A DNA stretch of 64,000 nucleotides, taken from Anaerofilum sp. An201. GTDB taxonomy: Bacteria > Bacillota > Clostridia > Oscillospirales > Ruminococcaceae. Shown one piece after another: positions 1 to 64,000 of the stretch (within the stretch, counting starts at the first letter, position 1; every line of letters begins with the position of its first letter). The position numbers and the translations under genes were made by a program. The stretch covers positions 1-64,000 of the forward strand of contig NZ_NFJT01000010.1 in assembly GCF_002160015.1 (NCBI RefSeq). The letters are read 5' to 3'. The notes under the pieces are model-generated. The model searched no databases. It saw nothing but the letters and a program-made list of their open reading frames with translations, and had not been told where the DNA came from.

Positions 1-70
1 CTTTTGGTGACAAACTTTTTTACAATTTGTTCCCCAAAATACTGCACAGAACCACTTTTCCACAGAAAAC

Positions 71-115
71 GGGGCTGTTGCTCCACTTTCGTTTTGCAAC
101 AGCCCCTTTGGTTTG
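71..115 (+). terminator. Intrinsic terminator at left edge
   Basis: GGGGCTGTTGC (71-81) pairs with GCAACAGCCCC (96-106), followed by TTTGGTTTGTT. It probably ends a gene lying left of the window. Bases 1-70 hold nothing else I can identify. Confidence 0.6.
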
Positions 116-137
116 TTGGAAAAAATGTTTTTGCAGA

Positions 138-256
138 AGTCTGTGCATGGCGCAAAGACTTTCCCTCATCCGTCCCCCTGCGGGGGACAGCTTCCCCCCC
201 AGGGGGAAGCCAACGGTGCGGCAAGTCTTCCCCTGGCGTCGGATGAGGTCGAGGCT
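138..256 (+). repeat. Interspersed palindromic element, copy A
   Basis: Copy of the dispersed repeat seen seven more times in this window. It has a TTTGTGC-like left end, then CTTTCCCTCATCCGTC, the hairpin GTCCCCCTGCGGGGGAC, the hairpin CTTCCCCCC/AGGGGGAAG, and the closing GGATGAGG. The right inner hairpin is shortened compared with copies C and E. It lies 3-prime of brnQ. Confidence 0.75.
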
Positions 257-269
257 TTCCCGGCAATCC

Positions 270-304
270 AACGCGGTGTATCAAAAGATACACCGCGTTT
301 TTTT
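270..304 (+). terminator. Hairpin next to the brnQ 3-prime end
   Basis: AACGCGGTGTATC (270-282) pairs perfectly with GATACACCGCGTT (287-299) around AAAA. The T-run follows on the plus strand, so by rule it terminates rightward transcripts. For brnQ, read leftward, it offers the stem but no U-tract. Confidence 0.6.
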
Positions 305-1602
305 CACACTTTTGTCCTGCGCCGGAATAGCGCGGCCACCGCAGCTGCCACGGCGGCCAGAGCCACCGGGACCACCCATCCCAGCTGCTGGGGATACAGC
401 GGGAGATGCTCCACCAGCAGCACCGGCACCCCCAGGCGCCGCAGCTCGCACAGAACAGAAAAGACGGCGGCCACCGTGATGCACACCGGGTAGATCGCGG
501 GGATCCTCCGGACCAGCGCGTGGGCCAGGCCCAGCGCAATGAGAACGATCGCCACCGGATAGACGATGTTCAGCACCGGGGTGGAGAACGCGAGGATCAT
601 ATCCAGCCCGGCCACCGAAATGCACAGCCCGGCCGCCGAAAATACCACGATCCATCCGCGCACGCCCAGGCGCGGGCAGATGCTGTGGAAATATTCTCCG
701 CAGCAGCTCAGCAGGCCGATGCAGGTATTCAGGCAGGCGATCACGAAAATCACGCCCACCAGCACGGTGCCCCATTTGCCGAACAGACGGCCGGCCATCC
801 CGCTGAGCAGCACCGCGCCGTTTGCCGGTTCCTCGGCCCCCGCTCCGGCCAGACCGCCTGCACAGGCAAGACCGCTGTACACCAGGAGCAGAACGGCGCC
901 GGTGATCCATCCGGCGCGCACCGTGGCCTTCACCACGCCGGAGTCTTCCTGCACGCCGCGGTGGCGGATATTCAGCGCGATGACGATCCCGAAGTTCAGC
1001 GCCGCGATGGTGTCCATCGTCTGGTATCCGTACAAAAAGCCCTCTACGGCGGTGTTGTTCTGGTAGACGCCGCGGGCCGGGTCCAGCGCGAAGGGGAACT
1101 GCACCAGGCATCCCGCCACCAGGATCAGGATCAGGCCCAGCAGCAGCGGACCGGTGATGCGGCCCAGGAAGCCGCTGATGCGGTCGGGGCGCAGCGCCAC
1201 CGCCATCGCCACCGCAAAGAACATCATAGCGTAGCCCACCCGCATCGCGGGGGACGGCTCGCCCAGAAACGGCACCACCGCCATCTCGAACGAGGTGGAG
1301 GCGGTGCGCGGAATGGCCACGCACGGCCCGATGGACAGATAGATCAACAGGGTAAAGACGGCGGCGAACCGCGGCCCCACACGTCCGGCCAGCGCAGGCA
1401 GGCCCCCCGCGCGCGCGGCGACGGCCACCCCCAGCACCGGCAGGCCAATGGCACTGACGGCAAAGCCGATCAGCGCCGGCAGCAGCTTCTGCCCGGCCAT
1501 CGCACCCAGATACGGCGGGAAAATCAGATTTCCCGCGCCAAAAAACATGGAAAATAAGGTCAGTCCCACCAGCACTGTATTTCGCGCCGACAATCGCTGC
1601 AT
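304..1602 (-). CDS. brnQ: Branched-chain amino acid carrier BrnQ
   Basis: Membrane carrier of the LIVCS family, which imports leucine, isoleucine or valine with a cation. The 432-residue product is nearly all hydrophobic segments, consistent with about 12 helices. Its N-terminus contains the family pattern SMFFGAGNLIFPP. I place the start at 1602 because AAAGGAG lies 11 bases upstream in the leader; an in-frame ATG 15 codons further up has no such site. It is monocistronic on the minus strand with a TATACT -10 just upstream. The family is clear; the exact substrate among branched-chain amino acids is inferred. Confidence 0.9.
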   Translation of the reverse strand: MQRLSARNTVLVGLTLFSMFFGAGNLIFPPYLGAMAGQKLLPALIGFAVSAIGLPVLGVAVAARAGGLPALAGRVGPRFAAVFTLLIYLSIGPCVAIPRTASTSFEMAVVPFLGEPSPAMRVGYAMMFFAVAMAVALRPDRISGFLGRITGPLLLGLILILVAGCLVQFPFALDPARGVYQNNTAVEGFLYGYQTMDTIAALNFGIVIALNIRHRGVQEDSGVVKATVRAGWITGAVLLLVYSGLACAGGLAGAGAEEPANGAVLLSGMAGRLFGKWGTVLVGVIFVIACLNTCIGLLSCCGEYFHSICPRLGVRGWIVVFSAAGLCISVAGLDMILAFSTPVLNIVYPVAIVLIALGLAHALVRRIPAIYPVCITVAAVFSVLCELRRLGVPVLLVEHLPLYPQQLGWVVPVALAAVAAAVAALFRRRTKV

Positions 1603-1637
1603 TCTTCCTTGCTCTCCTTTGCCAAAAGATAGAAGAT

Positions 1638-1646
1638 AGTATACCA
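1638..1646 (-). promoter_or_regulatory. brnQ promoter, extended -10
   Basis: TATACT on the minus strand (1638-1643) is preceded by TGG, an extended -10. No convincing -35 is spaced 16-18 bases upstream. Confidence 0.5.
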
Positions 1647-1742
1647 TGCGCGTCCCACCGCTGTCTACAAATTCCGCCGTATTTCGACGCTTCTCACAAA
1701 AAAATACATCCGTTCATTCCGGCCGCTGTGCCGGGCGCGCAT

Positions 1743-1780
1743 GCAAAAAATGGCCCGGACCCACAAAGGGTCCGGGCCGG
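1743..1780 (-). terminator. oppA terminator
   Basis: GGCCCGGACCC/GGGTCCGGGCC stem (1752-1762 with 1768-1778). Read leftward it is followed by ATTTTTT. It closes the peptide-transport locus. Confidence 0.85.
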
Positions 1781-1815
1781 AAAGTTTCCCTGTCAGACAG
1801 GCTGCGCTGCTGGTA

Positions 1816-3588
1816 TCAGCCGGCAGTCTTCTCGGCGTACATGAAGTACTTCATGTTGGTCGGAGTGGTGTACACGCCGGTCACGTTGTCCTTCAGCATG
1901 TAGGGATCGTTGTAGTAGTAGATGGGGATGATCGCCCAGGTGCTCATCAGGATATCCTCGGCCTGATGCATCATCTCAGCGCGCTTGGCCATATCGGTCT
2001 CGGCGTAGATGCCGTAGATCAGGTTGGTGTACTCGGTCCAATCGGGAGCGTAGGAAGGCACAGTGCCGGCCTCAGTCGCGCCGGAACCGTCACGGCCGAA
2101 CTGGATGTCGTTGTTGCCGGACTCGGGCAGCCACATATCCAGCATGTTGATGGGGTCGCTGTAGTCGGCGATCCAGCCGTTGCGGGCGATGTCGTAGTTA
2201 CCAACCTTGCGCTCGTTCAGGAACACGTTCCACTCGGAAGACTCGATCTTCATATCGATGCCGATGGCAGCCAGGTCCTGCTGGATGCACTCGGCGGTCT
2301 TGATCAGGCTGTCGGAGTTGTTGGTGGCGTAGTTCAGGGTCAGCGGGGTCTCGGCGCTCAGCATGCCGTTTTCGTCGAACTTGTAACCGGCGCTCTCCAG
2401 CAGGCTGCGGGCCTCATCCAGAGTGGCCTCATAGTCGGTGCTGATGCCGTCGGCGTCAAAGTAACGGTCCTCTTCCCAGAACTCCTCGCCGTTGCCGTCC
2501 AGCATGCCCTTCGGGATGAAGGAGGTAGCCAGAACCTGGTCGGCCTGGCCAACAGTGTCAACGATGTACTGGCGGTCGATCAGGATGTTGATCGCCTTGC
2601 GCATGTTGGCAGCCTGCTCGGCGGTCTTGTCGGCAAACAGCTCGCTGGTCACGTCGAAGCAGCTGTACACGGTGCCGATGCTGTCGGCCACATAGTAGTC
2701 GCTGTTGTTCTTCACGTTGGGGGTCTCGTCAACAGGCACGCTGTCGATGAAGTCCAGGTTGCCGGCGTTGTAGGCGGCAAAGGTGGCGGTGTCGTCGCTG
2801 CTCAGCATGATCTGCAGCTTCTCGATCTTCACCTCGTCAGCGCGGTAGAAGTTCGGGTTCTTGGTGTAGGTCATGCTCTCGTTGTGCTTCCACTCGGTGC
2901 AGGTGTAGGCGCCGTTGGAAACGAAGCCGGCCTCGGAAACCCAGGCCTTGGGGTTGGTGCCGTCGGGATCGGCGGCCTCAACGGAAGCCTGCGGAACAGG
3001 CATGAAGGTGGGGAACGCCATCAGCTCCAGGAAGTAGGGGCAGGGAGTAGCCAGCTTACAGATCAGCTTGTCGCCCTCGGCGGTGACGTTGATCTCGCCT
3101 TCGCCGCCGTCGTAGCCCTCGAACATGGCGAACAGGTAGCCGTAGGAGGCGCCGGTCTCAGCCTTGGCAGCGCGCTTCCAGCTGTACTCGAAGTCGGCAG
3201 CGGTGAGGGGGGTGCCGTCGGACCACTTGGTCTCGGGAACGGTGAAGGTGTAGGTCAGGCCGTCCTCGGAAATCTCGGTCTCGGTGGCCAGGGCGGGAAC
3301 GATATCGGCGTTCTCGTCGTAGGTGTACAGGCCCACGAAGCTGTTGTTGGCCAGACAGCCGCCGTCCACGGTGCTGTTCAGCGCGGGATCCAGCGATTCG
3401 GGCTCGGAAGCCATGTAGATGTACAGAGTGGTGGTGTCGGTGTTCAGGGCACCGGTACCGGTGGCAGTGGTGCTGCCGGCGCTGCTGGTGCTGCCGCTGG
3501 CAGGAGTGCTGCTGCTGCCGGAGCCGCCGCAGGCCGCCAAGCCGGCCACCATCACAGCAGCCATGCCGAGTGCAAGAGCTCTTTTCAT
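1816..3588 (-). CDS. oppA: Oligopeptide-binding lipoprotein (SBP family 5)
   Basis: Extracellular peptide receptor of an Opp/Dpp-type ABC importer, anchored as a lipoprotein. The 590-residue product begins MKRALALG. Its hydrophobic signal ends at a lipobox (GLAAC, Cys20), followed by a Ser/Thr/Gly linker typical of Gram-positive binding proteins. The body carries SBP_bac_5 features such as LDPALNS near the N-terminus and WNVFLNERKVGNYD later. The start was chosen because GGAGGA precedes MKRAL; the ATG nine codons upstream is unsupported. It is last in the locus, after oppF, but has its own TTGACA/TATAAT promoter and follows an oppF terminator. It can therefore be made in excess of the membrane subunits. 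Peptide preference cannot be read from sequence. Confidence 0.92.
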   Translation of the reverse strand: MKRALALGMAAVMVAGLAACGGSGSSSTPASGSTSSAGSTTATGTGALNTDTTTLYIYMASEPESLDPALNSTVDGGCLANNSFVGLYTYDENADIVPALATETEISEDGLTYTFTVPETKWSDGTPLTAADFEYSWKRAAKAETGASYGYLFAMFEGYDGGEGEINVTAEGDKLICKLATPCPYFLELMAFPTFMPVPQASVEAADPDGTNPKAWVSEAGFVSNGAYTCTEWKHNESMTYTKNPNFYRADEVKIEKLQIMLSSDDTATFAAYNAGNLDFIDSVPVDETPNVKNNSDYYVADSIGTVYSCFDVTSELFADKTAEQAANMRKAINILIDRQYIVDTVGQADQVLATSFIPKGMLDGNGEEFWEEDRYFDADGISTDYEATLDEARSLLESAGYKFDENGMLSAETPLTLNYATNNSDSLIKTAECIQQDLAAIGIDMKIESSEWNVFLNERKVGNYDIARNGWIADYSDPINMLDMWLPESGNNDIQFGRDGSGATEAGTVPSYAPDWTEYTNLIYGIYAETDMAKRAEMMHQAEDILMSTWAIIPIYYYNDPYMLKDNVTGVYTTPTNMKYFMYAEKTAG

Positions 3589-3692
3589 GTTTATCCTCCG
3601 TTCTCTGCCCGCCAAAGCGAGCTTGGTTAAAATTTCGCCGCACCCAAAAGTGCCCCTCTATGAAACACACCTCTGCGCACTGTGAAATTCCA

Positions 3693-3751
3693 CATCCCTG
3701 CGTTTGTCAGGGTATGTGTAACATTATAAGCCCCGACGCCCTCTCTGTCAA
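3693..3751 (-). promoter_or_regulatory. oppA promoter with start-site hairpin
   Basis: TTGACA (3746-3751), a 17-base spacer, then TATAAT (3723-3728), all on minus. Just downstream, CACATCCCTG and CAGGGTATGTG (3692-3718) form an imperfect inverted repeat over the start site, either an operator or a 5-prime stem. Confidence 0.85.
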
Positions 3752-3941
3752 TGAAAAAAAAGCTACAAATTGTTTGCAAACCGTCCAAAAAATTCACAAT
3801 TACAACACATAATTTTATGCAAAGCGTTGCCGGTGACAAACACTTTGTTGATTTACTGTGAAAAAGTGTGCCAATTCCCCCCTCTTTCGCCCAATCTGTT
3901 CCCCCGCCAAGGACAGTGTCCCCGGGCGCTCCTGCGGGACG
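3752..3941. other. AT-rich stretch upstream of oppA promoter
   Basis: AT-rich DNA without an ORF bearing a ribosome site. It may hold UP-element or regulator sites for oppA; I see no clear palindrome. Confidence 0.4.
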
Positions 3942-3982
3942 AAAAAAGCGCCCGCGCCTTTTTTGCAAAGGGCGCGGGCGCT
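3942..3982 (-). terminator. oppF terminator
   Basis: GCGCCCGCGCC (3948-3958) pairs with GGCGCGGGCGC (3971-3981), then TTTTTT on the minus strand, directly after the oppF stop. It separates oppBCDF from oppA. Confidence 0.85.
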
Positions 3983-3992
3983 CTGGAAACAC

Positions 3993-4951
<959 letters not shown>

Positions 4952-4955
<4 letters not shown>

Positions 4956-5953
4956 TTTGCAGCCTCCTCCATCGCCTGTTTCACGTTCATCCAGCAGGAA
5001 GCGCGGTGGTGCTCGCCCACCTGCAGTTCCTCGGGCACCTGCGTCAGGCAGATCTTCATGGCGTTGTCACACCGGGTGCAGAAGGCGCAGCCTTCGGGCA
5101 TGTTCAGCAGGTTGATGGGGGTACCGCCGATCGGCTGCAGGCGCTCGTGGGTGTTGCCGGCGGTGGGGATGCTGCGCAGCAGGCCCTTGGTGTACTCGTG
5201 GGCCGGCTCGTAGAAGATGTCGTCGGCGGTGCCGCGCTCGCAGACACGGCCGCCGTACATCACGATGATCTCGTCGCACATGTCGGCGATGACGCCCAGG
5301 TCGTGGGTGACGATGATGATGGCCATGCCCAGCTTGTGCTGCAGCTCCTGCATCAGCTCCAGGATCTGCGCCTGGATGGTCACGTCCAGCGCGGTGGTGG
5401 GCTCGTCGGCGATCAGGATGTCCGGCTCGCAGGCCAGCGCCATCGCGATCATCACGCGCTGGCGCATACCGCCCGACAGCTCGAACGGATACTGCTTCAC
5501 GCGCTTGGCCGGCTCGTTCACGCCCACCAGCTTCAGCATCTCAACGGCGCGCTCCTTGGCTTCCTTCTTGCTCTTGCCGGTGTGCAGGCGGATGGCCTCC
5601 TCCAGCTGGTTGCCGATGGTGAACACCGGGTTCAGGCTGGTCATGGGGTCCTGGAAGATGATCGAGCAGCATTTGCCGCGGAAACCGGTCATCTGCTTTT
5701 TGCTCCACTTGGTGATGTCCTCGCCGTTGTACAGCACTTCGCCGCTGGTGACGCGGCCGTTCTCGGCCAGGATCTGCATGATGGAGTAGGCGGTGACCGA
5801 TTTGCCGGAGCCGCTCTCGCCCACGATGCCCAGGATCTTGCCCGGTTCCAGGTTGAAGGACACGCCGTTGACGGCCTGCACCTCGCCGGAATCGGTGACA
5901 AAGGTGGTGTGCAGGTCTTTCACCTGCAAAACATATTTTTTCTCTTCGCTCAT
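4952..5953 (-). CDS. oppD: Oligopeptide ABC transporter ATPase OppD
   Basis: First nucleotide-binding subunit, 333 residues. Walker A is GESGSGKSV, the signature [15 protein letters not shown] and Walker [13 protein letters not shown]. The C-terminal segment [16 protein letters not shown] is the OppD/F cysteine motif. The ribosome site GAGGTGAG overlaps the oppC stop, and the end overlaps oppF. It pairs with OppF to drive transport through OppB/OppC. Confidence 0.93.
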
Positions 5954-5959
5954 CTCAAC

Positions 5960-7045
5960 TCACCTCTTCAGCTTGGGGTCGAAGGCATCGCGCAGGCCGT
6001 CGCCCAGCAGGTTCAGCGCAAGCACGATCAGGCAGATGGCCAGCGCGGGGAACATCAGCTTATACGGATAGCTCTGCAGGCCCTGGCGCGCCTCGTTGGC
6101 CAGGCTGCCCAGCGAGGGCATGGGGGCGGAAACGCCCAGGCCCAGGAAGGACAGATAGCTCTCGGTGAAGATGGCCGAGGGGATCTGCAAAGCGGTGGTG
6201 ATGATGATGACCGACAGGCAGTTGGGCAGGACGTGCTGGCGGATGATGCGGCTGCTGGGGGCGCCCAGGCACTTGGCGGCCAGCACATACTCGTTCTCCT
6301 TGATGGTGAGGATCTGGCCGCGGATCAGGCGCGCCATGCCGACCCAGTACAGCAGGCCGAACACCACGAACATCGCCACCATGTTGCTGCCCAGCTTATC
6401 CAGCACGGTGCCCTGCAGCGCCGTGCCGAGCACTTCCTTGAGCACCACGCTGAGCAGGATCACCATCAGCATGTCCGGCAGCGAATAGATGATATCGACA
6501 ATGCGCATCATCACAAGGTCCACCTTGCCGCCGAAGTAGCCGGCGATGGAGCCGTACAGCATGCCGATGATCAGCACCAGGATGCTGGCGAACAGGCCCA
6601 CGCTCAGCGACACGCGGGCGCCGTAGATGACGCGGATGAAGTAATCGCGGCCGGTGGAATCGGTGCCGAAGATGTGGGGGAACAGGCTGCCGCCGTCGTC
6701 GATGTACTGCTGCTCCATCTGGGACCAGGTGAAGGGCGCCATGTTGGCGGCGGTTTTGTCGCGGCGGCCGTTGACGGTGATGATCTCGTCGTAGCCGTAG
6801 GGCACGATCATCGGGGCGATGATGATGGTGAGCAGGATCAGCACCAGCACCACCACGCTGGCCATCGCCAGCGGGTTCTTGCGCAGGCGGCGCATGCCGT
6901 CGCGGAAGAAGGTGACCGACTCGCTCATCACTTCCTGCTGACTCTTCTCTTCCTCGCTGGCAGGCTCGAAGTCGGCGCTGCTGAATTTGGACAGATCCAC
7001 CTGCAGCGACAGGGGGGATCTGCGCAGGGTCTTTTCGTCGTTCAT
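5960..7045 (-). CDS. oppC: Oligopeptide ABC permease OppC
   Basis: Second membrane subunit, 361 residues, with the OppC-type N-terminal extension before the first helix (around residues 50-75) and a periplasmic-side loop. The permease coupling motif EYVLAAKCLGAPSSRIIRQHVLPN is present in the second half. AGGAGG sits nine bases before the ATG at 7045 but directly abuts the ATG three codons upstream, so 7045 is preferred. It lies 16 bases after the oppB stop. Confidence 0.9.
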   Translation of the reverse strand: MNDEKTLRRSPLSLQVDLSKFSSADFEPASEEEKSQQEVMSESVTFFRDGMRRLRKNPLAMASVVVLVLILLTIIIAPMIVPYGYDEIITVNGRRDKTAANMAPFTWSQMEQQYIDDGGSLFPHIFGTDSTGRDYFIRVIYGARVSLSVGLFASILVLIIGMLYGSIAGYFGGKVDLVMMRIVDIIYSLPDMLMVILLSVVLKEVLGTALQGTVLDKLGSNMVAMFVVFGLLYWVGMARLIRGQILTIKENEYVLAAKCLGAPSSRIIRQHVLPNCLSVIIITTALQIPSAIFTESYLSFLGLGVSAPMPSLGSLANEARQGLQSYPYKLMFPALAICLIVLALNLLGDGLRDAFDPKLKR

Positions 7046-7061
7046 GTTTCCCATCCTCCTC

Positions 7062-7973
7062 TTAGTCCAGCTTGATGCGCGGATCGACCAGCTTATACAC
7101 CAGGTCGGTGATCAGGTTGGCGGTGACCATCAGGGAAGCCAGGAAAATCGTGGTGCCCATGATGACGGTGTAGTCGCGGTTGGTGATGCTGGTGACGAAC
7201 TGAGAGCCCAGGCCGCCGATGGTGAAGATGCTCTCAACCACCATGCTGCCCACCAGGATGTAGGCCACCATGGGGCCCACATAGGTGATGACGGGGATCA
7301 GCGCGTTGCGCAGGGCGTGCTTGAAGATCACCTTCACGCCCGACACGCCCTTGGCGCGCGCGGTGCGCACATAGTCCTGCCCCAGGGCGTCCAGCATGCT
7401 GGTCTTGGTCAGGCGGGTGATGTAGGCGGTGGGATAGGCGGCCAGCGAGATCACCGGCAGCAGATAGTTCGGGCTGCCGGGGCTCCACACCGGCACCAGC
7501 TGAAGCTTCAGGGAGAAGAAATACAGAAGCAGCGTGGCCAGCACGAAGCTGGGCATAGCGGTGAACAGGGTGGTGAGAAATACGATCAGGCGGTCGGGCC
7601 ATTTGTTGCGCATCAGGGCGGCGGTGCTGCCCAGCACGATGCCCAGCACCACGGCCACCAGCGCGGCCATGCCGCCCAGCTTGGCGCTGACAGGGAAGCC
7701 GTCGGCGATGATGGTGGATACTTCACGCTGGGTCTTCAGGCTGACGCCCAGATCGCCCTGCAGCAGGTTCTTCATATAGTTCACATACTGCACGGGAACC
7801 GGGTTGTTCAGGCCGTAGCGCTCTTCCAGCGCGGCCTTGGTGACCTCGCTCAGCGCTTTTTCGCTGTTGAACGGGCCGCCGGGGATAGCGTACATTGCAA
7901 AGAATGTGATGGCACTGATGATGACGATGGTCAGCACGGCCAAAAGCACACGCTTCACGAAATACTTCAACAT
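7062..7973 (-). CDS. oppB: Oligopeptide ABC permease OppB
   Basis: First membrane subunit and first gene of the operon, 303 residues, about six transmembrane helices. It has the typical OppB/DppB N-terminus with a helix straight after KRVLLAVLT and the coupling motif DYVRTARAKGVSGVKVIFKHALRN. An upstream in-frame GTG (7982) abuts the Shine-Dalgarno; the ATG at 7973 is eight bases from AGGAG and is chosen. The transcript starts near 8158, giving a long leader with a terminator-like hairpin. Confidence 0.9.
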   Translation of the reverse strand: MLKYFVKRVLLAVLTIVIISAITFFAMYAIPGGPFNSEKALSEVTKAALEERYGLNNPVPVQYVNYMKNLLQGDLGVSLKTQREVSTIIADGFPVSAKLGGMAALVAVVLGIVLGSTAALMRNKWPDRLIVFLTTLFTAMPSFVLATLLLYFFSLKLQLVPVWSPGSPNYLLPVISLAAYPTAYITRLTKTSMLDALGQDYVRTARAKGVSGVKVIFKHALRNALIPVITYVGPMVAYILVGSMVVESIFTIGGLGSQFVTSITNRDYTVIMGTTIFLASLMVTANLITDLVYKLVDPRIKLD

Positions 7974-8016
7974 GGTTTTCACTCCTCGTCACATTCACAG
8001 CCCCGGCCGCCTTTAC

Positions 8017-8042
8017 AAACAAACACCCCACCTTCGTGGGGG
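8017..8042 (-). terminator. Attenuator-like hairpin in opp leader
   Basis: In the oppB leader, CCCCAC-GAAG-GTGGGG (8026-8041) is followed on minus by TGTTTGTTTGT. It lies between the promoter and oppB, so it could attenuate the operon. The T-run is interrupted, so strength is uncertain. Confidence 0.45.
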
Positions 8043-8165
8043 AGCCGTGTCCGCCTGTAAAAAACAGCAGGTCCTGCTTTTTAATAAATATACAACCAGA
8101 ATGGGGCTGCTTGCAGACAAAGGAGGTCATACGCACGATCCGCCATTGTTCTGCATTGAGTAATA

Positions 8166-8194
8166 ATTGTACCAATTTTCACGACACTTGTCAA
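8166..8194 (-). promoter_or_regulatory. oppBCDF promoter
   Basis: TTGACA (8189-8194), 17-base spacer, TACAAT (8166-8171) on minus. The leader to oppB is about 185 bases. Confidence 0.85.
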
Positions 8195-8403
8195 TTTCAG
8201 ACGGTTGTTTTTGGTGTTTTACCCCAATAAAGTGTGGTCATTTTGTGCCGGTTTGTAGAAAAACCACAACATTTGTTCCTGTGTCGCGCACACATTTTGC
8301 TTTTTGTTTCCACGATTTGCCTTTTTGTGCAGAAATTTTCACCGAATTGTCACGCTTTGAACGACAGAACACCGGGGCATTTTGTCAATATTGGCCAAAG
8401 AAT
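8195..8403. other. AT-rich gap, no gene
   Basis: About 200 bases rich in TTTTGT words between the opp promoter and the ilvA terminator. No ORF with a ribosome site and no clear palindrome. Confidence 0.4.
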
Positions 8404-8404
8404 G

Positions 8405-8424
8405 CAAAAACATCCGCAGGATGC
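8405..8424 (-). terminator. ilvA terminator
   Basis: CATCC-TGC-GGATG stem (8411-8423) followed on minus by TTTTTGC, about 100 bases after the ilvA stop. Confidence 0.6.
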
Positions 8425-8521
8425 AGGGGCGTGCTGTGCGCCTTTGCCGTACAGCATGCCCCCGCGCGGTATATCCTGTATATAAATAAGGAATGGATGA
8501 CGATTGTATGTGCAAAAATCA

Positions 8522-9718
8522 TCAGGGCAGCAGGTGGAAGCCCGCCCGGGTGAGCTCGGCGCGGATCTGGTCCACCTGGGCCTGGTCGCGCGTTTCGATG
8601 CCGATGCGCAGAAAACAGCTGTTGATGGCCATGTTGGTGTCGCCGTGGTCGTGGTAGACCTGCACCACGTTGCCGCCGCAGCGGCTGATGATCTCGCTGA
8701 CGCCCAGCAGCTGGCCGGGCTTGTCCTCCAGCGCGATCACCAGCGTGGCGCTGCGCCCGCTCATCACAAGGCCCCGGGTGATGACACGGCTGAGGATGGT
8801 CACGTCGATGTTGCCGCCGCTGACCACACAGGCCACCTTTTTGCCGGCCAGATCCACCTTGCGGAACATGGCGGCGGCCACCGCCACCGCACCGGCCCCC
8901 TCGGCGATCATCTTCTGTTTCTCGATCAGCGCCAGGATGGCGGCGGCGATCTCGTCCTCGCTCACCGTCACCACGCCGTCCACATACTCCTGCACCATGC
9001 GGAAAGTGATGTCGCCCGGATGCTTCACCGCGATGCCGTCGGCAAAGGTGGACACGCTGTCCAGCGTGATCTGGCTGCCGCCCGCGATCGACTCGTACAT
9101 GCTGGGCGCGCCCGCCGCCTGCACGCCGTACACCCTGCACTGGGGACGCAGCTGCTTGATGGCAAAGGCCACGCCGCTGATGAGCCCGCCGCCGCCGATC
9201 GGCACCAGCACGGCGTCCACGTCGGCCAGCTGGTCCAGGATCTCCAGACCGATGGTGCCCTGCCCGGCGATGACCGCGTCGTCGTCGAACGGGTGGATGA
9301 AGGTGTAACCCTGTTCCTCGTGCAGCTTCTGGGCATAGGCGGCCGCGTCGTCGTAGGTGCCCTTGACCAGCTCCACCTTCGCGCCGTAGCTCTTGGTGGC
9401 CTCCACCTTGCTGATCGGCGCGCCGTCCGGCATGCAGATCACGCTGGAGATGCCGCTGCGGGCAGCGGCCAGCGCAACGCCCTGGGCGTGGTTGCCGGCG
9501 CTGCAGGCCACGATGCCGCGCGCCTTTTCCTCCTCGCTGAGCTGGCTGATCTTGTAATAGGCCCCGCGCACCTTGAAGCTGCCGGTGACCTGCAGGTTCT
9601 CGGTTTTCAGATACAGCTCGCAGCCATCCACCAGATTGGGGGCGGCAATGAGATCGGTTTTGCGGGCCACCTCGCGCAGGATGTAGGCGGCGTGGTAGAT
9701 TTTGTCCAGTGTGAGCAT
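8522..9718 (-). CDS. ilvA: Threonine dehydratase with ACT domain
   Basis: PLP enzyme converting threonine to 2-oxobutanoate and ammonia, the first step toward isoleucine. The 398-residue product has the PLP lysine in GSFKVRGA (Lys49), the phosphate-binding glycine loop GGGGLISG and a C-terminal ACT-like regulatory domain (about residues 325-398, from SATLVIALEDKPGQLLG). The length fits the short clostridial/TdcB-like form, not the long E. coli IlvA with two regulatory domains. The start at 9718 has AAGGAG nine bases before it; longer readings run into the T-box leader. The Ile T-box supports a biosynthetic over a purely catabolic role. Confidence 0.92.
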   Translation of the reverse strand: MLTLDKIYHAAYILREVARKTDLIAAPNLVDGCELYLKTENLQVTGSFKVRGAYYKISQLSEEEKARGIVACSAGNHAQGVALAAARSGISSVICMPDGAPISKVEATKSYGAKVELVKGTYDDAAAYAQKLHEEQGYTFIHPFDDDAVIAGQGTIGLEILDQLADVDAVLVPIGGGGLISGVAFAIKQLRPQCRVYGVQAAGAPSMYESIAGGSQITLDSVSTFADGIAVKHPGDITFRMVQEYVDGVVTVSEDEIAAAILALIEKQKMIAEGAGAVAVAAAMFRKVDLAGKKVACVVSGGNIDVTILSRVITRGLVMSGRSATLVIALEDKPGQLLGVSEIISRCGGNVVQVYHDHGDTNMAINSCFLRIGIETRDQAQVDQIRAELTRAGFHLLP

Positions 9719-9739
9719 ACGTTCCCTCTCCTTCTTTTG

Positions 9740-10055
9740 CGGGCGGCAGAACAAACAGGCCTCCGCCCCTTTTGCGTGTGCAAAGAGACGAAGGCCTGCC
9801 GATGCGCAGATTCTCCGCGGTACCACTCTTTTTGCCGCCCGAAGCGACGGCCCCTCTGTTCCCGTGCGATGACGGGCCCGGCCGGTAACGGGGCCGAACC
9901 GTCCCGGCTTACCGCGCCGCAAAGGGCGTTTGGGCCGGGCTGCCTGGCGGGGCGATCCGTCCTGCCGCACAGCGCCGCCTTTCCATCCGCCGGCGGCTCT
10001 CTGCAAGCTGTGACAACGGCAGGGCCCTTCCCCGCTCGTGGCGCATTTGCCTGTT
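9740..10055 (-). ncRNA. T-box riboswitch, Ile-type, upstream of ilvA
   Basis: On minus the leader has the stem I pattern AGAGAGCCG...GGATGG, the T-box core AAGAGTGGTACCGCGG (9815-9830) and a terminator pairing AGGCCTTCG with CGGAGGCCT followed by GTTTGTTCT (about 9744-9800). The codon at the specifier position, aligned on the Trp T-box at 14.5 kb, is ATC (9954-9956). Uncharged tRNA-Ile would therefore favour antitermination of ilvA. The specifier is inferred from spacing. Confidence 0.9.
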
Positions 10056-10062
10056 GTTTGTC

Positions 10063-10092
10063 AGCATACCACAGCGCCCGCGCACTTGTCAA
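10063..10092 (-). promoter_or_regulatory. ilvA/T-box promoter
   Basis: TTGACA (10087-10092), 18-base spacer, TATGCT (10063-10068) on minus. Confidence 0.75.
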
Positions 10093-10143
10093 GAATTTTT
10101 GCGTTCTCCGTCTTTTTTTGTGGAAATCGCTGCCTGCCGTTTG

Positions 10144-10172
10144 TTGCCGCGCCGGGCGCGATGTGCTACAAT
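10144..10172 (+). promoter_or_regulatory. Promoter of the DUF815 ATPase
   Basis: TTGCCG (10144-10149), 17-base spacer, TACAAT (10167-10172). Divergent from the ilvA promoter, about 50 bases apart. Confidence 0.7.
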
Positions 10173-10206
10173 AAAACCACAAACCCAAAGCGAGGTGATC
10201 TTTGTT

Positions 10207-11400
10207 ATGATCTCTGCCAACGCCAAAACGCTGCACACCCGCCTGCACGGGCTGGTGGTGTTCCGCAGCCTGCTGGACGACGCGGTGGTGCAGCGGATGG
10301 ACGCGCTCCTGTGCGCCGACGCCGACCAGATGGTGGACGCCTGGGGCGCCTTCTGCGCCGCGCTGTTCGCCCAGACCGACAACTGGACCAGCTATCTGCT
10401 CTCCCGCATGACCGAGAACGAGAACCTGTATGTGCTGGCCTGCTGCCGGGGCGGCGTTCCCGCCGTGCTGGAAGAATGCCTTTCCTGCGAGCTGGAATTT
10501 TTGCAGCAGCTGGGCCAGTTCGACGGCGATGTGCTGCTGGAAAGGATCGGGTCGCCGGCATGGCTGCCGCGCTGGCGGGTGTGCGAGGCGGACTATGCCG
10601 CCAGCTACCGCGCGCGCCTGGCCGAGCTGCCCCGCAAGGGATACGGCATCTTTGCCAAATACAGCGTGTTCACCATCAAAGACGGGGCTTTCGCGCCGGT
10701 GAAATATCCCGACGCCCAACCGCTGAGCCAGCTGTCCGGCTACGAGCGGGAGCGCCAGCAGGTGATCGACAACACCCGCGCGCTGCTGGCCGGGGGGCCT
10801 GCCGCCAACGTGCTGCTGTACGGCGATGCCGGCACCGGAAAGAGCAGCACCGTCAAGGCGGTGGCCGCCGCCTACGCGCAGGAAGGCCTGCGGCTGATCG
10901 AGGTGAAAAAGAACCAGCTGTACCAGATCCCGGCGCTGATCGACTCGCTGGGCAGCAATCCGCTGAAATTCATCCTCTTCATCGACGACCTCTCCTTCTC
11001 CACCAACGACGACGACTTCGCCGCCCTGAAGGCGATCCTGGAGGGCAGCGTCAGCGGCCGCACCGCGAACCTGGCGGTGTACGCCACCAGCAACCGCCGC
11101 CACCTCATCAAGGAGACGCTGAGCGACCGCGAGGGGGACGACATCCATCTGGCCGACACGATGCAGGAGCTGATGAGCCTGTCCGCCCGCTTTGGGCTGA
11201 CCATCACCTACTCCCGTCCGGGAAAGGACGCCTACCTGTCCATCGTGCACGATCTGGCCAAGCTGTACGATCTGGACCTGGACCCGGCAGTGCTGGACGT
11301 GCGCGCCGAGGCACACGCCATCCGCCACGGCGGGCGCAGCCCGCGAGTGGCCAAGCAGTTCATCGAGGGCCTGAAGGCACAGCAGACGCTGGGCAAGTGA
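10207..11400 (+). CDS. DUF815 family AAA+ ATPase
   Basis: Cytoplasmic ATPase of 397 residues of the DUF815 family; its cellular role is not established. The C-terminal half is a AAA+ domain with Walker A GDAGTGKSST (Lys212), Walker B FILFIDDLSF, and the sensor-like YATSNRRHLI. The N-terminal 190 residues are a helical region without recognised motifs. The ATG at 10207 follows GAGGTGA by about eight bases; earlier in-frame starts overlap the promoter. It is monocistronic with its own promoter and a strong terminator shared with the convergent transporter gene. Confidence 0.88.
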   Translation: MISANAKTLHTRLHGLVVFRSLLDDAVVQRMDALLCADADQMVDAWGAFCAALFAQTDNWTSYLLSRMTENENLYVLACCRGGVPAVLEECLSCELEFLQQLGQFDGDVLLERIGSPAWLPRWRVCEADYAASYRARLAELPRKGYGIFAKYSVFTIKDGAFAPVKYPDAQPLSQLSGYERERQQVIDNTRALLAGGPAANVLLYGDAGTGKSSTVKAVAAAYAQEGLRLIEVKKNQLYQIPALIDSLGSNPLKFILFIDDLSFSTNDDDFAALKAILEGSVSGRTANLAVYATSNRRHLIKETLSDREGDDIHLADTMQELMSLSARFGLTITYSRPGKDAYLSIVHDLAKLYDLDLDPAVLDVRAEAHAIRHGGRSPRVAKQFIEGLKAQQTLGK

Positions 11401-11435
11401 AGTTTTCCACCAATTTTTCTTGTATTGTGCAAAAC

Positions 11436-11478
11436 GGGCCGCACCGGCTTTTCCTCCGGTGCGGCCCGCTCTTTTTTC
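11436..11478. terminator. Bidirectional terminator
   Basis: GGGCCGCACCGG (11436-11447) pairs with CCGGTGCGGCCC (11456-11467). T-runs lie on both sides: CTTTTTTC on plus and GTTTTG on minus. It serves the convergent DUF815 and trpZ-like genes. Confidence 0.85.
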
Positions 11479-11479
11479 T

Positions 11480-12283
11480 TTACTGCGCCGACAGCAGGAT
11501 GCGGTCGTTGTCCAGCTTTTTCCCCGCACCCGCGTGGAATTTCTCCAGCAGGTCGTCGGCGGTGAGCTTTGCGCGCTCCTCGCCCTTGACGTCCAGCACG
11601 ATGCGGCCGCTGTCCATCATGATGGTGCGGTTGCCCAGCTGGAGGCTGCTGGCCAGGTTGTGGGTGATCATCATGCAGGTGATCTGCTTTTCGGCCACGA
11701 TGCGCCGGGTGAGGTCCAGCACCTTTTCGGCGGTGGCGGGGTCCAGCGCGGCGGTGTGCTCGTCCAGCAGCAGCAGCTTCGGGGTCACCACCGTGGCCAT
11801 CAGCAGGGTCAGCGCCTGGCGCTGCCCGCCCGACAGAAGGCCCACCGGCTGCTTCATGCGGTCCTCCAGGCCCAGGTCCAGCTGGGCCAGCAGTTCCCGG
11901 AACCGCGCGCGGTCGCTTTTGCCGATGCGGGAAAAGCCCAGCCCGCTCTTTGCCGCCCGCAGGTAGGCCAGCGCCAGATTCTCCTCGATGGTCATGTGGG
12001 GGGCGGTGCCCTTGAGCGGGTCCTGGAACAGATGCCCGATGAAGGTGCTGCGCTTGTAGTCCGGCAGGAAGGTGATATCTTTGCCGTCCAGCAGGATGCG
12101 GCCGCTGTCGGCGATGAAGGCGCCGGTCACCGCGTTGAAGAGGGTGGATTTGCCCGCGCCGTTGGAGCCGAGGATGGTGACGAAATCGCCCTTGTCCAGA
12201 TGCAGCGAGAGGCCGCTGAGCGCCTTTTTCTCGTTCACGGTGCCGGGGTTGAAGGTTTTGCAGAGGTTCTGGATGGTGAGCAT
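11480..12283 (-). CDS. ABC transporter ATPase, TrpZ-like (COG1101)
   Basis: Nucleotide-binding subunit of the three-gene importer, 267 residues. Walker A GSNGAGKST, signature LLSGGQRQALTLLMA and Walker B LLLLDEHTAALDP are all present. The reading DEHTAALDP instead of DEPTSALDP is usual for COG1101. It starts two bases after the permease stop, with GGAGGGG overlapping the permease end. Under a Trp T-box it is best read as the ATPase of a tryptophan importer; ligand specificity is inferred from regulation. Confidence 0.9.
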   Translation of the reverse strand: MLTIQNLCKTFNPGTVNEKKALSGLSLHLDKGDFVTILGSNGAGKSTLFNAVTGAFIADSGRILLDGKDITFLPDYKRSTFIGHLFQDPLKGTAPHMTIEENLALAYLRAAKSGLGFSRIGKSDRARFRELLAQLDLGLEDRMKQPVGLLSGGQRQALTLLMATVVTPKLLLLDEHTAALDPATAEKVLDLTRRIVAEKQITCMMITHNLASSLQLGNRTIMMDSGRIVLDVKGEERAKLTADDLLEKFHAGAGKKLDNDRILLSAQ

Positions 12284-12285
12284 GG

Positions 12286-13191
12286 TCAATTCCCCTCCTT
12301 TTTGGCGGCGCGGCGGCGGCGTGCAAAGGCCGCCGCGTCCTTGATGGCCGGCCACGAGATGGCCACGCCCACGATCACGGCCGACACCAGCTTGAGGTTG
12401 CTGGCGCCCAGGCTGGAGCGCAGCGCGATGGAGATGATGAGGCGGTAGATGATGGAGCCCACCATCACGCCGATCACACAGCGGACCACCCCGCCGCGGC
12501 CCACGATCACCTCGCCGATGATCAGGCTGGCCAGGCCCACCACCACCATACCGGTGCCCAGCGTGATGTCGCTGAATTTCTGATGCTGGGCCATCAGGCC
12601 GCCGCTCAGCGCCACCAGCGCGTTGGCGATGCACAGGCCCACCGTGGTGGTGAAGGCCGGGTTGATGGAGGACGCCGCCACCATGTCGCGGTTGTCGCCG
12701 GTGGCACGGATGGACAGGCCCAGCTGGGTGCCCAGGAAAGCCACCATCGCCGCGCCGGCCGCCATCGCCACCAGGGCGGCGAGCACCAGCGCGCCCAGCT
12801 GTTCGCCGAAGATGCCCTCGGCCCAGCTGAACACGGTGTCCACCTTCAAAAGGGGCAGGGTGGCCTTGCCGCCCATCACCATCAGGTTGATGGAGTAGAG
12901 GCCGGTCATGGTGACGATGCCCGCCAGGATCGGCTGCACCCGGCATTTGGTCTGCAAAAAGGCGGTGACGCCGCCCGCCGCCGCGCCCGCCGCCATCGCG
13001 CACAGGATGCCCAGCAGCGGATGGCCCAGCGTGGCCAGCATGGCGGAGGCAGCCGCCCCCAGCGTGAAGCTGCCGTCGGTGGTGAGGTCGGCGATGTCCA
13101 GCACGCGGTAGCTCAGGTACAGAGCCAGCGCCACCAGTCCGTAGATGAAGCCCTGCTCGGCCGCGGTCTGCAGGGTAGCCAGTGAGATCAT
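12286..13191 (-). CDS. ABC transporter permease, TrpY-like (COG4120)
   Basis: Membrane subunit of 301 residues with about eight hydrophobic segments, resembling branched-chain amino acid (LivH-like) permeases. The N-terminal YLSYRVLDIADLTTDGSF is typical of COG4120. AAAGGAAG precedes the ATG. It lies between the binding protein and the ATPase in one transcript from the T-box promoter. Confidence 0.9.
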   Translation of the reverse strand: MISLATLQTAAEQGFIYGLVALALYLSYRVLDIADLTTDGSFTLGAAASAMLATLGHPLLGILCAMAAGAAAGGVTAFLQTKCRVQPILAGIVTMTGLYSINLMVMGGKATLPLLKVDTVFSWAEGIFGEQLGALVLAALVAMAAGAAMVAFLGTQLGLSIRATGDNRDMVAASSINPAFTTTVGLCIANALVALSGGLMAQHQKFSDITLGTGMVVVGLASLIIGEVIVGRGGVVRCVIGVMVGSIIYRLIISIALRSSLGASNLKLVSAVIVGVAISWPAIKDAAAFARRRRAAKKEGN

Positions 13192-13263
13192 AGCGCTCTT
13201 CCTTTCACACAGGCCTGCGCGGCAGGCCGGAGGGGCCGCCGCGCAGACGGATCGTTGTTGTTT

Positions 13264-14238
13264 TTATTCGGTGTAGGCAGACACATCCACGCCGATGGCG
13301 GCGGCGGTCTCCTCGTTCACCACCACGTTCACGTCGTCCATCGTCTGCACCGGCATGGTGGCGGGGTCGGCGCCTTTCAGCACCTCGATCACCATATCGG
13401 CCGTTTTCTGACCCAGATTGGTGTAGTTCACGCCCGCCGAGGCAAGGCCGCCGTCCTTCACCATGCTGTCGGCCGACACATACACCGGGATCTTTGCCTC
13501 GATGGCGGTCTCGGCCACCACGCTCATCGCCTTGGCCACCGTGTTGTCGATGGGGATGAAGATGGCGTCGCACTGCTCGGCCAGGGTCTGGGCCGCCTGC
13601 TGCACCTCGCTGGCGTTGGTGATGGCCGCTTCGGTGTAGGTCTTGCCCTCGCCGTCCAGGCAGGCCTTGGCGTTTTCGATCACGCCCGCACTGCTCGGCT
13701 CGCTGGTGCAGTAGAGCAGGCCGAAGTGGGAGGCGTCGGGGGTCAGTTCACCGGCCACCCGGAAGATCTCCTCCACCGGGATGTTGTCGCTGGTGCCGGT
13801 GACATTGCCGCCGGGGGCGTCGAGGCTGTTCAGCTGCAGGTCGGTGACCGGGTCGGTGACGGCCGAAAAGACGATGGGGATGTCCTCGGTGACGCCCGCC
13901 GCGCCCGCGGCCGCCGGGGTGGCGATGGCCACGATGGCGTCCACGCCGTCGCTGACGAACTTGGTGCAGATGCTGTTGATGTTGGTGGGGTCACCCTGGG
14001 CGTTCTGCACGTCCACCTCGATGGTGAGGCCCTCCTCGGCGGCGCGGGCCTCCAGCTGGGCCTCGAGCGCCGTGCGGATCTCGTCCAGCGAGGTGTGCTC
14101 CATATACTGGATCAGGCCCACATGCAGCACGCCGTCGTCGGCAGGGGCCGCGCCGCAGCCGGCCAGCAGCCCGGCAAACAGCGCGCCGGCAGACAGAACA
14201 CACAAAGCTTTTTTGCACACGTTGAAAAACCGTTTCAT
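13264..14238 (-). CDS. ABC substrate-binding lipoprotein, TrpX-like (COG2984)
   Basis: Surface receptor of the importer, 324 residues. The signal MKRFFNVCKKALCVLSAG leads to lipobox LLAGC, then a COG2984 periplasmic-binding fold (HVGLIQYMEHTSLDEIRTAL near the N-terminus). The start at 14238 follows AGGAG by eight bases. Members of this family under Trp T-boxes are called TrpX in streptococci and proposed to bind tryptophan. Regulation here by a TGG-specifier T-box agrees. A 31-codon ORF ends 14 bases upstream. Confidence 0.9.
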   Translation of the reverse strand: MKRFFNVCKKALCVLSAGALFAGLLAGCGAAPADDGVLHVGLIQYMEHTSLDEIRTALEAQLEARAAEEGLTIEVDVQNAQGDPTNINSICTKFVSDGVDAIVAIATPAAAGAAGVTEDIPIVFSAVTDPVTDLQLNSLDAPGGNVTGTSDNIPVEEIFRVAGELTPDASHFGLLYCTSEPSSAGVIENAKACLDGEGKTYTEAAITNASEVQQAAQTLAEQCDAIFIPIDNTVAKAMSVVAETAIEAKIPVYVSADSMVKDGGLASAGVNYTNLGQKTADMVIEVLKGADPATMPVQTMDDVNVVVNEETAAAIGVDVSAYTE

Positions 14239-14252
14239 GGATAAGCTCCTCT

Positions 14253-14348
14253 CTATATCATCGCATCGTTGTTTTTGTGGGGGATACGGGGCGGCGTGCC
14301 ATGCCATCGCACATCCGTATACTGGCGCACATACGCGCTGTGGTTCAT
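14253..14348 (-). CDS. Short 31-residue ORF between T-box and trpX
   Basis: Read leftward, ATG at 14348 is preceded by AAAGGAGGAG with seven bases spacing, as strong a ribosome site as any gene here. The 31-residue product contains YVRQYTDVRWHGTPP, is basic in the middle, has one Trp and no transmembrane segment. It starts about 30 bases after the T-box terminator and ends 14 bases before trpX, so it is under T-box control and could couple translation into trpX. I know no family for it. It could be a small protein, a leader peptide or chance; the ribosome site argues against chance. Confidence 0.6.
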   Translation of the reverse strand: MNHSAYVRQYTDVRWHGTPPRIPHKNNDAMI

Positions 14349-14379
14349 AGCCGCTCTCCTCCTTTTGGGGCGGGCAGAA

Positions 14380-14664
14380 CACAAAAACGGCCTGCCCTTG
14401 GTGATGTTTTTCCATCACAAGGACAGGCCGGAAATTTCCGTACACCTGCGGTGCCACCTTGTTTGCCGCCAACGAAAGCGGCCTCTCTGCGGGATGCCAG
14501 CACATCCCTGCTCTGTAACGGGAGCAGCCCGGCCCGGGATACTGCGCCTGCGCGGCGGTTCCCCCTGCCCTCAACGGTCCATTTGCCGCCCCGCTTTCTG
14601 CCCGTTTCCATCCTCCGGGCTCTCTGGAAGTGCGCTGTGCGGTGTGATCTCCGTCTCAACGGTT
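14380..14664 (-). ncRNA. T-box riboswitch, Trp-type, upstream of trpXYZ-like genes
   Basis: Stem I reads CCAGAGAGCCC...GGATGGAAACGGGC. The specifier loop has TGG (14579-14581) after AAA and before ACC. The T-box core AAGGTGGCACCGCAGG is at 14445-14460. The terminator stem CGGCCTGTCCTTGTGATG/CATCACCAAGGGCAGGCCG (14383-14435) ends in TTTTTG. Uncharged tRNA-Trp should turn the transporter on. Confidence 0.93.
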
Positions 14665-14671
14665 TACAAAC

Positions 14672-14700
14672 ATTTAACACGATTTTGCCGGGATTGTCAA
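14672..14700 (-). promoter_or_regulatory. Trp T-box promoter
   Basis: TTGACA (14695-14700), 17-base spacer, TTAAAT (14672-14677) on minus. Confidence 0.75.
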
Positions 14701-14867
14701 GAGCATATCGTCCAAAAAAATTGGGGGTTGGCCGCTGTTTTTTCGGCACACCGTTTGTTTTGCAAAAAAATTTCTCATTTTTTTGTGCACAGTGCAGCTT
14801 TGCCGTGTCGAATGTGGAAATTTTGTTACAGATAAAATCACATCTGGCGCTTTGGGATAAAATCGGG

Positions 14868-14873
14868 TATAAT
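14868..14873 (+). promoter_or_regulatory. -10 of the foldase gene
   Basis: Perfect TATAAT with a weak -35 region. About 50 bases before the TTG start. Confidence 0.55.
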
Positions 14874-14923
14874 AGGAAAAGATACGCGCAAGTATCCGCG
14901 CGAGAGATTGGAGGATCTTTGTT

Positions 14924-16087
14924 TTGAAACAACACATCACCAAAGCCCTGGGACTGGGCCTGAGCCTGGCCATGGCCGTTTCCATCACCGCCTGCTCGGG
15001 CGGCGCCGGCGGCACCCTCACCGACGCCATGAAAGAGGACGGCGCGTTCCTGACCGTGGGCGACAAGGCCGTTTCCTACGACGAATTCCGCTACTACTTC
15101 CTGAATGTGAAGGCCAGCCTGGAGCAGTCTGCTTCGTCCGGCGCCGCTTCCGGCTCGGAGGCTTCTTCCGCCTCCACCGGCGCCACCAACCTGGACCTGC
15201 CCAGCATCCTCACCCAGACCGAGGAAGCCCTGAAAAACAACCACGCGCTGAACACCTGGACCAAGGAGCAGGGTGTGGAGATGACCGAGGACGACCAGAG
15301 CGTGGTGGACCAGTATATCTCCCTGCAGGAGACCCAGATGGGCGGCGAGACCGCTTTTAACGAAGCGCTGCAGACCATCTACAGCACCCCCGACCTGTTC
15401 CGCACCATGATGGAGGAATCCTACCTGCAGGACAAGGCCATCAACGAGTGGTTCCTGAAAAACTACGCCGACCAGGTTGTGGAGGATATGCAGGCCGCCG
15501 ATCCCGGCTATGTGCGCGTGAAGCACATCCTGGTGCAGTTTGAGGACACCACCGAGGGCGCCGACCATTCCGCCGAAAAAGCCGAGGCCGAGGAAGCCCT
15601 GAACAAGGCCATCGCCGGCGAGGACTTCGATTCCCTGATCGACCAGTACAACGACGACCCCGGCATGCTCACAAACCCCGACGGCTACATCTTCACCACC
15701 GGCGAGATGGTGCAGGAGTTTGAGGACGCCTCCTTCGCGCTGGCCGAGAACGCCATCAGCACCGAGCTGGTGGAGACCAGCTATGGCTACCACATCATCC
15801 AGCGCCTACCCATCGACTACGACGTGGTGCGTGAGAGCGCGATGAACTACGCCAGCGAGGAAGTGATCAGCGAGGCCAACGAGAAACTGTCTTCCGAGCT
15901 GGACGCCGCCGCGGAGAAGGTGGAAGTGAAGCAGGGCCCCCAGTACAAGAACCTGACTGTGGACATCTTCAATTCCACTCTGCCCGCCCCCTCTTCGATG
16001 CCCTCCACCAGCAGCGAGGACACCAGCGAGCCGGCCAGTGAACCGGCCAGCCAGCCCGCCAGCGATTCCGCCAGCAGCGCTGCCTGA
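14924..16087 (+). CDS. Peptidyl-prolyl isomerase lipoprotein, PrsA/PpiC type
   Basis: Extracytoplasmic folding factor of 387 residues. It has a lipoprotein signal with lipobox SITAC (Cys24) and a SurA-like helical N-domain interrupted by a Ser/Ala-rich insert. A parvulin PPIC domain follows at about residues 200-290, starting YVRVKHILVQF and ending SYGYHIIQRL. The low-complexity Ser/Pro/Ala tail is odd but common in surface proteins. The start is TTG with GGAGGA eight bases upstream, leading straight into the signal peptide; no better ATG exists. It probably assists folding of secreted proteins. Confidence 0.88.
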   Translation: MKQHITKALGLGLSLAMAVSITACSGGAGGTLTDAMKEDGAFLTVGDKAVSYDEFRYYFLNVKASLEQSASSGAASGSEASSASTGATNLDLPSILTQTEEALKNNHALNTWTKEQGVEMTEDDQSVVDQYISLQETQMGGETAFNEALQTIYSTPDLFRTMMEESYLQDKAINEWFLKNYADQVVEDMQAADPGYVRVKHILVQFEDTTEGADHSAEKAEAEEALNKAIAGEDFDSLIDQYNDDPGMLTNPDGYIFTTGEMVQEFEDASFALAENAISTELVETSYGYHIIQRLPIDYDVVRESAMNYASEEVISEANEKLSSELDAAAEKVEVKQGPQYKNLTVDIFNSTLPAPSSMPSTSSEDTSEPASEPASQPASDSASSAA

Positions 16088-16107
16088 TTTTCCTTTTGCA
16101 ACACCAG

Positions 16108-16140
16108 AGCGCCCCGCCCTTGTGCGGGGCGCTTTCTTTG
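16108..16140 (+). terminator. Terminator of the foldase gene
   Basis: AGCGCCCCGC (16108-16117) pairs with GCGGGGCGCT (16124-16133), then TTCTTTG. Confidence 0.85.
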
Positions 16141-16160
16141 TGCAAAATATGTTGCTGCAG

Positions 16161-16280
16161 AGGTTTGTGCGGGACGAAAGCCGCCGGTGCTATCCCCGAA
16201 GGGGGGCGGATGAGATCGAAGCTGCCCGCTTGCACAAAGCCTGCCGGGTTATGGAAACCTGCTTTCACGGAGGTTTGTGC
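16161..16280 (+). repeat. Interspersed element, copy B1 (internally deleted, tandem)
   Basis: Starts with AGGTTTGTGC and lacks the CTTTCCCCTCATC left half, but keeps CCCC-GAA-GGGG, CGGATGAG and the right end GCACAAAGCC. Bases 16207-16280 are repeated exactly at 16393-16466, 186 bases later, so B1 and B2 form a tandem duplication. Confidence 0.8.
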
Positions 16281-16466
16281 AGACCGGACGCTTTCCCCTC
16301 ATCCGTCGCCTATCGGCGACAGCTTCCCCCCAGGGGGAAGCCAACCGTACCGAACGCCTTCCCCTGACAGGGGAAGGTGCCCCCGAAGAGGACGGATGAG
16401 ATCGAAGCTGCCCGCTTGCACAAAGCCTGCCGGGTTATGGAAACCTGCTTTCACGGAGGTTTGTGC
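16271..16466 (+). repeat. Interspersed element, copy B2 (full length)
   Basis: AGGTTTGTGC at 16271, CTTTCCCCTCATCCGTC, hairpin GTCGCCTATCGGCGAC, hairpin CTTCCCCCC/AGGGGGAAG, hairpin CCTTCCCCTGACAGGGGAAGG, CGGATGAG, then GCACAAAGCC near 16418-16427. The 74-base right part duplicates B1. It lies between the foldase terminator and the GH20-like gene. Confidence 0.85.
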
Positions 16467-16559
16467 GGGCCGGACGGAAAAGACAGCAAAGTATACCATT
16501 CCCCGCACGCTTCATGCTATAATGACCTTATCCAATTTCACCACACAGGGAGGGTTTCT

Positions 16560-18419
16560 ATGATGTGGACCGGTCTTTCCCCCTTCCAGCAGCGTCTGCT
16601 GGACCAGCTTGCCATCCCCGCGCCGAAGGTCCCGGTGCAGGTGTGCGCAGGCGAAACGCTGTCTGTCCGGCGCACCGCCGACGGCTGGCATGTCGCGCTG
16701 CCGCAGGAGAGCCTTGTGGGGCGGGCGGCGGTGCTGCTGGCCGAAAACGCCGACGCCGCCGAGGGCTTCTGCCTGGAGGAAACGCCTGCTTTCCACCGGC
16801 TGGGCGTTCTGCTGGACTGCTCGCGCAACGCGGTGCCGCGCCCCGAAACGCTGCGGCGTCTGCTGCGCATCCTCTGCCGCATGGGCTACCAGACGGTGCA
16901 GCTGTACATGGAGGACGTGTATGAGCTGGAGGGGTACCCCTATTTCGGCTACGGGCGCGGGCGCTACACCTGCGACGAACTGCGCGCGCTGGACGAATAC
17001 GCCGCCGGCCTGGGCATCGAGCTGGTGCCGGCCATCCAGACGCTGGCGCATCTGGGACAGGCGCTGAAGTGGCGCGCCATGAAGCCGCTGGTGGACACCG
17101 GCGACATCCTGCTGATCGACAGCCCGGCGGTGACCGACTTCATCACCGCCATGTTCCGCACGATGCGCCGCTGTTTTTCCACCAAACGCATCAACATCGG
17201 CATGGACGAGGCGCACATGGTGGGCCTGGGCAGATACCTGGACGAACACGGCTACACCAACCGCACCGAGCTGATGCTGCGGCACTTCCGGCTGGTGCAC
17301 GACATCGCGGTGGAGCACGGCTTTGCGCCGATGCTGTGGAGCGACATGTTCTTCCGTCTGGCGGCGGGCGGTGAATACTACGCACCCAAGGCCGGCATCG
17401 ACCCGTCGGTGGCCGCCTCCATCCCGGACGACACCACCCTCATCTACTGGGACTACTATTCCCTCGACCCCGCCATCTACGACGGCATGCTGGACGCCCA
17501 CGCAAAGCTGTGTCCGCGCACCCTGTTTGCGGGCGGCGCCTGGAAGTGGTCGGGCTTTGCGCCCTGCAACCGGTTCAGTTTCCGTCTGACCGACCTGGCC
17601 GCCCCCGCCTGCCGCCGCCACCATGTGCAGGAGGTGCTGATCACGATGTGGGGCGACAACGGCGCCGAGTGTTCCCCCTTTGCGGTGCTGCCCGCCTTGC
17701 AGTACTGGGCCGAGCACAACTATGCCAGCGAGGTGGACGAAGCCGCGCTGAAACGCCGGTTTTCGCTGTGCACCGGCGGCGACTGGGATCAGCTTCTGCT
17801 GGCCGACGAGATGGTCTTCACCCCCGACAACCCCGCGCCGGGACGCATGGCGGTGAACGCCACCAAAACGCTGCTGTACCAGGACCTGCTGCTGCCTCTG
17901 TGCAGCACCGGCATGGATCTGGAGGGCTATTCCGCCCAGCTGGACAAGCTGCTGCCCCGGCTGCAGGCGGCAGCACAGGAGGGTGAATGGAAGACCCTGC
18001 TGTCTGAACAGGCGGCCCTGTGCGCGGTGCTGCGGGACAAATCCCGCCTGACCGCCCGCCTGCACGCCGCCTGGCAGGCAAAGGACCGCGCCGCCCTGGC
18101 CGCCCTGGCCAGCCGGGAGCTGCCCGCCCTGCGCGCCGTGTGCGCGGAATTTTCCCGGGCGTTCCGGCGGCGGTGGCTGGAGGAGAACCGCGCGGCGGGG
18201 CTGGACGTGTTCGACATCCGCATCGGCGGCCTGCTGCGGCGCATCGAGGTCGCGGCACAGCTGCTGCGCGACTGGCTGGACGGCCGCATCGACACCATCG
18301 AGGAGCTGGACACCACGCCCCTCCCCTTCGACCCGGCCGAGGCCGAAAAGGGACATCTGGATGTGGGCGTGTCCTACTGGCACGAGATCGCCACCCCCTG
18401 CAGCATGGTGAATATCTGA
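16560..18419 (+). CDS. Glycoside hydrolase family 20-like protein (beta-hexosaminidase type)
   Basis: Predicted cytoplasmic exo-hydrolase of 619 residues, no signal peptide. A TIM-barrel-like domain starts at RLGVLLDCSRNAVP and contains the GH20-type acidic pair in INIGMDEAH (Asp216-Glu217). In this family that pair carries out substrate-assisted release of terminal GlcNAc or GalNAc. A C-terminal helical region of about 200 residues follows. The start at 16560 follows GGGAGGG; longer in-frame readings cross the repeat. Alone in its transcript. It may act on hexosaminides imported by transporters such as the one at 37-41 kb, which is inference. Confidence 0.8.
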   Translation: MMWTGLSPFQQRLLDQLAIPAPKVPVQVCAGETLSVRRTADGWHVALPQESLVGRAAVLLAENADAAEGFCLEETPAFHRLGVLLDCSRNAVPRPETLRRLLRILCRMGYQTVQLYMEDVYELEGYPYFGYGRGRYTCDELRALDEYAAGLGIELVPAIQTLAHLGQALKWRAMKPLVDTGDILLIDSPAVTDFITAMFRTMRRCFSTKRINIGMDEAHMVGLGRYLDEHGYTNRTELMLRHFRLVHDIAVEHGFAPMLWSDMFFRLAAGGEYYAPKAGIDPSVAASIPDDTTLIYWDYYSLDPAIYDGMLDAHAKLCPRTLFAGGAWKWSGFAPCNRFSFRLTDLAAPACRRHHVQEVLITMWGDNGAECSPFAVLPALQYWAEHNYASEVDEAALKRRFSLCTGGDWDQLLLADEMVFTPDNPAPGRMAVNATKTLLYQDLLLPLCSTGMDLEGYSAQLDKLLPRLQAAAQEGEWKTLLSEQAALCAVLRDKSRLTARLHAAWQAKDRAALAALASRELPALRAVCAEFSRAFRRRWLEENRAAGLDVFDIRIGGLLRRIEVAAQLLRDWLDGRIDTIEELDTTPLPFDPAEAEKGHLDVGVSYWHEIATPCSMVNI

Positions 18420-18456
18420 TTCCCCGCCGGCCTGTACCAATACGACAGAAAGGATA

Positions 18457-18485
18457 TTTACTTTACACAGGCGAAATGGTATAGT
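18457..18485 (+). promoter_or_regulatory. Promoter of the 18.7-kb lipoprotein gene
   Basis: TTTACT (18457-18462), 17-base spacer, TATAGT (18480-18485). It leaves a leader of about 170 bases in which I recognise no riboswitch. Confidence 0.6.
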
Positions 18486-18660
18486 GAAGATAGAAGAGGG
18501 CCCTTCCCGTGCCCGTCGCAGCCCAGCCCGGACGGAGGTGATGCGGTGCAGCAGACACAACCGCCGTTTGCCAACAGACAAACCCATACATCCACAGGAA
18601 AGGCGGCTGTCCGCCCCTGCCTTCTCCCGCACCGGGGGCAGCAGCCGAGAGGTGACAGCT

Positions 18661-19734
18661 ATGAAGCGATTTCTTCCTATCTTCACAGCGGCTCTGTGCC
18701 TCCTGACAGGATGCATCGCCGCTCCCCCAGTTTCCTCCTCGTCTTCCACGCCTTCCCCCACGCCCACCCCCGCCCCGCAGAGCGAGGCGTCTGCGCCGAG
18801 TCAGGCATTTGACCTGCACGCCTACTATGAACTGCCCGACAGCGTAGTGATCCGCGACACTGTGGACGGACGCACCCAGCTGCCCTTCAACGGCTTTGCG
18901 ATGTATAATCTGAAAGAGCTGTTCGGCCGGCTGACGGACGGACAGTGGGAGGAGGCCGAAGCGCTGGTGTGCAGCACTCCGGGTGTATTCGACCAATTTG
19001 CCGGTGTGCAGATCAGCGATTTTGTCATCCGTGAGCTGGAAGTGCAGGACGAGAAGACGATGGTCTACTTTGATCTGACCGTTGAAGAAAGCGACAACCC
19101 GCTGTTTGCAGTGGGTACCACGCCCTGGGTGGCCAAGCTGACCTCCTTTGATCGGAACTGGGCAGAATACATTCTGCCGCAGGGCAGCAGCGTGTCCACC
19201 TGCTATTTTGCCTCGCTGCAGCCGGTGGAACAGTTCTGTTTCCGGCTGGCCAGCTATCTGCCCGATCTGCGCGGCACTGATTTTTCTGCCTGTTTTGACC
19301 GTTCCGATCCGTATGTCATGTACCAGGCGGTGGACGCCGCCTGTGTTATCCTGAACAGTGCAGGCCTGCCCGATGTGCCCGATACCCCCGAAACCAAAAG
19401 CCCCGCAGCGTTTTGTGACCGGATGGAAGCGGTATTCGGAGTGGATCTGCGGGATGTGGATCTGACCCAGTACAGCGGATATCAGGCATACGGGATGATG
19501 GTCCCCGTCGGTAAAGGAGGCCGCTGGGTGTATGCCGCCATCGCCGAATCGACCCGCGACGAAGCCCATAACCGCTTTACCGTGACGATGGACCTGTATG
19601 CGGACACAGTGTGCTGGGTGAAGGCCCAGACGCTGCGGTATACCGTTGGGGTGAACGAGGATGGCTCCTTCCGTCTGCTGGAGGTGGAGCAGCTGTACGA
19701 TTCCGGGCATCCGCTCGAAATGGGCAGCGTATGA
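18661..19734 (+). CDS. Lipoprotein of unknown function
   Basis: Exported protein of 357 residues that I do not recognise. The signal MKRFLPIFTAALCLLTGC is a lipoprotein signal (Cys18), followed by a Ser/Pro/Thr spacer and a mostly beta-like acidic domain. The start at 18661 has GAGAGGTGA before it and gives a clean signal peptide. The frame is open further upstream but without a signal. It is monocistronic, with a promoter 180 bases upstream and a terminator downstream. No catalytic motif is evident. Confidence 0.75.
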   Translation: MKRFLPIFTAALCLLTGCIAAPPVSSSSSTPSPTPTPAPQSEASAPSQAFDLHAYYELPDSVVIRDTVDGRTQLPFNGFAMYNLKELFGRLTDGQWEEAEALVCSTPGVFDQFAGVQISDFVIRELEVQDEKTMVYFDLTVEESDNPLFAVGTTPWVAKLTSFDRNWAEYILPQGSSVSTCYFASLQPVEQFCFRLASYLPDLRGTDFSACFDRSDPYVMYQAVDAACVILNSAGLPDVPDTPETKSPAAFCDRMEAVFGVDLRDVDLTQYSGYQAYGMMVPVGKGGRWVYAAIAESTRDEAHNRFTVTMDLYADTVCWVKAQTLRYTVGVNEDGSFRLLEVEQLYDSGHPLEMGSV

Positions 19735-19836
19735 TATGCGCTGCATCGTTCCAAACCGGCCGTCCAGCCTTTTTGGAAAAGGGTTGGCGGCCGCATGGAG
19801 TAAAAGGCAAAATCTCACACATCCTCCTGCAAACAA

Positions 19837-19880
19837 AACCGCACCGTGGAAACACAGCGTTCCCCGGTGCGGTTTTTTTG
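19837..19880. terminator. Bidirectional terminator
   Basis: AACCGCACCG (19837-19846) pairs with CGGTGCGGTT (19865-19874), followed by TTTTTTG on plus and by TTTTGTTTG on minus. It serves the lipoprotein and the convergent 63-residue ORF. Confidence 0.8.
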
Positions 19881-19916
19881 AAAAATCAGACCCGCGGCGG
19901 CGGCAAAACGTACACC

Positions 19917-20108
19917 TCAGCTGTTTTTTGCTTTGCGCGCCGGCCGGCAGCGCTGGGCCACATGTACCAGCACGCTGGCGGTGAGGATCAGTCCGGACAC
20001 ACCGTGGGTGATGCCCAGCCACATGCCCGGCATCCCTTTCAGCAGCATCCCACTGCCAAATACCACCACCAGCGACAGAAGCATCACCCAGTGCAACACT
20101 CTATTCAT
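19917..20108 (-). CDS. 63-residue two-helix membrane protein (DUF4405-like)
   Basis: Small inner-membrane protein with two predicted helices (about residues 5-24 and 33-54) and a basic C-terminus. Histidines at HGVSG and VHVAQ lie in or near the second helix. The pattern recalls half of a DUF4405/cytochrome b561-like bundle, which would make heme or quinone interaction possible; that is weak inference. The start at 20108 has GGAGG seven bases upstream. It is expressed alone from a consensus promoter buried in a long palindrome, so expression is probably tightly repressed. Confidence 0.7.
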   Translation of the reverse strand: MNRVLHWVMLLSLVVVFGSGMLLKGMPGMWLGITHGVSGLILTASVLVHVAQRCRPARKAKNS

Positions 20109-20136
20109 AACGACCTCCATTGGTTAGTTGCAGCGA

Positions 20137-20177
20137 ACTTACTTGGTTAGTATAAACTAACCAAGTAAGTTTGTCAA
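20137..20177 (-). promoter_or_regulatory. Consensus promoter inside a 34-base palindromic operator
   Basis: Minus-strand TTGACA (20172-20177), 17-base spacer, TATACT (20149-20154). Across the -10 and spacer, ACTTACTTGGTTAGT (20137-20151) is the perfect inverse of 20156-20170. A further half-site, TTGGTTAGT, lies at 20120-20128. This is typical of a TetR-family operator. No TetR gene is adjacent. Confidence 0.85.
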
Positions 20178-20337
20178 GTTTTTTCCATCACAGCTTGCGT
20201 TTTGGCGGTACGCCCTCCTGCAATCAAAACAGCACACAGCCCGCATACAAGGCCGCCTGCTGCCGCCCTTTTGCCGCCTTGCCACTTCAGGTTGCGCAAA
20301 CGCAAACCTGTGTTGGTAGGCATCAAGGCAGCGGGGG

Positions 20338-20346
20338 TGGTATAAT
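20338..20346 (+). promoter_or_regulatory. Extended -10 of the XRE gene
   Basis: TGG followed by TATAAT (20341-20346), with AAGGAGG and the ATG close behind. Confidence 0.6.
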
Positions 20347-20374
20347 AGAGAAAAAGGAAAAGGAGGCAAAGGCT

Positions 20375-20917
20375 ATGAGCTTTGCAGAAAACCTGAAACA
20401 AGCCCGCAAACAAAAAGGGCTGTCCCAGGAAAATCTGGCTGAACTGCTGGGCGTCAGCCGGCAGGCTGTTTCCAAATGGGAACAGGATGAGGGATACCCC
20501 GAGGTGGAAAAATTGCTGCTGCTAAGCCAAAAACTGGAGGTATCGCTGGACAGTCTGCTGGAGAGCGGTGCAGCCGCCCCTGTTTCCAGCAGCCCCGCCG
20601 TCAACAGCACCGGATGCATCCGCATCATCTCCCCGCACGAAAATGTGATCGTATCCTGTTACAAGGTGATTTCCAGCCAGCGGATGCGCGGCGGCAAAGA
20701 CTCGCCCCACTACGCGCTGTCGGGTGTCAGCCCGGAGCCCCACGCCTTATGGGGCCAGCCCACCACCTTTTTGGGCTGGTATGCCGAGGAGGAGGACTTG
20801 AAAAAAGAGATCCGACAGATCGAAAACGCCCTGGCTGCCCATCTTGCCTCCTATCAGCTGCAATACAGCGTGAAAACACAGGCCCACTGGCTAAGCCGAA
20901 AGATCGTGCGAGAATAA
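20375..20917 (+). CDS. XRE-family transcriptional regulator
   Basis: DNA-binding regulator of 180 residues. Residues 1-65 are a Cro/C1-type helix-turn-helix (ENLAELLGVSRQAVSKWEQ), the form common in Firmicutes. The C-terminal part is an unassigned domain (RIISPHENVIVSCYKV...) that could sense a ligand. AAGGAGG lies just before the ATG at 20375. Targets are unknown. It is divergent from the 63-residue membrane ORF, but the palindrome there looks TetR-like, so the two need not be linked. Confidence 0.88.
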   Translation: MSFAENLKQARKQKGLSQENLAELLGVSRQAVSKWEQDEGYPEVEKLLLLSQKLEVSLDSLLESGAAAPVSSSPAVNSTGCIRIISPHENVIVSCYKVISSQRMRGGKDSPHYALSGVSPEPHALWGQPTTFLGWYAEEEDLKKEIRQIENALAAHLASYQLQYSVKTQAHWLSRKIVRE

Positions 20918-20933
20918 CGGCACAACAGATAAT

Positions 20934-20967
20934 AAAAAACCAGCTGCCGACATACAGCTGGTTTTTT
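20934..20967 (+). terminator. XRE gene terminator
   Basis: AAAAAACCAGCTG pairs with CAGCTGGTTTTTT around CCGACATA. Confidence 0.85.
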
Positions 20968-21013
20968 GCTGGTTTTGCCGCGCCGCAGAGGCTTTCACGG
21001 CCATCATTTCAGA

Positions 21014-21050
21014 CAAAAAAGAAAAGCACCAGTTTTACAACTGGTGCTTT
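21014..21050 (-). terminator. tRNA-Ala terminator
   Basis: AGCACCAGTT (21025-21034) pairs with AACTGGTGCT (21039-21048). On minus it is followed by TTCTTTTTTG, just after the tRNA 3-prime end. Confidence 0.8.
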
Positions 21051-21052
21051 TT

Positions 21053-21128
<76 letters not shown>

Positions 21129-21170
21129 ACGGCTTGCCCCTCGGAGCTTCGTGCCCCTCAGTGCTTGTTT

Positions 21171-21199
21171 ATTATAGCATTCCGTTCTGCGTTTGTCAA
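21171..21199 (-). promoter_or_regulatory. tRNA-Ala promoter
   Basis: TTGACA (21194-21199), 17-base spacer, TATAAT (21171-21176) on minus, followed by AAACAAGCACT. The same 11 bases follow the -10 of the tRNA-Tyr promoter. Confidence 0.9.
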
Positions 21200-21245
21200 C
21201 ATCTTTTTTCAATTTTTTTGGTTTTCTTTTTTGGCCTGCAAACGC

Positions 21246-21279
21246 CGAAAAAGGCGGCAGCCAACGGCCGCCGCCTTTC
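21246..21279 (-). terminator. kdgK terminator
   Basis: AAAGGCGGCGGCC-GTT-GGCTGCCGCCTTTTT on minus, about 50 bases after the kdgK stop. Confidence 0.8.
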
Positions 21280-21325
21280 CCGGTTTGGAAGGTAAATCTA
21301 TCAATATGAGAGAATTTGCAGAAAC

Positions 21326-22351
21326 TCAGCGCTGCACACGACCGGAAGCGTTGCCGCCGGCCAGCTTCTCCACCTCGTCCACGGTGACGAAGTTGTAGTC
21401 GCCCTCGATGGAGTGCTTCAGAGCAGAAGCAGCCACCGCGAACTCCACAGCGTCCTGGGTGTTCTTGCCGCTCAGCAGGGCGTAGATCAGGCCGCCGCCG
21501 AAGCTGTCGCCGCCGCCCACACGGTCGATGATGTGCAGGTGGTACACCTTGGAGAAGCAGTACTCGTCGCCGGCCACATCGTACAGCATGGCGCTCCAGT
21601 CGTTGTCGAAGGCGGACTTGCTCTCACGCAGGGTGATGGCGACCTTCTCGAAGTGGAACTTGTCGGCCAGCTGCTTGGCCACGCTCTTGTAGCCCTCTTT
21701 GTTCAGCTCACCGGCGTAGATGTCGGTGTTCTCGGCCTCGATGCCGAACACGTCCTTGGCGTCCTCCTCGTTGGAGATGCAGACGTCCACATACTGGCAC
21801 AGCTCGGTCATGGCCTTGCGGGCCTCGTCGCGGGTCCACAGCTTGCCGCGGTAGTTCAGGTCGCAGCTGATCTTCACGCCGCGGGCCTTGGCAGCCTTAC
21901 AGGCCTCCACGCAGATCTCCACCACATTGGCGCCCAGCGCCGGGGTGATGCCGGTGAAGTGGAACCAGTCCACGCCCTCGAAGATGGCATCCCAGTCGAA
22001 ATCGGCGCAGGAAGCCTCGGCGATCGCGCTGTGCGCGCGGTCGTAGATGCAGACGCTGCCGCGCTGGGAAGCGCCCTTCTCCAGGAAGTAGATGCCCACA
22101 CGATCGCCGCCGCGGGTGATCTTGCTGGTGTCCACGCCGTACTTGCGCAGGCTGTTCACCGCCATCTGGCCGATGGCGTGCTTGGGCAGCTTGGTGACGA
22201 AGGCAACGTCGGCGCCGTAGTTGGCCAGGGAAACGGCCACGTTGGCCTCGCCGCCGCCGAAGGTGGCCTCGAAGGAATCGGCCTGCACAAAGCGCAGGTA
22301 GTCATACGGCTGCAGGCGCAGCATCAGTTCGCCAAAAGTAACAACTTTCAT
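21326..22351 (-). CDS. kdgK: 2-keto-3-deoxygluconate kinase (PfkB family)
   Basis: Phosphorylates KDG to KDPG with ATP in uronate breakdown. The 341-residue product has the PfkB N-terminal glycine pattern FGGGEANVAVSLA and the C-terminal anion-hole signature DRVGGGDSFGGGLIYAL with the catalytic Asp. AAAGGAG precedes the ATG. It lies 24 bases after the KDPG aldolase gene, which uses its product; the pair forms the lower arm of hexuronate or KDG catabolism. Upstream isomerase or dehydratase genes are not in the window. Confidence 0.9.
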   Translation of the reverse strand: MKVVTFGELMLRLQPYDYLRFVQADSFEATFGGGEANVAVSLANYGADVAFVTKLPKHAIGQMAVNSLRKYGVDTSKITRGGDRVGIYFLEKGASQRGSVCIYDRAHSAIAEASCADFDWDAIFEGVDWFHFTGITPALGANVVEICVEACKAAKARGVKISCDLNYRGKLWTRDEARKAMTELCQYVDVCISNEEDAKDVFGIEAENTDIYAGELNKEGYKSVAKQLADKFHFEKVAITLRESKSAFDNDWSAMLYDVAGDEYCFSKVYHLHIIDRVGGGDSFGGGLIYALLSGKNTQDAVEFAVAASALKHSIEGDYNFVTVDEVEKLAGGNASGRVQR

Positions 22352-22375
22352 CGTGTTTTCTCCTTTTCCTGTTCT

Positions 22376-23338
22376 TTATTTCTGCACCAGATGTACCGCG
22401 AAGCCGGCAAATTCCTGCTTCAGGTAGATGGCGATGGTCTTGCCGTTCTTCACCACGCGGCTGTCCTCGTCGAACTCCCAGCCCTGCATCTTCAGGTGGG
22501 CGATGGCGCGGTCGATGGTGTTGGTGCCAATGGCGATATGGCCGTGGGTGCCGCGGCCCGGCTTCTTCATGATCTCCATCGCCTTGCTGCCGGCGAAGAT
22601 GGAGGAGTTGCCCACCGCGTAGTCGAAGCCGAAGGCCAGCTGGAACAGCTGGGCGGCCTTCAGGGCCTCTTCCTCGTTCTCGGTGTTGATGCCGATGTGC
22701 TTCACCTCGAAGCCCAGCATGGTGCGCACGGCCTCTTTGGTCAGGCGGGTGATCTCCTCGAAGTTGCCCTCGTCGATCAGGTCTTTCTTCACCATCCAGG
22801 TGCCGCCGCAGGCGATGATCTTGTCGAAGCTGAGGTAGTCCATCAGGTTCTTGGCGTTCACGCCGCCGGTGGGCATCCAGCGCAGGTTCTGGTAGGGGCC
22901 GGCCACCGCTTTCAGCTTGGCCACGCCGCCGTTCTGCTCGGCCGGGAAGAACTTCACGATGTCCAGACCCATGCTCATGGCCTGCTCCATCTCGCCGGGA
23001 GTGGCGGTGCCGGGCATCATCAGGGCGCCCTTCTCCAGCGCATAGCGGGTGATCTCGGGGTTGAAGCCGGGGCTCACGATAAACTGGCTGCCGGCGGCCA
23101 GCGCACGGTCCACCTGGTCTTTGGTGAGCACGGTGCCGGCGCCCACGATCATCTCGGGCACTTCGGCCACGATGCGGCGGATGGCCTCCTCGGCGCAGGC
23201 AGTGCGGAAGGTCACCTCGGCGGCGGGCAGGCCGCCTGCCACCAGAGCTTTGGCCAGAGGCACAGCCTTTTCCACATCATTGATGGCGATTACAGGCACA
23301 ATGCCGATCTCGTAGATCTTTTGAACAACGGGGTTCAT
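22376..23338 (-). CDS. eda: KDPG/KHG aldolase with C-terminal VOC-like domain
   Basis: Splits KDPG into pyruvate and glyceraldehyde 3-phosphate. Residues 1-205 match class I KDPG aldolase: Glu in AEVTFRT, Schiff-base Lys in DIVKFFPAE and the phosphate-binding GGVNAKN. Residues from about 212 (FEVKHIGINTENEEEAL) to 320 resemble a vicinal-oxygen-chelate/glyoxalase-like fold, unusual because ordinary Eda proteins end near 210 residues. The ATG at 23338 has AAGGAG nine bases upstream; the longer frame lacks one. It is first of the eda-kdgK operon, opposite an IclR regulator whose probable operators lie in the leader. The role of the extra domain is unknown. Confidence 0.88.
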   Translation of the reverse strand: MNPVVQKIYEIGIVPVIAINDVEKAVPLAKALVAGGLPAAEVTFRTACAEEAIRRIVAEVPEMIVGAGTVLTKDQVDRALAAGSQFIVSPGFNPEITRYALEKGALMMPGTATPGEMEQAMSMGLDIVKFFPAEQNGGVAKLKAVAGPYQNLRWMPTGGVNAKNLMDYLSFDKIIACGGTWMVKKDLIDEGNFEEITRLTKEAVRTMLGFEVKHIGINTENEEEALKAAQLFQLAFGFDYAVGNSSIFAGSKAMEIMKKPGRGTHGHIAIGTNTIDRAIAHLKMQGWEFDEDSRVVKNGKTIAIYLKQEFAGFAVHLVQK

Positions 23339-23380
23339 ACGCGACATCTCCTTCTGCTTTTCCAGTTGCGGATTCCGTAA

Positions 23381-23405
23381 TTCCACATTGTGGAACTACG
23401 TTCCA
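23381..23405. promoter_or_regulatory. Overlapping IclR/KdgR-type operators
   Basis: TTCCACATTGTGGAA (23381-23395) and TGGAACTACGTTCCA (23391-23405) are two palindromes sharing a half-site. They lie 18-42 bases downstream of the eda -10. IclR-family sites of this TGGAAC-N3-GTTCCA form are established. Confidence 0.75.
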
Positions 23406-23422
23406 TTTTTGGTTCTGTATTC

Positions 23423-23450
23423 ATTATACCAAGCCAGACCGGATTGTCAA
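23423..23450 (-). promoter_or_regulatory. eda-kdgK promoter
   Basis: TTGACA (23445-23450), 16-base spacer, TATAAT (23423-23428) on minus. Confidence 0.85.
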
Positions 23451-23537
23451 TTGCTTTACAGACGAATTTTTTTGAGAATATTTTTGTTGTATTTTGTAGA
23501 AAATGCACACGGCATTTGCAAAATCGTACACAGGCAC

Positions 23538-23573
23538 TTGCATTTTTTGAAACGGCGTTTTACAATGTGGAAT
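23538..23573 (+). promoter_or_regulatory. iclR promoter with operator half-site
   Basis: TTGCAT (23538-23543), 17-base spacer, TACAAT (23561-23566). TGTGGAA overlaps the -10 end, matching half of the operator at 23381 and suggesting autoregulation. Confidence 0.7.
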
Positions 23574-23606
23574 ATCAGAGCAACACAGCGAAGCGAGGTA
23601 CCTTGT

Positions 23607-24380
23607 ATGCAGACAACTCCCGCCCCCAAAAACGGCACCCAAAGCATCCAGCGGATCTTTGGGGTGATCGAAGCGCTGGCCGCCCGGCCCGGCGGCACGT
23701 CGCTGCAGCAGCTGTGCGCCGCCACGGGGCTGGCCAAAAGCACCGCGCACCGGATGCTGGCCAGCCTTGTGGAGATGGGGTATGTGGTGCAGGACAGCTT
23801 CACCACCCGCTATCGCCTCACCCTCAAGCTGTTCGAACTGGGCAGCGCGGTGGTGAACGACATGGACATCCTGGCGGTGGCGCGCCCGCATCTGGACCGG
23901 CTCAGCCGCCAGACCGGCGAGGCGGTGCACCTGGTGCTGCGGGACGGCGCCGACATCGTATATCTCTACAAGGCCGAGGCGCTGGGCGTGCGGCGGATGA
24001 GCAGCCAGGTGGGCCTGCGCGCGCCGATGTACTGCACCGGCGTGGGCAAGGCGATCCTGGCCACGCTGCCGCCGGCCGAGGTGCAGAGCGTGTGGGATTC
24101 CAGCGCCATCCACCGCATCACCGAGCACACGATCGTGGATTTCTCCCAGCTGTGCGAACAGCTGCGCGCGGTGCGCCAGAAGGGGTTTGCCATCGACGAC
24201 GAGGAGAACGAGCTGGGCATCCGCTGTGTGGCGGTGGCGCTGCCGGGGCCCGGCGGCAAGGCGGAAGCGGCCTTTTCGCTGTCCAGCCTGGTGCCGCACA
24301 TGAGCGAGGAGCGCATCGCTCAGCTGGCCCAGATGAGCCTGTCCACCCGCGACGCCATTTTGCGGGATCTGGGACTGTGA
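23607..24380 (+). CDS. IclR-family regulator, KdgR-like
   Basis: Transcription factor of 257 residues. The N-terminal winged helix (about residues 8-65, with TSLQQLCAATGLAKSTAHRMLASL) is followed by an IclR effector domain ending LSTRDAILRDLGL. The start at 23607 has AGGT only, a weak site, but gives the normal family length. Its position opposite eda-kdgK and the shared half-sites argue that it represses that operon in response to a KDG-like inducer. The inducer is inferred. Confidence 0.88.
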   Translation: MQTTPAPKNGTQSIQRIFGVIEALAARPGGTSLQQLCAATGLAKSTAHRMLASLVEMGYVVQDSFTTRYRLTLKLFELGSAVVNDMDILAVARPHLDRLSRQTGEAVHLVLRDGADIVYLYKAEALGVRRMSSQVGLRAPMYCTGVGKAILATLPPAEVQSVWDSSAIHRITEHTIVDFSQLCEQLRAVRQKGFAIDDEENELGIRCVAVALPGPGGKAEAAFSLSSLVPHMSEERIAQLAQMSLSTRDAILRDLGL

Positions 24381-24400
24381 AAAATCAACACAGCGAGAAA

Positions 24401-24428
24401 AAGCCCCCTGCTCGGCAGGGGGCTTTGT
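24401..24428 (+). terminator. iclR terminator (first of two identical copies)
   Basis: AGCCCCCTGC-TCG-GCAGGGGGCT then TTGTT. The same 24-base hairpin recurs at 24659-24682 on the far side of repeat copy C. Confidence 0.75.
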
Positions 24429-24458
24429 TCGTTGAAACGGGATTTTGCGTTTTTATAA

Positions 24459-24645
24459 AGGTTTGTGCCGGCAGGCAGCTTTCCCCTCATCAGTCCCCCT
24501 GCGGGGGACAGCTTCCCCCCAGGGGGAAGCCTTTGGAGGAATCCGCCGGTGCTATCCCCCGATGGAAAGCCTTCCCCTGGCAGGGGAAGGTGCCCCCGTC
24601 AGGGGGCGGATGAGGTTGAGTCCCTCCCCCTGCGCAAAGTCTGCC
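24459..24645 (+). repeat. Interspersed element, copy C (full length)
   Basis: AGGTTTGTGC, CTTTCCCCTCATCAGTC, hairpin GTCCCCCTGCGGGGGAC, hairpin CTTCCCCCC/AGGGGGAAG, hairpin CCTTCCCCTGGCAGGGGAAGG, hairpin CCCCC-GTCA-GGGGG, CGGATGAGG, GCGCAAAGTC. It lies between convergent 3-prime ends and is flanked by two copies of a 24-base hairpin. Confidence 0.88.
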
Positions 24646-24654
24646 CTATCGAAA

Positions 24655-24684
24655 ATTTAAGCCCCCTGCTCGGCAGGGGGCTCT
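24655..24684 (-). terminator. LCP gene terminator (second identical copy)
   Basis: AGCCCCCTGC/GCAGGGGGCT stem (24660-24669 with 24673-24682). On minus it is followed by TAAATTTTCG. Confidence 0.65.
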
Positions 24685-24700
24685 TGATTTGTGCGGGATC

Positions 24701-25807
24701 TCAGGCAGCGCTGTTGTAGGACGAGCTGGTGGAATCGGAAGAGCTGTCCTCCTCGTCCGGCTGCACGGTGGGCATGGGCAGGTCGTACAAAAACGCTTTC
24801 AGGATCTCGGCGTTCTGCGCAAAATCCACGCTCACGATCACACGGCCGTTGTCCAGTGTATCGCTGCCGTAGGTGTCTTCGGCCGGAATGGTCATCTGAT
24901 CAATCTCGGTGCCGGCCAGGGTGGGCACCTTCAGGATCAGCGAAGCCAGCTCGGTGTTGGTGAGGTTGGTGTCCACCATCGGCAGCAGCTTGTCGGCCAG
25001 CAGGTCGATCTTGTCCAGGCTCAGGGTGGTGGCCTGGTCCACCGCCGCCTGGATCACCTTGCGCTGGCGCTCGATGCGGTGCCAGTCGCTGTCCAGCTGG
25101 CGGATACGGGCATACTGCAGCGCGGTGGGACCGTCGAAACGGTTGATGCCCTCCTCGAACTTGTCCTCCCGCGCGATGTTGTTCATCCACTCGGCCTCGG
25201 CCTCGGTGAGGTCGATGTCCACACCGCCGATGTCGGTGATGGCGGTCTCAAACACATAGAAGTTCACGCGGACATACCGGCTCACATCCACCTTGAAATA
25301 GCTGCGGATGGTCTGCAAAAGCAGCTCCGGGCCGCCGTAGGCGAACACATGGGTCAGCCAGTCGTCGCCCACGTCGGGGATCGACACGCCGATGGCGCGC
25401 TCGAACGACACCAGCTTCATCTCGTTGGTGCGGTTGTTGATGGACAGCAGCATCATGCTGTCGGCGCGGGAACGCTCGAATTCCTCGTCGCGCTCGTCGG
25501 TGCCGATGAGCAGGATGTTGTCCACGTCCTTTTCGGAATAGATCTCCCCGTCGGGCGGCTCGATCTCGCCGCCGTTGCGGGTGACGTCCAGGTATTTGGG
25601 GTCGATCTCCAGGTCCTTGCCCAGAATGCTGGTGTCCTCGATCGGCTGGGTATAGTCGATGCCGTCGCCGCGGCTGACCTTGTCCAGCTTGCTGTTGATA
25701 TACAGCCAGCCGGCGCCGGCCAGAATGCCCAACAGCAGCACCAGCACCAGCAGACAGATCAGTGTGACCTTCAGGGCCTTGCGCACTTTGGGTCGATTTT
25801 CAAACAT
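24701..25807 (-). CDS. LytR-CpsA-Psr (LCP) family transferase
   Basis: Membrane-anchored phosphotransferase of 368 residues. LCP enzymes move wall polymers from lipid carriers to peptidoglycan. One N-terminal helix (about residues 14-36) is followed by an extracellular domain with LCP motifs: DNILLIGTDERDE, SRADSMMLLSINNRT, and the late arginine region LQYARIRQLDSDWHRIERQRKV. The tail is Ser-rich. ATG 25807 is eight bases from AAAGGA, while the ATG three codons earlier abuts it. It may attach the rhamnose polymer encoded at 44-56 kb, which is inference. Confidence 0.88.
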   Translation of the reverse strand: MFENRPKVRKALKVTLICLLVLVLLLGILAGAGWLYINSKLDKVSRGDGIDYTQPIEDTSILGKDLEIDPKYLDVTRNGGEIEPPDGEIYSEKDVDNILLIGTDERDEEFERSRADSMMLLSINNRTNEMKLVSFERAIGVSIPDVGDDWLTHVFAYGGPELLLQTIRSYFKVDVSRYVRVNFYVFETAITDIGGVDIDLTEAEAEWMNNIAREDKFEEGINRFDGPTALQYARIRQLDSDWHRIERQRKVIQAAVDQATTLSLDKIDLLADKLLPMVDTNLTNTELASLILKVPTLAGTEIDQMTIPAEDTYGSDTLDNGRVIVSVDFAQNAEILKAFLYDLPMPTVQPDEEDSSSDSTSSSYNSAA

Positions 25808-25860
25808 ACGTTTCATCCTTTCGCAGGCAGAAAAACAAATTGTTGAATCATCAAGTGTCC

Positions 25861-25889
25861 ATTTTATCGCAAAAATCGACCGGAATCAA
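25861..25889 (-). promoter_or_regulatory. LCP gene promoter
   Basis: TTGATT (25884-25889), 17-base spacer, TAAAAT (25861-25866) on minus. Confidence 0.75.
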
Positions 25890-25947
25890 TCAATAACTTG
25901 TGAAACCTTTATTTTTCCCGCCCGGTTTGGAGAAATGCTCCAGTTTT

Positions 25948-26526
25948 TTATCGTCTTGTGGAATTTTTTCGGCGCCGCACGGTATACCCGAAGGTGCCCA
26001 GGCGGCGTCCCAGCGAATAGTACTCCCCGTGCGCATAGGCCAGCAGCCCAGCTTTTTCCAGGCACAGCCTGCCCGACCCATCCAGCAGCGCCTCGTCCAC
26101 GTCGATGGCCACGATGTCCGCCAGGAACAGATCGTGGCTGCCCAGCGGGATGCGCTGGAACACCCGGCACTCCAGATTCACCGGGCTTTCGCCCAAAATC
26201 GGGCAGCCCACCGCCGAGGCCTCCAGTTTGGTCAGATGCATGACGGCGAACTTGTCCACATCGCGGCCGCTCTTGACGCCGCACCAGTCCACCGCGCGCA
26301 CCAGCTTTTCGGTGGGCAGGTTCACCACAAACTCGCCGCTCTCGCAGATCAGCGGATGGGAGTGGCGCTCCGGCCGCACCGAGATGGACAGGCGCGGCGG
26401 GCGCGTGTTCACCAGCCCCGCCCATGCCACCGTGAGGACGTTTGCCGCTTCCCCGCTGCCGCAGGTGACCAGCGCGGGCGGCACCGGGGCCAGCAGCGCG
26501 CTGCCCTTCCATACCTGTTTACTCAT
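25948..26526 (-). CDS. Flavin reductase-like FMN-binding protein
   Basis: Cytoplasmic protein of 192 residues of the flavin reductase/split-barrel family, expected to bind FMN and use NAD(P)H. LLAPVPPALVTCGSG and ANVLTVAWAGLVNTRPPRLSISVRPERHS match the flavin-binding first half of the family. ATG 26526 overlaps the end of the upstream glycosyltransferase by eight bases; longer readings run into that gene. It is the last gene of a crp-GT2-flavin reductase transcript. Its electron acceptor cannot be told from sequence. Confidence 0.85.
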   Translation of the reverse strand: MSKQVWKGSALLAPVPPALVTCGSGEAANVLTVAWAGLVNTRPPRLSISVRPERHSHPLICESGEFVVNLPTEKLVRAVDWCGVKSGRDVDKFAVMHLTKLEASAVGCPILGESPVNLECRVFQRIPLGSHDLFLADIVAIDVDEALLDGSGRLCLEKAGLLAYAHGEYYSLGRRLGTFGYTVRRRKNSTRR

Positions 26527-27496
26527 GGTCCACCGCACCTTCGTCGCCTTCCAGCGTGGTTTCACGGATGATAAAGCGCGGACGGCGCTTGGTCTCGTTG
26601 TAGATCTTGCCCACATACTCGCCGATCACGCCCAGACACAGCAGCTGCACGCCGCCCATGAAGAAGATCGCGCACAGCATGCTGCTCCAGCCGGACACCG
26701 TGAAGCCCACCAGATGGGTGATGAGCACCCACAGGATGCCGATCACGCTGACAATGCTGATGAAGAATCCCAGCGCGGTGATGATGCGGATGGGCTTGAT
26801 GGACAGGCTGGTGATGCCGTCGAAGGCAAAGGCCAGCATCTTTTTCAGCGGATAGTGGCTCTCGCCGGCCAGGCGCTCGGCGCGCTCGTAGTATACGCTG
26901 CTGCTGCGGTAGCCCACCAGCGGCACCAGGCCGCGCAAAAACAGGTTCACCTCGCCGAACTGCGCCAGCCCGTCCAGCGCACGGCGGCTCATCAGGCGGT
27001 AGTCGGCGTGGTTGTAGACCGTGTCGGCCCCCAGCGCGCTCATTACCTTATAAAAGCCCTGCGCCGTGGTGCGCTTGAACCAGGTGTCGGTGTCGCGCTT
27101 GGAGCGCACCCCATACACCACGTCGCAGCCGGCGGCGTATTCCCGCAGCATCTCGTCCATCGCGTTGATGTCGTCCTGTCCGTCACAGTCGATCGAGATT
27201 GTCACGTCGGCGTGGCGGCGGGCGGTCATCAGGCCGGCCAGCAGCGCGTTCTGGTGCCCGCGGTTGCGGGACAGGCACACGCCCTGGAAGTGCTCGTCCT
27301 GTTCGCACAGGCCCTGGATGACCTCCCAGGTCCTGTCCTTCGAGCCGTCGTTGACAAACAGCACCCGGCTCTTTTCCGAGATCGCTCCCTCGCCCTCCAG
27401 CTGGCGCAGCTTGGCCAGGAACATGCCGCTGGTCACCGGCAGCACCTCCTGCTCGTTGTAGCAGGGAATGACAATATACAAAATCGGCGTTTCCAT
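26519..27496 (-). CDS. GtrB/DPM1-like polyprenyl-phosphate glycosyltransferase
   Basis: GT2 enzyme of 325 residues that in its family transfers a sugar from a nucleotide to undecaprenyl phosphate. The N-terminal catalytic domain has LYIVIPCYNEQEVLP and the DxD-type ISIDCDGQDD. Two C-terminal transmembrane helices (about residues 225-250 and 260-285) are characteristic. AAAGGAG lies ten bases before ATG 27496. It starts four bases after the Crp/Fnr stop and overlaps the flavin reductase. Sugar and acceptor are unknown. Confidence 0.9.
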   Translation of the reverse strand: METPILYIVIPCYNEQEVLPVTSGMFLAKLRQLEGEGAISEKSRVLFVNDGSKDRTWEVIQGLCEQDEHFQGVCLSRNRGHQNALLAGLMTARRHADVTISIDCDGQDDINAMDEMLREYAAGCDVVYGVRSKRDTDTWFKRTTAQGFYKVMSALGADTVYNHADYRLMSRRALDGLAQFGEVNLFLRGLVPLVGYRSSSVYYERAERLAGESHYPLKKMLAFAFDGITSLSIKPIRIITALGFFISIVSVIGILWVLITHLVGFTVSGWSSMLCAIFFMGGVQLLCLGVIGEYVGKIYNETKRRPRFIIRETTLEGDEGAVDHE

Positions 27497-27500
27497 CGTT

Positions 27501-28211
27501 TCAGTTCTCCTTTGGCTCCGGTTCACAGCCGGGCAGGGCGGCGCCCAATGCGGCCGGCTGCAGCAGTTTGAAACTGCCGCGGTAGGTTTCGATCAGGCCG
27601 TCCTTCTGCATGCGGGACAGCTCGCGGCAGAGCGCGCTGCGCTCGCAGCCCAGATATTCGGCCAGCTGCGCGCGGTTCAGCGGGATGCAGAAGGTGTTGC
27701 TGTGGGCCGCCGCCGCCTCCTGCATCAGGAACAGGCACAGCCGCCCGCGCAGGTTTTTCAGCAGCAGAAGGTCCAGACGCCGGTCCAGCTCGAAGTATTT
27801 GTCGCTGATGACCCGCAGCAGGTTCTGCACCAGGCGCGCATGCCCCGGCGGCACCGCGCCGCCGGGGGAGCACACCGCCTGTATCGGCACAAACAGCACC
27901 TGTGTGTCGCACAGGGCCGTGAGGGTGACGGGGCTTTCCCGCCGCCCGCTGGCCAGCACGTCCCCGAACACTCCGCCCGGGCCGAACTGCCCCACCGCCA
28001 GCTGGCGGCCGTCTCCGGTGGGCTTGGCGCCCTGCACCAGGCCCTCCACCACCACGCCGATCTCCCGGGCCGGATAGCCCGCCATCAGCACGATCTCCCC
28101 TTTATGATACCGGCGGCGCACCGGCGCCAGCCAACTCAGCAGCTCCTTCAGTTCCGGTGCGGAGATACCCGCGAACAAAGGCGTGTTTTGCAGCAATTCC
28201 AGTTCCTGCAT
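27501..28211 (-). CDS. Crp/Fnr-family regulator
   Basis: Transcription factor of 236 residues. The N-terminal cyclic-nucleotide-binding fold spans about residues 5-125 and the C-terminal HTH lies near RAQLAEYLGCERSALCRELSRM. It lacks the N-terminal cysteine cluster of Fnr. The divergent ABC transporter and the GTTGC-AGCG-GCAAC palindrome between them suggest it controls both directions. Effector unknown. Confidence 0.88.
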   Translation of the reverse strand: MQELELLQNTPLFAGISAPELKELLSWLAPVRRRYHKGEIVLMAGYPAREIGVVVEGLVQGAKPTGDGRQLAVGQFGPGGVFGDVLASGRRESPVTLTALCDTQVLFVPIQAVCSPGGAVPPGHARLVQNLLRVISDKYFELDRRLDLLLLKNLRGRLCLFLMQEAAAAHSNTFCIPLNRAQLAEYLGCERSALCRELSRMQKDGLIETYRGSFKLLQPAALGAALPGCEPEPKEN

Positions 28212-28226
28212 GGTGCCTCTCCTTTT

Positions 28227-28284
28227 GTTGCAGCGGCAACTGCATATTTGTTTTCATTATAGTAAACTTAACAGACAACGGCAA
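28227..28284 (-). promoter_or_regulatory. Crp/Fnr promoter and candidate operator
   Basis: Minus-strand TTGCCG (28279-28284), 17-base spacer, TATAAT (28256-28261). Downstream lies the palindrome GTTGCAGCGGCAAC (28227-28240). The plus-strand promoter for the transporter must lie here too; I see only TATAGT (28258-28263) with a poor -35. Confidence 0.6.
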
Positions 28285-28333
28285 GCATTTTTTTGACCCT
28301 GCCGAAAAATTTGTGCAAAACGAGGGATTTTTC

Positions 28334-29356
28334 ATGAAAAAACTGGTTTCTCTGGCAATGGCGCTCTGCCTGGCGGTGGGTCTGGCCGCCTGCGGCGCGC
28401 CTTCTTCCGCCCCGGCGTCCTCTGCGGCGCCCTCTGCCGCGCCCTCCTCCGGCGCGGCCCAGCCCTCCGCCTCCATCCGCATCGCCGGCATGAAGGGCCC
28501 CACCACGATGGGCATGGTGAAGCTGATGAAGGACGCCGAGGAGGGCGCCGCGAACGGCGACTACCAGGTGGAGATGTACGCCACCGCGCAGGAGATCCTG
28601 CCGCTGCTGGTGAAGGGAGAGATCGACGCCGCCATGCTGCCTGCCAACGTGGCCAGCAACATCTACGCCCAGACCGAGGGCAAGGTGCAGGTGGCCGCCA
28701 TCAACACGCTGGGCGTGCTGTATGTGGTGGAGAACGGCGACAGTATCCAGTCGGTGGCCGACCTGGCCGGCAAGACCATCTACTCCACCGGCAAGGGCAA
28801 CACCCCGGAATACACCCTGAACTATATCCTGGAGCAGAACGGCATCGCCGACCAGGTGACGGTGGAATACAAGAGCGAGGCCACCGAGGTGACCGCTACG
28901 ATGGCCGAGGCCGGGGAGGGCGCGGTGGCCGTGCTGCCCCAGCCGTATGTGACCATCGCCACCAGCCAGACCGAGGGGATGCGGGTGGCGCTGGATCTGA
29001 CCGAGGAGTGGAGCAAGGTGACCCCCGACAGCCAGCTGGTGACCGGCGTGCTGGTGGCGCGCACCGACTTCATCGAGCAGAACCCGGAAGCCTTTGAGCA
29101 GTTCCTGGCCGACTACAAGGCCAGCATCGACTATGTGAACGCCAACACCGCCGAGGCCGCCCAGCTGGTGGCCGACTACGGCATCGTGCCCAAGGCCGCC
29201 GTCGCCGAAAAGGCGCTGCCCGCCTGCAACATCACCTACATCGCCGGCAGCGAGATGAAGGCCGCGCTGCAGGGGTATCTGCAGGTGCTGTTCGACCAGA
29301 ACCCCGCTTCGGTGGGCGGCGCGATGCCCGGCGACGACTTCTACTACGGCGCGTGA
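28334..29356 (+). CDS. NitT/TauT-type ABC substrate-binding lipoprotein
   Basis: Receptor of 340 residues for an SsuABC/TauABC-like importer. Signal MKKLVSLAMALCLAVG leads to lipobox GLAAC, a Ser/Ala/Pro linker, and then a family fold (GPTTMGMVKLMKDAEEG; YSTGKGNTPEYTLNYIL). The start at 28334 gives a clean signal peptide, with a modest GAGGG site. First gene of a three-gene importer. Ligands in this superfamily include sulfonates, nitrate, thiamine precursors and others; none can be chosen here. Confidence 0.88.
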   Translation: MKKLVSLAMALCLAVGLAACGAPSSAPASSAAPSAAPSSGAAQPSASIRIAGMKGPTTMGMVKLMKDAEEGAANGDYQVEMYATAQEILPLLVKGEIDAAMLPANVASNIYAQTEGKVQVAAINTLGVLYVVENGDSIQSVADLAGKTIYSTGKGNTPEYTLNYILEQNGIADQVTVEYKSEATEVTATMAEAGEGAVAVLPQPYVTIATSQTEGMRVALDLTEEWSKVTPDSQLVTGVLVARTDFIEQNPEAFEQFLADYKASIDYVNANTAEAAQLVADYGIVPKAAVAEKALPACNITYIAGSEMKAALQGYLQVLFDQNPASVGGAMPGDDFYYGA

Positions 29357-29363
29357 CCGCCGT

Positions 29364-30122
29364 ATGAGAGAAAAGTGGAAAACGGCCGCCGCCGTTCTGT
29401 TCTGGCTGGCGGTGTGGCAGCTGGCCGCGATGGCCATCCGGCAGCAGCTGTTCCTGCCCACCCCGGCGTCGGTGCTGGCGGCGCTGGCCGAACTTGTGCC
29501 CACCGCCGATTTCTGGCGCCGGGTGGGGTTCAGCCTTGCGCGCATCGCGGGCGGCTTTTTCCTTGCGGCGGCCGCGGCCGCGGTGCTGGCCGCCCTGGCG
29601 GCGGCGCTGGACACGGTGGAGGTGCTGCTGCGCCCGCTGATCCTGGTGGTAAAGACCACCCCGGTGGCCAGCTTCATCATCCTGGCGCTGGTGTGGCTGC
29701 CCAGCCGGAACCTGTCGGTGTTCATCAGCTTTCTGATGGTGCTGCCGGTCGTGTACACCGCCACCCTGGCCGGTATCCGCCACACCGACCCCCAGCTGCT
29801 GGAAATGGCACGGGTGTTCCGTCTGCCGCCGGCGCGCCGGGTGCGCGCCATCTACCTGCCCGAGACGATGCCCTATTTCGTCAGCGCCTGTTCCACCGCG
29901 CTGGGTCTTGCCTGGAAAAGCGGCGTGGCCGCCGAGGTGATCGGCCTGCCGGACGGCAGCATCGGCGAGGCGCTCTATCAGGCCAAGGTGTTCCTGACCA
30001 TGCCGGAGCTGTTCGCCTGGACGGTGGTCATCATTCTGGCCAGCATGCTGTTTGAACGGGCGGTGCTGCGGCTGCTGCGGTGGGCGGCGGCGCGCATCGC
30101 GGGCACAAAGGAGGCTGTATGA
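29364..30122 (+). CDS. NitT/TauT-type ABC permease
   Basis: Membrane subunit of 252 residues with about six helices. It has the SsuC-type N-terminus (LFLPTPASVLAAL) and the coupling segment LEMARVFRLPPARRVRAIYLPETMP. It starts seven bases after the binding-protein stop with little ribosome site, suggesting coupled translation, and overlaps the ATPase start by four bases. Confidence 0.88.
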   Translation: MREKWKTAAAVLFWLAVWQLAAMAIRQQLFLPTPASVLAALAELVPTADFWRRVGFSLARIAGGFFLAAAAAAVLAALAAALDTVEVLLRPLILVVKTTPVASFIILALVWLPSRNLSVFISFLMVLPVVYTATLAGIRHTDPQLLEMARVFRLPPARRVRAIYLPETMPYFVSACSTALGLAWKSGVAAEVIGLPDGSIGEALYQAKVFLTMPELFAWTVVIILASMLFERAVLRLLRWAAARIAGTKEAV

Positions 30123-30712
30123 GCATCACAGTGACCGGCCTGTGCAAGGCCTTCGACGCAAAGCCGGTGCTGCACGGCTTCGGCTTTTCCCTTGCGGACG
30201 GGGAGACTGTGGCGCTGATGGGGCCGTCCGGCTGCGGAAAGACCACCTTCCTGCGCATTTTGATGGGACTGGAAACGCCCGACGCGGGCACCATCGAGGG
30301 GCTGCGCGGTCTGCGCATCGCGCCGGTGTTCCAGCAGGACCGGCTGTGCCCGGGCCTGTCGGCGCTGCAGAATGTGCTGCTGGTGGCGGCGCATCCCGCC
30401 CAGACGGCCGCACAGGCCGAGGGGCTGCTGCGGGAGCTGGGGCTGGACGAGGACGACATCCGCCGCCCGGCGGCGGTGCTCTCGGGCGGGCAGCGGCGGC
30501 GGGCGGCGCTGGCGCGCGCGGTGCTGGCGGACGGCGACCTCGTGCTGCTGGACGAGGCATTCAAGGGGCTGGACGAGGCCACGGCGGCACAGGCGATCGA
30601 CTTTGTGCGCCGCCGCACGCAGGGCAAAATGGTGCTGGCCGTGACCCACTCGGCCGCCGAGGCAGCGGCGCTGGGCGCACGGGTGGTGCGGATGCCCGCC
30701 CGGCCCGATTGA
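30119..30712 (+). CDS. NitT/TauT-type ABC ATPase (short)
   Basis: Nucleotide-binding subunit of 197 residues, shorter than the usual 240-260 of this family. It lacks the C-terminal segment after the H-loop (VTHSAAEA). Walker A GPSGCGKTT, signature LSGGQRRRAALARAVL and Walker B LVLLDEAFKGLD are intact. AAAGGAGG precedes the ATG inside the permease end. The next promoter begins at its stop codon. Confidence 0.88.
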   Translation: MSITVTGLCKAFDAKPVLHGFGFSLADGETVALMGPSGCGKTTFLRILMGLETPDAGTIEGLRGLRIAPVFQQDRLCPGLSALQNVLLVAAHPAQTAAQAEGLLRELGLDEDDIRRPAAVLSGGQRRRAALARAVLADGDLVLLDEAFKGLDEATAAQAIDFVRRRTQGKMVLAVTHSAAEAAALGARVVRMPARPD

Positions 30713-30737
30713 CAAACGCGCGGTTTCCCGGTATCAT
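30709..30737 (+). promoter_or_regulatory. ade promoter overlapping the upstream stop codon
   Basis: TTGACA (30709-30714), 17-base spacer, TATCAT (30732-30737). The -35 overlaps the TGA of the ABC ATPase. Confidence 0.75.
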
Positions 30738-30826
30738 CATAACAACAATCGTTCTGGCGCTGTTCCGTTTGGCCCGCGATAAAAGGGCGCGGGGCGGCGC
30801 CTTTGTGCAACAAAGGAGGAAACGCC

Positions 30827-32530
30827 ATGCAACAGGATCTGCTGCGCCGCCTCATGCAGGTGGCCACCCACGAACGTCCGGCCCGGCGGGTGCTGAAAGG
30901 CGGACAGGTGCTGAACGTATTCACCGGCCGTCTGCTGGACGCCGACGTTGCCATCGAGGAGGGCATCATCGCGGCGGTCGGCCCGGACTACGCGGGCGAG
31001 GAGGAGATCGACTGCACCGGTCTGACCATCATCCCCGGCCTGATCGACGCCCACCTGCACATCGAGTCGGCGATGGTGCAGCCGGCCGAGCTGGCCAAGG
31101 TACTGCTGCCGCGCGGCACCACCACCCTCATCGCAGACCCGCACGAGCTGGCCAACGTGAGCGGCGAGGCGGCGATGGACTATCTGTTCGGCGCGGCCGA
31201 GACCTGCGGGCTGAATGTGTTCGTGATGGCCCCCTCCGCCGTCCCGGCCAGCCCCTTCGACCGGAACGGCGCGGGGGTGATCGGCGCCTCCCGTCTGGCG
31301 GCCTGGAAGGACCGGGCGCTGGGGCTGGGCGAGGTGATGTGCTTTCCGCAGGTGGTGGCGGGAGACCCGGCCGCGCTGGACAAACTGGACGCCTACGCCG
31401 GGCGGCCCATCGACGGCCATGCCCCCGGTCTGCGCGGGCCGGCGCTGCAGGCCTACCGGCTGGCGGGCATCCAGACCGAGCACGAGGCGTCCGACTTTGC
31501 CGAGGGGCTGGAGAAGCTGGAGGCGGGCTTCGCGCTGCTGGTGCGGGAGGGCAGTGCCGCCCACAATCTGGAGCCGCTGGTGACCGGCCTGCTGAAACAC
31601 CGCATCCCCACCGGCCGCTGCGCCTTCTGCACCGACGACAAGCACCTGGCCGACATCTTCACACAGGGCCATATCGACCACTGTGTGCGCCGCGCCATCG
31701 AACTGGGGATGCCGTTTGCCCAGGCGGTGCAGATGGCCACCATCCAGCCCGCCCGCATCTATGGGCTGAACGACCTCGGCGCGGTGGCGCCCGGATGCAG
31801 GGCCGACCTTGTGCTGCTGGAAAACGCCGCCCGGATGACCATCCGCGCGGTGTACAAGGACGGCGTTCCGGCCGCCGAGCGCCTGGCGGATGCGCAGGCC
31901 TTCCCGGTGCCGGACAGCCTGCTGCACACGGTGAAGCTGCCCGCGCTGACTGAGGAGGACCTGGCGCTGTACTGCGCCGCCGAGACCGACGCCATCCAGC
32001 CGGTCCCCCGCCAGCTGCTCACCCGCCGGGTGAGGGCGTCGGTGCAGCGGGACGGGGCCGGGCGGTTTCTCCCGGACGCGCGGTACTGCAAGCTGTGCGC
32101 CGTGCAGCGGCACAGCGGCGAAAAACGCCTGGCGGTGGCCCCCCTCGAGGGCTTCGGTATCCGGGGCGGCGCGCTGGCCACCACGGTGGCGCACGACTCC
32201 CACAACATCGTGGCCGCCGGCGACAACGACGCCGACCTGCTGGCCGCCATGCGGGCGCTGGCCGAAGCAGGCGGCGGCTATGCCATCGCGCGCGGCGGCG
32301 AAGTGCATCTCCTTCCCCTTCCGGTGTGCGGACTGGTGAGCCTGGAGAGCGGCGAAGCGGTGGCCCGGCACACCGACGAGATGCTGGCCATTGCCCGGGA
32401 AATGGGCATCCCGGCCGGGGTGGACCCGTTCATCACCCTGTCGTTTTTGTCGCTGCCGGTGATCCCGGCCGTCCGCCTGCTGGACGGCGGCCTGTTCGAC
32501 GCCGAAAATTTCCGCTGGATCGTGCAATAA
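30827..32530 (+). CDS. ade: Adenine deaminase
   Basis: Converts adenine to hypoxanthine and ammonia in purine salvage. The 567-residue product is full length for the bacterial Ade family. It has the amidohydrolase metal motif IDAHLHIES, later metal and active-site segments DGHAPGL, ALVREGSAAHN-like LLVREGSAAHN and FCTDDKH, and a C-terminal Ade domain with TTVAHDSHN. The start at 30827 follows GGAGG by seven bases. It has its own promoter but is co-oriented with the ABC transporter, so readthrough is possible. Confidence 0.95.
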   Translation: MQQDLLRRLMQVATHERPARRVLKGGQVLNVFTGRLLDADVAIEEGIIAAVGPDYAGEEEIDCTGLTIIPGLIDAHLHIESAMVQPAELAKVLLPRGTTTLIADPHELANVSGEAAMDYLFGAAETCGLNVFVMAPSAVPASPFDRNGAGVIGASRLAAWKDRALGLGEVMCFPQVVAGDPAALDKLDAYAGRPIDGHAPGLRGPALQAYRLAGIQTEHEASDFAEGLEKLEAGFALLVREGSAAHNLEPLVTGLLKHRIPTGRCAFCTDDKHLADIFTQGHIDHCVRRAIELGMPFAQAVQMATIQPARIYGLNDLGAVAPGCRADLVLLENAARMTIRAVYKDGVPAAERLADAQAFPVPDSLLHTVKLPALTEEDLALYCAAETDAIQPVPRQLLTRRVRASVQRDGAGRFLPDARYCKLCAVQRHSGEKRLAVAPLEGFGIRGGALATTVAHDSHNIVAAGDNDADLLAAMRALAEAGGGYAIARGGEVHLLPLPVCGLVSLESGEAVARHTDEMLAIAREMGIPAGVDPFITLSFLSLPVIPAVRLLDGGLFDAENFRWIVQ

Positions 32531-32607
32531 TCCTTCTTCACACAAAAGCGCTTCCCTGTGCATAGAATGGTCTGCCGCGGCAAACTATCTGAAGGGAGAT
32601 CATTTGT

Positions 32608-33042
32608 ATGCATCCTTGTGAAGACCGCAAAAACCCCACCGACTTCGGCCCCCATCCGTTCACCGTGAACATCACCTGCGCCGCCCGGGAAAACGACTGC
32701 TACCGCCGCGCCCTGTGGACCGGCTGCAACCTGCAGGCGACCCTGATGTCCATCCCGCCCTGCGGCGAGACCGGCCAGGAGATGCACGACGACGCCGACC
32801 AGATGCTCTACATCGTGCAGGGCAGCGGCAAGCTGTTCATGGGCTTCGGCCCCTGCTGCATGCCGTTCTGCAAGGAAGTGAAGGAGTGCGACGCCATCTT
32901 TGTGCCCGCCGGCTGCTGGCACAACCTGAAAAATACCGGGCGCTGCTCGCTGAAGCTGTTCTCGGTGTATGCGCCGCCCCACCATTCGCGCGGCACCATG
33001 CAGTTTGACAAACCGAAGGAAGACTCCGAGTCTGAAGAGTAA
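32608..33042 (+). CDS. Cupin-domain protein
   Basis: Small cytoplasmic protein of 144 residues with one cupin barrel. Motif 1 lies around GQEMHDDADQMLYIVQGSGKLFMG and motif 2 around DAIFVPAGCWHNLKN, keeping the His/Glu-type metal ligands only in part. It is unusually rich in cysteine near the N-terminus and middle (CCMPFC). GGGAG precedes the ATG. Cupins of this kind may be isomerases, dioxygenases or sensors; no specific role can be assigned. Confidence 0.8.
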   Translation: MHPCEDRKNPTDFGPHPFTVNITCAARENDCYRRALWTGCNLQATLMSIPPCGETGQEMHDDADQMLYIVQGSGKLFMGFGPCCMPFCKEVKECDAIFVPAGCWHNLKNTGRCSLKLFSVYAPPHHSRGTMQFDKPKEDSESEE

Positions 33043-33056
33043 CCCCAGCGCATAAG

Positions 33057-33092
33057 CACGCCCCCGAACCGATGAGGTCCGGGGGCGTGTTC
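33057..33092 (+). terminator. Cupin gene terminator
   Basis: CACGCCCCCG (33057-33066) pairs with CGGGGGCGTG (33080-33089); the T-run is weak (TT). Confidence 0.5.
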
Positions 33093-33132
33093 CGGTTTTC
33101 GGGCAGGGGCGGCACCGACGGGTTTCGCCAGA

Positions 33133-33207
33133 GGCTTCCCCCTGGGGGGAAGCTGTCGCCCATAGGGCGACTGATGAGGGGAAAGCCTTCGATGGGCACA
33201 AACTTCC
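33133..33207 (-). repeat. Interspersed element, copy D (left half, inverted)
   Basis: Read on minus: GTTTGTGC, then CTTTCCCCTCATCAGTC, hairpin GTCGCCCTATGGGCGAC and the CTTCCCCCC/AGGGGGAAG hairpin; the right half is missing. It lies between the convergent cupin and sulfatase genes. The remaining bases of this 300-base gap hold nothing I recognise. Confidence 0.8.
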
Positions 33208-33304
33208 ATAAAAACACGGTTTCGGCAGGCTCTGCGCAGCGGGAGGCCTTCCTGGTGCTGCTGGATTCCATCGTCACAGTGGGCTGAGTTTTCCCGCACA
33301 AAAT

Positions 33305-33346
33305 ACGCCCTGCAGGCAAATCTGCTTGCAGGGCGTTGCTTTTTTC
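33305..33346. terminator. Bidirectional terminator
   Basis: ACGCCCTGCA (33305-33314) pairs with TGCAGGGCGT (33327-33336). TTTTTT follows on plus and ATTTTG on minus. It ends the sulfatase gene. Confidence 0.75.
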
Positions 33347-34793
33347 AGCAGTTGGGCAGAGTCGCGTTGGACAGGCAGTCGCGCGGGGTGCAGCCCACGA
33401 TCAGCTGTTCGCCGTCGGAGTAGCCCTCCTCGCAGCCGGCCAGCGTGTCGATCAGGTACTGCCGCAGCTGGGCGATGCGGGGGATATACTGCGCGTCGCG
33501 GATGGCGTTGTGGGTCTCGTTCGGGTCCTTGACCAAATCGAAATACTGCTCCTCGCCGGTCTGGCTGAACCAGACGTATTTGTCGGTCTTGGTCACGATG
33601 AACTGGTGCGACTTCTCGCCGTAGACGTGCTCGCCGTGCAGCCACTGGCGGTCGTGCCCGTGCAGGATGCTCTGGCCGTCCAGCGTGGCCGGGATGGGAG
33701 CGCCCGCGATGTCCAGCGTGGTGGGCATCACGTCCCGCAGCTCCACCAGCGTGTCGTCGGTCTCGCCCCAGCGGCGGCCCAGCAGGGCTTCCGGCCCGCT
33801 CACGATCATCGGGATGTGGATGCTGCCCTGGTACGGCACCGATTTGCGGTCCAGGCAGTGGTCGGACAGCATCTCGCCGTGGTCGGAGGTGAACAGGATG
33901 ATGGTGTTGTCCATCAGCTTGTGCTCGATCAGCGCCATCAGGATGCGGCCGATCTGGTGGTCCACATGGGTGATGCAGGCGTAGTAGCCGATCATCTGCT
34001 CCCGGATCAGGTCGGGGTCGATGGGGCCGGTGATGTTGTTGAATACGCGCCCGTTTTTGCGCAGAAGTTCTGCGTCATCCCAGTCTCCCCGCACCGGCGG
34101 GCGCAGGTCTTTGTTCTTATACATATCAAAATAGTGCGCAGGAGCGTCATACGGAGCGTGCGGACGCACAAAGCTGGCCATCAAAAAGAAGGGCTGGCGC
34201 GGGTCGCGGCGGCGCAAAAAATCAATGCTCTGCTGCGCCACCCAGTTGGTGGGATGGTATTTTTCCTCATACGGCCAGGGGCGGGCGATCCAGCCGTTGC
34301 AGTCCAGGCCGGTGTCGGTGACGTCGGCGTTTACGCCCAGCTGGCCGCGCAGCCAGTGGAAATAGTCGTCGGCGATCAGCTGGTTTTCGCTGGACGGCAC
34401 ATCCGCGAAGCGGTATTCGTGCAGGTAGCCGTCGTGCAGCTCCACGTTGTGGAACCCCGCGTAGTGGCGCAGCGGGTGCACATGCATCTTGCCCACGCAC
34501 TGGGTGTAGTATCCAGCCTTGGACAGCTCGCCGGCCATCGTGCAGCCGTAGTTCCAGTTCACCCGGTCCTGGTAACCCACCCGGCCGGTGTGCCGCTGGG
34601 ACAGCCCGGTGTGCAGGATCGCGCGGGCCGGCACACAGGTGGGGCAGGAGGAATAGGCGTTGGGATAGTACACGCCGTGCGCCGCCAGATGGTCGATGTA
34701 GGGCGTTTTGACGTCCGGGTGTCCGGCGATGCCCATGCAGTCGCCGCGCATCTCGTCGGTCATGATCAATACGATATTGGGACGATTTTGCAT
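33345..34793 (-). CDS. Cytoplasmic Cys-type sulfatase
   Basis: Predicted arylsulfatase-family hydrolase of 482 residues that releases sulfate from a sulfated sugar. The modification motif C-V-P-A-R (Cys53) is present, so activity needs conversion of Cys53 to formylglycine by a radical-SAM maturase not found here. Metal-site segments include IVLIMTDEMRGD near the N-terminus and LFTSDHGEML in the C-terminal half. No signal peptide, unlike most mucin sulfatases. AAGGAG lies seven bases before ATG 34793. Directly downstream of the GH112 phosphorylase, suggesting desulfation of imported disaccharides; this is inference. Confidence 0.88.
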   Translation of the reverse strand: MQNRPNIVLIMTDEMRGDCMGIAGHPDVKTPYIDHLAAHGVYYPNAYSSCPTCVPARAILHTGLSQRHTGRVGYQDRVNWNYGCTMAGELSKAGYYTQCVGKMHVHPLRHYAGFHNVELHDGYLHEYRFADVPSSENQLIADDYFHWLRGQLGVNADVTDTGLDCNGWIARPWPYEEKYHPTNWVAQQSIDFLRRRDPRQPFFLMASFVRPHAPYDAPAHYFDMYKNKDLRPPVRGDWDDAELLRKNGRVFNNITGPIDPDLIREQMIGYYACITHVDHQIGRILMALIEHKLMDNTIILFTSDHGEMLSDHCLDRKSVPYQGSIHIPMIVSGPEALLGRRWGETDDTLVELRDVMPTTLDIAGAPIPATLDGQSILHGHDRQWLHGEHVYGEKSHQFIVTKTDKYVWFSQTGEEQYFDLVKDPNETHNAIRDAQYIPRIAQLRQYLIDTLAGCEEGYSDGEQLIVGCTPRDCLSNATLPNC

Positions 34794-34819
34794 TGTTTTT
34801 CTCCTTTTTCGCCGCACAG

Positions 34820-34847
34820 AAAAACCCCAGGGTGTGCCCCTGGGGTT
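34820..34847 (-). terminator. GH112 gene terminator
   Basis: ACCCCAGGG (34824-34832) pairs with CCCTGGGGT (34838-34846), then TTTTC on minus. It lies between the phosphorylase and sulfatase genes, so the sulfatase may depend on readthrough. Confidence 0.75.
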
Positions 34848-34892
34848 CTGCGTCAGCGGTCAAAGCCGGTCGGCCAGGGGCCGGGTGCCGGT

Positions 34893-37052
34893 TCAGATCT
34901 CGTACCAGATGATCTCGTTGGCGTCCAGATGCAGCTCGAAGCTGCTGCCGTCGCCCTTGTATACGGTGGTGTCCTGCGGCTCGTAGGTGTTGTTCACCAC
35001 GCAGTACTTGCCGTTCTTCACGTAGGCATGTACTTCCACGTTGTAGTTGGAGGAGAACCACTTGTGCAGGCCGTCCTCGTCGTGGCTGGCCCACAGGATG
35101 GCGCGGTACAGCACGCGGCTGTTCTCGAAGGTGTAGGGCAGGCCGCTGATGTAGACGGCGCGGCCGTCGCCGAACTCGTTGACAGCCATCTGCACTTCCT
35201 TGTCGCGCTGCACCAGGATGGTGGCGCCCTCTTTGGCATAGATGCTCTTTTTGCCCTCGCCGAAGTCCACCTCGCCCTTGCAGTCGGCCAGGATGAAGTG
35301 ATCGGGATGCTGATCCCAGTTGTACTTGTCGTAGCCCAGGGTGAAGCCGGTCTCCTTCTCCACGCCCAGCACGCCGGACAGCTGCAGGAAGCGGCCCTGG
35401 TACTGGTGGCCGGAGGGCTCGCCCACGCCGATGATGCCGCCGCCGTCATGCACGAAGGCCTTGATGGCGGAGGAGATGGCGGGGTCTTCCCAGGCGTCGC
35501 CGCCGGTATGCGCGGTGTCGGCGTCGCCCACGTTGATGATGACGTCGATTCCTTTCAGCAGCTCGGGGTCGGCCTTGATGTCGTCAAAGCTGATGAACTT
35601 CACGTCGAACGGAGCGCCGGACAGCGCCTCGATCACGCCGGCGTAGCTGTAGTTCTGCTTCTGGTACAGCGCATGGTGCACCATGTGGCAGCCCCAGCTG
35701 CGGCACTTGCCCCAGCTGTTCAGCACGGCAACGGTCTTGACGGTGTAGGGAGTGGTGCCCTTGATGTTGGTGTACAGCAGGCGGAACTCGTTGCAGACGC
35801 TTTCCACGTAATCCATGAACTCGGGGAACTGCAGCGCCAGCTTCAGGTAGCCGCCGTAGCCGATGCGGTCGATGGGGCTGCGCAGGATGGCGCGGCGGGC
35901 GGTGACCCAGTTTTCCTTCGCCTCGCGCACGGGGTCGCCGCCCTCGTGGAAGGTGTCGGGGAAGAAGTAGGGCAGGAAGCGGCCCTCGGTGTACTTCACG
36001 CCGGGGATGTCGGAGATCAGGCGCAGGGTGGCGCCGTTGCCCACGCTGCCTACCACGGCGTCCAGGCCGATGGTCTTGAACTCGTCCATAAACGGCTCGG
36101 TGCCGATGAAATGGTCGCCCAGGAACATCATGGCTTCCTTGCCGCACTCGTGGGTGATGTCCACCATCTCCTTGGCCAGCTTGGCCACCTCGCGGCGCTG
36201 GAAGGCCATGAAGTCCTTGAACTCCTTCGAGGGAGCGCGGTACTGGTTGTTGTAGTAGCCCTGGTCCACGATGAACTCGGGACGGAACTTGTAGCCCACT
36301 TCCTGCTCGAACTGCTCGAGGATGTAGGGGGAGACGCTGGCGGAATAGCCGTACCAGTCCACGTATTTCTCGCGCTTCAGCTCATCGAAGATCAGGGTGA
36401 ACTGGTGGAAAAAGGTGGTGTAGCGGATCACGTTCACATAGGGATGCTCGGCAATGAACTTGCGCAGACGCTCCATGGTGAACTTGTGGGTCTTGGGCTG
36501 GCGCACGTCGAAGGTGATCTGGTGCTCGAAGTTGGTCCAGCCGTTGGTCACGGCGTTGTACATATGTACGGGGTCCCAGATCAGGTAGGCCAGGAAGGCT
36601 ACGGTGTAGTCATGATAGGGCTCCGACTGGATGGTCACGCTGCCGTCGGCGTAGCTCCACTTGTCGGTGGGGACAACCTCGCCGGTGGTGCGGTCCATCA
36701 CTTCCCACCAGCGCTTGATGTCATCGCGGGTGTTCACCTCCATCAGCTCGGGGCTGATGCCCTGCATCAGGCTAATGGACAGGCTGTCGCCGGTGGCGGT
36801 GTGGAAGCCGGTCATGATGTAGCACTGCTGCACCTCGTCCGGGTTCGCCTTCGCCCAGGCGTTGTCCTTGCGGGTGGTGTAGTAGGTGGAGTAGATCTTT
36901 GCGTCGGCGTTCTTCAGCTCCTCGGGGAACTCGGTGCCGTCGCAGTCGCGGATCGCGTCGGCGCCCCATTTCTCCAGCACTTCCAGGGTTTCGGGGATCA
37001 CGTCCATATCGGTGGGGATCGTTACGCGGCCCTTTTTCAAAATATCGCTCAT
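34893..37052 (-). CDS. 1,3-beta-galactosyl-N-acetylhexosamine phosphorylase (GH112)
   Basis: Intracellular enzyme that cleaves galacto-N-biose or lacto-N-biose with phosphate, giving galactose 1-phosphate and GalNAc or GlcNAc. The 719-residue length and sequence fit GH112: N-terminal TIM-barrel region starting GRVTIPTDMDVIPETLEVLEKWGADAIRDCDGTE, with acidic DCDGTE near the active site, then middle and C-terminal beta domains. AAGGAGG precedes the ATG. It follows sugar-ABC permease genes and a 67-residue membrane ORF. Preference between GNB and LNB cannot be set by eye. Confidence 0.93.
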   Translation of the reverse strand: MSDILKKGRVTIPTDMDVIPETLEVLEKWGADAIRDCDGTEFPEELKNADAKIYSTYYTTRKDNAWAKANPDEVQQCYIMTGFHTATGDSLSISLMQGISPELMEVNTRDDIKRWWEVMDRTTGEVVPTDKWSYADGSVTIQSEPYHDYTVAFLAYLIWDPVHMYNAVTNGWTNFEHQITFDVRQPKTHKFTMERLRKFIAEHPYVNVIRYTTFFHQFTLIFDELKREKYVDWYGYSASVSPYILEQFEQEVGYKFRPEFIVDQGYYNNQYRAPSKEFKDFMAFQRREVAKLAKEMVDITHECGKEAMMFLGDHFIGTEPFMDEFKTIGLDAVVGSVGNGATLRLISDIPGVKYTEGRFLPYFFPDTFHEGGDPVREAKENWVTARRAILRSPIDRIGYGGYLKLALQFPEFMDYVESVCNEFRLLYTNIKGTTPYTVKTVAVLNSWGKCRSWGCHMVHHALYQKQNYSYAGVIEALSGAPFDVKFISFDDIKADPELLKGIDVIINVGDADTAHTGGDAWEDPAISSAIKAFVHDGGGIIGVGEPSGHQYQGRFLQLSGVLGVEKETGFTLGYDKYNWDQHPDHFILADCKGEVDFGEGKKSIYAKEGATILVQRDKEVQMAVNEFGDGRAVYISGLPYTFENSRVLYRAILWASHDEDGLHKWFSSNYNVEVHAYVKNGKYCVVNNTYEPQDTTVYKGDGSSFELHLDANEIIWYEI

Positions 37053-37114
37053 GTTGGTCCTCCTTGGGCGTATTTGTCTGCATTGCTGTTTTGCAGATTT
37101 TTTTCGTTACAGCA

Positions 37115-37318
37115 TTATTTCGTATAGGGTTTATTGTACAAATACAGAAGAACCAGAATACCGGCCAGGCCCAGCAGCTGTACGCCCAGGCCGATGATTC
37201 CCTGTGTCATGTCGGACATGAAGCCCATGCTGTGGCCAATAATAACCAGTGCAATGCACACCAGAGCCGCAAGGATGCCCAACGCTACCTTTACTTTTTT
37301 AAGGGTATATTCATTCAT
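37115..37318 (-). CDS. 67-residue two-helix membrane protein in the disaccharide locus
   Basis: Small membrane protein with two helices (about residues 9-28 and 39-60), a Lys-rich start and end, and a glycine-rich second helix. GGGAGG lies eight bases before the ATG. It sits 15 bases after the MalG-type permease gene and 62 bases before the GH112 gene, clearly inside the operon. I do not recognise a family. Possible roles are a transporter accessory subunit or a stability factor; both are speculative. Confidence 0.7.
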   Translation of the reverse strand: MNEYTLKKVKVALGILAALVCIALVIIGHSMGFMSDMTQGIIGLGVQLLGLAGILVLLYLYNKPYTK

Positions 37319-37333
37319 TGTTTGCGCCTCCCA

Positions 37334-38230
37334 TTAGCCTTTCAGACCGCCGACAGTCATGCCTTCGGTGAGCTTTTTCTGCACACAGATATACAGCAGC
37401 AGTGTGGGGATCATTACCAGTACCAGACCGGCATACATCTGACCGTACTCTGCCTTCGCGTTCTGCGCCTTCATCAGGTTCAGCAGGCCAACCGGCAGGG
37501 TGCGCGGACCACTGGGATCGGTCAGCATGGTCATGGAGATGATGTACTCGTTCCAGTAGGCCAGGAACTCGAACAGGATCACGGTGATGATGCTGGGCTT
37601 CGCCATCGGCAGAATAATGCGCACCATCGTGGTGAAATAGCCTGCGCCGTCCACATAGGCGGCTTCTTCGTAGTCCTTAGGCAGGGTTGCCAGATAGCTG
37701 CTGAGCAGGTAGATGGTGAAGGGCAGCGTGGTAGACGCCAGCACCAGAGACACCACAAACGGGTTGTTCAGGAAGAAGGTCTTGCCAAACCACTGGTTCA
37801 GCAGACGGTCGCCGGCCACAAACATCAGGAAGATGGGCACGACGATGTAGTTTACGTTAATAAACAGACCGGCCATAAAGCCGCCGTTCAGGACCTTGCG
37901 GCCCACAAAGTTATAGCGGCTGAGAACATAGGCAGCCGGCAGCGCAACCACCAGCAGGATTGCCAGCGACAAAGCAGTGATCATAACAGAAGTCATGAAG
38001 TAGTCGCCCATGCGGGCCTTTGTCCAGGCATCCACAAAGTTCTGGAAATGGAATCCTTCCGGCAGGGTAAAGGGGTTGCCGTAAAATTCTCTGTTCTCTT
38101 TCACCGAGGCCATGAATACCCACGCCACGGGAACGATGATCGAAATCGCCAGCAGAGCCAGGATGACGTAGATGACCACGCGGATCACAACGTCATTCTT
38201 CTCGCCGACCGCTCTTTCCTTTTTAAGCAT
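37334..38230 (-). CDS. Carbohydrate ABC permease, MalG type
   Basis: Second membrane subunit of the sugar importer, 298 residues, six helices. It has the family coupling motif DYEEAAYVDGAGYFTTMVRIILPMAKP. ATG 38230 is about nine bases from AGGAAGG; a GTG three codons upstream abuts the site. It lies 21 bases after the MalF-type gene. Uptake of galactosyl-N-acetylhexosamines is inferred from the GH112 gene downstream. Confidence 0.9.
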   Translation of the reverse strand: MLKKERAVGEKNDVVIRVVIYVILALLAISIIVPVAWVFMASVKENREFYGNPFTLPEGFHFQNFVDAWTKARMGDYFMTSVMITALSLAILLVVALPAAYVLSRYNFVGRKVLNGGFMAGLFINVNYIVVPIFLMFVAGDRLLNQWFGKTFFLNNPFVVSLVLASTTLPFTIYLLSSYLATLPKDYEEAAYVDGAGYFTTMVRIILPMAKPSIITVILFEFLAYWNEYIISMTMLTDPSGPRTLPVGLLNLMKAQNAKAEYGQMYAGLVLVMIPTLLLYICVQKKLTEGMTVGGLKG

Positions 38231-38251
38231 TCTCTGCACCCTTCCTTTCGC

Positions 38252-39142
38252 TTACATTTCCAGCGGATCGCGCTTGGTAACCTTATTCACAATCGCTGCC
38301 AGAGCAAAGGAGAAGGTGAATACCACCACGCCAATCGCCATACCGTAGCCGTATGTAGAGTTGGTGTACGCCTGCTTGTACATGTAGCTCAGGAACACCT
38401 CGGTAGCGCCGTCGGGGCCGCCGTTGGTCATGGCCTTTACAAACAGGAAGCTCATGTTGATGTTGGAAATAATGAAGAAAGTGAGGGTTGTACGGATGTT
38501 GGTCCAGATCAGCGGCAGGGTGATGCTGAAGAACTGGGTGGTGCGGGAAGCACCTTCCAGATTGGCGCTCTCGTACAGGCTCTCGGAAATAGCAGACATA
38601 CTGGCCATATACATAACCATGTAGTAACCGATCGCCTGCCAGACCATCGCAATAGCCAGGCTGTAGATAACAATCTTCTGGTCGCCCATCCAGTACACCG
38701 GCTCATCGGTGATGTGCAGCAGATTCAGGATGCTGTTCAGCAGACCGTTGTTGGCGTCGTAGATGGCGCTGAAAATGGCGCTGATAACAACCACAGACAG
38801 AATGTTGGGGATGTAGAAGATAATACGGAAGAAGTTCTGGCCACGCAGCTTTTCACGGGTCAGGATGGCCGCAAACAGCAGCGCGAAGAAGATCGTCACC
38901 GCTGTCACAACCACGATCAGCAGAATGCTGTTGCGGCAGGCACGGAAGAAGTTTTCATCCTTCAGCAATGCAGCAAAGTTACTCAGACCCACAAATTCCT
39001 TATTCGCGGAATATCCGCCCCAGCGGAGCAGGGACATACGGAATACGTTAAAAGTGGGAATTACAAGAAAAATGAACGCCAGAATTGTGGCAGGCGCAAC
39101 GCAGGCCACAATAAACCGACTGCGTCCTTTATTTTTCTGCAT
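38252..39142 (-). CDS. Carbohydrate ABC permease, MalF type
   Basis: First membrane subunit, 296 residues, six helices. It has the UgpA/MalF-type N-terminus (APATILAFIFLVIPTFNVFRMSL) and coupling motif ESLYESANLEGASRTTQFFSITLPLI. GGAG precedes ATG 39142. Separated from the binding-protein gene by 180 bases containing a hairpin, which usually lowers permease expression relative to the receptor. Confidence 0.9.
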   Translation of the reverse strand: MQKNKGRSRFIVACVAPATILAFIFLVIPTFNVFRMSLLRWGGYSANKEFVGLSNFAALLKDENFFRACRNSILLIVVVTAVTIFFALLFAAILTREKLRGQNFFRIIFYIPNILSVVVISAIFSAIYDANNGLLNSILNLLHITDEPVYWMGDQKIVIYSLAIAMVWQAIGYYMVMYMASMSAISESLYESANLEGASRTTQFFSITLPLIWTNIRTTLTFFIISNINMSFLFVKAMTNGGPDGATEVFLSYMYKQAYTNSTYGYGMAIGVVVFTFSFALAAIVNKVTKRDPLEM

Positions 39143-39176
39143 CTTGTCATCTCCATTCCACAGATTTCATGTAGAA

Positions 39177-39214
39177 AGCGGTGAGCAAAAGGGCTACCCT
39201 TTACTCACCGCTTA
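39177..39214 (-). terminator. Intercistronic hairpin between receptor and permeases
   Basis: AGCGGTGAG (39177-39185) pairs with CTCACCGCT (39204-39212), with an inner AAAGGG/CCCTTT, then TTCT on minus. Probably a partial terminator or mRNA stabiliser. Confidence 0.6.
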
Positions 39215-39322
39215 GCCATTCCGTTACCTACGCAGCAAGCACATATCAATCCTATGGCTGCCTATTTGTTTCCGGGGCATCGCGACACCCGGATATCCAT
39301 TCATAGATGCGCAGATGTTTGA

Positions 39323-40678
39323 TTACATGGCACCGGCCATGGTCTTGCAGGCGTCCTGCATGTCAGCCCACCACTGATCCACGGTCTTGTTGCCGTTGAC
39401 AACGCTGTCCATGGTGAAGCAGAAGATCTGCTTGAAGTTCATGCCCTCAACAGGCTTGGTGGAAGCGAAGGTGCCGATCGCAGCCTTGGCGCCGTTGTCG
39501 TATACGCTGTAGTACACAGCCTGGTCAGCGTCCAGCTTATCGGTCATACCGGTGATGGGCTGCACAGCGCCGCCCTCTTTGGCGAAGATCTCAGCAGCCT
39601 CGTCGCTGTACAGGTAGCTGATGAACAGCTTGGCCAGCTCCTGGTTGGAAGAACCGGAGGGAACCCAGCACTGCTCGAAGAAGGTGTAGCTGTAACGGTC
39701 GCCGTCTTTCTCCATAGCGGGCAGAGCCATGAAGCCCCACTCGAAGCCGTCAGCGCGAGGAGCGTCCGCCATCTCGCCGATAACCCAGTTGCCGTTGGGC
39801 ATGAACAGGGCCTTGTTGTCCAGAATCAGCTGCTGGTTCTTCTGGAAGTTGTCGTTGTTGCCGTTAGCGGTGGTAGATTTCTCGGTGTTCTCGGCCAGCT
39901 TGCCCAGAACCTCGTACATCTTGCCCATCTCGTCGCTGGCCCAGGTAGCCTCGTCATACTGCAGAGCCTTGTTGAAGAACTCCTGACCGCCCACCTCGGG
40001 GATCATAGCGTAGATGAAGGCATCCAGATAACCGGCAGTGGGATAGGTGAACAGAGGAATGTCGGTCTGATCAGCCAGAGCGAAGAACTCGTCCCAGGTG
40101 GTGGGCAGGGTCAGCTCGCCGCCGCCCTCGGTGAAGTTGGCCTTGTTGTAGAACAGGCCGCAGGGACCGTAGAACATGGGCATCATGTACACATGCTCAT
40201 CGTTGTAGGGGTTGGTGGTCAGGTTGCCGGTGAAGCCGGGGATGATCTTCTCGCCCACGGTCACGTCCTCGCCCAGAACCTTCATGTCCAGAACGTCGGT
40301 CAGATCCAGCAGAGCGTTCTCCTTCAGCATGGTCTCGGGCAGGGCCTTCTCACGGCCGGTAGCCAGATGAACCACGTCGTAGAAGTTGCCGGCCTTCATC
40401 TGGGGATCGATCACGTCCTCCAGGTTCTTGTCGGTGGTCAGCTCCACGGTGGCGCCGGTTTTGGCCTCGAAGCCCTCGGCGATCTTTTCCCACATGGCGG
40501 TGCCGTAGGCGGTCTCGATGGCGGCGACTTTCAGAGTCTGGCCAGCGTACTCGCCCTCACCACCGGTGCTGCCGGAAGCAGGAGTGCTGGCGGGGGTATT
40601 GGAAGAAGACGGAGAGCCGCAGGCTACCAGACCGGCGGCCATCACAGCGGACAGACCAAGAGCAATTGCTTTTTTCAT
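39323..40678 (-). CDS. Carbohydrate ABC substrate-binding lipoprotein
   Basis: Receptor of 451 residues of the SBP_bac_1 family. Signal MKKAIALGLSAVMAAG leads to lipobox GLVAC, then a Ser/Thr/Pro linker and the two-lobe fold (TLKVAAIETAYGTAMWEKIAEGFEAKTGA). AAGGAGG precedes ATG 40678; the longer in-frame start has no signal peptide. First gene of the operon with MalF, MalG and GH112 genes, so lacto-N-biose or galacto-N-biose is the likely ligand. No ATPase gene is present; such importers share an MsmK-like ATPase encoded elsewhere. Confidence 0.9.
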   Translation of the reverse strand: MKKAIALGLSAVMAAGLVACGSPSSSNTPASTPASGSTGGEGEYAGQTLKVAAIETAYGTAMWEKIAEGFEAKTGATVELTTDKNLEDVIDPQMKAGNFYDVVHLATGREKALPETMLKENALLDLTDVLDMKVLGEDVTVGEKIIPGFTGNLTTNPYNDEHVYMMPMFYGPCGLFYNKANFTEGGGELTLPTTWDEFFALADQTDIPLFTYPTAGYLDAFIYAMIPEVGGQEFFNKALQYDEATWASDEMGKMYEVLGKLAENTEKSTTANGNNDNFQKNQQLILDNKALFMPNGNWVIGEMADAPRADGFEWGFMALPAMEKDGDRYSYTFFEQCWVPSGSSNQELAKLFISYLYSDEAAEIFAKEGGAVQPITGMTDKLDADQAVYYSVYDNGAKAAIGTFASTKPVEGMNFKQIFCFTMDSVVNGNKTVDQWWADMQDACKTMAGAM

Positions 40679-40792
40679 GGCGAATTTTCCTCCTTGAGTA
40701 TGAAAATCTTCCGGCCTTTGCAGGCCGTATGCCGGAGTGACAGATTGTATGTACAGGGGCGCCCGGCCGCACACCTGCTGTCTACGCTTCTT

Positions 40793-40821
40793 AGCATACT
40801 TCATTCTGAGCCGTTTGGCAA
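40793..40821 (-). promoter_or_regulatory. Promoter of the disaccharide operon
   Basis: TTGCCA (40816-40821), 17-base spacer, TATGCT (40793-40798) on minus. Confidence 0.75.
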
Positions 40822-40830
40822 GGTGGCTTA

Positions 40831-40857
40831 TTGACCTCGACTTTAGATATATTGACT
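40831..40857. promoter_or_regulatory. Candidate AraC-type direct-repeat site
   Basis: TTGAC at 40831 and 40852, 21 bases apart (two helical turns), just upstream of the operon -35. This suits activation by the divergent AraC protein. Confidence 0.5.
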
Positions 40858-40989
40858 TTTGTGCGCATGAATCGTAAACCTGTATTCTTTTTGTAATTTT
40901 TTAAGTAAATTGCACATTTTTTCCGGCCTTTTCGTGCTTTTGCGTACTCATATATGGAACAAAGCCAGAAACCATGCGTCCGCGCCGTC

Positions 40990-41018
40990 TTGCGCGCAGA
41001 TTTTATTCATAGTACAAT
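40990..41018 (+). promoter_or_regulatory. AraC gene promoter
   Basis: TTGCGC (40990-40995), 17-base spacer, TACAAT (41013-41018). Confidence 0.7.
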
Positions 41019-41074
41019 AATTCTAAACTACCCCATCTGTTCTACCGCTTTCGGGCTGCCAAGGGAGGCTTTTT

Positions 41075-41932
41075 ATGAGCAGTTACCGTTTTGATTTCAT
41101 CACCGCTCCCACTTCGGACAAACCGTATCAGCTGCTGTATGTGGCGTCGTCCTGCTACGACAAGGACTGGAACAGCCTGATGCACACCCACAAGTGCACC
41201 GAGCTGTTCTACTGCGTGCATGGGCGCGGGCAGTTCCACACATCCGACGGCACCTTTGATGTGAAGAAGGACGACCTGGTCATCATCAACGCCGACGTGG
41301 AGCATGCCGAATCCAGCATGGCGTCGCACCCGCTGGAATACCTGGTGCTGGGCGTGCAGGGGCTGAACTTCCGGTTCGACAGCGCCCGCGGCGACGCCGG
41401 ATACGACGTGCTGAATTTTGAACAGAACCGGGACGAGCTGCTGTTCTACCTGCAAAGCATCCTGCGAGAGGTGGACACACAGGAGTTCCGCTATGAGGAT
41501 ATGTGCCAGCGCATCCTGGAGATCCTGCTGATCCAGGTGCAGCGGTTTGCCAACGTGAAGATCTGCACCAGCCTTCTCGCCGCCGAAAAGCAGCATTCCA
41601 CCAACCGCAACTGCGCGCTGATCCGCCAGTACATCGACGAGCATTTCAGCGAGCCCATCACGCTGGACACCCTGGCCCAGATGGTGCACATCAACAAATA
41701 CCATCTGGTGCGCACCTTCCAGAAGGAATACGGCATCACCCCCATCAACTACCTGATCGAGCGGCGCTTGGAGGAGAGCCGCTTCATGCTGAAGAACACC
41801 AACTATTCCGCCTCACAGATCGTGTCGCTGCTGGGGTTCTCCTCGTCCAGCTATTTTTCGCAGTGCTTCCGCCGCAAGGAGCACATGTCCCCTTCCCAAT
41901 ACCGCGAGATGTACGCCCACAAGGAGGACTGA
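41075..41932 (+). CDS. AraC-family regulator with cupin-like sensor
   Basis: Transcription factor of 285 residues. The N-terminal cupin-like sugar-sensing domain includes HTHKCTELFYCVHGRGQF. The C-terminal double helix-turn-helix spans about residues 185-282 (ITLDTLAQMVHINKYHLVRTFQKEYG and the second HTH ending SSSSYFSQCFRRKEHMSPSQYR). GGGAGG precedes ATG 41075. It is divergent from the sugar operon and probably activates it on sensing its sugar. Confidence 0.9.
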   Translation: MSSYRFDFITAPTSDKPYQLLYVASSCYDKDWNSLMHTHKCTELFYCVHGRGQFHTSDGTFDVKKDDLVIINADVEHAESSMASHPLEYLVLGVQGLNFRFDSARGDAGYDVLNFEQNRDELLFYLQSILREVDTQEFRYEDMCQRILEILLIQVQRFANVKICTSLLAAEKQHSTNRNCALIRQYIDEHFSEPITLDTLAQMVHINKYHLVRTFQKEYGITPINYLIERRLEESRFMLKNTNYSASQIVSLLGFSSSSYFSQCFRRKEHMSPSQYREMYAHKED

Positions 41933-42001
41933 AGCCCGCTTGCTGGAAAAAGCGCCGCAAAATTTCACACACTGTTCGACAGAAAAAAGGAGAAATACGC
42001 A

Positions 42002-42050
42002 AAAACGGAGCCTATCCCCCGCGAAATTCCGCTGGGATGGCTCCGTTTTC
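42002..42050. terminator. Terminator after the AraC gene
   Basis: AAAACGGAGCC (42002-42012) pairs with GGCTCCGTTTT (42039-42049), followed by C and T-rich DNA on plus. Confidence 0.7.
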
Positions 42051-42142
42051 TGTGTGTTTTGGCCGCAAACCCCCTGTGACAGGTTTCGGTCACCAATCCT
42101 GCCGCGGGTGGCAAAAAGGCCAAAAATCAACGTTGCAACAAA

Positions 42143-42173
42143 GAAAAAGTGACCGACAGGAATATCGGTCACC
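42143..42173 (-). terminator. tRNA-Tyr terminator
   Basis: GTGACCGA (42149-42156) pairs with TCGGTCAC (42165-42172), then TTTTTC on minus. A 16-base part of it, CAGGATTGGTGACCGA on minus, recurs about 78 bases further along. Confidence 0.85.
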
Positions 42174-42178
42174 AATCC

Positions 42179-42263
42179 TGGTGGGAGATGGTGGATTCGA
42201 ACCACCGAAGGCATAGCCAGCAGATTTACAGTCTGTCCCCTTTGGCCACTCGGGAAATCTCCC
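42179..42263 (-). tRNA. tRNA-Tyr(GTA)
   Basis: An 85-base class II tRNA on minus. The anticodon stem-loop ACAGA-CTGTAAA-TCTG gives GTA. A long variable arm (GGCTATGCCTTC region) and T arm GGTGGTTCGAATCCACC follow. Acceptor GGGAGAT pairs with ATCTCCC and CCA is encoded. Confidence 0.96.
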
Positions 42264-42297
42264 CTATTCAGTTGTGCGCTCTCTTGAGTGCTTGTTT

Positions 42298-42326
42298 ATT
42301 ATACCAGCGAGGGGCGAAAAAATCAA
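42298..42326 (-). promoter_or_regulatory. tRNA-Tyr promoter
   Basis: TTGATT (42321-42326), 17-base spacer, TATAAT (42298-42303) on minus, followed by AAACAAGCACT as at the tRNA-Ala promoter. Confidence 0.88.
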
Positions 42327-42415
42327 GCCCTTTTTTCAAATTTATTTTCTTTTTTTAGATTTACCGAAAACGTGGATAAAATTTGTATTTTTTTCATAAA
42401 TTCGCGTACAAAATG

Positions 42416-42424
42416 TGATATAAT
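42416..42424 (+). promoter_or_regulatory. Citrate synthase promoter, extended -10
   Basis: TGA then TATAAT (42419-42424), with an AT-rich upstream region but no clear -35. Confidence 0.6.
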
Positions 42425-42465
42425 AAGTATGTTAACATTTTTTTACAGAAAAGGAGGCTGACAGT

Positions 42466-43836
42466 ATGGCATCCAATCCCACTTATTCGGATATCACGCC
42501 CGAAGTAGAGATGCTGGCAAAGCTTGCCCTGTCCAACAGCACCATCGATCCCGAAGACTACACCCGCTACAACGTCAAACGCGGGCTGCGGGATCTGAAC
42601 GGCAAAGGCGTTCTGGCGGGTCTCACCGAGATCGCCGACGTCCATGCATCCGAGACCCTGCCGGACGGCACCACTGTCCCCTGCGACGGCGAGCTGTACT
42701 ACCGCGGCTATAATGTGCGCGACCTTGTCAAAGGATTTGTGAACGATCATCGTCTGGGATTTGAGGAGACCGCATATCTTCTCATGTTCGGCCAGCTGCC
42801 GAACGCGCAGCAGCTGCACGACTTTGATGCCCAGCTGTGCCTGTACCGCAGCCTGCCTTCCAACTTTGTGCGGGACGTGATCCTGAAAGCGCCCAACAAG
42901 GACATCATGAACGCGCTGGCGCGCAGCATCCTCACGCTGGCCAGCTACGACGACAACCCCGACGACATCTCGCTGCCCAATGTGGTGCGCCAGTGCATCC
43001 AGCTGATTGCGGTGTTCCCGATGCTGGCGGTGTACAGCTACCAGGCATACAGCTATTCGGTCGAGGGCAAGAGCCTGTTCATCCACGCGCCCGACCCCAA
43101 CTTCTCCACCGCCGAGAACATCCTGCATCTGCTGCGCGCCGACTCGGCCTACACTCCGCTGGAGGCGCTGCTGCTGGACCTGTGTCTGGTGCTGCACGCC
43201 GAGCACGGCGGCGGCAACAACTCCACCTTCACCACCCATGTGGTCACCAGCTCCGGCACCGATACCTATTCCTGCATGGCGGCCGCGCTGGCCAGCCTGA
43301 AAGGCCCCAAGCACGGCGGCGCGAACCTGAAGGTGGTGCGCATGTTCGACGACCTGAAAGCCAACGTGTCCGACTGGGAGGACGAGCAGGCCCTCACCGC
43401 CTATCTGGATCGCCTGCTGAACAAGGAAGGCTTCGACAAGAGCGGCCTGATCTACGGCATGGGCCACGCCGTCTATTCCCTCAGCGATCCCCGCGCCCGT
43501 GTGCTGAAAGGCTTTGTGCGCGATCTGTCGGCTGAAAAGGGAATGGAAAAGGAGTTTTTGCTCTACGACCGCGTCGAGCGCCTGGCCGCCGACCTCATCA
43601 GCCACAAGCGCAAGATCTACAAGGGCGTTTCGGCCAACGTGGACTTCTACAGTGGCTTCGTATATCGCATGCTGGGTCTGCCGATGGAGCTGTTCACCCC
43701 CATCTTTGCCATCGCGCGGGTGGCCGGCTGGAGCGCGCACCGCATCGAGGAACTGATCAACATGGGCAAGATCATCCGTCCCGCCTACCGCAATGTATGC
43801 CCTCACCGCGACTATCTGCCGATGGAGGAGCGCTGA
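42466..43836 (+). CDS. gltA: Citrate synthase
   Basis: Condenses acetyl-CoA and oxaloacetate to citrate, in anaerobes mainly toward 2-oxoglutarate and glutamate. The 456-residue product has the catalytic histidine regions LVLHAEHGGGNNSTF and IYGMGHAVYSLSDPRA and the C-terminal RVAGWSAHRIEE. It is longer at the N-terminus than the 370-residue Bacillus type. AAAAGGAGG lies before the ATG. Monocistronic with its own promoter and terminator; aconitase and isocitrate dehydrogenase genes are not adjacent. Confidence 0.93.
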   Translation: MASNPTYSDITPEVEMLAKLALSNSTIDPEDYTRYNVKRGLRDLNGKGVLAGLTEIADVHASETLPDGTTVPCDGELYYRGYNVRDLVKGFVNDHRLGFEETAYLLMFGQLPNAQQLHDFDAQLCLYRSLPSNFVRDVILKAPNKDIMNALARSILTLASYDDNPDDISLPNVVRQCIQLIAVFPMLAVYSYQAYSYSVEGKSLFIHAPDPNFSTAENILHLLRADSAYTPLEALLLDLCLVLHAEHGGGNNSTFTTHVVTSSGTDTYSCMAAALASLKGPKHGGANLKVVRMFDDLKANVSDWEDEQALTAYLDRLLNKEGFDKSGLIYGMGHAVYSLSDPRARVLKGFVRDLSAEKGMEKEFLLYDRVERLAADLISHKRKIYKGVSANVDFYSGFVYRMLGLPMELFTPIFAIARVAGWSAHRIEELINMGKIIRPAYRNVCPHRDYLPMEER

Positions 43837-43877
43837 GCCTTCGATTTTGCTCTCTACACACATCCGTATACAGAAAA

Positions 43878-43910
43878 CAGACGCTCTTTTTTCAAGGGCG
43901 TCTGTTTTTG
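43878..43910. terminator. Bidirectional terminator
   Basis: ACAGACGC (43878-43885) pairs with GCGTCTGT (43898-43905), then TTTTTG on plus and TTTTC on minus. It serves citrate synthase and the convergent GT2 gene. Confidence 0.8.
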
Positions 43911-43931
43911 TCTGCGGGATTTTCCGGCCGG

Positions 43932-45764
43932 TCATTCCTCCGGCTGCCAGTCGCGGTCCTCGGTGAAGAAGCGGTGGTCGGGGTTTTCCGAGAAATCCTC
44001 GCGGTCCAGCGTGAGGCCGGGGCTGTAGTAGGGGTCGCGTGCCAGCACGTCGCCGTGCCGCGCGCGCAGACGCTGCTGCTCAGCGGCAAAGCGCGCCTTT
44101 TTGGCCGGGTCCTGCTCGTCCAGGCCGCGGCTCTTGCTCTCGTAGTGGTAGAGTTGGGCGTAGGGGGTCCACACCACCCGCAGCCCTTGTTTGCGGATGC
44201 GCAGGCAGAAATCGACGTCGTTGAAGGCCACCTGGAACCCCTCGTCCAGCCCGCCCAGCCGGTCGTAGACCTCTGCCTTCACCAGCAGGCAGGCGGCCGT
44301 GACCGCCGACAGGTCCTGCACGGTGGAGGCGCGGAACATATAGCCGCTGCCGCCGCGGCGGGCGTATTTGTGGCTGTGACCGGCATAGCCGCCCAGGCCC
44401 ACGATCACACCCGCGTGCTGGATGGTGTCGTCGGGGTAGTAGAGCATCGCGCCCACCGCGCCCACGCCGGGGCGCGCGCAGAGCGACAGCATCTCGCCCA
44501 GCCACTCGCCGTTGATGACCTCCACGTCGTTGTTCAGCAGGAGCAGATAGTTGCCCTTTGCCGCCCTGCGGCCGAAGTTGTTGATGGCGGAATAATTGAA
44601 AGCGCCTTCCCACTTCACCACCCGGCAGCCGGGATAGCGCTCCGGCAGCGCGCCGTAGTAGGCGAAAGTGGCGGGATCGGTGGAGTTGTTCTCGATGACG
44701 ATGACCTCGAAGTTGCGGTACACCGTCTTTTCATAGATGGAGGAGAGGGCTTTTTCCAGATCGTCGGTGTGGTCCTTGTTCGGGATCAGGATGCTGACGA
44801 GGGCGTTTTCGGGCAGCGGGTCTTCCACCTTGTAGGTGGAGGGGAACAGGCCGTCCTTCACCTCTCCTTTACGTCCGGTGCGGCGCAGATGGTCGGCCAG
44901 CGCGCGCTTGGCGGCGGCGGCCACATAGGGTTTGGCGGCGGTGCCTCCGCTGGTGGACCCGGCATGCACACGCCAATAATACAGCACTTTGGGCACATGC
45001 ACCGGCGGGCCGCTCTGCTCGATCAGGCGCAGGAACAGGTCGTGGTCCTGGCTGCCGTCGCATGCGGGGCACAGCTCTCCCACCTGCCGGAACAGCGCCG
45101 TGCGAAAGACGGCCAGATGGCAGATGTAGTTGCAGCACTCGAGATATTCCGGCGCGTAGTCGGGCTTGAAGTGCCCGGCGCGCGGCTTTTTGATGTCGGT
45201 CTCAAACAGGGCTTCGTCGCTGTACAGGAAGGCAGCGCCGGTCTGCTTTGCGATGTGGGACATCCAGTAGACCGCATGGGGGGCCAGCACGTCGTCGTGG
45301 TCGGCCAATGCCATGTATTCGCCGTCGGCCAGCTTGGCGGCGGCGTTGGTGTTGGCCGAGATGCCCCGGTTTTCGATCTTCACATACCGGATGCGGCGGT
45401 CGGTGGCAGCGGCGGCGGCACACACGCGCCCCACCTCGGCATGGGCGTCGTCGGAGGCGTCGGCCAGGCACAGCTGCCAGCAGGGACAGGTCTGTGTGCG
45501 CACGCTGTCCAGCAGCTCTTTCAGGTAGGGCATGGGGGTGTTGTAGAGCGGCACGCAGATGCTGATGACCGGCCAGCCCATGCTGTCCACCGCGCGCTGG
45601 GCGTCCAGCACGGCGGGTTTGGGGAGGAAGCGCGCCTTTTTGCCGAAGAAACGCCGCTTGACGAACCCGGCGGTGCGCCTGAGCGTGGAGGCAGGGCCCT
45701 GCTCTTTGATCTGGTCGGCAAAGTATCCGCCCAGCTCGCGGATGCGTTTGAGGTTTTGATTCAT
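43932..45764 (-). CDS. Double-domain GT2 glycosyltransferase (paralog 1)
   Basis: Cytoplasmic polymer-building enzyme of 610 residues with two GT2 domains in tandem. Domain 1 starts at about residue 67 (VISICVPLYNTPMPYLKELLDSV) with ADHDD as its metal motif. Domain 2 starts at about residue 330 (LVSILIPNKDHTDDLEKALSSIY) with LLNNDVEV and ends with NDVDFCLRIRKQG. Such two-domain enzymes often make rhamnose-containing chains. ATG 45764 lies six bases after AGGTG; the GTG three codons earlier overlaps it. It is a clear paralog of the next gene, from which repeat copy E separates it. Confidence 0.88.
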   Translation of the reverse strand: MNQNLKRIRELGGYFADQIKEQGPASTLRRTAGFVKRRFFGKKARFLPKPAVLDAQRAVDSMGWPVISICVPLYNTPMPYLKELLDSVRTQTCPCWQLCLADASDDAHAEVGRVCAAAAATDRRIRYVKIENRGISANTNAAAKLADGEYMALADHDDVLAPHAVYWMSHIAKQTGAAFLYSDEALFETDIKKPRAGHFKPDYAPEYLECCNYICHLAVFRTALFRQVGELCPACDGSQDHDLFLRLIEQSGPPVHVPKVLYYWRVHAGSTSGGTAAKPYVAAAAKRALADHLRRTGRKGEVKDGLFPSTYKVEDPLPENALVSILIPNKDHTDDLEKALSSIYEKTVYRNFEVIVIENNSTDPATFAYYGALPERYPGCRVVKWEGAFNYSAINNFGRRAAKGNYLLLLNNDVEVINGEWLGEMLSLCARPGVGAVGAMLYYPDDTIQHAGVIVGLGGYAGHSHKYARRGGSGYMFRASTVQDLSAVTAACLLVKAEVYDRLGGLDEGFQVAFNDVDFCLRIRKQGLRVVWTPYAQLYHYESKSRGLDEQDPAKKARFAAEQQRLRARHGDVLARDPYYSPGLTLDREDFSENPDHRFFTEDRDWQPEE

Positions 45765-45828
45765 GGTGTTCACCTGTATCTGTGGTGGCGGGTGGGTTTA
45801 TGGGAGGGCGAACGGGTGTTCTTTCCGG

Positions 45829-46008
45829 GGTTTGTGCGGGCCGAGGGCTTTCCCCTCATCAGTCACGCTCTGCGTGACAGCTTCCCCCCAGGGGGAAGCC
45901 TTGGAGGAAACCGCCGGTGCTGCGCCCCACCGCAAGCCTTCCCCTGGCAGGGGAAGGTGCCCCGGAACGGGGCGGATGAGGTCGAAGCTGCCCTGTTTGC
46001 GCAAGGCC
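45829..46008 (+). repeat. Interspersed element, copy E (full length)
   Basis: GGTTTGTGC, CTTTCCCCTCATCAGTC, hairpin GTCACGCTCTGCGTGAC, hairpin CTTCCCCCC/AGGGGGAAG, hairpin CCTTCCCCTGGCAGGGGAAGG, hairpin GCCCC-GGAAC-GGGGC, GGATGAGG, GCGCAAGGCC. It splits two co-directional GT2 genes. Confidence 0.88.
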
Positions 46009-46034
46009 GCCGGCCCTCTCGTTATACCATCCGT

Positions 46035-47891
46035 TTATTTATACCCATAGTTTTCGTACAACAGGGTGAAGTGGGGGTTGTAGTAGGGGTCGCCGCCCTC
46101 CCTCATCATGTCGGCGTATTTTTCCACAAACCGCTGTTTTTCTCCCTGGTAGCGCACGGCGTTGGGGCCGACGGCGTCGCTGCCGCGGCTCTTGCTCTCG
46201 TAGTGGTAGGCCTCGGCAAAGGGGGTGAAGACGTTCAGCAGCCCCTCTTTGCGCAGGCGCAGACAGAAGTCCACGTCGTTGTAGGCCACCGCGAAGTTCT
46301 CCTCGTCCAGTCCGCCCAGTCGGTCGTACAGCTCCGCCTTCACCAGCAGGCAGGCGCCGGTGACGGCGCTCATGTTCTGGGTGGTGGCCAGGCGGTACAG
46401 GTCGCCGCCGCTGGTGCGGGGATGGCTCTTGTGGCTGTGTCCGGCGCTGCCGCCCAGCCCGATGAACACGCCCGCGTGCTGGATGGTGTCGTCGGGGTAA
46501 TAGAGCTTTGCGCCCACCGCGCCCACGTCCGGGCGCTGGCTGTAGCCCAGCAGCTCGGCCACAAAGCCGTCGCTGAGCAGCTCCAGATCGTTGTTCAGCA
46601 GCAGCAGATGCTCGCCTTTGGCGTATCTGCGTCCGAAATTGTTGATGGCCGCATAGTTGAACGGGCCGTCCCAGGTCACCACCCGGCAGTTCGGATACCG
46701 CCCGGGCAGCGCCTCGTAATAGGCGAAGGTTGCGGGGTCGGCGGAGTTGTTCTCGATCACGATCACCTCGAGGTTGTCCCATCCGGCCTTTTTCTGCAGG
46801 CTGGACAGGCAGCGCTCGAGGTCCTCGGTGTGGTCTTTATTGGGGATCAGCACGCTCACCAGCGGACTGCCCTGCACCGCATACCGCACCCGGTAGGCGC
46901 CGGGGCTTTGCGGGATGCACTCCACCGTGCCCTCCATCCCCAAACGGTCCAGCTGTGCCTGCACGGCGCGGCGTCCCGCCTCCAGCGCATAGGGCTTGGC
47001 GGCGGCGATGCCGGCGGCGGTGCTGCCCGCGTGGCGGCGCCAGAAATACAGCACCTTCGGGATGTGGTGCACCCGGTTCGCCGCTTCGGTGAGGCGGAGG
47101 ATGAGGTCGAAATCCTGCGCGCCGTCGTATTCCGGGCGCTCGTAGCCCACCTTTTCCAGCAGCGCGCGGGAAAACACGCACAGGTGCGTGATATAGTTGC
47201 AGCCGCGCAGCGTGTCGGGGGAGAAATCGGGCTTGAAATGGTACTCGCCCAGCTGCTTCAAGTCGCCCGACAGCACGATCTCGTCCGAATACACCACCTC
47301 GGCCCCGGTGTCCCGCACGGCGGCGGCCGCTTCAAACAGGGCGTTCGGCTGCAGCACGTCGTCGTGGTCCAGCAGGGTGACATACTCGCCGGCGGCGTGG
47401 GGGAAGGCCGCGTTGGTGTTGCCGGCGATACCGGCGTTCTTGTCCAGTTTTACATACAGGATGCGGGCGTCTTTGCGGGCGGCGGCTTCCTTCTGCAGGG
47501 CGGGGGCGAATTTGGCGTCGGAGGCGTCGGCCAGCACCAGCTGCCAGCGAGCGTAGCTCTGGCGCTGCACGCTGTCCAGCAGCTGCCGGAAATAGGGCAG
47601 CGGCGTGTTGTAGAGCGGCACCACCACCGAGATCACCGGCATGCCGGCGGTGTCGGCGGCGCGCTGTGCGGCCAGCTCGCGGCGCAGCGGGATGTCGGCG
47701 CGGTACTGCCACACCTCGCGGTGCAGCGCCAGGTCCAGCCGGAAGGCTACCTGGCGCCAGGTGGCCTCGAAGCCGCTCTCGCGCAGGCTGGCGGCGCCCC
47801 GCTTTGCCAGCGCGGCCAGATGGGCAGGGCTTGCCAGACGCGCCGCCATACCGCCCAGGCTGTCGCGGCGGGCGGGATCGTTTTTCTGCAT
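46035..47891 (-). CDS. Double-domain GT2 glycosyltransferase (paralog 2)
   Basis: Paralog of the neighbouring gene, 618 residues, two GT2 domains: VISVVVPLYNTPLPYFRQLLDSV with LLDHDD, then LVSVLIPNKDHTEDLERCLSSL with LLNNDLEL, ending NDVDFCLRLRKEG. The N-terminal 80 residues are poorly related to paralog 1. ATG 47891 follows GGGAG and lies five bases after the ABC ATPase stop; the frame is open far upstream through that gene, which is antisense chance. Likely adds sugars to the exported polymer. Confidence 0.88.
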   Translation of the reverse strand: MQKNDPARRDSLGGMAARLASPAHLAALAKRGAASLRESGFEATWRQVAFRLDLALHREVWQYRADIPLRRELAAQRAADTAGMPVISVVVPLYNTPLPYFRQLLDSVQRQSYARWQLVLADASDAKFAPALQKEAAARKDARILYVKLDKNAGIAGNTNAAFPHAAGEYVTLLDHDDVLQPNALFEAAAAVRDTGAEVVYSDEIVLSGDLKQLGEYHFKPDFSPDTLRGCNYITHLCVFSRALLEKVGYERPEYDGAQDFDLILRLTEAANRVHHIPKVLYFWRRHAGSTAAGIAAAKPYALEAGRRAVQAQLDRLGMEGTVECIPQSPGAYRVRYAVQGSPLVSVLIPNKDHTEDLERCLSSLQKKAGWDNLEVIVIENNSADPATFAYYEALPGRYPNCRVVTWDGPFNYAAINNFGRRYAKGEHLLLLNNDLELLSDGFVAELLGYSQRPDVGAVGAKLYYPDDTIQHAGVFIGLGGSAGHSHKSHPRTSGGDLYRLATTQNMSAVTGACLLVKAELYDRLGGLDEENFAVAYNDVDFCLRLRKEGLLNVFTPFAEAYHYESKSRGSDAVGPNAVRYQGEKQRFVEKYADMMREGGDPYYNPHFTLLYENYGYK

Positions 47892-47896
47892 GGCGC

Positions 47897-48631
47897 TCAC
47901 TCCCTGTGGATCTGTTTGTAGGCGCTGCACACCGTCTCGGTGTCGCCCACCATCTTCAGGTGCCCCTTTTCCAGCCAGGCCACCTTGTTGCAGTTGCGCT
48001 CGATCTGCTCGATCGAGTGGCTCACCAGGATCACAGTGGCGCCGCGGGCAAGCAGCTCGTTCATGCGGGCCTCGCACTTCTGCTGGAACAGAAAGTCGCC
48101 CACCGACAAAATCTCGTCGGCGATCAGCACGTCGGGCTGGGTGATGGTGGCGATGGCGAAGCCGATGCGCGCGATCATGCCGGAGGAATAGTTTTTCAGC
48201 GGCACGTCGAGGAAATCGCGCAGCTCGCTGAATTCCACGATGTCGTCGAACTTTTCGCGGATATACGCCGGGGTGAAGCCCAGCACGGTGCCGTTGAGGT
48301 AGATGTTCTCGCGGGCGGTGAGGTCCATGTCGAAGCCGGCGCCCAGCTCGATCAGCGGCGCGATGGTGCCGTGCACACGGGTGCAGCCCTCGGTGGGCTT
48401 GTACACGCCGGAGATCACCTTGAGCAGGGTGGATTTGCCCGAGCCGTTCAGGCCGATCAGGCCGAAGAAATCGCCCTTTTCCACATTGAAGCTGACGTTG
48501 CGCAGGGCGTAGAACTCGTCGAACATCAGCTTGCCCTGCACCATCTGCAAAAAGTATTCCTTCAGGCTCTCGCTCTTTTCCCTTGCGAGGTTAAAGCGCA
48601 TGGACACGTTGTTTACTTCGATCATATTCAT
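47897..48631 (-). CDS. Polysaccharide/teichoic acid export ABC ATPase (Wzt/TagH-like)
   Basis: Nucleotide-binding subunit of 244 residues powering export of a lipid-linked polymer. It has the family pattern of an early insertion before Walker A, then GLNGSGKSTLLK, signature NYSSGMIARIGFAIA and Walker B VLIADEILSVGD. It has no C-terminal carbohydrate-binding domain, so it resembles the short KpsT/TagH-core type. Starts 13 bases after the permease stop with GAGGAGGGG before the ATG. Confidence 0.92.
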   Translation of the reverse strand: MNMIEVNNVSMRFNLAREKSESLKEYFLQMVQGKLMFDEFYALRNVSFNVEKGDFFGLIGLNGSGKSTLLKVISGVYKPTEGCTRVHGTIAPLIELGAGFDMDLTARENIYLNGTVLGFTPAYIREKFDDIVEFSELRDFLDVPLKNYSSGMIARIGFAIATITQPDVLIADEILSVGDFLFQQKCEARMNELLARGATVILVSHSIEQIERNCNKVAWLEKGHLKMVGDTETVCSAYKQIHRE

Positions 48632-48644
48632 GTTGCACCCCTCC

Positions 48645-49454
48645 TCACATATGCAGGATAAACTTGTCCTGCTGGCGGCGGAAGACCACCACGCCCACCA
48701 CCAGCGCCACCAGCGCGCAGACGCCGCAGACCAGGATCTCGCTGGTGTGCAGCATGCGGCCGTCCAGCACCGCGCCGCGGAAGGCGGTGATGTACCAGTA
48801 CAGCGGGTTGAGCACGATGTATTTCTGCAGCAGCGCCACGGCCGGGCTGGCGGGCAGGCCCATCGGGTTGTAGAAGATGGCGGAGAAGTACATCAGGGCG
48901 GTGGTGAACACGCCCCACAGATGCATCACGTCGCGGAAGAACACCGCCAGCGTGGCCAGAATCAGGCCGATGCCCAGGCTGAACACGAACAGGGTGAGCA
49001 GCGGGTAGAGGGCCAGCGGGATGGTGAGGTGCACCGGCGCCGAGGTGGCCACCATCATGATGATGAGGGCAATGAAGCTGAACAGGCAGTTCACCAGCGC
49101 AAAGCTCACCTTTTCCAGCGGGAAGATATATTTGGGGATATACACCTTGCGCAGCAGGGGCGAAGCGCCCAGCACGCTGCCCATCGCCGCGCTGGTGGCC
49201 TCGTTGAAGAAGCCGAACAGCAGCTGGCCGATGATGAGGTAGACCGGGAAGTTCTCGATGCCGGTGCCGCGGGTGTCCATGATGGTGGAGAACACCACCA
49301 CCATGACGATGTTCATCAGCAGGGGGTTCAGCACGCTCCACACCACGCCCAGCACGCTGCGGCGGTATTTCAGCTTGAAGTCGCGGCCCACCAGGTTATA
49401 CAGCAAAAACCGGTAGCGCCAGAAATCCTTGCAATATGCCTTGAACAGTTGCAC
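48645..49454 (-). CDS. Polysaccharide/teichoic acid export ABC permease (Wzm/TagG-like)
   Basis: Membrane subunit of 269 residues, six helices, ABC-2 type. The N-terminal RDFKLKYRRSVLGVVWSVLNPLLM is characteristic of this export family. It starts six bases after the rmlC stop, in the same transcript with the ATPase and paralog 2 GT2. Together they should flip a rhamnose-type polymer across the membrane. Confidence 0.92.
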   Translation of the reverse strand: MQLFKAYCKDFWRYRFLLYNLVGRDFKLKYRRSVLGVVWSVLNPLLMNIVMVVVFSTIMDTRGTGIENFPVYLIIGQLLFGFFNEATSAAMGSVLGASPLLRKVYIPKYIFPLEKVSFALVNCLFSFIALIIMMVATSAPVHLTIPLALYPLLTLFVFSLGIGLILATLAVFFRDVMHLWGVFTTALMYFSAIFYNPMGLPASPAVALLQKYIVLNPLYWYITAFRGAVLDGRMLHTSEILVCGVCALVALVVGVVVFRRQQDKFILHM

Positions 49455-49460
49455 TGCGCC

Positions 49461-50027
49461 TTACCACCTTTCAAAGAATTTGAAGTCCTGCTGCGCGAAG
49501 GGAGTGTGGCGGCCGTCCTTCTCGCTGAGCTTGTGCTCGCAGCCGCAGTCGGGCCACTGCACGCCCACGGTGGGGTCGTTGTAGGGGATGCCGCCCTCGG
49601 CGGTGGGGTCGTAGACGTCGGTGCATTTGTAGGTGAACTCGGCCTCGTCGCTGAGCACCAGGAACCCGTGGGCAAAGCCCTCGGGGATGTACAGCTGGCG
49701 CTTGTTCTCCTCGGACAGGGTGACGCCCACCCATTTGCCGAAGGTGGCGCTGTGCGGGCGGCAGTCCACCGCCACGTCGTACACCTCGCCCTTCACCACA
49801 CGCACCAGTTTGCCCTGGGTGTGCTCCTTCTGGAAATGCAGGCCGCGCAGCACGCCGCGGCTGCTCTTGCTCTGGTTGTCCTGTACGAATTCATGGTCGA
49901 TGCCGGCGGCGGCGAACTCTTCCTTCTGGAAAGTCTCCATGAAGTAGCCGCGCGCATCGCCGAATACGGTGGGTTCGATGATGACCACGCCGGGCAGTTC
50001 GGTCTGGATAAAATTGAATTTTCCCAT
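49461..50027 (-). CDS. rmlC: dTDP-4-dehydrorhamnose 3,5-epimerase
   Basis: Third step of dTDP-L-rhamnose synthesis, 188 residues, cupin fold. RmlC motifs are present: RGYFMETFQ, FVQDNQSKSSRGVLRGLHFQ with the catalytic His, and the later IPEGFAHGFLVLSDEAEFTYKCTD. It is placed with the exporter genes, apart from rmlA-rmlD-rmlB, and has its own promoter followed at once by a leader terminator. Confidence 0.95.
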   Translation of the reverse strand: MGKFNFIQTELPGVVIIEPTVFGDARGYFMETFQKEEFAAAGIDHEFVQDNQSKSSRGVLRGLHFQKEHTQGKLVRVVKGEVYDVAVDCRPHSATFGKWVGVTLSEENKRQLYIPEGFAHGFLVLSDEAEFTYKCTDVYDPTAEGGIPYNDPTVGVQWPDCGCEHKLSEKDGRHTPFAQQDFKFFERW

Positions 50028-50090
50028 GGCTGGATATCCTCACTTTCGGCCGTCCGCAGGGGCGCGGACGGGATGTTGCAAAAAATTATG

Positions 50091-50114
50091 AAAAAAGGGC
50101 GCACTTCGCCCTTT
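50091..50114 (-). terminator. Leader terminator before rmlC
   Basis: AAAGGGCG-AAGTG-CGCCCTTT then TTTTTTC on minus. It ends the GNAT gene but also lies about 13-35 bases downstream of the rmlC promoter start, so it could attenuate rmlC. Confidence 0.75.
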
Positions 50115-50133
50115 CCTGCTGATACGCAATCCT

Positions 50134-50162
50134 ATGATAGCATATTTTGCGCTCCGATTCAA
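50134..50162 (-). promoter_or_regulatory. rmlC promoter overlapping the GNAT stop codon
   Basis: TTGAAT (50157-50162), 17-base spacer, TATCAT (50134-50139) on minus. Confidence 0.75.
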
Positions 50163-50431
50163 TTGTTTTGCCCCTTCGCCGCTGCCGGGAGGGGCAGGAG
50201 ATACCAGTCGTCCCCGGCGCAGGTGAACCCGGCGGCGCGGAACATCGCCTGGCTCTGTTTGTTGAAGGGGCAGATGCGCGCGCGCAGCCGGGTGCGGCCC
50301 TTTTCGGCGGCCAGTTCTGCCAGCGCCTGCACACACCGGCGCCCGATATGGCGGTTCTGGTATTCCCGGCAGACCGCGAGGCAGACGGTGTCCCCCACCA
50401 GCGCGATCTCGCCGTCCACTCTGCGCCGCAT
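50159..50431 (-). CDS. Short GNAT-like acetyltransferase, probably truncated
   Basis: Product of 90 residues matching only the C-terminal half of a GNAT fold: VCREYQNRHIGRRCVQALAELAAEKG is the acetyl-CoA loop region and NKQSQAMFRAAGF the closing motif. The usual 50-60 residues before it are missing. AAGGGGGG precedes the ATG at 50431. It starts 14 bases after the preceding small membrane gene. Either a degraded acetyltransferase or a minimal variant. Confidence 0.6.
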   Translation of the reverse strand: MRRRVDGEIALVGDTVCLAVCREYQNRHIGRRCVQALAELAAEKGRTRLRARICPFNKQSQAMFRAAGFTCAGDDWYLLPLPAAAKGQNN

Positions 50432-50445
50432 ATGCTCCCCCCTTC

Positions 50446-50661
50446 TCATGCCGGCAGCGTGAGCACAAAAAATACCAGCAGCCAGAACCCGAGGAAGGAC
50501 AGCGCAAATCCGCCCACCCGTGTGGCCGTGAGATAAAACTCGGTGGGCTGCCCGTCCTTCACGGTGAACAGGTGTTCCGCCTTCCACACCCACTTCGGAC
50601 AGATCAGCATCACAAGGCCAAGCACAAACAGAAGCGCCCCGCCGGCCAGCAATTCCAGCAT
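50446..50661 (-). CDS. 71-residue membrane protein (DUF6199-like)
   Basis: Two helices (about residues 3-20 and 46-68) flank a short polar loop, PKWVWKAEHLFTVKDGQPTEFY, resembling DUF6199-type small membrane proteins. ATG 50661 follows AAGGAAGGGG. It is in a run of four small genes on minus that start 50-140 codons apart. Function unknown. Confidence 0.65.
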   Translation of the reverse strand: MLELLAGGALLFVLGLVMLICPKWVWKAEHLFTVKDGQPTEFYLTATRVGGFALSFLGFWLLVFFVLTLPA

Positions 50662-50677
50662 GCTTCCCCTTCCTTTC

Positions 50678-50968
50678 CTATGCCGCAAAAGGCACGAATT
50701 CCATCCGCAGATACCCCACTGTCGCGGCAACTGCCAGCACGGCCCCAAAGCACACCGCCAGCAGCAGCCAGCGCAGCCAGGCGCGCGGGATGTGTTTTTC
50801 CAGCCCCCGCAGGTATTGGCCGGTGATAACGGTGTACAGGGCCATCAGCGGGATATACAGCAGACTGTGTTTCATCGAGAACAGGGCCGAAAGCAGCAGG
50901 TAGGTCAGCAATGTATAGCAGATGCTTTCCACCGCAATGTCCAGCCCGGCAAGCAGTTTGTGTTTCAT
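50678..50968 (-). CDS. 96-residue membrane protein, unknown
   Basis: Three hydrophobic segments, with a basic turn (RGLEKHIPRAWLRW) between the second and third. The start overlaps the stop of the 136-residue gene upstream (ATGA), so the two are translationally coupled. AAAGGGG precedes it. I do not recognise a family. Confidence 0.65.
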   Translation of the reverse strand: MKHKLLAGLDIAVESICYTLLTYLLLSALFSMKHSLLYIPLMALYTVITGQYLRGLEKHIPRAWLRWLLLAVCFGAVLAVAATVGYLRMEFVPFAA

Positions 50969-51375
50969 GGGGTCCCCTTTCGTTTGTTGTACAGCAGCCA
51001 GAGCAGCTGGGCGGTGAGGGCGGCGGAGATGACCGCGCCGGCAAGAGAATAGAAGGCTGTGCCCAGAAACAGCGGCAGCAGCGAGGTGATGACGGCCAGC
51101 GCGTTCACCGTCAGCACGGCTTTATAGATCCCGGTGCCCGGCCGCACACACAGCCACACCGTCAGCGCCAGCAGCAGGCAGCTGAGCAGCGCCGTGAGCA
51201 GCGGCCCGAAGTTGGCGTATCCGAAGGGGGTGAGGCTGAAATAGGAGGTGGTGCGGCGGATGTATTCGATGGCGCCGTCGTCGCCCGGCTCGGCGAAGAG
51301 CAGCACCGCACTGAAGGGCATCGCCTCCAGCGCCAGCGCGGCCAGCGGGAGGATAAGAAGGCGGAGACGTTTCAT
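50965..51375 (-). CDS. 136-residue membrane protein, unknown
   Basis: Four hydrophobic segments, first starting MKRLRLLILPLAALALEAMPFS, with an extracellular-side acidic loop. AAAGGAG precedes ATG 51375. First gene of a small operon (136-96-71-GNAT) under the TATACT promoter just upstream. No family recognised. Confidence 0.65.
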   Translation of the reverse strand: MKRLRLLILPLAALALEAMPFSAVLLFAEPGDDGAIEYIRRTTSYFSLTPFGYANFGPLLTALLSCLLLALTVWLCVRPGTGIYKAVLTVNALAVITSLLPLFLGTAFYSLAGAVISAALTAQLLWLLYNKRKGTP

Positions 51376-51412
51376 TTGCAGGACTCCTTTCTGCGGTGCG
51401 GTCCTTTTCTTC

Positions 51413-51442
51413 AGTATAGCACATCCGCACGAACCGGCACAA
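51413..51442 (-). promoter_or_regulatory. Promoter of the small membrane-protein operon
   Basis: TTGTGC (51437-51442), 18-base spacer, TATACT (51413-51418) on minus. It abuts the M23 gene terminator. Confidence 0.65.
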
Positions 51443-51443
51443 C

Positions 51444-51471
51444 AAAAAAGACAGGCGGTATTCCGCCTGTC
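51444..51471 (-). terminator. M23 gene terminator
   Basis: GACAGGCGG (51450-51458) pairs with CCGCCTGTC (51463-51471), then TTTTTTG on minus. Confidence 0.85.
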
Positions 51472-51508
51472 CTGCGAGGGGTAAAAATGATGGATCGGCG
51501 CGGCGCCG

Positions 51509-52258
51509 TCAGGGAAGATAGGGAGCGGGGTCCACATACTGGCCGTCGGCCAGCGCCTCGAAGTGGAGGTGGCTGTCGGCCACGCTCTCGCAGGGCACCT
51601 CGCCCACCAGGCCCAGCGTCTGGCCGGCTTCCAGGGTATCCCCTGCGGCCACCTGCAGCGGCAGCTGCAGGCCCGCGTAGCGCAGCACGATGCCGCCGCA
51701 GTCCACCTCGACCACGCCGCCCCAGTTGCCGTCCTCCTCGGCCTTGGCAACGGTGCCGGCCATCACGCTCTTCACCTCGTCGCCCGCGGCGGCGGCCAGG
51801 TCGGCGCCGTTGTGGGTGCGCCAGTCGCCCAGCGTTTCATTGAAGATCAGTTCATCGCCGCTGTAGGCCAGCGAAGTCTGCCCAGGCACCGGCCGCACAT
51901 AGGACTGCGCGGGCACATCGGCAGGCTCTTCGGGCGCGGACGAGCCGGACGACGGCGCCTGCTGCGATTGCGCCGAGGACGAGCCACTGGAGGACGCTGC
52001 CGGCGACGGCACAGGTGTGGAAGGCACTGGCACGCTGTCGGCTTTTTGTTCCACCGGAGTATCCGGCAGATCGATGTCCAGGTCCCATTCTGCATCTCCT
52101 TCCTGCGGGGTCTGGCCCGCGTTCTCGTTCAGTTCGGTCATCATGTTTCGGATCGCCACAAAGCTGCAGGCGGCGGCCGCCAGGATGCACCCGGCCAGCA
52201 CCAGATAAAAGCCTTTGCCGCGCAGAAACGAAACCAGCGGATTGGATCTGTTGTTCAT
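51509..52258 (-). CDS. M23 family peptidase, SpoIIQ-like
   Basis: Membrane-anchored murein peptidase-like protein of 249 residues. One N-terminal helix (about residues 17-37), a Ser/Pro-rich linker, then a LytM domain at about residues 125-245. The zinc ligands HNGAD (His-x3-Asp) and SHLHFE are intact, so activity is possible. The short architecture with one helix resembles SpoIIQ, which works in forespore engulfment in spore formers; a general cell-wall role cannot be excluded. GAGGGAG precedes ATG 52258. Confidence 0.82.
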   Translation of the reverse strand: MNNRSNPLVSFLRGKGFYLVLAGCILAAAACSFVAIRNMMTELNENAGQTPQEGDAEWDLDIDLPDTPVEQKADSVPVPSTPVPSPAASSSGSSSAQSQQAPSSGSSAPEEPADVPAQSYVRPVPGQTSLAYSGDELIFNETLGDWRTHNGADLAAAAGDEVKSVMAGTVAKAEEDGNWGGVVEVDCGGIVLRYAGLQLPLQVAAGDTLEAGQTLGLVGEVPCESVADSHLHFEALADGQYVDPAPYLP

Positions 52259-52443
52259 AGCCTTTCTCCCTCTTTTTCTCAGCGCGGCACCGCCGCCGGC
52301 TGTTTTGTTTGGCTTTAGTGTGCGGCACAGCGGGGCGTTTTATTCATACATGCGCGAAAAAGGCACAGCTTTCGCAAAGGCTCTGCCTTTGCAATCCGCG
52401 ATTTTTTGAAAAAAATCGAGTAAAACTTTTTCTCTGAAAGACG
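52259..52443. other. Intergenic gap upstream of M23 gene
   Basis: Contains an imperfect hairpin, GCAAAGGC/GCCTTTGC (52374-52393 region), and AT-rich DNA. I found no vegetative promoter. A sporulation-sigma promoter would be plausible but I cannot fix one by eye. Confidence 0.35.
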
Positions 52444-52472
52444 AAAAATGCCCGCACATTGCTGTGCGGGCG
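52444..52472 (-). terminator. rmlB terminator
   Basis: GCCCGCACA (52450-52458) pairs with TGTGCGGGC (52463-52471), then ATTTTTC on minus. Confidence 0.8.
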
Positions 52473-52503
52473 GTGTTGGTGCGTGGGGAAAACGGTACCG
52501 AAA

Positions 52504-52552
52504 GCCTTCCCCTGGATGAGGTCGAGGCCCTCCGGCCTGCGCAAGGCGGCCG
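52504..52552 (+). repeat. Interspersed element, copy F (remnant)
   Basis: Only CCTTCCCCTG, then GGATGAGGTCGAGG and the right end GCGCAAGGC remain. It lies between the rmlB stop and its terminator, so it is transcribed with rmlB. Confidence 0.65.
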
Positions 52553-52577
52553 GTTTGGGGAAAGGCGTTTCGGTCAC

Positions 52578-53636
52578 TTATTTGTTTTTGTACATTTCTT
52601 CGTAGTATTTCTGGTAGTTGCCGCTGGTGACGTGGTTCATCCACTCCTCGTTGGCCAGATACCAGTCGATGGTCTTTACGATGCCCACCTCAAACGGGGT
52701 CTCGGGATACCAGCCCAGTTCCTCCTTGATCTTGGTGGGGTCGATGCCGTAGCGGCGGTCGTGGCCCAGGCGGTCGGCCACATACTGGATCAGGTTCTCG
52801 CCGATGCCCTCGTCCTGCAGGCGGTCGTGCAGCTGGGCGATGATGGTCTTGACGATGAAGATGTTCGGGCGCTCGTTGTGGCCGCCCACGTTATACACCT
52901 CGCCGTCGCGGCCGCCATTGGCCACCATGTCGATGGCCTTGCAGTGGTCCTCCACATACAGCCAGTCGCGCACGTTCATACCGTCGCCGTACACCGGCAG
53001 CGGCTTGTGGTTCTTGACGTTGTTGATCATCAGGGGGATCAGCTTTTCGGGGAACTGGTAGGGGCCGTAGTTGTTGGAGCAGCGGGTGATGTTCACCGGC
53101 ATGCCGTAGGTGTCGTGGAAGGCCATCACGAACATGTCGGCGCTGGCCTTGCTGGAGGAATAGGGGCTGTGGGGGCACAGCGGGGTGGTCTCCATGAAAT
53201 AGCCGTCCTCGCCCAGGCTGCCGTACACCTCGTCGGTGGACACCTGCAGGTACTTCTTGCCTTCGGCCCATTTGCCGTCCTTATACCAGGCGTTCTTGGC
53301 GCACTGCAGCAGGTTCACGGTGCCCAGCACGTTGGTCTCCACGAAGATCTCGGGGTTGGTGATGCTGCGGTCCACATGGCTCTCGGCGGCGAAGTTGATC
53401 ACATAGTCGAAATCGTGCTGCTCGAACAGGCGGGTGACCAGCTCCCGGTCGCAGATGTCGCCCTGCACAAAGATGTGGCGGGGGTCGTTCTCCACGCCTT
53501 TCAGGTTCTCCAGGTTGCCGGCGTAGGTGAGCTTGTCCAGGTTCACCAGCTGGATGTCCCGGTACTTGTTCAGCATATAGTAGACGAAGTTGGAACCGAT
53601 GAAGCCGGCGCAGCCGGTGATCAGATACTTTTTCAT
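52578..53636 (-). CDS. rmlB: dTDP-glucose 4,6-dehydratase
   Basis: Second step of dTDP-L-rhamnose synthesis, 352 residues, extended SDR fold. NAD-binding GCAGFIGSNF near the N-terminus and substrate loop HVDRSI are typical. The catalytic Thr-Asp-Glu and Tyr-x3-Lys are seen in STDEVYG and YSSSKAS. GGAG lies 11 bases before the ATG. Last of a GT2-rmlA-rmlD-rmlB operon. Confidence 0.96.
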   Translation of the reverse strand: MKKYLITGCAGFIGSNFVYYMLNKYRDIQLVNLDKLTYAGNLENLKGVENDPRHIFVQGDICDRELVTRLFEQHDFDYVINFAAESHVDRSITNPEIFVETNVLGTVNLLQCAKNAWYKDGKWAEGKKYLQVSTDEVYGSLGEDGYFMETTPLCPHSPYSSSKASADMFVMAFHDTYGMPVNITRCSNNYGPYQFPEKLIPLMINNVKNHKPLPVYGDGMNVRDWLYVEDHCKAIDMVANGGRDGEVYNVGGHNERPNIFIVKTIIAQLHDRLQDEGIGENLIQYVADRLGHDRRYGIDPTKIKEELGWYPETPFEVGIVKTIDWYLANEEWMNHVTSGNYQKYYEEMYKNK

Positions 53637-53678
53637 GGTTTTGTGTTCTCCTGTTGTAAAGGGGCGGGTTTGCCCGGT

Positions 53679-54581
53679 TTATTTTGCCAGATAGTTCTTC
53701 ATGAAGCAGGCCAGCGCGTCCTTCCAGCCGCGCATCTCGTTGCCCACCGTGCAGGCCAGCATGCGGTTTTCCAGCGCGCTCCAGGCCGGGCGGTTGGCCG
53801 CGGCGGGGTTCTTGGCGGCATACTCGGCGCTGGTGCAGGGGGAGACGGTGGCCGGCGTGCCGGACAGGCGGATGATCTCGCAGGCGAATTCATACCAGCT
53901 GCACACGCCCTCGCCGGTGCAGTGGTAGAGGCCGTATTCCTCGCTGGCCGCCAGCTTCAGCAGATGGTGCGCCAGATCCACGGCGTTGGTGGGGTTGCCG
54001 CGCTGGTCGTCCACCACCGTGAGCGCGCCGAACTTTTTGCCGGCGTTCATCATGGTGAAAACGAAGTTTTTGCCGGTGTAGCTGTACAGCCAGGCGGTGC
54101 GCACCACAAAGCTGCGGCGGCAGAACTGGCGCACATACTCCTCGCCCAGCAGCTTGGTGGCGCCGTAGGCGCTCACCGGGTGGGTGCGGGCGGTCTCGTC
54201 CAGCGGGATGCCGCCGTTCTCTTCGCCGCTGAACACATAGTCGGTGGACACATGCACCAGCTTTGCGCCGATCTCCTCGGCGGCCATCGCCAGATTGCGC
54301 GGTCCGATGGCGTTCACCGCAAAGGCGGCGTCGCGGTTCGTCTCGCAGCCGTCCACGTTGGTGAAGGCGGCGCTGTTGAGGATGACGTCCGGTTTTTCCG
54401 CGCGCACGAAGGCGCGCACGGCGGCGAGGTCGGTGATGTCGAGCGCGTCCACATCCACCGCCGTCACGGCGGCGTTCTGCACGGCGTCGGGCAGGCGGCC
54501 CAGCTCGCTCTCGCCGGCGGCCAGCTGCTTCTGCAGCTCGGCGCCCAGCTGGCCGTTCGCACCGGTGATCAGAATTTTCAT
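53679..54581 (-). CDS. rmlD: dTDP-4-dehydrorhamnose reductase
   Basis: Final NAD(P)H-dependent step to dTDP-L-rhamnose, 300 residues. The SDR glycine motif ITGANGQLGAEL begins the protein. The catalytic segment VSTDYVFSGE and YGATKLLGE carries Tyr-x3-Lys. AAGGAG precedes the ATG. It lies 13 bases after rmlA and 42 bases before rmlB. Confidence 0.95.
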   Translation of the reverse strand: MKILITGANGQLGAELQKQLAAGESELGRLPDAVQNAAVTAVDVDALDITDLAAVRAFVRAEKPDVILNSAAFTNVDGCETNRDAAFAVNAIGPRNLAMAAEEIGAKLVHVSTDYVFSGEENGGIPLDETARTHPVSAYGATKLLGEEYVRQFCRRSFVVRTAWLYSYTGKNFVFTMMNAGKKFGALTVVDDQRGNPTNAVDLAHHLLKLAASEEYGLYHCTGEGVCSWYEFACEIIRLSGTPATVSPCTSAEYAAKNPAAANRPAWSALENRMLACTVGNEMRGWKDALACFMKNYLAK

Positions 54582-54594
54582 GTGCTTCTCCTTT

Positions 54595-55482
54595 TTAATA
54601 GCGCAGCCGGTTCTCGGCCACGTTCTTCAGGTGCTGACCGTAGGGGCTTTTGCCGTAGCGTGCGGCGCTCTCCAGCAGCTTCTCCCTGGTGATCCAGCCG
54701 TTTTTGTAGGCGATCTCCTCGGGCGCGCTGATCTTGATGCCCTGGCGCTTTTCCACCATCCGCACAAAGTCGGCGGCGTCCACCAGGCTGTCCATCGTGC
54801 CGGTGTCCAGCCAGGCAAAGCCGCGGCCCAGCAGCTGCACGTCCAGGTCGCCCGCGTTCAGATACAGCTCGTTCAGGGTGGTGATCTCCAGCTCGCCGCG
54901 CGCGCTGGGCTTCACCTGCTTGGCCAGCTCCACCACCCGCTTGTCGTAGAAATACAGGCCGGTGATGGCGTAGTTGGATTTGGGCTTTTGGGGCTTTTCC
55001 TCCACGCTGATGACCTTGCCGCTTTCGTCGAATTCCACGATGCCGAACCGCTCGGGGTCGTTGACGTAATAGCCAAAGACGGTGGCGCGGCCGTTTTCCT
55101 CGGCGTTGTGCACGGCGGCTTTCAGGATGCGGGAGAAGCCGTTGCCGTAGAAGATGTTGTCGCCCAGCACCATGGCGCAGCAGTCGTCCCCGATGAACTC
55201 CTCGCCCAGCAGGAACGCCTGGGCCAGGCCGTCGGGGCTGGGCTGCACCTTATACGACAGGCGCAGGCCGTACTGGCTGCCGTCTCCCAGCAGGTGCTCG
55301 AAGCGGGGGGTGTCCTCGGGGGTGGAGATAATCAGGATGTCCTGGATGCCGGCCAGCATCAGGGTGGACAGAGGATAGTAGATCATCGGCTTGTCATACA
55401 CCGGCAACAGCTGCTTGGAGGTGACCATCGTCAGCGGATACAGCCGGGTACCCGCACCGCCTGCCAGAATAATGCCTTTCAT
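54595..55482 (-). CDS. rmlA: Glucose-1-phosphate thymidylyltransferase
   Basis: First step: glucose 1-phosphate and dTTP to dTDP-glucose. 295 residues, usual length. N-terminal nucleotide-binding motif [16 protein letters not shown] and the metal-binding LGDN are present, with [11 protein letters not shown] as in the short RmlA family. AAGGAG precedes the ATG. It follows the GT2 gene by 42 bases that contain a small GCCGGATGCATTCCGGC hairpin. Confidence 0.96.
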
Positions 55483-55524
55483 AGTACGATCTCCTTTTTC
55501 CTGCCGGAATGCATCCGGCGTTTT

Positions 55525-56310
55525 TCAGTAGAGGCGGAAGCCCCATTTTTTCCAGTATTTGAACATCGAGCTCATCTGCATACAGAAATTTTTGAATTTT
55601 TTGCGCGTCTCGCGGTGCCATGTGTGGTAGACCGTCACCTGCGGCAGATAGATCGCCCGGCCGTACTGCAGGGCCTGGCGGGTGATGTCGGCGTCCTCCA
55701 CATACACGAAATAGCGCGGGTCGAACCCGCCCATCGCCTGGTACAGCTCGCTGCGCATGACAAAAAAGCATCCGCTGCAGAACTGCACGTCGGTGGGGCC
55801 GGAAAGATCCTCGTCCAGCATCAGATAATGCCGCTCGGCCTTGCGCAGAAAGGGCAGCTCCAGCTGCCGCGCCAGCAAAGCCAGCAGGGTGGGGCAGCGC
55901 TTGGGGGTGTGCTGTTCGCGCCCATCCGGGTACAGCAGGCGCGGTGTCACCATCGCAACGTCCGGGTGGGAGTCCATCCAGGCGCAGATGCGGGTGATGG
56001 CGTCGCAGTCCAGCGTGATATCGGGGTTGATCACCACATGATAGCGGGACAGCCCGTCCCGGTTCAGCTCGGCAAAGATGCGGTTGTGCCCCTGCCCGAA
56101 GCCGATGTTCTTTTCGCTGCACACCACCTGCACGTTTTCCGGCATGGACATCTTCTGCAGCTTTTTCCCGGCGCCGTCGGGCGAGGCATTGTCCAGCACC
56201 ATCATGCGCAGCCGCACGCCGTGTGTGTGGCGGGCCACCGAATGGGCTGCCTGCGCCACTTCCGCCGCGCCGTTGTACGCTACGATGCCGGCCGTTACCA
56301 ATGTTTCCAT
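55525..56310 (-). CDS. GT2 glycosyltransferase, rhamnosyltransferase type
   Basis: Single-domain GT2 enzyme of 261 residues beginning VTAGIVAYNGAAEVAQAAHSV, with the metal motif VINPDITLD and a late acceptor segment FCSGCFFVMRSELYQAMGGFD...YVEDADI. This is the pattern of rhamnosyltransferases such as WbbL or RgpA-like enzymes. First in the rml operon, so it probably uses dTDP-rhamnose; the linkage is unknown. Short C-terminal basic tail may bind membrane. Confidence 0.88.
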   Translation of the reverse strand: METLVTAGIVAYNGAAEVAQAAHSVARHTHGVRLRMMVLDNASPDGAGKKLQKMSMPENVQVVCSEKNIGFGQGHNRIFAELNRDGLSRYHVVINPDITLDCDAITRICAWMDSHPDVAMVTPRLLYPDGREQHTPKRCPTLLALLARQLELPFLRKAERHYLMLDEDLSGPTDVQFCSGCFFVMRSELYQAMGGFDPRYFVYVEDADITRQALQYGRAIYLPQVTVYHTWHRETRKKFKNFCMQMSSMFKYWKKWGFRLY

Positions 56311-56345
56311 TACGATCTCCTATCCTGCATCTTATAGTCGTAGTT

Positions 56346-56375
56346 ATTTTACCATTTTTCCCCCCTCTTCCGCAA
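56346..56375 (-). promoter_or_regulatory. Promoter of the GT2-rmlADB operon
   Basis: TTGCGG (56370-56375), 18-base spacer, TAAAAT (56346-56351) on minus. The 280 bases up to the next promoter hold no gene I can support. Confidence 0.55.
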
Positions 56376-56656
56376 GCAGAGAAGCAAAAAACCTGGTGTT
56401 TTTTATCCAAAAATATCTCCCCGCCGCCCTGTGCATCCCGCAAAAGAACGCCGCTCCGCCGCTTTCCGGGCGCGCCTTCCCGCATACAGCCGAGCGAGCA
56501 GCGGACAGGTTTGAAAAGCGGGTGGATTTTTGGGCAAAAAACGAGGACGGGATGGCAAAACCGCAAAAAATACCGGGGGAACGCAGATCGTTTTTTGTGC
56601 CGGAACACGGCGTTCTGCCATCCGGACTGCCGGCGGCGTGTTTGGGGCGCTTTCCC

Positions 56657-56685
56657 TTGCGTTTTCGCGGAAAATGTCCTACACT
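56657..56685 (+). promoter_or_regulatory. Promoter of the DUF6951-like gene
   Basis: TTGCGT (56657-56662), 17-base spacer, TACACT (56680-56685). Confidence 0.7.
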
Positions 56686-56720
56686 GTAAGCACTATCACA
56701 CACCGAAAGAAGGCTTTTGT

Positions 56721-57044
56721 ATGACCAAAGTTACCGTCCGGCCGGGCGTGTGCGGGTTCGTCACCCACGTCACTGCCGAATCCGAGGACCAGATGGAGGT
56801 AAAGCTGCAGGTGGCCAGCGGCTGCGAGGCCGTGCGCAAGATGATGGCCGAGCTGGGCGACACCTTCGACGCCTACGAGCTGTGCCTGGCGAAGCCCGGC
56901 TGCGGCCCGCTGTACGAGTATGCCTCCGAGCACTTCCCGGGCCACGCGGCCTGCCCGGTGATCGGCGGCATCACCAAATGCGCCGAGGCGGAGTGCCGTC
57001 TGGCGCTGCCGGCCGACGCATCCATCACCTTCGACAGGGAATGA
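56721..57044 (+). CDS. Cysteine-rich DUF6951-like protein
   Basis: Cytoplasmic protein of 107 residues starting MTKVTVRPGVCGF. It resembles DUF6951-type proteins of anaerobic Firmicutes, whose function is unknown. Eight cysteines are arranged as PGVCGF, SGCEAV, LCLAKPGCG and ACPVIGGITKCAEAEC, a pattern that could bind metal or an iron-sulfur cluster. AGAAGG precedes ATG 56721; the frame is open upstream but without a start signal. Alone, between its own promoter and a very long terminator stem. Confidence 0.78.
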   Translation: MTKVTVRPGVCGFVTHVTAESEDQMEVKLQVASGCEAVRKMMAELGDTFDAYELCLAKPGCGPLYEYASEHFPGHAACPVIGGITKCAEAECRLALPADASITFDRE

Positions 57045-57054
57045 TCCGCGGTAC

Positions 57055-57102
57055 AAAAAGGGCCAGTGCCCGACCGGTTTCGGTCGGGCACTGGCCCTTT
57101 TT
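57055..57102. terminator. Long bidirectional terminator
   Basis: A 21-base perfect stem (57055-57075 with 57082-57102) containing GGGCCAGTGCCCGACC, with A5 on one side and T5 on the other. Much longer than other stems here. Confidence 0.85.
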
Positions 57103-57126
57103 GCTTGTTAAAACTATGTTCTTGCG

Positions 57127-57198
57127 GGGGGTTGTGCGTGCCGGGAACTTTCCCCTCATCCGTCGCCTGTCGGCGACAGCTTCCCCCAGGGGGAAGCC
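57127..57198 (+). repeat. Interspersed element, copy G (left half)
   Basis: GTTGTGC, CTTTCCCCTCATCCGTC, hairpin GTCGCCTGTCGGCGAC, hairpin CTTCCCCC/AGGGGGAAG; the right half is absent. It lies between convergent DUF6951-like and pflA genes. Confidence 0.8.
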
Positions 57199-57229
57199 TT
57201 TTCCGGCAGGCACCTGTTACCTATTTATA

Positions 57230-57943
57230 TTACCGGTCCCACAGGCCCAGCTTTTGCAGCGTTTTCTGCAATGCATCGGCCTCCAGCGCGGGGGTGCCTT
57301 CCAGCGGGAAGGGGATCCCCATCCGCCCGTATTTTTCCAGGCAGAGCGTCTTGAAGGGAAGCCACTCGATCTTTTCCAGATTGGAGAATCCGTGCGCCAT
57401 CCGGTGGATGGCGGCGAGGCTCCCGGCGCTGTCGGTGACGCCGGGGATCACCACATGGCGGACCCACAGCGGGATGCCCATTTCCTCGGTCAGGCGCAGG
57501 AAGTCCAGCGTGTGGGCGAGGCTGCCGCCGCAGAATTCCCGGTACCCTTCCTCGGTGGGGGATTTCAGGTCGGCCAGCACGAGGCTGGTCTGCTCCAGCA
57601 CCCGCCGGGCGGCGGCGAGATCCCCTGCGCCGGAGGTGTCCAGCGCGGTGTGCACCCCTTCGGCGCGCAGGATCGAAAACAGCGCGGCCACAAAGTCCGG
57701 CTGGCTCAGCGGTTCGCCCCCGGTGACGGTGACGCCGCCGCCGTTTTTCCAGTAGGGCCGGAAGCGCAGCGCCCGCTTTGCCAGCTCCTGCGGGGTCACC
57801 TGTTCCCCCTCGCCGAAGGCCCAGGTGTCGGGGTTGTGGCAGCACTTGCAGCGCAGCGGACAGCCCTGTGTGAAGATCACATACCGCAGGCCCGGCCCGT
57901 CCACCGCGCCCAGGCTCTGCACCGAATGGATGCGCCCTTCCAT
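57230..57943 (-). CDS. pflA: Pyruvate formate-lyase activating enzyme
   Basis: Radical-SAM enzyme of 237 residues that makes the glycyl radical on PflB. The cluster motif C-x3-C-x2-C is at Cys28, Cys32 and Cys35 (GCPLRCKCCHNPDTW), and GGVTVTGGEPL is the SAM-binding GGE segment. It starts four bases after the pflB stop and shares the pflB promoter and riboswitch. Confidence 0.95.
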   Translation of the reverse strand: MEGRIHSVQSLGAVDGPGLRYVIFTQGCPLRCKCCHNPDTWAFGEGEQVTPQELAKRALRFRPYWKNGGGVTVTGGEPLSQPDFVAALFSILRAEGVHTALDTSGAGDLAAARRVLEQTSLVLADLKSPTEEGYREFCGGSLAHTLDFLRLTEEMGIPLWVRHVVIPGVTDSAGSLAAIHRMAHGFSNLEKIEWLPFKTLCLEKYGRMGIPFPLEGTPALEADALQKTLQKLGLWDR

Positions 57944-57947
57944 CGGC

Positions 57948-60179
57948 TCACACCGCCACGTGGAAGGTGCGGCTGATCACCTCGCGCTGCTGCTCGCGGC
58001 TGAGCTTGGCGAAGTTCACCGCATAGCCGGACACGCGGATGGTCAGGCTGGGGTACTGGTCGGGGTGCTCGTAGGCGGCGATGAGGGTCTCGCGGTTGAG
58101 CACGTTCACGTTCAGGTGATGCGCGCCCTGTGCAAAGTAGCCGGTGAGGATGTTCACCAGATTGTCGATGCGCTCCGGCTCGGATTTGCCCAGCGCGTCG
58201 GGCACGATCGAGAAGGTGTTGGAGATGCCGTCCATGCAGACGTCGTAGTCCAGCTTGGCCACCGAGTTCAGCGAGGCCAGCGCGCCCGACACATCGCGGC
58301 CGGACATGGGGTTGGCGCCGGGCGCCAGCGGCTGGCCCTGCTTGCGGCCGTCGGGGGTGTTGCCGGTCTTTTTGCCGTACATCACGTTGGAGGTGATGGT
58401 GAGGATGGACAGGGTGTGCTGGGCGTCGCGGTAGAGCGGGCAGGCCTGCAGCGCGCGGAAGAACTTCTCCACCTGCTCCTTTGCGATGAGGTCCACGCGG
58501 TCGTCGTCGTTGCCGAAAGCGGGGTACTCGCCCTCCACCTCGAAGTCGGTGACGAGGCCGGTCTCGGGGCTGCGGATGCACCGGACGCGGGCGTATTTCA
58601 CCGCCGACAGCGAGTCGGCCATGCAGCTCATGCCGGCGATGCCGAAGCTCATGAAGCGGTGGACGGTGGAATCGTGCAGCGCCATCTGGGCCTTCTCGTA
58701 GGCGTATTTGTCGTGCATATAGTGGATGATGTTCATCGCGCTGGCGTAGGTCTTGGCCAGCCAGGGGCGGTAGAAGTCGATGCGCTCCAGGAGCTTGTCG
58801 TAGTCGAGGTATTCCTCGTCCCACACCGGCATGGCGGGGCCCACCTGCTCGTTTTTCAGCTCGTCGCGGCCGCCGTTGATGGCCAGCAGCACCAGCTTTG
58901 CGAGGTTGGCGCGGGCGCCGAAAAACTGCATCTGCTTGCCCACCTTCATCGCCGACACGCAGCAGGCGATGGCGTAGTCGTCGCCGAAGCGGGGGCGCAT
59001 CAGGTCGTCGTTCTCGTACTGGATGGCGTCGGTCTCGCAGGACACGCGGGCGATATAGCGCTTCCAGGCCTCGGGCAGCTGCTCGCTCCACAGCACGGTC
59101 AGGTTCGGCTCGGCGGAGGAGCCCAGATTGTACAGGGTGTGCAGCATGCGGAAGCAGTTCTTGGTGACCAGCGTGCGGCCGTCCTCGCCCATACCGCCCA
59201 GCGACTCGGTGATCCACATGGGGTCGCCGCCGAACAGCTCGTTGTAGTCGGGGGTGCGCAGATGGCGCGCCATCCGCAGCTTCAGCACAAAGTCGTCCAT
59301 CAGCTCCTGTGCGCCGCTCTCGGTGAGGGTGCCGGCGGCGAAGTCGCGCTCGAAGTAGATGTCCAGGAAGGTGGACACCCGGCCCAGGCTCATCGCCGCG
59401 CCGTTCTGCTCCTTGATGGCGGCCAGATAGCCGAAGTACAGCCACTGCACCGCCTCGCGGGCGTTGGCGGCGGGGGCAGAGATGTCGTAGCCGTAGGCGG
59501 CGGCCATCTTTTTCATGTCCTCCAGCGCGCGGATCTGGTCGGCCAGCTCCTCGGCGGCGCGGATGGTGTCCTGCAGGAAATCGCCGTTCGCCAGCGCGGC
59601 CTTGTCCTTTTTCTTCTCCTCGATCAGGCGGTCGATGCCGTACAGCGCCACCCGGCGGTAGTCGCCGATGATGCGGCCGCGGCCGTAGGCGTCGGGCAGG
59701 CCGGTGATCAGGCCGCAGTGGCGCGCCTCGCGCACGTCGGCGGGATAGGCGTCGAACACGCCGTCATTGTGGGTCTTGTGCAGGCGGAACTCTTCCTCGA
59801 TCTTCTCGGACACCTGGGCGCCGTAGGCCTTGCAGGCCTGGCGCACCATGCGCATGCCGCCGTAGGGGTTGCAGGCGCGCTTGAGGGGCTGGTCGGTCTG
59901 CAGGCCGACGATCAGCTCCTTTTCGCGGTCCAGATAGCCGGGCGCGAAGCTGGTGATGCCGATGACGGTGTCGGTGTCCACCGCAAGGCAGCCGCCGTTC
60001 CTGCGCTCGGCGGCCAGCAGCTGCTCGAACTTGGCGCGCAGCGCCAGCGTGCGGGGGGTGGAGGAGGCGAGGAAGCTCTCGTCGCCGGTGTAGGGGGTGT
60101 AGTTTTTCTGGATGAAATCGCGCACGTCGATCTCGCTTTGCCAGTTGCCGGCCACAAAGCCGTTCCATGCATGGTTCAT
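57948..60179 (-). CDS. pflB: Pyruvate formate-lyase (formate acetyltransferase)
   Basis: Converts pyruvate and CoA to acetyl-CoA and formate, a central fermentation step. The 743-residue product has the active-site pair Cys406-Cys407 in IACCVSAM and the glycyl-radical site in RVSGYAV (Gly718), so it is a true PFL and not another glycyl-radical enzyme. Start 60179 has AAGGA 11 bases upstream. Longer readings enter the riboswitch. Formate made here can feed Fhs, encoded at the right end of the window. Confidence 0.96.
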
Positions 60180-60227
60180 TGTTGCACCGTTCCTTTCTTG
60201 CAAAAAACGCGTATCCTGCCGGGGACG

Positions 60228-60330
60228 AAAAAAGGGCAGCATCCCAGCGGGATACTGCCCAGACGGTCGGCATAAAAAGCCCCATTGCCTGCTCCCCCGT
60301 GGTTTGCCCACTTGTTCCGTCAGTTGCAGG
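60228..60330 (-). ncRNA. ZTP riboswitch (pfl motif) with terminator
   Basis: On minus the leader reads CAACTGACGG...GTGGGCAAACCACGGGGGAGC, a GC stem, then GCCGACCGTCTGGGCAG. These are the conserved pfl-motif halves, whose ACGG/CCGT pairing forms the pseudoknot. A terminator follows: GGGCAGTATCCC-GCT-GGGATGCTGCCC and TTTTTTC (60228-60265). ZTP, made when 10-formyl-THF is short, would switch pflBA on. Confidence 0.9.
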
Positions 60331-60353
60331 CGAGGCCGTATGTGTGTGGCTTT

Positions 60354-60382
60354 ATTATATCATCCCGCACCGCACAGTGCAA
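60354..60382 (-). promoter_or_regulatory. pflBA promoter
   Basis: TTGCAC (60377-60382), 17-base spacer, TATAAT (60354-60359) on minus. Confidence 0.8.
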
Positions 60383-60450
60383 CTGGATGATTTTACAAAT
60401 CCACAAGATGTGGTGTTCAAACTTTTGTGCATCCACCAGAAGGGCGCCGC

Positions 60451-61296
60451 TCACACCGCCAGCACGACGCCGCCGTCGTTGGCGTAGAGGGTGGAGATGC
60501 CGCAGGTGGGCACCAGGATGACCTCCCGCAGGGCGGCCGAGGCGGCCAGCAGCTTTTCCTTCAGCTCGGCTGCGCGCTGGGGGCAGTTGCAGTAGCTCAG
60601 CACCAGCGTGAGGGTGTTCTGGGGGAACTGGCTGGTGTGGGCGGCCACGATCTCCACCAGGCGGCGCATGGCGGTTTGGGTGCCGCGCACCTTGTCCAGC
60701 TGGATGATCTCGCCGTGCCCGTTCTCGCCCATGATGGGGCGGATGCTGAGCATGGTGCCCATCAGCCCGGCCACCTTGGAGATGCGGCCGTTCTTCACGA
60801 GGTTGGACAAATCCTCCAGCACAAAGAAGGTCTTCATGCCGGCGATGAACTGGGTGGTCTTTTCCACGATCTCGTCGAACTCCATGCCGCCGTCGATGTA
60901 CTGCCGCAGCAGCAGCGCCACCCGCAGCTCGCCGGCCGAGGCGCTCTCGGAGTCGAACACATGGATGCGCTTTTCGGGGAATTCCTCCAGCACCATATCG
61001 CGCGCCACCATCGCGGCGTTGTAGCTGCCCGACAGCTTGGACGACAGGGTGACTACCACGCTCTGGTCGGCCCGGCGCATCAGGGAGGCGTATTCCTCCG
61101 GCGAGGGACAGGCGCTGGTGGCGGAGTCTTTGCAGGCCTTCATGGCCTGCAGCAGCGCGGGCACCGAGAGGGTTTCGTCGTCGCGGAAGCTCTGCTCGCC
61201 CACCCGCACGGTGAGCGACGCCACCTCGAAACGCATCGCGCGGCGCAGCGCGGGGGTGACGTCACAGCAGCTGTCGATGATAATCTGGATACTCAT
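60451..61296 (-). CDS. DegV-family fatty-acid-binding protein
   Basis: Cytoplasmic lipid-binding protein of 281 residues of the DegV/FakB family. The family presents bound fatty acids to a FakA-type kinase. The N-terminal IIIDSCCDVTPAL, TLSSKLSGSYNAA and VFDSESAS motifs shape the lipid pocket, and NLVKNGRISKVAGLMG is typical of the second domain. GTGAGGA precedes the ATG. Its kinase gene is not in the window. Confidence 0.9.
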   Translation of the reverse strand: MSIQIIIDSCCDVTPALRRAMRFEVASLTVRVGEQSFRDDETLSVPALLQAMKACKDSATSACPSPEEYASLMRRADQSVVVTLSSKLSGSYNAAMVARDMVLEEFPEKRIHVFDSESASAGELRVALLLRQYIDGGMEFDEIVEKTTQFIAGMKTFFVLEDLSNLVKNGRISKVAGLMGTMLSIRPIMGENGHGEIIQLDKVRGTQTAMRRLVEIVAAHTSQFPQNTLTLVLSYCNCPQRAAELKEKLLAASAALREVILVPTCGISTLYANDGGVVLAV

Positions 61297-61336
61297 GGCA
61301 TTGTCCTCACTTTATTCGTTGTTGCCTCTTGATTTT

Positions 61337-61365
61337 ATTGTACCGCTCCCGGCGGCAAAAGTAAA
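61337..61365 (-). promoter_or_regulatory. degV promoter
   Basis: TTTACT (61360-61365), 17-base spacer, TACAAT (61337-61342) on minus. A divergent TATAAT for the membrane glycosyltransferase gene lies at 61469-61474. Confidence 0.7.
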
Positions 61366-61531
61366 GAGAAAGACATATTGTGTATCGGGAAATCGCGTTT
61401 TGTATACCGGGAAATGTGATGCTGCCTGTTTTTTGGGGACGGCGCTGGCGCACAGGCGAAGGGCGTAGTATAATAAAAGCATCCGATCCCGCCCCGCTTT
61501 GCGGGGACAAAAAAGGAGCTGTGCTGCCGGT

Positions 61532-62995
61532 ATGCCCGCTGTTCTTTCCCGCCCTGCCCGCGCGCTGTATGCGCTGGCAGGGGTCTGTTTTGCCGCCTTT
61601 TTTTCGCTGGCCGTGCTGCTGTCTGTCGTGTACAGCCGCATCCCCTTCTACGCCGTGCACCCGGCGGTCCTGGCGGGGTTCGCGGTGCTGGCGGCGGGCG
61701 TGCTGTGGCTGGGGCGCACGCTGTTCCTGCGCCTGCCCGCGCTTTCGCCGCGGATGGAATGGGCGGTCGGCGGCGGCGCGCTGGCCGTGTGGTGGTGCGT
61801 GCAGCTGGCGGCGGCCTGGTGCCTGGAGGTGCGCCCCACCGAGACCTGGGACTTCGGCGTGGTGTTCAGCGCGGCGCGCACGCTGGCCGAAGGGGACCGG
61901 GTGACCGGCGACTATTTCACCCTCTTCCCCAACAACATCCCGCTCTGTCTGGTGCTGGCCGCCTTTATGCGGGTGTTCGGCACCGGGATGCTGCCGGCGC
62001 TGGTGCTGGACACGCTGGCGGTGAACCTGTCGGTGCTGTTTGCCTGGCGGACGCTGCGGCGGCTGGCGGGGCAGGCCGCCGGGCTGTGCGGGCTGGGCGT
62101 CTGCCTCTGCCTTGCGCCGCTGGTGCTGTACGGGCCGATCGTCTACACCGACACCCTCTCGATGCCCTTTGTCTGCGGCGCGGCCCGTCTGTGGGCGTGG
62201 GCGCGGGAGGGCGGCGCGCGGCGGCGGCTGGCGGGCCTGGTGCTGGCCGGGGCGGTGTGCGCCGCCGGCGCCTGGCTGAAGATGACCGCCGCCATCCTGC
62301 TGGCAGCGGTGGTGCTGGATGCGGTGCTGGGCCTGCCGGGACGGCAGAAGCTGCTGGCGGCGGGCGCGGCGGCCGCCTTTGCGCTGGTGTATCTGCCGCT
62401 GAGCCTGCTGGCCGCGAACAGTGTGCTGGCGGGGGACCCCGACGCCGCCGTCCCGCACAGCCACTGGGTGATGATGGGCCTTTCGGGCGACGGCGGCTAC
62501 AACGACGACGACTACCAGCTCACCCTCGCCTCCGCCCCCGACAAGGCCGGCCGGGACGCCTTTGCCCGCGGCGAGATCCTGCGCCGGGTGGAGGAGATGG
62601 GGCCGGCGGGCCTGGCGCAGCATCTGGCCGCCAAGCTGAGCTACACCTGGGGGGACGGCACCTGCTACGCCCCCATGAAGCTGGACATCGCGCCGGTGCG
62701 CGCCACCCCTCTGCAGGGCTACTGCATCCAGGGCCTGCCCCACACCGGGCGGACGGTGTATGTCTCCACCGGCCTGCAGCTGGCGCTGCTGGGCTTTGCG
62801 GTGTGGGGCGCGGTGCGCGGGATACGGCGCAGGGACTACCGGCCGGCTTTTGTGCAGATGGCCGTGCTGGGGCTGGGGCTGTTTTTGCTGGTGTGGGAGG
62901 CGCGCAGCCGGTACATCGTCAGCTTCCTGCCGCTGGCGGCCCTCTGCGGCGTGTGGGGGCTGTGGCCCGCGTCCAGGCCGAAGGCGGGCTTGTAA
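61532..62995 (+). CDS. Multi-pass membrane glycosyltransferase-like protein
   Basis: Integral membrane protein of 487 residues with about ten helices. An early extracytoplasmic segment (ETWDFGVVFSAARTLAEGDRVTGDYFTLFPNN) resembles the first loop of ArnT/PMT-type (GT-C) transferases with acidic residues after helix 1. GT-C enzymes use polyprenyl-phosphate sugars outside the membrane; the GtrB-like protein at 26.5 kb could supply one, which is speculation. The start at 61532 is 13 bases from AGGAG, a wide gap, but no nearer in-frame start exists. Confidence 0.75.
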   Translation: MPAVLSRPARALYALAGVCFAAFFSLAVLLSVVYSRIPFYAVHPAVLAGFAVLAAGVLWLGRTLFLRLPALSPRMEWAVGGGALAVWWCVQLAAAWCLEVRPTETWDFGVVFSAARTLAEGDRVTGDYFTLFPNNIPLCLVLAAFMRVFGTGMLPALVLDTLAVNLSVLFAWRTLRRLAGQAAGLCGLGVCLCLAPLVLYGPIVYTDTLSMPFVCGAARLWAWAREGGARRRLAGLVLAGAVCAAGAWLKMTAAILLAAVVLDAVLGLPGRQKLLAAGAAAAFALVYLPLSLLAANSVLAGDPDAAVPHSHWVMMGLSGDGGYNDDDYQLTLASAPDKAGRDAFARGEILRRVEEMGPAGLAQHLAAKLSYTWGDGTCYAPMKLDIAPVRATPLQGYCIQGLPHTGRTVYVSTGLQLALLGFAVWGAVRGIRRRDYRPAFVQMAVLGLGLFLLVWEARSRYIVSFLPLAALCGVWGLWPASRPKAGL

Positions 62996-63018
62996 TCTGC
63001 GGCGGGGTCTGGTATGCT
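62990..63018 (+). promoter_or_regulatory. fhs promoter overlapping the upstream stop codon
   Basis: TTGTAA (62990-62995), 17-base spacer, TATGCT (63013-63018). The -35 includes the TAA of the membrane protein gene. Confidence 0.65.
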
Positions 63019-63030
63019 AAAAAAGAGCGT

Positions 63031-63053
63031 GCCCTTTTGCAAAAGGGCGTTTT
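63031..63053 (+). terminator. Hairpin terminator in the fhs leader
   Basis: GCCCTTTTG pairs with CAAAAGGGC (63031-63048), then GTTTTG. It lies between the fhs promoter and start codon, so it ends upstream transcripts and may attenuate fhs. Confidence 0.65.
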
Positions 63054-63080
63054 GAGGCATACGAAGAAAGGGTGTTTGTG

Positions 63081-64000
63081 ATGAAATCGGATATCCAGAT
63101 CGCGCAGGAGGCTGTGATGCAGCCCATCGCGCAGGTGGCGGCCAAGCTGGGCCTGGGCGAGGACGACATCTCCCTCTACGGCAAATACAAGGCCAAGATC
63201 AACCACCGCCTGGCAAACCGCGAAGGCCAGAAGCAGGGCAAGCTGATCCTGGTCACCGCCATCAGCCCCACTCCCGCCGGCGAAGGCAAGACCACCATGA
63301 GCGTGGGCCTGGCCGACGCGCTGTGCGCGATGGGCAAGTCCACCATGCTGTGCCTGCGCGAGCCGAGCCTGGGGCCGGTGTTCGGCATCAAGGGCGGCGC
63401 GGCCGGCGGCGGCTACGCCCAGGTGGTGCCGATGGAGGACATCAACCTGCATTTCACCGGCGATCTGCACGCCATCGGCGCGGCCAACAACCTGCTGGCC
63501 GCGATGGTGGACAACCATATTTTCCAGGGAAATGCGCTGGGCCTGGACCCCCGCCGGATCACCTGGAAGCGCTGCGTGGACATGAACGACCGCCAGCTGC
63601 GCTTTGTCACCGACGGTCTGGGCGGCAAGGTGAACGGCACCCCCCGCGAGGACGGCTTCGACATCACCGTCGCCAGCGAGGTGATGGCCATTTTCTGCCT
63701 GGCCACCAGCCTGTCCGACCTGAAAGAGCGCCTGTCCCGCATCGTGGTGGGCTACACCTACGGCGGCCAGCCGGTCACCGCCGGCCAGATCGGCGCGGCG
63801 GGCGCGATGGCGGCGCTGCTGAAGGACGCCTTCGACCCCAACCTCGTGCAGACGCTGGAGGGCAACCCCGCCATCATCCACGGCGGCCCCTTCGCCAACA
63901 TCGCCCACGGCTGCAACAGCGCCGTGGCCACCAGGCTGAGCCTGTCTCTGGCCGACTACGTGGTCACCGAGGCGGGCTTCGGCGCCGACCTGGGCGCCGA
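63081..64000 (+). CDS. fhs: Formate--tetrahydrofolate ligase, 5-prime part
   Basis: ATP-dependent ligase making 10-formyl-THF from formate and THF. The window holds the first 306 of about 555 residues; the frame runs off the right edge. The P-loop TPAGEGKTT and segments such as [37 protein letters not shown] are diagnostic. AAGGG precedes ATG 63081; a GTG directly before it is possible. It links to formate made by PflB across the intervening degV and membrane genes. Confidence 0.96.

Follow-up and report, generated by a model that had tools for sequence, protein, structure and literature searches.

We found an operon that probably serves the utilization of lacto-N-biose and galacto-N-biose (LNB/GNB, Gal-beta-1,3-HexNAc disaccharides of mucin and milk) in a gut Clostridium and to which a cytoplasmic sulfatase has been added; this is our best explanation of the genes listed below. 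They are located in the window, i.e., the whole stretch of 64,000 nucleotides analyzed here, with the following organization:

33345-34793, minus strand: S1-type formylglycine sulfatase (type A) of 482 aa, with CVPAR at residues 53-57.
34823-34847, minus strand: terminator- or attenuator-like hairpin in the GH112/sulfatase spacer, AACCCCAGGG-GCACA-CCCTGGGGTT, with the tail TTTCTG.
34893-37052, minus strand: GH112 beta-1,3-galactosyl-HexNAc (lacto/galacto-N-biose) phosphorylase of 719 aa (TIGR02336, 973.3 bits, cut-off 560.3).
37115-37318, minus strand: DUF6903 small protein of 67 aa with hydrophobic stretches (PF21844, 54.7 bits, cut-off 24.2).
37334-38239, minus strand: sugar ABC permease 2.
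38252-39142, minus strand: sugar ABC permease 1.
39323-40678, minus strand: lipoprotein-type solute-binding protein (TIGR03850, 597.7 bits, cut-off 299).
41075-41932, plus strand: divergent AraC-family regulator with a cupin-like sensor domain.

The reading that we favor on balance is that sulfated LNB/GNB is imported, desulfated in the cytoplasm and then phosphorolysed. From the genes we infer that the substrate is sulfated, that it is imported in that form, that the steps follow this order and that TauE acts as proposed here. LNB/GNB-type host glycan fragments, some of them sulfated, would be released outside the cell, by an apparently secreted lacto-N-biosidase in a sibling species and perhaps by cross-feeding in others. 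The TIGR03850 binding protein would capture these fragments for import, a sulfatase matured by anSME would take off the sulfate inside the cell, and GH112 would then phosphorolyse the bare disaccharide. The sulfate would exit the cell, in some Lachnospiraceae perhaps via a TauE/SafE exporter whose gene neighbors that of the sulfatase. An importer and a cytoplasmic GH112 enzyme are common to the window operon and the LNB/GNB pathway of bifidobacteria and gut Firmicutes, whereas the cytoplasmic sulfatase is an addition, accompanied in some relatives by anSME and TauE; the portions of PMC5583593, PMC11323728, and PMC12997984 consulted make no mention of these additions.

The sulfatase fold is indicated by both the predicted structure and the profile scores. 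A stretch of 489 residues scored 163.9 bits with Pfam Sulfatase (PF00884) and 633.3 bits with NF010322 (NCBIfam, cut-off 481), and 460.7 bits with NF052527, which is under the cut-off of 850. The structure model reached a pLDDT of 93 with a 56-sequence alignment (pLDDT 40 with a 7-sequence alignment). Its nearest solved structure is EfAS, the Mn-dependent arylsulfatase of E. faecium (9koq; 42% identity, Z 54.7, rmsd 1.6 over 467 residues). The catalytic residues of EfAS (D13, C53, R57, K102, H104, H212, D304, H305, K317) are the same in the window sulfatase and were found in all 48 type A rows examined out of 80, while Q21 of EfAS corresponds to E14. The CVPAR motif is intact, as a preliminary description of this DNA had reported, and its second claim, that the enzyme has no signal peptide, also stands by inspection. 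The N-terminus reads MQNRPNIVLIMTDEMRGD, and in the model residues 6-12 already form the first beta strand. The protein begins with the catalytic fold, so that a signal peptide does not fit. The sole further-upstream start in this frame, a GTG at 34817, would prepend MRRKRRKT. The sulfatase therefore appears to stay inside the cell, as judged from its sequence.

The second-nearest structure is BT1918 (7oz8, S1_46; 38% identity, Z 51.2), a host-glycan sulfatase of Bacteroides that is listed as 3S-GlcNAc specific. Such a sulfate cannot occur in LNB/GNB because O3 of the HexNAc is occupied. The pocket residues L124/H125 of the window protein align to R-R of BT1918, and the ten window residues that follow are absent from BT1918. 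Our guess is that the sulfate removed by type A enzymes sits on O3 of the terminal galactose. Among the other sulfatase types found beside GH112 (see below), a protein of type B and another of type D have as best PDB matches a mucin-desulfating sulfatase (7p24, listed as S1_11, 6S-GlcNAc) and a GlcNAc-6-sulfatase (5g2v), and for types B and D we would likewise guess at removal of a 6-O sulfate from the HexNAc.

The GH112 protein matches the TIGR02336 equivalog and three Pfam domains, and it aligns to the PDB lacto-N-biose phosphorylase with 740 bits, including D313 of the solved enzyme, which we take to be the general acid Asp. The sulfatase follows it in the same direction after a spacer of 99 nt, in line with the earlier claim of a co-oriented pair. 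Folding of the whole spacer gave -51.4 kcal/mol (z -4.2). The consensus terminator scan, for which a longer T run is needed, did not list this hairpin. Hairpins were present in all nine GH112-sulfatase spacers folded (z -1.9 to -5.5), and a tandem pair outside this set (L162) has a spacer of 10 nt, which is too small for a hairpin. We counted the hairpin ahead of the window sulfatase against our best explanation. A promoter of its own for this gene is unsupported, with only about 30 nt between the hairpin and the ATG.

The permeases and the binding protein in the same run agree with the preliminary description of a disaccharide import locus. The binding protein starts with the ATG at position 40678 and has a lipoprotein-type leader, judged by eye. 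No ATPase gene was seen in the operon, and a homologue of the AraC regulator was found again beside related importers. We compared the binding protein with BiGFL-BP of B. infantis (Blon_0883, 9h0n), which binds LNB, GNB, Le-a, and H1. Both proteins share 47% identity (189/403), and most ligand contacts of BiGFL-BP are kept, with T205, Y208, D210, W290, E294, and E327 present in the window protein, which has on its sequence a site of the LNB/GNB type. Five of these (Y208, D210, W290, E294, E327) are invariant in 41/41 binding-protein rows, three pairs of which are the same record twice. The fucose cavity differs, with R/E in place of S100/T101 and I in place of F44, and further differences are T for Q98, A for G47, and C for S163. 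The R replacing S100 occurs in 24/24 rows of the window importer subtype, 10 of them sulfatase-linked and 14 unlinked. Across 13 sites in the 41 rows we found no change specific to sulfatase-linked loci that would point to an adaptation to sulfate. In BiGFL-BP, D210 and E327 hold the C4/C6-OH groups of Gal and HexNAc, respectively, and 6-O sulfates would therefore be disfavored there. We counted both points against our best explanation.

The pairing of sulfatase and GH112 is recurrent, contrary to the lack of conservation beside GH112 that the preliminary description had named as a refutation of its reading. Within 3 kb of the 42 GH112 loci in 36 genomes of the family, we found 11 sulfatase genes against 0.78 expected, and a chance neighborhood was rejected since the linkage is well over expectation. 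Among 297 family genomes, GH112 is present in 14/29 with an over-cut-off type A sulfatase and in 22/268 without one (Fisher p 2.7e-7, a value that is too small because the genomes are related). Oscillospiraceae sequences supplied the patterns for a search that gave 139 relatives of the window sulfatase, and from the best 80 of these we took 79 named loci. GH112 lies within 10 kb in 34 of the 79, and in 24 if only the 43 loci with at least 9 kb on both sides are counted; these loci overlap the family genome set, and the two sets are not independent. A homologue with 74% identity to the window sulfatase is present in Fournierella massiliensis DSM 100451 (L152). The pairing was seen in Oscillospiraceae, Lachnospiraceae, and Clostridiaceae and involves several distantly related sulfatase subfamilies: type A, types B and D (which share 50-52% identity), type C, and another one in L180/L181, with at least three near family loci. 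Orthology of all linked sulfatases was rejected, as identity between types A, B/D, and C does not exceed 31%. In one locus (L166), the sulfatase sits between the permeases and GH112. Outside the family, a sulfatase is in view at one of 34 GH112 loci, with the motif CISAR rather than CxPxR, and a role as universal GH112 partner was rejected on this count; several of these loci are on short contigs, and many of the proteins are just 35-50% identical to the window GH112, so that their sugar may differ.

A sibling species (L083/L148) has the order AraC, binding protein (90% identity), permeases, DUF6903, and sulfatase (88%), with GH112 absent. The next gene encodes an apparently secreted protein of 1211 aa that matches solved lacto-N-biosidases. 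In the window genome, the search for a lacto-N-biosidase gave only matches of 31-37%.

The preliminary description also proposed to look for a maturase gene in the genome, and a putative anSME gene is present on another contig (C67:113104-114174; TIGR03942, 382.6 bits, cut-off 349.45). A single TauE match was found, also on a different contig. Among the named relatives (79 from the best 80 of 139), anSME is nearby in 16, nine of them with GH112 in view, and a TauE/SafE exporter in 15, 11 of them with GH112 in view; 14 of these 15 TauE genes are at most 203 nt from the sulfatase. We counted against our explanation that anSME is out of view at 8/10 sulfatase-bearing family GH112 loci, for nine of which the profile was run.

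The sulfatase could also be a general, promiscuous EfAS-like aryl/alkyl sulfatase for sulfur scavenging or small esters, brought near GH112 by shared mobility or gut ecology, which we consider unlikely. EfAS is the nearest solved protein, its source text gives as substrates p-nitrophenyl (aryl) esters, estrone sulfate, and caerulein, and its pocket residues Y82, L132, and N174 are kept in 48/48 type A rows (H133 in 43, R323 in 40). Moreover, 24 of the 29 over-cut-off type A sulfatases in the family are not beside GH112 or its importer, several of them on short contigs and one (L088) beside an ABC exporter-like gene and DUF1294, and a quick tree of 80 sulfatases shows 13 changes of the linkage label, against a mean of 26.9 after shuffling. 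The unlinked homologues and the nearest structures, EfAS and BT1918, also weigh against our best explanation. A general sulfatase, however, accounts poorly for a linkage far over expectation that involves several sulfatase subfamilies, for a sibling that keeps importer and sulfatase without GH112, and for the anSME and TauE genes that share clusters with the sulfatase in many relatives. In addition, the EfAS text contains none of the terms GlcNAc, N-acetylglucosamine, galactose, glucose, or mucin, and sugar sulfates thus seem untested for EfAS.

The second alternative concerns the order of the steps. PMC7326374 describes intracellular desulfation of mucin-derived GlcNAc-6-sulfate in B. breve, where the glycosulfatase of strain UCC2003 (Egan 2016, as cited there) likewise acts in the cytoplasm after import, on a sulfated monosaccharide, whereas the window has a disaccharide operon with phosphorolysis, in Clostridia. 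The linkage of a cytoplasmic sulfatase to an importer, one mark of a B. breve-type pathway, is present in the window. Phosphorolysis first, in which GH112 cleaves an imported HexNAc-sulfated disaccharide and the sulfatase acts on the leftover sulfated GlcNAc/GalNAc, would fit this precedent, the one type B and one type D enzyme nearest in the PDB to GlcNAc-6-sulfatases, and the activity of BT1918 on 3S-GlcNAc, yet we regard it as unlikely too, given that a HexNAc 3-O sulfate is impossible in LNB/GNB for the window enzyme and that the sibling sulfatase accompanies an importer with GH112 absent.

Desulfation in the cytoplasm before phosphorolysis, as we prefer, may extend beyond the window. Tentatively, and with less confidence than for this operon, we suggest that several families of gut Clostridia share an undescribed sulfo-LNB/GNB pathway for sulfated type-1/core-1 blocks of host glycans, with intact import, cytoplasmic desulfation by independently recruited sulfatases (3-O-Gal for type A, 6-O-HexNAc for B/D) with anSME cluster-encoded in some, TauE/SafE export, and GH112 as the last step. 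Sulfate groups are held to shield colonic mucin, and work on their removal has mostly dealt with exported enzymes of Bacteroides and Akkermansia. If gut Clostridia do use a cytoplasmic route, this would alter who counts as a user of sulfated mucin, give their cytoplasmic sulfatases a testable substrate and make the fate of the sulfate (export by TauE, feeding of sulfate reducers) testable as well; sulfated mucin sugars would be used privately, with no desulfated sugar freed for competitors. In the literature searched, mostly listings and partly covered, we found no description of sulfated LNB/GNB uptake or of a sulfatase within a GH112 operon. According to the sections consulted, Bacteroidetes and A. 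muciniphila are the only ones among the genomes of PMC5583593 with genes for mucin-desulfating sulfatases, and R. torques has GH112 with sulfatases absent (PMC11323728). Limousia also has GH112 and uses mucin, but growth on mucin raised none of its sulfatases according to the part of PMC12997984 consulted, which we counted against our explanation.

Two minor observations concern the surroundings of the sulfatase relatives. One unlinked homologue (L099) is near an alpha-L-fucosidase. As in the known LNB/GNB pathway, genes resembling NahK (24 loci), uridylyltransferase (20 loci), and GalE (13 loci) were found close to the sulfatase among the 79 named loci (best 80 of 139).

The sulfatase of the window closes an operon for sugar import and phosphorolysis, which is organized as follows:

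40678 to 33345, minus strand: operon encoding, in this order, a TIGR03850 solute-binding protein, two ABC permeases, a DUF6903 small protein, GH112 (the lacto/galacto-N-biose, LNB/GNB, phosphorylase) and the sulfatase
Beside the operon, divergent from it: AraC regulator
37115-37318: DUF6903 small protein, with homologues between the permeases and GH112 at many loci (36-85% identity)

The sulfatase (482 aa, ATG at 34793) matches NF010322 with 633.3 bits against a cut-off of 481. In the structure model its N-terminus leads directly into the catalytic fold and the CVPAR motif is intact, so that the absence of a signal peptide and the intact motif in the preliminary description are both borne out. 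The same description had advised a search for the formylglycine-sulfatase maturase (anSME) in the genome, and one match lies above its cut-off. The convergent plus-strand genes for a cupin protein (32608-33042) and an adenine deaminase (30803-32530) give no indication of belonging to this locus. The sulfatase domain family has 12 matches in the genome. Two are pieces of one apparently broken gene in two frames (contig C45:94033-95072, locus L232); some others, with frames of more than 600 aa, may conceivably be lipoteichoic-acid-synthase-like. Further leaderless sulfatases lie downstream of sugar ABC-type genes (L229:3562-9377, L230:4195-17828). At L230 two sulfatases in a row are followed by a protein of 1870 aa whose start is leader-like and which, over one stretch, shares 31% identity with the lacto-N-biosidase-like L149 protein described below.

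Among 297 genomes of the family, 29 encode a sulfatase of the window type (type A) and 36 a GH112 above the cut-offs, and 14 encode both (Fisher p 2.7e-7). The surroundings of each of the 42 GH112 matches, including the window, were inspected. The preliminary description had named conservation of the pair as a test, and 10 of these loci carry a sulfatase within 3 kb. These are 11 genes, where the density of sulfatase domains, with 176 matches over 36 genomes, predicts 0.78; because the genomes are related, the Poisson probability of 8e-10 is too small. Orthologues of the window sulfatase account for four loci (window, L084, L101, L102). Type B sulfatases are found immediately upstream of GH112 at four others (L114, L124, L130, L133), L115 has two sulfatases, a type C placed between the permease gene and GH112 and a type D downstream, and L116 has a type D; types D and B share 50-52% identity. 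In these 11 sulfatases and in that of L083, from a second Anaerofilum, a start could lie 2 to 8 residues ahead of the first strand of the fold (12 of 12), and therefore none needs a leader. Among the 41 family GH112 loci besides the window, the anSME profile matches solely at L115 and L116, both with type D, with no anSME in view at the remaining sulfatase-bearing loci. A homologue of the putative sulfate exporter TauE/SafE lies about 4.3 kb from the GH112 locus L132 (14583-15353), where no sulfatase is in view; TauE near GH112 is thus not strictly tied to a sulfatase.

Conversely, 24 of the 29 family type A sulfatases adjoin neither GH112 nor its importer, in some cases because the contig stops. 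The genes around the unlinked ones vary: L088 has an ABC exporter-like gene, L099 an alpha-L-fucosidase, and L105 has fucose-isomerase-like and aldolase genes along with a different importer. At GH112 loci outside the family, a sulfatase is in view at one of 34 (L239). That sulfatase lies 3.2 kb downstream, shares 45% identity with type A and has CISAR in place of CxPxR. Given both counts, the pairing is a trait of particular gut lineages and not of GH112 as such.

Genome contigs of named organisms were also scanned with seven type A sequences. Of the 139 relatives the best 80 were retained, which gave 79 loci. GH112 is inside the flank at 34 of these, and at 24 of the 43 loci whose flanks both reach at least 9 kb; at eight of the 79 it precedes the sulfatase by no more than 150 nt. 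Home-made profiles found TauE/SafE at 15 of the 79 loci, anSME at 16, NahK-like kinases at 24, uridylyltransferase-like genes at 20 and GalE-like genes at 13. Pfam confirmed three TauE and one anSME; against the TIGR03942 cut-off of 349.45, the anSME of L116 is clearly above (379.4) and that of L206 barely (349.8). Among Lachnospiraceae with linkage (Mediterraneibacter, Blautia, Sellimonas, Claveliimonas), the sulfatase is frequently transcribed divergently from an importer or GH112. In a quick tree with many weak forks, the linkage label requires 13 changes versus 26.9 in shuffles; linkage is clustered, yet appears to have been gained or lost repeatedly.

Individual loci show further arrangements. 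In Claveliimonas bilis (L206:9989-13381) the sulfatase and TauE/SafE frames overlap by 4 nt, followed by a convergent anSME gene and GH112, forming a compact putative desulfation cassette. Type A and type C sulfatases are adjacent near GH112 at L193:18268-21284 and L212:9863-13012; the type C relatives of L193, L212 and L199 share 50-58% identity with the type C of L115. Another subfamily (CSPAR; 24-28% identity to types A-D) adjoins GH112, with type A nearby, at L180:12688-14208 and L181:6931-8397. GH112 is present as two separate frames in Clostridium celatum (L160:1337-3496), and a LanM-like gene (DUF4135, LANC_like) immediately precedes GH112 and sulfatase at L162:4586-7648.

The second Anaerofilum provides a natural control. 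Its locus (L083 and L148 are the same record) conserves the regulator, binding protein (90%), permeases, DUF6903 and sulfatase (88%). No GH112 is present at that place; one is encoded at a different site (L109), together with another importer. Importer and sulfatase can thus remain linked when GH112 is absent. A protein of 1211 aa encoded downstream has, by eye, a leader-like start and an anchor-like tail. Its matches are 7v6m (545.6 bits), which was deposited as a fibronectin type III domain-containing protein, and two lacto-N-biosidases, 6kqs (447.7 bits) and 5gqc (416.5 bits); we take all of these to be GH136. With this lacto-N-biosidase-like neighbour, the sugar of the locus is likely LNB. 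Two consecutive frames at L148:12972-15511 match the GH136-type profile as if one split gene, with an intact one after them. Three GH112 operons contain related proteins. Those of L116 and L117 were matched by profile (856 bits). That of L149 matches the same structures and no leader was seen on it; in its operon GH112 is followed by a type A sulfatase.

For the sulfatase model (pLDDT 93) the best structural match is the Enterococcus faecium arylsulfatase EfAS (9koq; Z 54.7, rmsd 1.6, 467 residues), followed by Bacteroides BT1918 (7oz8; Z 51.2); both are well above the next at 40.6. EfAS hydrolyses p-nitrophenyl sulfate, estrone sulfate and caerulein (PMC12421950), while the activity listed for BT1918 is that of a 3S-GlcNAc sulfatase (PMC10154620). 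The 3-O position on HexNAc cannot carry sulfate in LNB/GNB, unlike in the specific substrate of BT1918; if type A acts on the disaccharide, terminal 3-O-sulfogalactose would thus be the closest fit. For one protein each of types B and D the nearest matches are GlcNAc-6-sulfatases; for type C the nearest, a weak match, is a carrageenan sulfatase. The window binding protein is 47% identical to the B. infantis protein BiGFL-BP (9h0n), which binds LNB (Kd 68.5 nM) and GNB (169 nM) (PMC12345172). Five sugar contacts, conserved in all 41 binding-protein rows, support LNB/GNB as the predicted ligand. The fucose cavity has S and T in BiGFL-BP but R and E in the window protein; since this R is common to sulfatase-linked and unlinked loci, the binding site says nothing for sulfate.

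GH112 pathways have been described before, as have LNB importers and S1 sulfatases, and an intracellular sulfatase of B. breve acts on GlcNAc-6-S (PMC7326374). Searches of the accessible literature for a sulfatase tied to GH112 loci or for uptake of sulfated LNB/GNB found no description, and the available portions of PMC5583593, PMC11323728 and PMC12997984 do not mention the link. The last reports GH112 in most Limousia genomes and an isolate with nine sulfatases, none of which rose on mucin.

A GC-rich hairpin precedes the window sulfatase (folding z -4.2). Only about 30 nt remain before the ATG, which makes read-through with lowered output more likely than a separate promoter. Hairpins of unlike sequence also precede the sulfatase in eight folded relatives (z -1.9 to -5.5); the 10-nt spacer of L162 makes one impossible there. 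A similar structure lies between the binding protein and permease genes (folding z -3.6).
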